DNA of 7,736 nt, from NCBI GenBank assembly GCA_900299205.1, contig OMIW01000122.1, positions 1 to 7,736 on the forward strand, in the 5' to 3' direction. The notes beneath the pieces are model-generated. The model searched no databases, was not told where the DNA came from, and saw nothing but the letters and a program-made list of their open reading frames with translations. Source of the DNA: Pseudomonadota bacterium. Lineage in GTDB: Bacteria > Bdellovibrionota_C > UBA2361 > OMIW01. This document shows positions 1 through 7,736 of the stretch, piece after piece. Numbering within the stretch: position 1 is the stretch's first letter; each line of letters starts with the position of its first letter. The translations under genes were made by a program, and so were the position numbers.

Positions 1-501
1 ACTTTTGTCGACATAGAGCAGCACACCAAACGAACAGAGCTAGACTCTGAATGGGGAAACATGCTGGCGCATCAATTAGAGGAGTTGCCACCCCTTGAGC
101 AGTTCTGGATTGAGCTTCCCGCCTTCTTTTCTTGGCTGCATGAGGATAGAAGTACGCCGGCTCTTTCTGCGTACCAGCAAGGAACGGGTGAGAGCATCTG
201 GAACCCTGGAAGAATAAGTCGCACAAGCTCTGGTGCGATTCAGAAGATTCAGTTTGCAGCGGCAAACCGCGTATGCATTCGTTTACGATATAGTGGTGAA
301 CTTCGACTCGTAGAGCCTTACTCATTCCGAACAAGCAGAGAAGGTGCAAAACTATTCTACGGCTTTCACCGAGAAGACAACGAGATGAAGTGCTTCCGTA
401 TAGATCGCTTCGAGAGCGTAGAGATCACTAAGAATGCCTTCACGCCCCGATACCGTGTCGAGATTAGCTCTGCTCAGTCATGTTGCGATGCCACCAGTTA
501 G
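1..501 (+). CDS. WYL domain-containing protein, 5' end outside window
   Basis: The frame is open from the first base of the window to a TAG at 499-501, so the gene probably starts upstream. An ATG at 61 preceded by GGGGAAAC is an alternative start and would give 146 aa. Numbering from that ATG, residues about 60-134 read as a WYL fold: a run from IQKIQFA, then RLRYSGELRLVEPYSFR, then KLFYGF where the name-giving Trp-Tyr-Leu would sit (here Leu-Phe-Tyr), then CFRIDRFESVEIT with the conserved Arg. WYL domains are known ligand-binding or regulatory modules, usually C-terminal to a winged helix in transcription factors, and often found near defence or phage-related loci. The DNA-binding part is not visible. 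The stretch before the domain (residues 10-30, rich in Leu, Trp and Phe) is unrecognised. No WCX extension follows the WYL domain. The domain call is fairly sure; the regulatory role is inferred from the family. Confidence 0.72.
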   Translation, partial: TFVDIEQHTKRTELDSEWGNMLAHQLEELPPLEQFWIELPAFFSWLHEDRSTPALSAYQQGTGESIWNPGRISRTSSGAIQKIQFAAANRVCIRLRYSGELRLVEPYSFRTSREGAKLFYGFHREDNEMKCFRIDRFESVEITKNAFTPRYRVEISSAQSCCDATS

Positions 502-762
502 CGTACGATCCGACGACGACGATTACCCTCGGCGTCAGTCAGCTAGAAAGATCACTACTCCAAGATCGACACGAACGATATCAAGCTGTAGCTCCTCACA
601 AAGGGAAGAACGGATACCAGTGTCCAGGCACGATTGGTGTTCTTGTTCGATGACAGATGGAGTTTATACCGAGTTAGAGAAGCAGCATTTCTTGAAATTT
701 CACTAACCAGATGCATTTCGGATGCACTATCCCATCAAAACCCAATACTATCAATACAGTAG
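480..762 (+). pseudogene. possible decayed small gene in two frames
   Basis: Two open stretches have protein-like composition and lie one base out of phase. The first runs from an ATG at 480 to TGA at 651-653 (57 codons, ending GYQCPGTIGVLVR). The second, in the frame of the upstream WYL gene, runs from 592 to TAG at 760-762 (56 codons, containing VFLFDDRWSLYRVREAAF). Both are open across 592-653. Dropping one base near 640 would join them as GTIGVLFDDRWSLYRV, about 90 aa in all. The ATG at 480 has no Shine-Dalgarno sequence and overlaps the end of the WYL gene by 22 bases. I do not recognise a family. Open stretches of this length also occur by chance, so this is a weak call, offered as the only coding-like content of the gap between the two flanking genes. 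Confidence 0.2.
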
Positions 763-834
763 CTCCACTCAGATACTCCACCCCATTCATTCCCAGGTGC
801 CGATATCTCCCTTTCCGGTGATGGGCTTAGCGAG
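502..834. other. intergenic gap between convergent genes
   Basis: Apart from the doubtful frameshifted remnant overlapping its first part, I see no gene here. It separates the 3' ends of a + strand gene and a - strand gene, so promoters are not expected. No stem followed by a T-run serves either gene. A short direct repeat of GATGCA occurs at about 711-725. Confidence 0.5.
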
Positions 835-2574
835 TTATGCCCTGATGGGGAATCTGGCTCGATGCTCCTTCCAGAATTCGGGGTGTGCCCTCTGGGAGAA
901 TCGTACGCGGTCTTTAAACTGGTCCCACGTGAGTTGGCCTTGCTTTGGGTTGAAGCGGGGCAACTGTTTGGTTTGCATGAGGGACCGGAGGGCGTGTTCG
1001 TCGCGTTTGAGACCCTCTTGAAGGAGTCGGAATGCCGGATCATTCGGGGCGGCTTGGTAACTTCTCAGTCGTGTCTCTCCTTCGGGGGATGTCAGAGAGC
1101 GTCGAAGTTCTGTGATGAGGTAGAGCATCTGCTTGTTCGCAGCGCGTTCACCTGGCTCGTTGGCAACGAGGGTTTCATAAATGGCCCGTACCTCTTTGAG
1201 CTGCCCCTTGAGGCCCTCTTTCTGCTCAAGGATATCGAGCTGGGATCCGATGCGGGGAAGATGCTCTGAAATGTTAGCATCATTTTCCTTGATTGCTTTA
1301 CGGAGCATTGTGATGCGTTTCGTAAATGCTCGAATGGGGTCACGGAACTCCTCCGTCTCGAGGTTGTGCGCGTAGATTGACCACGAATTAAGCTCTTTCC
1401 AAAATGCCTCGGGGCTATCAGCCCATTTGCGTGCCTCGTCGCTGTAATCGGTTGGTTTCCCTTTGTTTAGCTGCGCCGCAACCAGGTAGCCGGTGATGCG
1501 GGCGCGTTGTTCATCAATAAAGGCGTGAGAAAATGCCGCACCGCCGCGGCCTGATAGACGATCGACTTGACTCCGCGATACAAGATGGCGCATCTCATGA
1601 GACATGTTGCCGCAAATATACTCGAGGGCCACATCGCGGTCCCGGAATTCGAGAAATCTTCGATTGAAAAAATAGATTCCCTCTGACGGATCGGCTTGAC
1701 CCCGTATTCCGTTTATCGTCTCGACTCCATTACTTCGGATGATCGTGCTGCCACGAAAGTCAGCTGCTGCGATGATGAGTTTTCGACCAGTGCGTGCGTA
1801 CTCGTCGCGGAGCTGTCCGAGCACCTCCCGACCCTCTGGAGTGCTTTGGATACCCATAATAGCTTGGCGGGATAGCTCTACCGCCGGATCTCGGTGGAGA
1901 GTGCGCTGAATCGTCGCTCCCAACTGCTCAAGCCAGTTCATTCTTTCGGCCTTGTGGCGTTCGAGCCACGGACTCTGTACCTCTCCAAACTGGATCCAAG
2001 AATCGAGCTCCCGGAGGGGGATGGTGCTCGGTTGGATCGAAGGGAGGGCTATGCCGGTGTTGAGGAATAATGCTGAGGAGGCGGTGCGTGCCGCGCTCAT
2101 CACGGGGTGAGAGGAATCTCCTGAGAGCAAATGGGATTGAGCAGAAACGGTGAAAAGGGATAGAAGGGGAGGGGGTGTCAAGCTTTCAAGGGGGCTTTGG
2201 TCCGTTCGAACAGATGCCGAGGGCGGTGTCATCTGTGTTAACTTGTCGCGGTGTGGAGGGAGAAATACGTCTTCCGCCCGAGCCTCGACCATTGCTATTC
2301 CGGAGGGTGGTCTGTGAGTTGTCATTTTTCCGAGATGAATCTCGGTGCGATGAGCCTCTTCGTCGTTTAATGGCGCGGAAGGGGGGAAACTCAGTGCCGC
2401 GAGAGGGCTTGCAGTAACGGTGAGGCTAAGAAGGGAGGCAAGGCTTCCTTGGGCGGGATGTTCCCTGAGCATGTTAAATTGTCCGTTGGAGGATGACAGC
2501 GCCATCCGAGAGAGAAGTCTCGGTCTGACGCAGTGCCACTGGGCTAATGACGAAATCTGTCGGCTCTCCATCAC
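835..2574 (-). CDS. HExxH-motif protein, putative zinc metalloprotease
   Basis: The frame runs from a GTG at 2574 (ATG at 2571) to TAA at 835-837, 579 aa. Residues 326-330 are HEMRH, matching the HExxH zinc-binding motif, set in a hydrophobic helix (EYICGNMSHEMRHLV). E355 in IDEQRARITGYL lies 24 residues further on, a spacing compatible with the third ligand of gluzincins. Residues about 410-480 are charged and Leu-rich and probably form a long helix or coiled coil. Residues 1-180 are Pro/Ser/Leu-rich and look poorly conserved. M35 begins a stretch (MLREHP, then a Leu/Ala/Ser-rich run to about residue 62) that could be a secretion signal. None of the candidate starts (2574, 2571, 2505, 2472, 2325, 2292) has a convincing Shine-Dalgarno sequence, so the 5' end is unsure. 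I do not recognise the family; peptidase activity is inferred from the motif alone. No other gene appears co-transcribed. Confidence 0.72.
   Translation of the reverse strand: MMESRQISSLAQWHCVRPRLLSRMALSSSNGQFNMLREHPAQGSLASLLSLTVTASPLAALSFPPSAPLNDEEAHRTEIHLGKMTTHRPPSGIAMVEARAEDVFLPPHRDKLTQMTPPSASVRTDQSPLESLTPPPLLSLFTVSAQSHLLSGDSSHPVMSAARTASSALFLNTGIALPSIQPSTIPLRELDSWIQFGEVQSPWLERHKAERMNWLEQLGATIQRTLHRDPAVELSRQAIMGIQSTPEGREVLGQLRDEYARTGRKLIIAAADFRGSTIIRSNGVETINGIRGQADPSEGIYFFNRRFLEFRDRDVALEYICGNMSHEMRHLVSRSQVDRLSGRGGAAFSHAFIDEQRARITGYLVAAQLNKGKPTDYSDEARKWADSPEAFWKELNSWSIYAHNLETEEFRDPIRAFTKRITMLRKAIKENDANISEHLPRIGSQLDILEQKEGLKGQLKEVRAIYETLVANEPGERAANKQMLYLITELRRSLTSPEGETRLRSYQAAPNDPAFRLLQEGLKRDEHALRSLMQTKQLPRFNPKQGQLTWDQFKDRVRFSQRAHPEFWKEHRARFPIRA
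2506..2523. repeat. hairpin CCGAGA-N6-TCTCGG in doubtful N-terminal region
   Basis: A perfect 6-bp inverted repeat with a 6-base loop lies within the first 25 codons of the longest HExxH-protein frame, just upstream of the in-frame ATG at 2505. If translation really starts at 2505 or 2472, this hairpin would sit in the mRNA leader. It could equally be chance within coding sequence. Confidence 0.3.
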
Positions 2575-2956
2575 AGGAGAGAGGGGCCGTTAATTCGATA
2601 AGAGTTGGGGAAACATCCTCGAGAAATGAGCACAAATATCTGCTGCGAAGCGTGGGCCGTCTGGATAATTACCCCTCTCGGGCCGATGTTTGCGCGTATT
2701 TCAGGTTAGTAAAACGGACCACATCCCCCATCTTTGTGCAATAACTTTTTTTGCTCTACTTCAAGTGGGCAGACGGAAAGGATGCCGGAAAATTCTTTTT
2801 CGGGTACCGGAGCATTTTCGTCTGTTCCTCATTGCAATCGAAGGCTGAGATCACGAAAAACGAGTCAGGGACGTTTCGGGGCTTGGGGCCTCCGTGACAG
2901 CGGCGTGGGTGCGCTCTGAATGAAAGGGGGGCACGCGGAGTGATTTAATCCGATGC
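2575..2956. other. intergenic, no gene seen
   Basis: About 380 bases between two - strand genes. Short open frames on both strands have no ribosome binding site or recognisable motif. The promoter of the HExxH gene should lie here, but I could not find a convincing -35/-10 pair. A T-run at about 2744-2750 on the + strand has no stem before it. Confidence 0.5.
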
Positions 2957-2989
2957 CCCAAAAAAGGAAAATCCAGAGATAATTCTCGG
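2957..2989 (-). terminator. probable intrinsic terminator of the lipase gene
   Basis: Directly after the lipase stop codon, the - strand reads CCGAGA, a 4-base loop, then TCTCTGG. This folds as a 6-bp stem with one bulged base (2973-2989) and is followed by ATTTTCC and a run of seven T. Stem plus T-run on the transcript strand, immediately after the gene, fits a Rho-independent terminator, although the stem is short. Confidence 0.5.
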
Positions 2990-2990
2990 T

Positions 2991-3590
2991 TCACCCCTCT
3001 GACGCTCGGATGGAGTTCAGAGCGATCTGATGAACGCGTGGGTCGGACAATAGCCACCCATGGCCGAGGTTCAGCACGGAACAGTTGTCAACAGCATGTG
3101 GCAAGCAAGAGCTCGTGCTGGGTATGATCATGAGATCCATCGGAGTCCGAATGGTGGTACAAGGTACTCCCCTGAGTTGGTCTTGCGTGCGCTGCATCTC
3201 TCGGATGAAGGGGCTATTGGGTCGCATATCACGAGCACCGGGGGCCCCAGAGAGGTAAGCTACTGCTGTTCCGTTGAGTGGACCAGCAATATTTACATAG
3301 CTGCGGACTGTGGATGCCTTTCGGTACAACTGAATGTAGGCAGCAGCGATGAGACCACCCATGCTCATTCCAACCAAGTGAACATGATCGTACTGAAGTG
3401 AGGCGACCCAAAAAACGAACTGAGCCACCAATTCGGGCAGAGGGACGCTCAAATCGTTGGTGTAGGCCCACTGCTTTACAACGAAGCCCTCCTCTTCACA
3501 TGCATGCTGCAAGGGAAGTAGGTTTTTTGGTTTGTCGTTGGTGCCCGGGATGAGAATTACTGGTGAGTGTCCACCTGTGACCCTGGACAT
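2991..3590 (-). CDS. alpha/beta-hydrolase, lipase-like
   Basis: The best start is the ATG at 3590, since AGAAGG lies five bases upstream, giving 199 aa. An ATG at 3623 would give 210 aa but has no clear Shine-Dalgarno sequence, and an in-frame TGA lies only two codons before it. From the 3590 start, PVILIPGT near residues 10-17 is the first core strand plus oxyanion loop. HLVGMSMGGLIAA holds the nucleophile elbow G-M-S-M-G with Ser76. D152 (TPMDLMI) and H177 (LGHGWLL) fit the rest of the triad. The length is close to small class-2 lipases of the Bacillus LipA type. These enzymes hydrolyse acyl esters. Unlike typical secreted lipases, no signal peptide is visible from either start, so a cytoplasmic esterase role or a damaged 5' end are both possible. 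The substrate cannot be told from sequence. The gene stands alone, divergent from katG. Confidence 0.82.
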   Translation of the reverse strand: MSRVTGGHSPVILIPGTNDKPKNLLPLQHACEEEGFVVKQWAYTNDLSVPLPELVAQFVFWVASLQYDHVHLVGMSMGGLIAAAYIQLYRKASTVRSYVNIAGPLNGTAVAYLSGAPGARDMRPNSPFIREMQRTQDQLRGVPCTTIRTPMDLMIIPSTSSCLPHAVDNCSVLNLGHGWLLSDPRVHQIALNSIRASEG

Positions 3591-3815
3591 AAAAACCTTC
3601 TGAGTAATGCCGGACAATACCATACCGGCTCAGGTCATCCAACTGAGTGCTCGGGTACTCATAAGGCATTATCGAAGCTCGAGGGCTCAAAGCTCGGTTG
3701 TGTTGCCGGGGGCCCCAAGATGTTGTGTGTATCCCTCGTTCGACTTTCGCGGAGTTCGTGATATTTTCCTCTTTTGAAGTTTGGTTTAGTGTGGCCAGAT
3801 ATGAGGCTCGGGGCG

Positions 3816-3827
3816 GTCGACGTCGAC
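3816..3827. repeat. 12-bp perfect palindrome upstream of katG
   Basis: GTCGACGTCGAC is its own reverse complement and lies about 100 bases before the katG start, just downstream of the candidate promoter. It may be an operator or may be chance. Confidence 0.3.
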
Positions 3828-3841
3828 GTATCGTCTGGTCT

Positions 3842-6105
<2,264 letters not shown>

Positions 6106-6130
6106 ATCGTTTTGATAGAACCGAATTACC

Positions 6131-6165
6131 AAGGCCGAACGATCTGACGATGGTTCGGCCTTTTT
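6131..6165 (+). terminator. intrinsic terminator of katG
   Basis: AAGGCCGAAC (6131-6140) and GTTCGGCCTT (6153-6162) form a perfect 10-bp GC-rich stem with a 12-base loop, running into five consecutive T. It begins 25 bases after the katG stop codon. The opposite strand has no T-run, so it works in one direction. Confidence 0.92.
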
Positions 6166-6188
6166 GGATCTACGTTCTGTCGCGACCC

Positions 6189-6314
6189 TTATTTTCCGTA
6201 GTGCTCTTGGAATGTATCGCTCAAATCTCGCCCAAGCTCCTTTTTTAGGAGGGATTCGTTAATTTGGATCCCGGATTGGCGTCTTTCCTCATATCCGTGA
6301 GGGGACGAGGGGCT
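6189..6314 (-). pseudogene. start-less 41-codon coding-like stretch
   Basis: On the - strand a frame opens after a TAA at 6315-6317 and runs 41 codons to TAA at 6189-6191. Its translation is convincingly protein-like (for example INESLLKKELGRDLSDTFQEHYGK has the pattern of an amphipathic helix). There is no ATG or GTG in it, only a TTG near the end. It could be the remaining C-terminus of a lost gene or a chance open frame. I do not recognise a family. Confidence 0.22.
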
Positions 6315-6358
6315 TTATATGAAGTATCGTGCGGCAGGCAGCGTGGGAAGGCCATGCG

Positions 6359-6378
6359 AGGCCAGCGGTGACTGGCCT
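6359..6378. repeat. 7-bp hairpin upstream of GIY-YIG gene
   Basis: AGGCCAG and CTGGCCT are perfect inverted arms around a 6-base loop. No run of five or more T follows on either strand, so this is probably not a terminator. It may be a single outlying palindrome related in kind, though not in sequence, to the hairpin cluster after the gene. Confidence 0.45.
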
Positions 6379-6446
6379 GTATTTTGGGAATTTGAGGGGC
6401 GCCTTGAAGGGAGCAATTTTTTCTCGAAGAGTCCGAATATCGAGGC

Positions 6447-6728
6447 ATGGGATACCTCTATATTTTGAAAAGCTTGGGTCAGCCGTTCCAAATGTATGTC
6501 GGTGTCACTGGCGATGTAGATCGCAGAATTGGCGACCACAATAGCGGTAGATGTTCTCATACTGTCAAGTTCATGCCGTGGCAAATCGTTTATACCGAGC
6601 CGTTTGATAATGGAGTTGAGGCCTCAAACCGGGAGCAGCAGATAAAGGGATGGACGAGGGCGAAGAAGGAGGCGTTGATTGCGGGAGATGTGGAGGGGTT
6701 GAAGGGTCTGGCGAGGAGGAGGGTTTGA
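6447..6728 (+). CDS. stand-alone GIY-YIG nuclease-domain protein
   Basis: A 93-aa single-domain protein. The family signature is seen as YLY at residues 3-5 (for GIY) and YVG at 17-19 (for YIG). DVDRRIGDHN follows with the catalytic Arg, most likely R27, and H31-N32. SNREQQIKGWTRAKKEALI carries E63 as the metal-binding Glu, with conserved K67 and W69. All catalytic positions of the fold are kept, so it could be active. Small proteins of this YhbQ/UPF0213-like type are known as putative DNA nucleases, and their cellular role is mostly unknown. The C-terminus (GLARRRV) is basic. The start is supported only by GAGG one base upstream, too close for a good Shine-Dalgarno, so expression may be low. 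The gene runs towards a cluster of palindromic repeats beginning about 45 bases after its stop codon, and is convergent with ssrA. Confidence 0.88.
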   Translation: MGYLYILKSLGQPFQMYVGVTGDVDRRIGDHNSGRCSHTVKFMPWQIVYTEPFDNGVEASNREQQIKGWTRAKKEALIAGDVEGLKGLARRRV

Positions 6729-6775
6729 CGGAGGATGATGTGGGGGGAATCGGATGGTGGGGGAGACCCTGGGAG

Positions 6776-6824
6776 TCGCCTAGGAACGGCTTGCCAAGGG
6801 CGAGGGCCTCTGATCCGAATCGAA
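6776..6824 (+). repeat. repeat unit X, copy A
   Basis: Begins TCGCCT and ends TCGAA. It aligns with copy B at 6955-7008. Over the 43 bases that follow TCGCCT (ignoring a 5-base insertion in B), 35 are identical. The shared core GGCTTGCC forms a small hairpin. The outer stem pairing seen in copy B is lost here, so this looks like a degenerate copy. Confidence 0.7.
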
Positions 6825-6835
6825 GCCGAGAGGGG

Positions 6836-6859
6836 CCCTTCGACTCGCTTTCGCTCGCT
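6836..6859 (+). repeat. repeat unit Y, copy 1
   Basis: A 24-base sequence beginning CCCTTCGACTCG, identical to 6921-6944. It lacks the closing AGGGTCC arm that makes the second copy a hairpin. A partial third copy, TTCGACTCGCTC, follows at 6863-6874. Confidence 0.75.
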
Positions 6860-6875
6860 TGGTTCGACTCGCTCA

Positions 6876-6893
6876 CCACTAGCGCCACTAGCA
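6876..6893 (+). repeat. two tandem 9-mers CCACTAGCG/A
   Basis: CCACTAGCG is followed directly by CCACTAGCA, and the next bases (TCACTGGGC) resemble a third, diverged unit. It lies between the two Y copies. Confidence 0.5.
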
Positions 6894-6917
6894 TCACTGG
6901 GCCTGTAGGCGCTTGGG

Positions 6918-6952
6918 GGACCCTTCGACTCGCTTTCGCTCGCTCAGGGTCC
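6918..6952. repeat. repeat unit Y, copy 2, as a closed hairpin
   Basis: GGACCCT (6918-6924) and AGGGTCC (6946-6952) are perfect 7-bp inverted arms around a 21-base loop that carries the rest of unit Y (6921-6944). This is the complete form of the element whose first copy is open. Confidence 0.75.
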
Positions 6953-7011
6953 ATTCGCCTCGGGGAGGAATGGCTTGCCATGAGAGAGGGCCTTTGGCCC
7001 GAGTCGAATGG
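6951..7011. repeat. unit X copy B, imperfect palindrome with inner hairpins
   Basis: The outer arms 6951-6962 and 7000-7011 pair over 12 positions with one mismatch (CCATTCG and CGAATGG, then CTCG and CGAG). Inside are two hairpins: ATGGC-TT-GCCAT (6970-6981) and GGCC-TTT-GGCC (6989-6999). The whole would fold as a three-way junction. It shares its first two bases with the preceding Y hairpin. Confidence 0.7.
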
Positions 7012-7036
7012 AGGTGGATTACGAAGTTTCGAACCA

Positions 7037-7063
7037 CGTCGGAGGAGGCCGGTCAGGCCGACG
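7037..7063. repeat. hairpin CGTCGG / CCGACG
   Basis: Perfect 6-bp inverted arms (7037-7042 and 7058-7063). An alternative pairing uses GGCC-N5-GGCC inside the same stretch. Part of the hairpin cluster. Confidence 0.5.
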
Positions 7064-7068
7064 GGTGT

Positions 7069-7084
7069 CCAGCGACATCGCTGG
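7069..7084. repeat. hairpin CCAGCGA-CA-TCGCTGG
   Basis: Perfect 7-bp inverted arms with a 2-base centre, part of the same cluster. Confidence 0.6.
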
Positions 7085-7090
7085 CCGTTC

Positions 7091-7120
7091 ATTCGAATCT
7101 TGGCGTAGCCAAGTTCGAAT
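7091..7120. repeat. long hairpin just downstream of ssrA 3' end
   Basis: ATTCGAATCTTGGC (7091-7104) and GCCAAGTTCGAAT (7108-7120) pair over 13 positions with one bulged base and a 3-base loop. On the ssrA strand it starts 11 bases after the mature 3' end. The T-run (GTTTTT) lies before the stem, not after it, so it is not a standard terminator. It could stall processing exonucleases or be another member of the repeat cluster. Confidence 0.65.
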
Positions 7121-7131
7121 AGGGGAAAAAC

Positions 7132-7528
7132 TGGAGGTGAGGGGAATCGAACCCCTGTCCGAGAAACCTTGGTCGAAGCTTTCTACACGTTTAGCCGTTC
7201 TTTTAATTTAGCACCCACCGCTCCGAAGGGCAGGATCGGGAGGTGCGAGGCTCTTTGGTTTAACTCAAGGAGGCGAGCCGTCCCCTTTGAGCGATCTTGT
7301 GTTAGTGAGGCCCGGGACGACGTACAAGCATCACCGTCACGAACCGAAGCTGACCCTTGTGGGGTAGGCTTCTTGTGCTCTACCTTTCTTTAGCGATTAG
7401 GCTACAGCGTAGGCAGGAGCGAAGTCATCAGCGTTTGCAGATGTTTTTACCGCTTTTTTACCAGGCCAGCGGACCCTGGACGTGCTTACAACAACCGCGA
7501 AGAATCCCGTCGAAACCGGGACACCCCC
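7132..7528 (-). ncRNA. ssrA: transfer-messenger RNA (tmRNA)
   Basis: A 397-nt one-piece tmRNA, which frees stalled ribosomes with SmpB by acting first as an alanyl-tRNA and then as a short mRNA. The 5' end GGGGGUG (7522-7528) pairs with the 3' CACCUCC (7133-7139); the third pair is G-U, the identity mark read by alanyl-tRNA synthetase. The conserved 5' segment GGUUUCGACGGGA follows. The T arm AGGGG-UUCGAUU-CCCCU lies at 7140-7156. Pseudoknot PK1 is visible at 7450-7479: CCAGG pairs with CCTGG, and CCGCT with AGCGG. The tag frame is at 7397-7438. After the discriminator A at 7132 the next transcribed bases are GUUUUU, so the CCA end is not encoded and must be added after transcription. The gene is convergent with the GIY-YIG gene and divergent from the secreted-protein gene. 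Confidence 0.97.
7397..7438 (-). other. tmRNA proteolysis-tag reading frame
   Basis: The resume codon is GCA at 7436-7438 in the context ACATCT-GCA-AACGCT, and the stop is TAA at 7397-7399. The encoded tag is ANADDFAPAYAVA, 13 residues. The C-terminal AVA replaces the LAA end that ClpXP and other proteases read in most bacteria. The APAY core is reminiscent of epsilon-type tags. Confidence 0.9.
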
Positions 7529-7538
7529 ATAAGCTTTT

Positions 7539-7567
7539 AGTATGGGACTGGGTGGTGCATAATTCAA
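7539..7567 (-). promoter_or_regulatory. sigma70-type promoter of ssrA
   Basis: On the - strand, TTGAAT (7562-7567), a 17-base spacer, then CATACT (7539-7544), four of six matches in each box. The -10 box ends ten bases before the mature tmRNA 5' end. Confidence 0.6.
7558..7563 (+). promoter_or_regulatory. possible -10 box for the secreted-protein gene
   Basis: CATAAT matches five of six consensus bases. The hexamer 17 bases upstream (TTTTAG) is a poor -35. It overlaps the spacer and -35 of the ssrA promoter on the other strand, so the two promoters would be face to face. Confidence 0.3.
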
Positions 7568-7616
7568 GGAATTTTGGGTTTTAAGACAAAATTGTTCGGA
7601 TATTTTGGAGGATGAC

Positions 7617-7736
7617 ATGACGGGGCGAATAATTGGGTTTGGAGCGTTGGTTGTGGCTTCGATAGTCGGGCTCAGTGGCGATGCGTGGGCGCGAACCCCT
7701 GTTCCATACGAAGAGGCGAAGGTACAGGAGGCGATG
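7617..7736 (+). CDS. secreted protein, N-terminal 40 residues only
   Basis: The start is ATG at 7617, with GGAGG at 7607-7611 and a 5-base spacer. A nearer ATG at 7612 meets a stop after one more codon. The frame stays open to the window edge. The first 23 residues are a clear Sec signal peptide: a short n-region with Arg4, a hydrophobic core from residue 5 to about 19 (IIGFGALVVASIVGL), then a cleavage site after AWA (residues 22-24), leaving RTPVPYEEAKVQEAM as the start of the mature part. The protein is therefore exported to the periplasm or beyond. The visible part is too short for a family call. Its promoter region is shared with ssrA. Confidence 0.85.
   Translation, partial: MTGRIIGFGALVVASIVGLSGDAWARTPVPYEEAKVQEAM

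What the first reader, a model, noticed from the sequence alone, without database searches (positions are those of the whole stretch)
6447..7131. GIY-YIG nuclease gene beside a REP-like palindrome cluster
Seen: an intact small GIY-YIG gene with all catalytic residues, then, starting about 45 bases later, two repeat families and five hairpins in 350 bases. Known: REP palindromes in other bacteria are linked to RAYT (TnpA-REP) transposases that act on their hairpins. Inference: this GIY-YIG protein may recognise, cut or spread the palindromes, forming a RAYT-like system with a different nuclease. Chance proximity and repeats simply accumulating between convergent genes are the plain alternatives.
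Basis: partly seen in the sequence, partly recalled or inferred. Interest (0 to 1): 0.6.

Follow-up and report, generated by a model that had tools for sequence, protein, structure and literature searches.

The report
tRNA-end GIY-YIG element with palindromes
A tiny cutting-enzyme gene and a cluster of hairpin repeats sit at the end of a bacterium's tmRNA gene, and the same pairing recurs at transfer-RNA genes in many unrelated bacteria, often with a copied piece of that transfer-RNA gene on the far side, which points to an unreported family of very small mobile elements that invade such genes.

Summary
In detail: an intact 93-aa GIY-YIG gene (6447-6728), then two repeat families and several hairpins.

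In this genome the gene is single-copy and the main palindrome occurs only here, so it is not a genome-wide REP family. In other bacteria, genes of this GIY-YIG clade lie within 350 bp of a tRNA or tmRNA 3' end in 43 of 62 loci not used to build the profile, against 2 of 25 low-scoring GIY-YIG genes. The window's palindrome type recurs at tRNA CCA ends across unrelated lineages: an unanchored pattern gave 9 places in 258 genomes, 7 of them 1-7 nt after a tRNA or tmRNA. In 21 of 60 tRNA-linked loci a partial copy of the same tRNA lies beyond the GIY-YIG gene (controls 2 of 123).

Best reading: a homing-type mobile gene and short palindromic elements that both insert at tRNA/tmRNA ends. That the nuclease cuts or moves the palindromes is plausible but unshown.

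The parts
6447..6728 (+). GIY-YIG nuclease ORF (93 aa), member of the tRNA-end-linked clade ('T clade')
   Evidence: Pfam PF01541 E 1.9e-13; single copy in genome; invariant residues intact and 24-66% identical to the other rows of A1
6737..6752 (-). possible decayed copy of the tmRNA 3' end (CGATTCCCCCCACATC), weak
   Evidence: direct repeat D3 with 7134-7149, 88%; score 22 against a null mean of 16, below the threshold of 26 used
6782..6824 (-). second, decayed copy of the tRNA-end ('C-type') palindromic unit
   Evidence: 81% identical to 6966-7008; does not fold better than shuffles
6832..6859 (-). second copy of the GAGCGAGCGAAAGCGAGTCGAAGGG palindrome ('P')
   Evidence: 96% identical to 6917-6944
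6918..6952 (-). P palindrome GGACCCTGAGCGAGCGAAAGCGAGTCGAAGGGTCC
   Evidence: DNA fold z -2.59 for 6915-6955; variants in at least 120 stretches of genome contigs from many phyla
6951..6973 (-). second hairpin arm pair CCATTC...GAATGG of the C-type unit
   Evidence: sequence; similar layout in L169
6978..7011 (-). C-type palindrome CCA-TTCGACTCG-GGCC..GGCC-CTCTCTCA-TGG, followed by CAAG-CCA; its CCA is the end of the tmRNA-like repeat
   Evidence: same kind of unit directly at tmRNA CCA in L169 and L185, and at tRNA-Ala in L007 and L242
7009..7016 (-). 8-bp copy of the tmRNA 3' terminus (CACCTCCA), read as target-site duplication
   Evidence: identical to 7132-7139; in L169 and L185 the C-type unit abuts the tmRNA itself
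7017..7131 (-). element A, about 115 bp non-coding, three hairpins, with T-loop-like GGTTCGAA and ATTCGAAC motifs, inserted between tmRNA and the older palindromes
   Evidence: DNA fold z -4.75; relatives at the tmRNA 3' ends of G002 (L179) and G020 (L193)
7132..7528 (-). ssrA (tmRNA), tag ANADDFAPAYAVA; its 3' end is the insertion site
   Evidence: ARAGORN; Rfam RF00023 E 5.9e-68

Best explanation
The GIY-YIG gene belongs to a bacterial clade of small free-standing nucleases (about 80-95 aa) that behaves as a minimal mobile (homing-type) gene targeting tRNA and tmRNA genes. Proposed cycle: the enzyme cuts the target tRNA/tmRNA gene (T-arm to acceptor end); repair or copying leaves an intact tRNA plus the GIY-YIG gene, and in many loci a leftover partial tRNA on the far side. 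The short palindromes (outer arm starting with the tRNA's own CCA, then TGGCARGCCA) are non-coding elements of the same insertion site. In this window the order from tmRNA outwards is: tmRNA, element A (youngest, bounded by CACCTCCA repeats), C-type palindrome, P palindromes, older decayed copies, GIY-YIG gene. Shown: clade-specific linkage to tRNA ends, register of the palindrome with CCA, partial tRNA copies bracketing the gene in other loci, a short terminal repeat in the window. Inferred: nuclease activity, the cut site, mobility by homing, and that one nuclease serves both gene and palindromes.
For: Linkage: 59/81 T-clade genes within 350 bp of a tRNA/tmRNA 3' end versus 2/25 low-scoring GIY-YIG, p 6e-9; tRNA ends fall off sharply beyond 400 nt; divergent placement almost absent. 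Without the rows used to build the profile 43/62 vs 2/25, p 1e-7; UPF0213-like clade 0/68. Partial copy of the same tRNA beyond the gene: 21/60 vs 2/123 matched control flanks, p 6e-10, in both codirectional arrangements, with direct repeats of 13-53 nt, mostly 100% identical, in nine loci. tRNA identity is clustered on the protein tree yet switches (47 changes, shuffled mean 57.9, 0/200). Palindrome register: unanchored pattern, 9 places in 258 genomes, 7 start 1-7 nt after a tRNA/tmRNA 3' end in several families, reversed-pattern control 0. Arm dinucleotides after CCA vary (GC, CA, TA, GA, TT, TG) and stay complementary. Same site empty, palindrome only, or palindrome plus GIY across the class. 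Several copies carry stop codons, as expected of a gain-and-decay cycle. Precedent: phage T6 SegB, a GIY-YIG enzyme beside a tRNA array, cuts inside tRNA genes, with motif RAWTSGAAC, which matches the complement of the T-loop (PMC13096335).
Against: In the window's own arrangement (GIY-YIG convergent with tmRNA/tRNA) no tRNA copy lies beyond the gene (0/10); only the 8-bp CACCTCCA repeat and a weak decayed repeat are seen. tRNA-end duplications also occur without a GIY-YIG gene: with tail-only matching 12/56 versus 8/90 controls, p 0.046. About 30% of clade members have no tRNA nearby. Most genomes are metagenome assemblies, and no pair of near-identical genomes with and without the insertion was examined. 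No biochemical data; SegB is a phage enzyme and its likeness to this clade was not tested here.
Confidence: 0.65

Rival explanations
1. RAYT-like system: the GIY-YIG protein recognises and nicks or cuts the palindromes themselves and so spreads them, with the tRNA end as one landing site. Not exclusive of the best explanation.
For: T-clade genes and the CCA-anchored palindrome co-occur. In the sister UPF0213-like clade, inverted palindromes flank the gene in 28/69 loci versus 0/267 shifted windows, and gene presence goes with the GTCATTGCGAG..GAAGCAATC palindrome (OR 8.9, p 1e-11; holds with and without Y1 transposases). No Y1 transposase match in the window's genome.
Against: In this genome the palindromes are only at this locus. 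The C-type palindrome pattern is never abundant: at most 2 copies per genome in 258 genomes, and 7 of its 9 places have no GIY-YIG gene on the fetched stretch. Within the T clade, flanking inverted repeats are rare (3/79).
Confidence: 0.3
2. tRNA 3' ends are general integration hot spots for tyrosine-recombinase elements; the GIY-YIG gene and the palindromes are debris or cargo of such islands.
For: tRNA and tmRNA 3' ends are classical integrase sites (established knowledge); duplicated tRNA ends without GIY-YIG also exist.
Against: Units bracketed by a tRNA copy are only about 330-390 bp and hold just this one gene; the linkage is specific to one GIY-YIG clade and absent from another; no integrase domain among the window proteins scanned; tRNA copies occur 5' of the gene as well.
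Confidence: 0.12
3. Host function: the hairpins are tmRNA/tRNA trailers or terminators and the GIY-YIG protein is a co-located tRNA or repair enzyme.
For: Arms keep complementarity, so structure matters; hairpins near these genes are enriched.
Against: Patchy presence: 16 of 45 class genomes have any match at E 1e-5. Different tRNAs in relatives, copies with stop codons, tmRNA ends with no such element at all (L168, L170, L173, L175).
Confidence: 0.1
4. Chance neighbours, with repeats merely accumulating between convergent genes.
For: Two stretches of the cluster do not fold better than shuffles.
Against: Recurrence in the class and in other lineages with significant enrichment.
Confidence: 0.03

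Closest known systems
Phage T4/T6 SegB free-standing GIY-YIG homing endonuclease beside a tRNA array (PMC13096335)
   Same: GIY-YIG nuclease encoded next to tRNA genes; SegB cuts inside tRNA genes at a motif that matches the T-loop, and element A carries T-loop-like motifs
   Different: Chromosomal bacterial clade of about 80-95 aa that is nearly just the catalytic domain; single tRNA or tmRNA sites; linked palindromic elements and partial tRNA copies; cutting not shown
RAYT (TnpA-REP, Y1 transposase) and REP/BIME palindromes
   Same: small nuclease gene beside imperfect palindromes; in the sister UPF0213-like clade inverted palindromes flank the gene
   Different: GIY-YIG rather than HUH/Y1 enzyme; in the window the repeats are confined to one tmRNA end
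Integrative islands and prophages at tRNA/tmRNA 3' ends (tyrosine recombinases)
   Same: target is the tRNA/tmRNA gene; a partial copy of the tRNA is left on the far side
   Different: about 0.3-0.4 kb, one gene, no recombinase
UPF0213 GIY-YIG proteins (PDB 1zg2, 1ywl)
   Same: same domain family, nearest solved structures by sequence
   Different: the UPF0213-like clade sampled here is separate by profile score and 0/68 lie near tRNA ends

Membership tests
GIY-YIG nuclease superfamily | GIY-YIG domain with conserved Tyr, Arg, Glu | tested here: met
   PF01541 E 1.9e-13; invariant Y, G, R, H, N, T, E columns intact
Free-standing homing endonuclease | gene located at or next to its conserved target gene, leaving the target functional | tested here: met
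   tRNA/tmRNA linkage; intact predicted tRNA plus partial copy. That the tRNA gene is the cleavage target is inferred
Free-standing homing endonuclease | cuts the empty allele and is copied by repair | not testable with these tools
   needs a biochemical and genetic assay
RAYT/REP system | Y1 (HUH) transposase | tested here: not met
   protein is GIY-YIG; no PF01797 match in the genome
RAYT/REP system | palindromes dispersed in many copies in the genome | tested here: not met
   palindrome only at this locus; other tRNA ends examined lack it
Tyrosine-recombinase tRNA island | integrase gene in the element | tested here: not met
   no integrase domain among the five window proteins scanned
Tyrosine-recombinase tRNA island | direct repeat of the tRNA end at the far boundary | tested here: inconclusive
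   met in 21/60 related loci, not at the window's own gene; only an 8-bp CACCTCCA repeat bounds element A

The most novel reading that the evidence does not exclude
Small GIY-YIG nucleases are the engines of two unreported families of bacterial micro-elements: one clade invades tRNA and tmRNA genes (about 0.3-0.4 kb units restoring the tRNA, with CCA-anchored palindromes as non-coding partners), and the UPF0213-like sister clade mobilises widespread REP-like palindromes (TGTCAT..GAAG..ATC) in the way RAYTs mobilise REPs.
Probability: 0.4. Interest if true: 0.9.

Novelty: new variant of a known kind. Interest (0 to 1): 0.75.

Why it matters
It would be among the smallest protein-coding mobile elements of bacteria, give a role to a common gene family without assigned function, and help explain palindromes found in many phyla. 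It also extends the newly described phage SegB logic (a GIY-YIG enzyme cutting tRNA genes) to bacterial chromosomes and makes a direct test possible: does the protein cut ssrA or tRNA gene ends, palindromes, or both?

Tried and rejected
Genome-wide dispersal of the palindromes in the window's genome: none found; tRNA 3' flanks of the same genome: no palindromes. Phylum search centred on G086 held a single genome and was wasted. Profile A1 could not be used for the viral scan. No relative in the phage collection (one query, a relative from G086) and no PHROG match. A simple 6-mer CCA-arm test gave no difference (6/31 vs 15/77), but its control set wrongly included loci of the same GIY-YIG genes; the corrected test, with a more specific motif, is. 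The tail-only tRNA duplicate test against real tRNA controls is only marginal (p 0.046); the whole-tRNA, far-side test with matched geometry is strong. Hairpin z-scores near T-clade genes may reflect tRNA terminators and are not used as evidence for the nuclease link. Literature searches found no report of bacterial GIY-YIG genes at tRNA ends or with REP palindromes; preprints and most subscription journals are not in that library.

Full report
Observation. The window is contig 122 of a 2.45-Mb, 206-contig genome that is 89.75% complete. Its right part holds an intact GIY-YIG ORF at 6447-6728 (Pfam PF01541, E 1.9e-13), a repeat cluster, and the tmRNA gene ssrA at 7132-7528 on the minus strand. 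Folding as DNA, 7012-7131 is far better than shuffles (z -4.75), 6915-6955 and 6953-7014 moderately so (z -2.6, -2.2), and the other two stretches tested are not. The gene is single-copy, and the palindrome with up to three mismatches occurs only at its two places here. None of the other tRNA 3' flanks examined in this genome carries it.

Anatomy from the tmRNA outwards (sequence, compared). The tmRNA ends CACCTCCA (7139-7132). Element A follows (7131-7017, about 115 bp, three hairpins, T-loop-like ATTCGAAC and GGTTCGAAA motifs) and is closed by a second CACCTCCA (7016-7009). The CCA of that copy starts the C-type palindrome CCA-TTCGACTCG-GGCC-AAA-GGCC-CTCTCTCA-TGG (7011-6978), then CAAG and a second CCA. 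Then come the P palindrome (6952-6918), a spacer, a second P copy (6859-6832) and a decayed C-type copy (6824-6782). In relatives G014 and G032 (L169, L185) the C-type palindrome abuts the real tmRNA end directly and the GIY-YIG gene follows, so element A is best read as a later insertion with an 8-bp duplication. Element A relatives sit at the tmRNA ends of G002 and G020 (L179, L193), again closed by CACCTCCA.

The class. Across the tmRNA loci of the window's class fetched and read, the 3' end is in some genomes empty of such elements (L168, L170, L173, L175), in others followed by a palindrome without GIY-YIG on the stretch held (L165, L166, L186; L165 is cut short by the contig end), and in others by palindromes plus GIY-YIG (L169, L171, L176, L178, the window, L184, L185, L191). 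Decayed GIY-YIG copies with internal stops also occur.

Linkage across bacteria. A profile of 22 such proteins (A1) was run over 384 genomes, and stretches around the hits were read with ARAGORN. Of 81 hits with score at least 66 and adequate flanks, 59 lie within 350 bp of a tRNA or tmRNA 3' end; of 25 lower-scoring GIY-YIG genes, 2 do (p 6e-9). tRNA ends fall off sharply beyond 400 nt, and the divergent arrangement is almost absent. Because A1 was assembled after tRNA linkage had been noticed, the test was repeated without its rows: 43/62 versus 2/25 (p 1e-7), and 0/68 in the UPF0213-like clade. Targets include tmRNA, Ala, Ser, Pro, His, Glu, Asn, Asp and others. tRNA identity is clustered on the protein tree but changes often (47 changes against a shuffled mean of 57.9, 0 of 200 as low). 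The tree has few columns and many open forks.

Partial tRNA copies. Where the tRNA precedes the gene, a copy of its 3' part (13-53 nt, mostly 100% identical) lies shortly beyond the ORF in nine loci, for example L224 (Leu, 53 nt), L265 (Asn, 39 nt) and L282 (Asn, 30 nt). Where the gene precedes the tRNA, a copy of the tRNA's 5' part often lies before the gene, for example L220 (Gln, 55 nt) and L015 (Asp, 66 nt). With matched geometry, 21/60 T-clade loci have such a far-side copy versus 2/123 control flanks (p 6e-10). The convergent arrangement, which is the window's, has 0/10. With a simpler tail-only test, tRNA-end duplicates also occur near tRNAs counted as controls (8/90 versus 12/56, p 0.046), so non-coding elements use these sites too.

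Palindromes at tRNA ends. The C-type unit CCA-NN-CTTCGC..GCTACG-N'N'-TGG-CARG-CCA, or its TTCGACTC..GCTCA variant, was seen directly after tmRNA, tRNA-Ala, Glu, SeC and Leu in several lineages. In the first form the two bases after CCA vary (GC, CA, TA, GA, TT, TG) and remain complementary to those before TGG. The motif TGGC[ACG][AG]GCC within 90 nt of the 3' end is found at 15/58 tRNAs with a T-clade gene within 600 nt downstream and 5/128 others (p 2.5e-5). A pattern with no reference to tRNA, CTTCGCN{2,40}GCTACGNNTGGCARGCC, gave nine places in 258 genomes and none for the reversed control. Seven start 1-7 nt after a tRNA or tmRNA 3' end; the other two follow CCTCCA and CATCCA. So this palindrome is a tRNA-end-specific element, not a dispersed REP. 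Only two of the nine places have a GIY-YIG gene on the fetched stretch.

A sister clade. UPF0213-like GIY-YIG genes (profile A2; 55 of 384 genomes at 86 bits or more) are not near tRNA ends but are often flanked on both sides by inverted palindromes of the form TGTCAT..GAAG..ATC or TGTCATTCCCGCG..GGGAATCC: alignment score 36 or more in 28/69 loci versus 0/267 shifted windows in the same loci (p 7e-24), and 23/54 versus 0/202 without the profile's own rows. Pairing flanks of different loci reaches that score in 4.75% of draws, because the palindromes are alike between genomes. One palindrome, GTCATTGCGAGN{0,30}GAAGCAATC, occurs in 69 of 384 genomes with up to 426 copies and never in reversed form. 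Its presence goes with this clade (OR 8.9, p 1e-11) more than with Y1 transposases (OR 3.7), and the clade effect holds with and without Y1 (Y1). In the window's class, the four searched genomes with a high-scoring clade member (G003, G007, G015, G031) are the ones that carry the palindrome. Genomes are not independent of each other, so these p-values overstate certainty, and 39 genomes carry the palindrome without a detected clade member.

Mechanism. A 2026 study (PMC13096335) showed that phage T6 SegB, a free-standing GIY-YIG homing endonuclease beside a tRNA array, cuts inside tRNA genes with motif RAWTSGAAC, whose complement GTTCSAWTY matches the tRNA T-loop. By analogy the bacterial T clade likely cuts the T-arm/acceptor region of its tRNA or tmRNA gene, and repair leaves gene plus restored tRNA. 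That similar motifs also occur in element A is an observation, not proof. Cutting, homing, and action on palindromes are inferred.

Verdict. No report of either association was found in the open-access library searched, which lacks preprints and most subscription journals.

Noticed in passing
L196, L029, L285, L050, L028, L162, L027 and others; alignment A2: UPF0213-like GIY-YIG genes are often flanked on both sides by inverted REP-like palindromes TGTCAT..GAAG..ATC with varying complementary arms; a layout like that of a RAYT gene between REPs, without a RAYT.
   Followed up: partly
L224, L225, L265, L272, L282: The tRNA copy beyond the GIY-YIG gene is in part nearly whole but has arms replaced or interrupted by unrelated hairpins, and the end of the GIY-YIG domain lies close to it.
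   Followed up: partly
L187, L189, L190 (family f11 genomes): About 90-bp non-coding elements at the tmRNA 3' end, some in tandem, each ending in GGTTCGAAT..TAT plus either a tmRNA-like (CCACCTCCA) or tRNA-Ala-like (GGGTCCACCA) end.
   Followed up: no
L167, L172: Non-coding units at the tmRNA 3' end closed by a further copy of the tmRNA terminus (CCACCTCCACCA), without GIY-YIG gene.
   Followed up: no
loci L033-L152: The P palindrome TTCGACTCGCT-N-TCGCTCGCTCAGG occurs in at least 120 stretches of genome contigs from many phyla, including isolates such as Sediminibacterium magnilacihabitans and Adlercreutzia sp.; 5 of 120 have a GIY-YIG gene within 300 bp.
   Followed up: partly
window 835-2574, minus: A 579-aa protein without any Pfam match.
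   Followed up: no
window 3868-6105 and 2991-3623: katG-like peroxidase gene and an alpha/beta hydrolase next to the element; ordinary neighbours.
   Followed up: no
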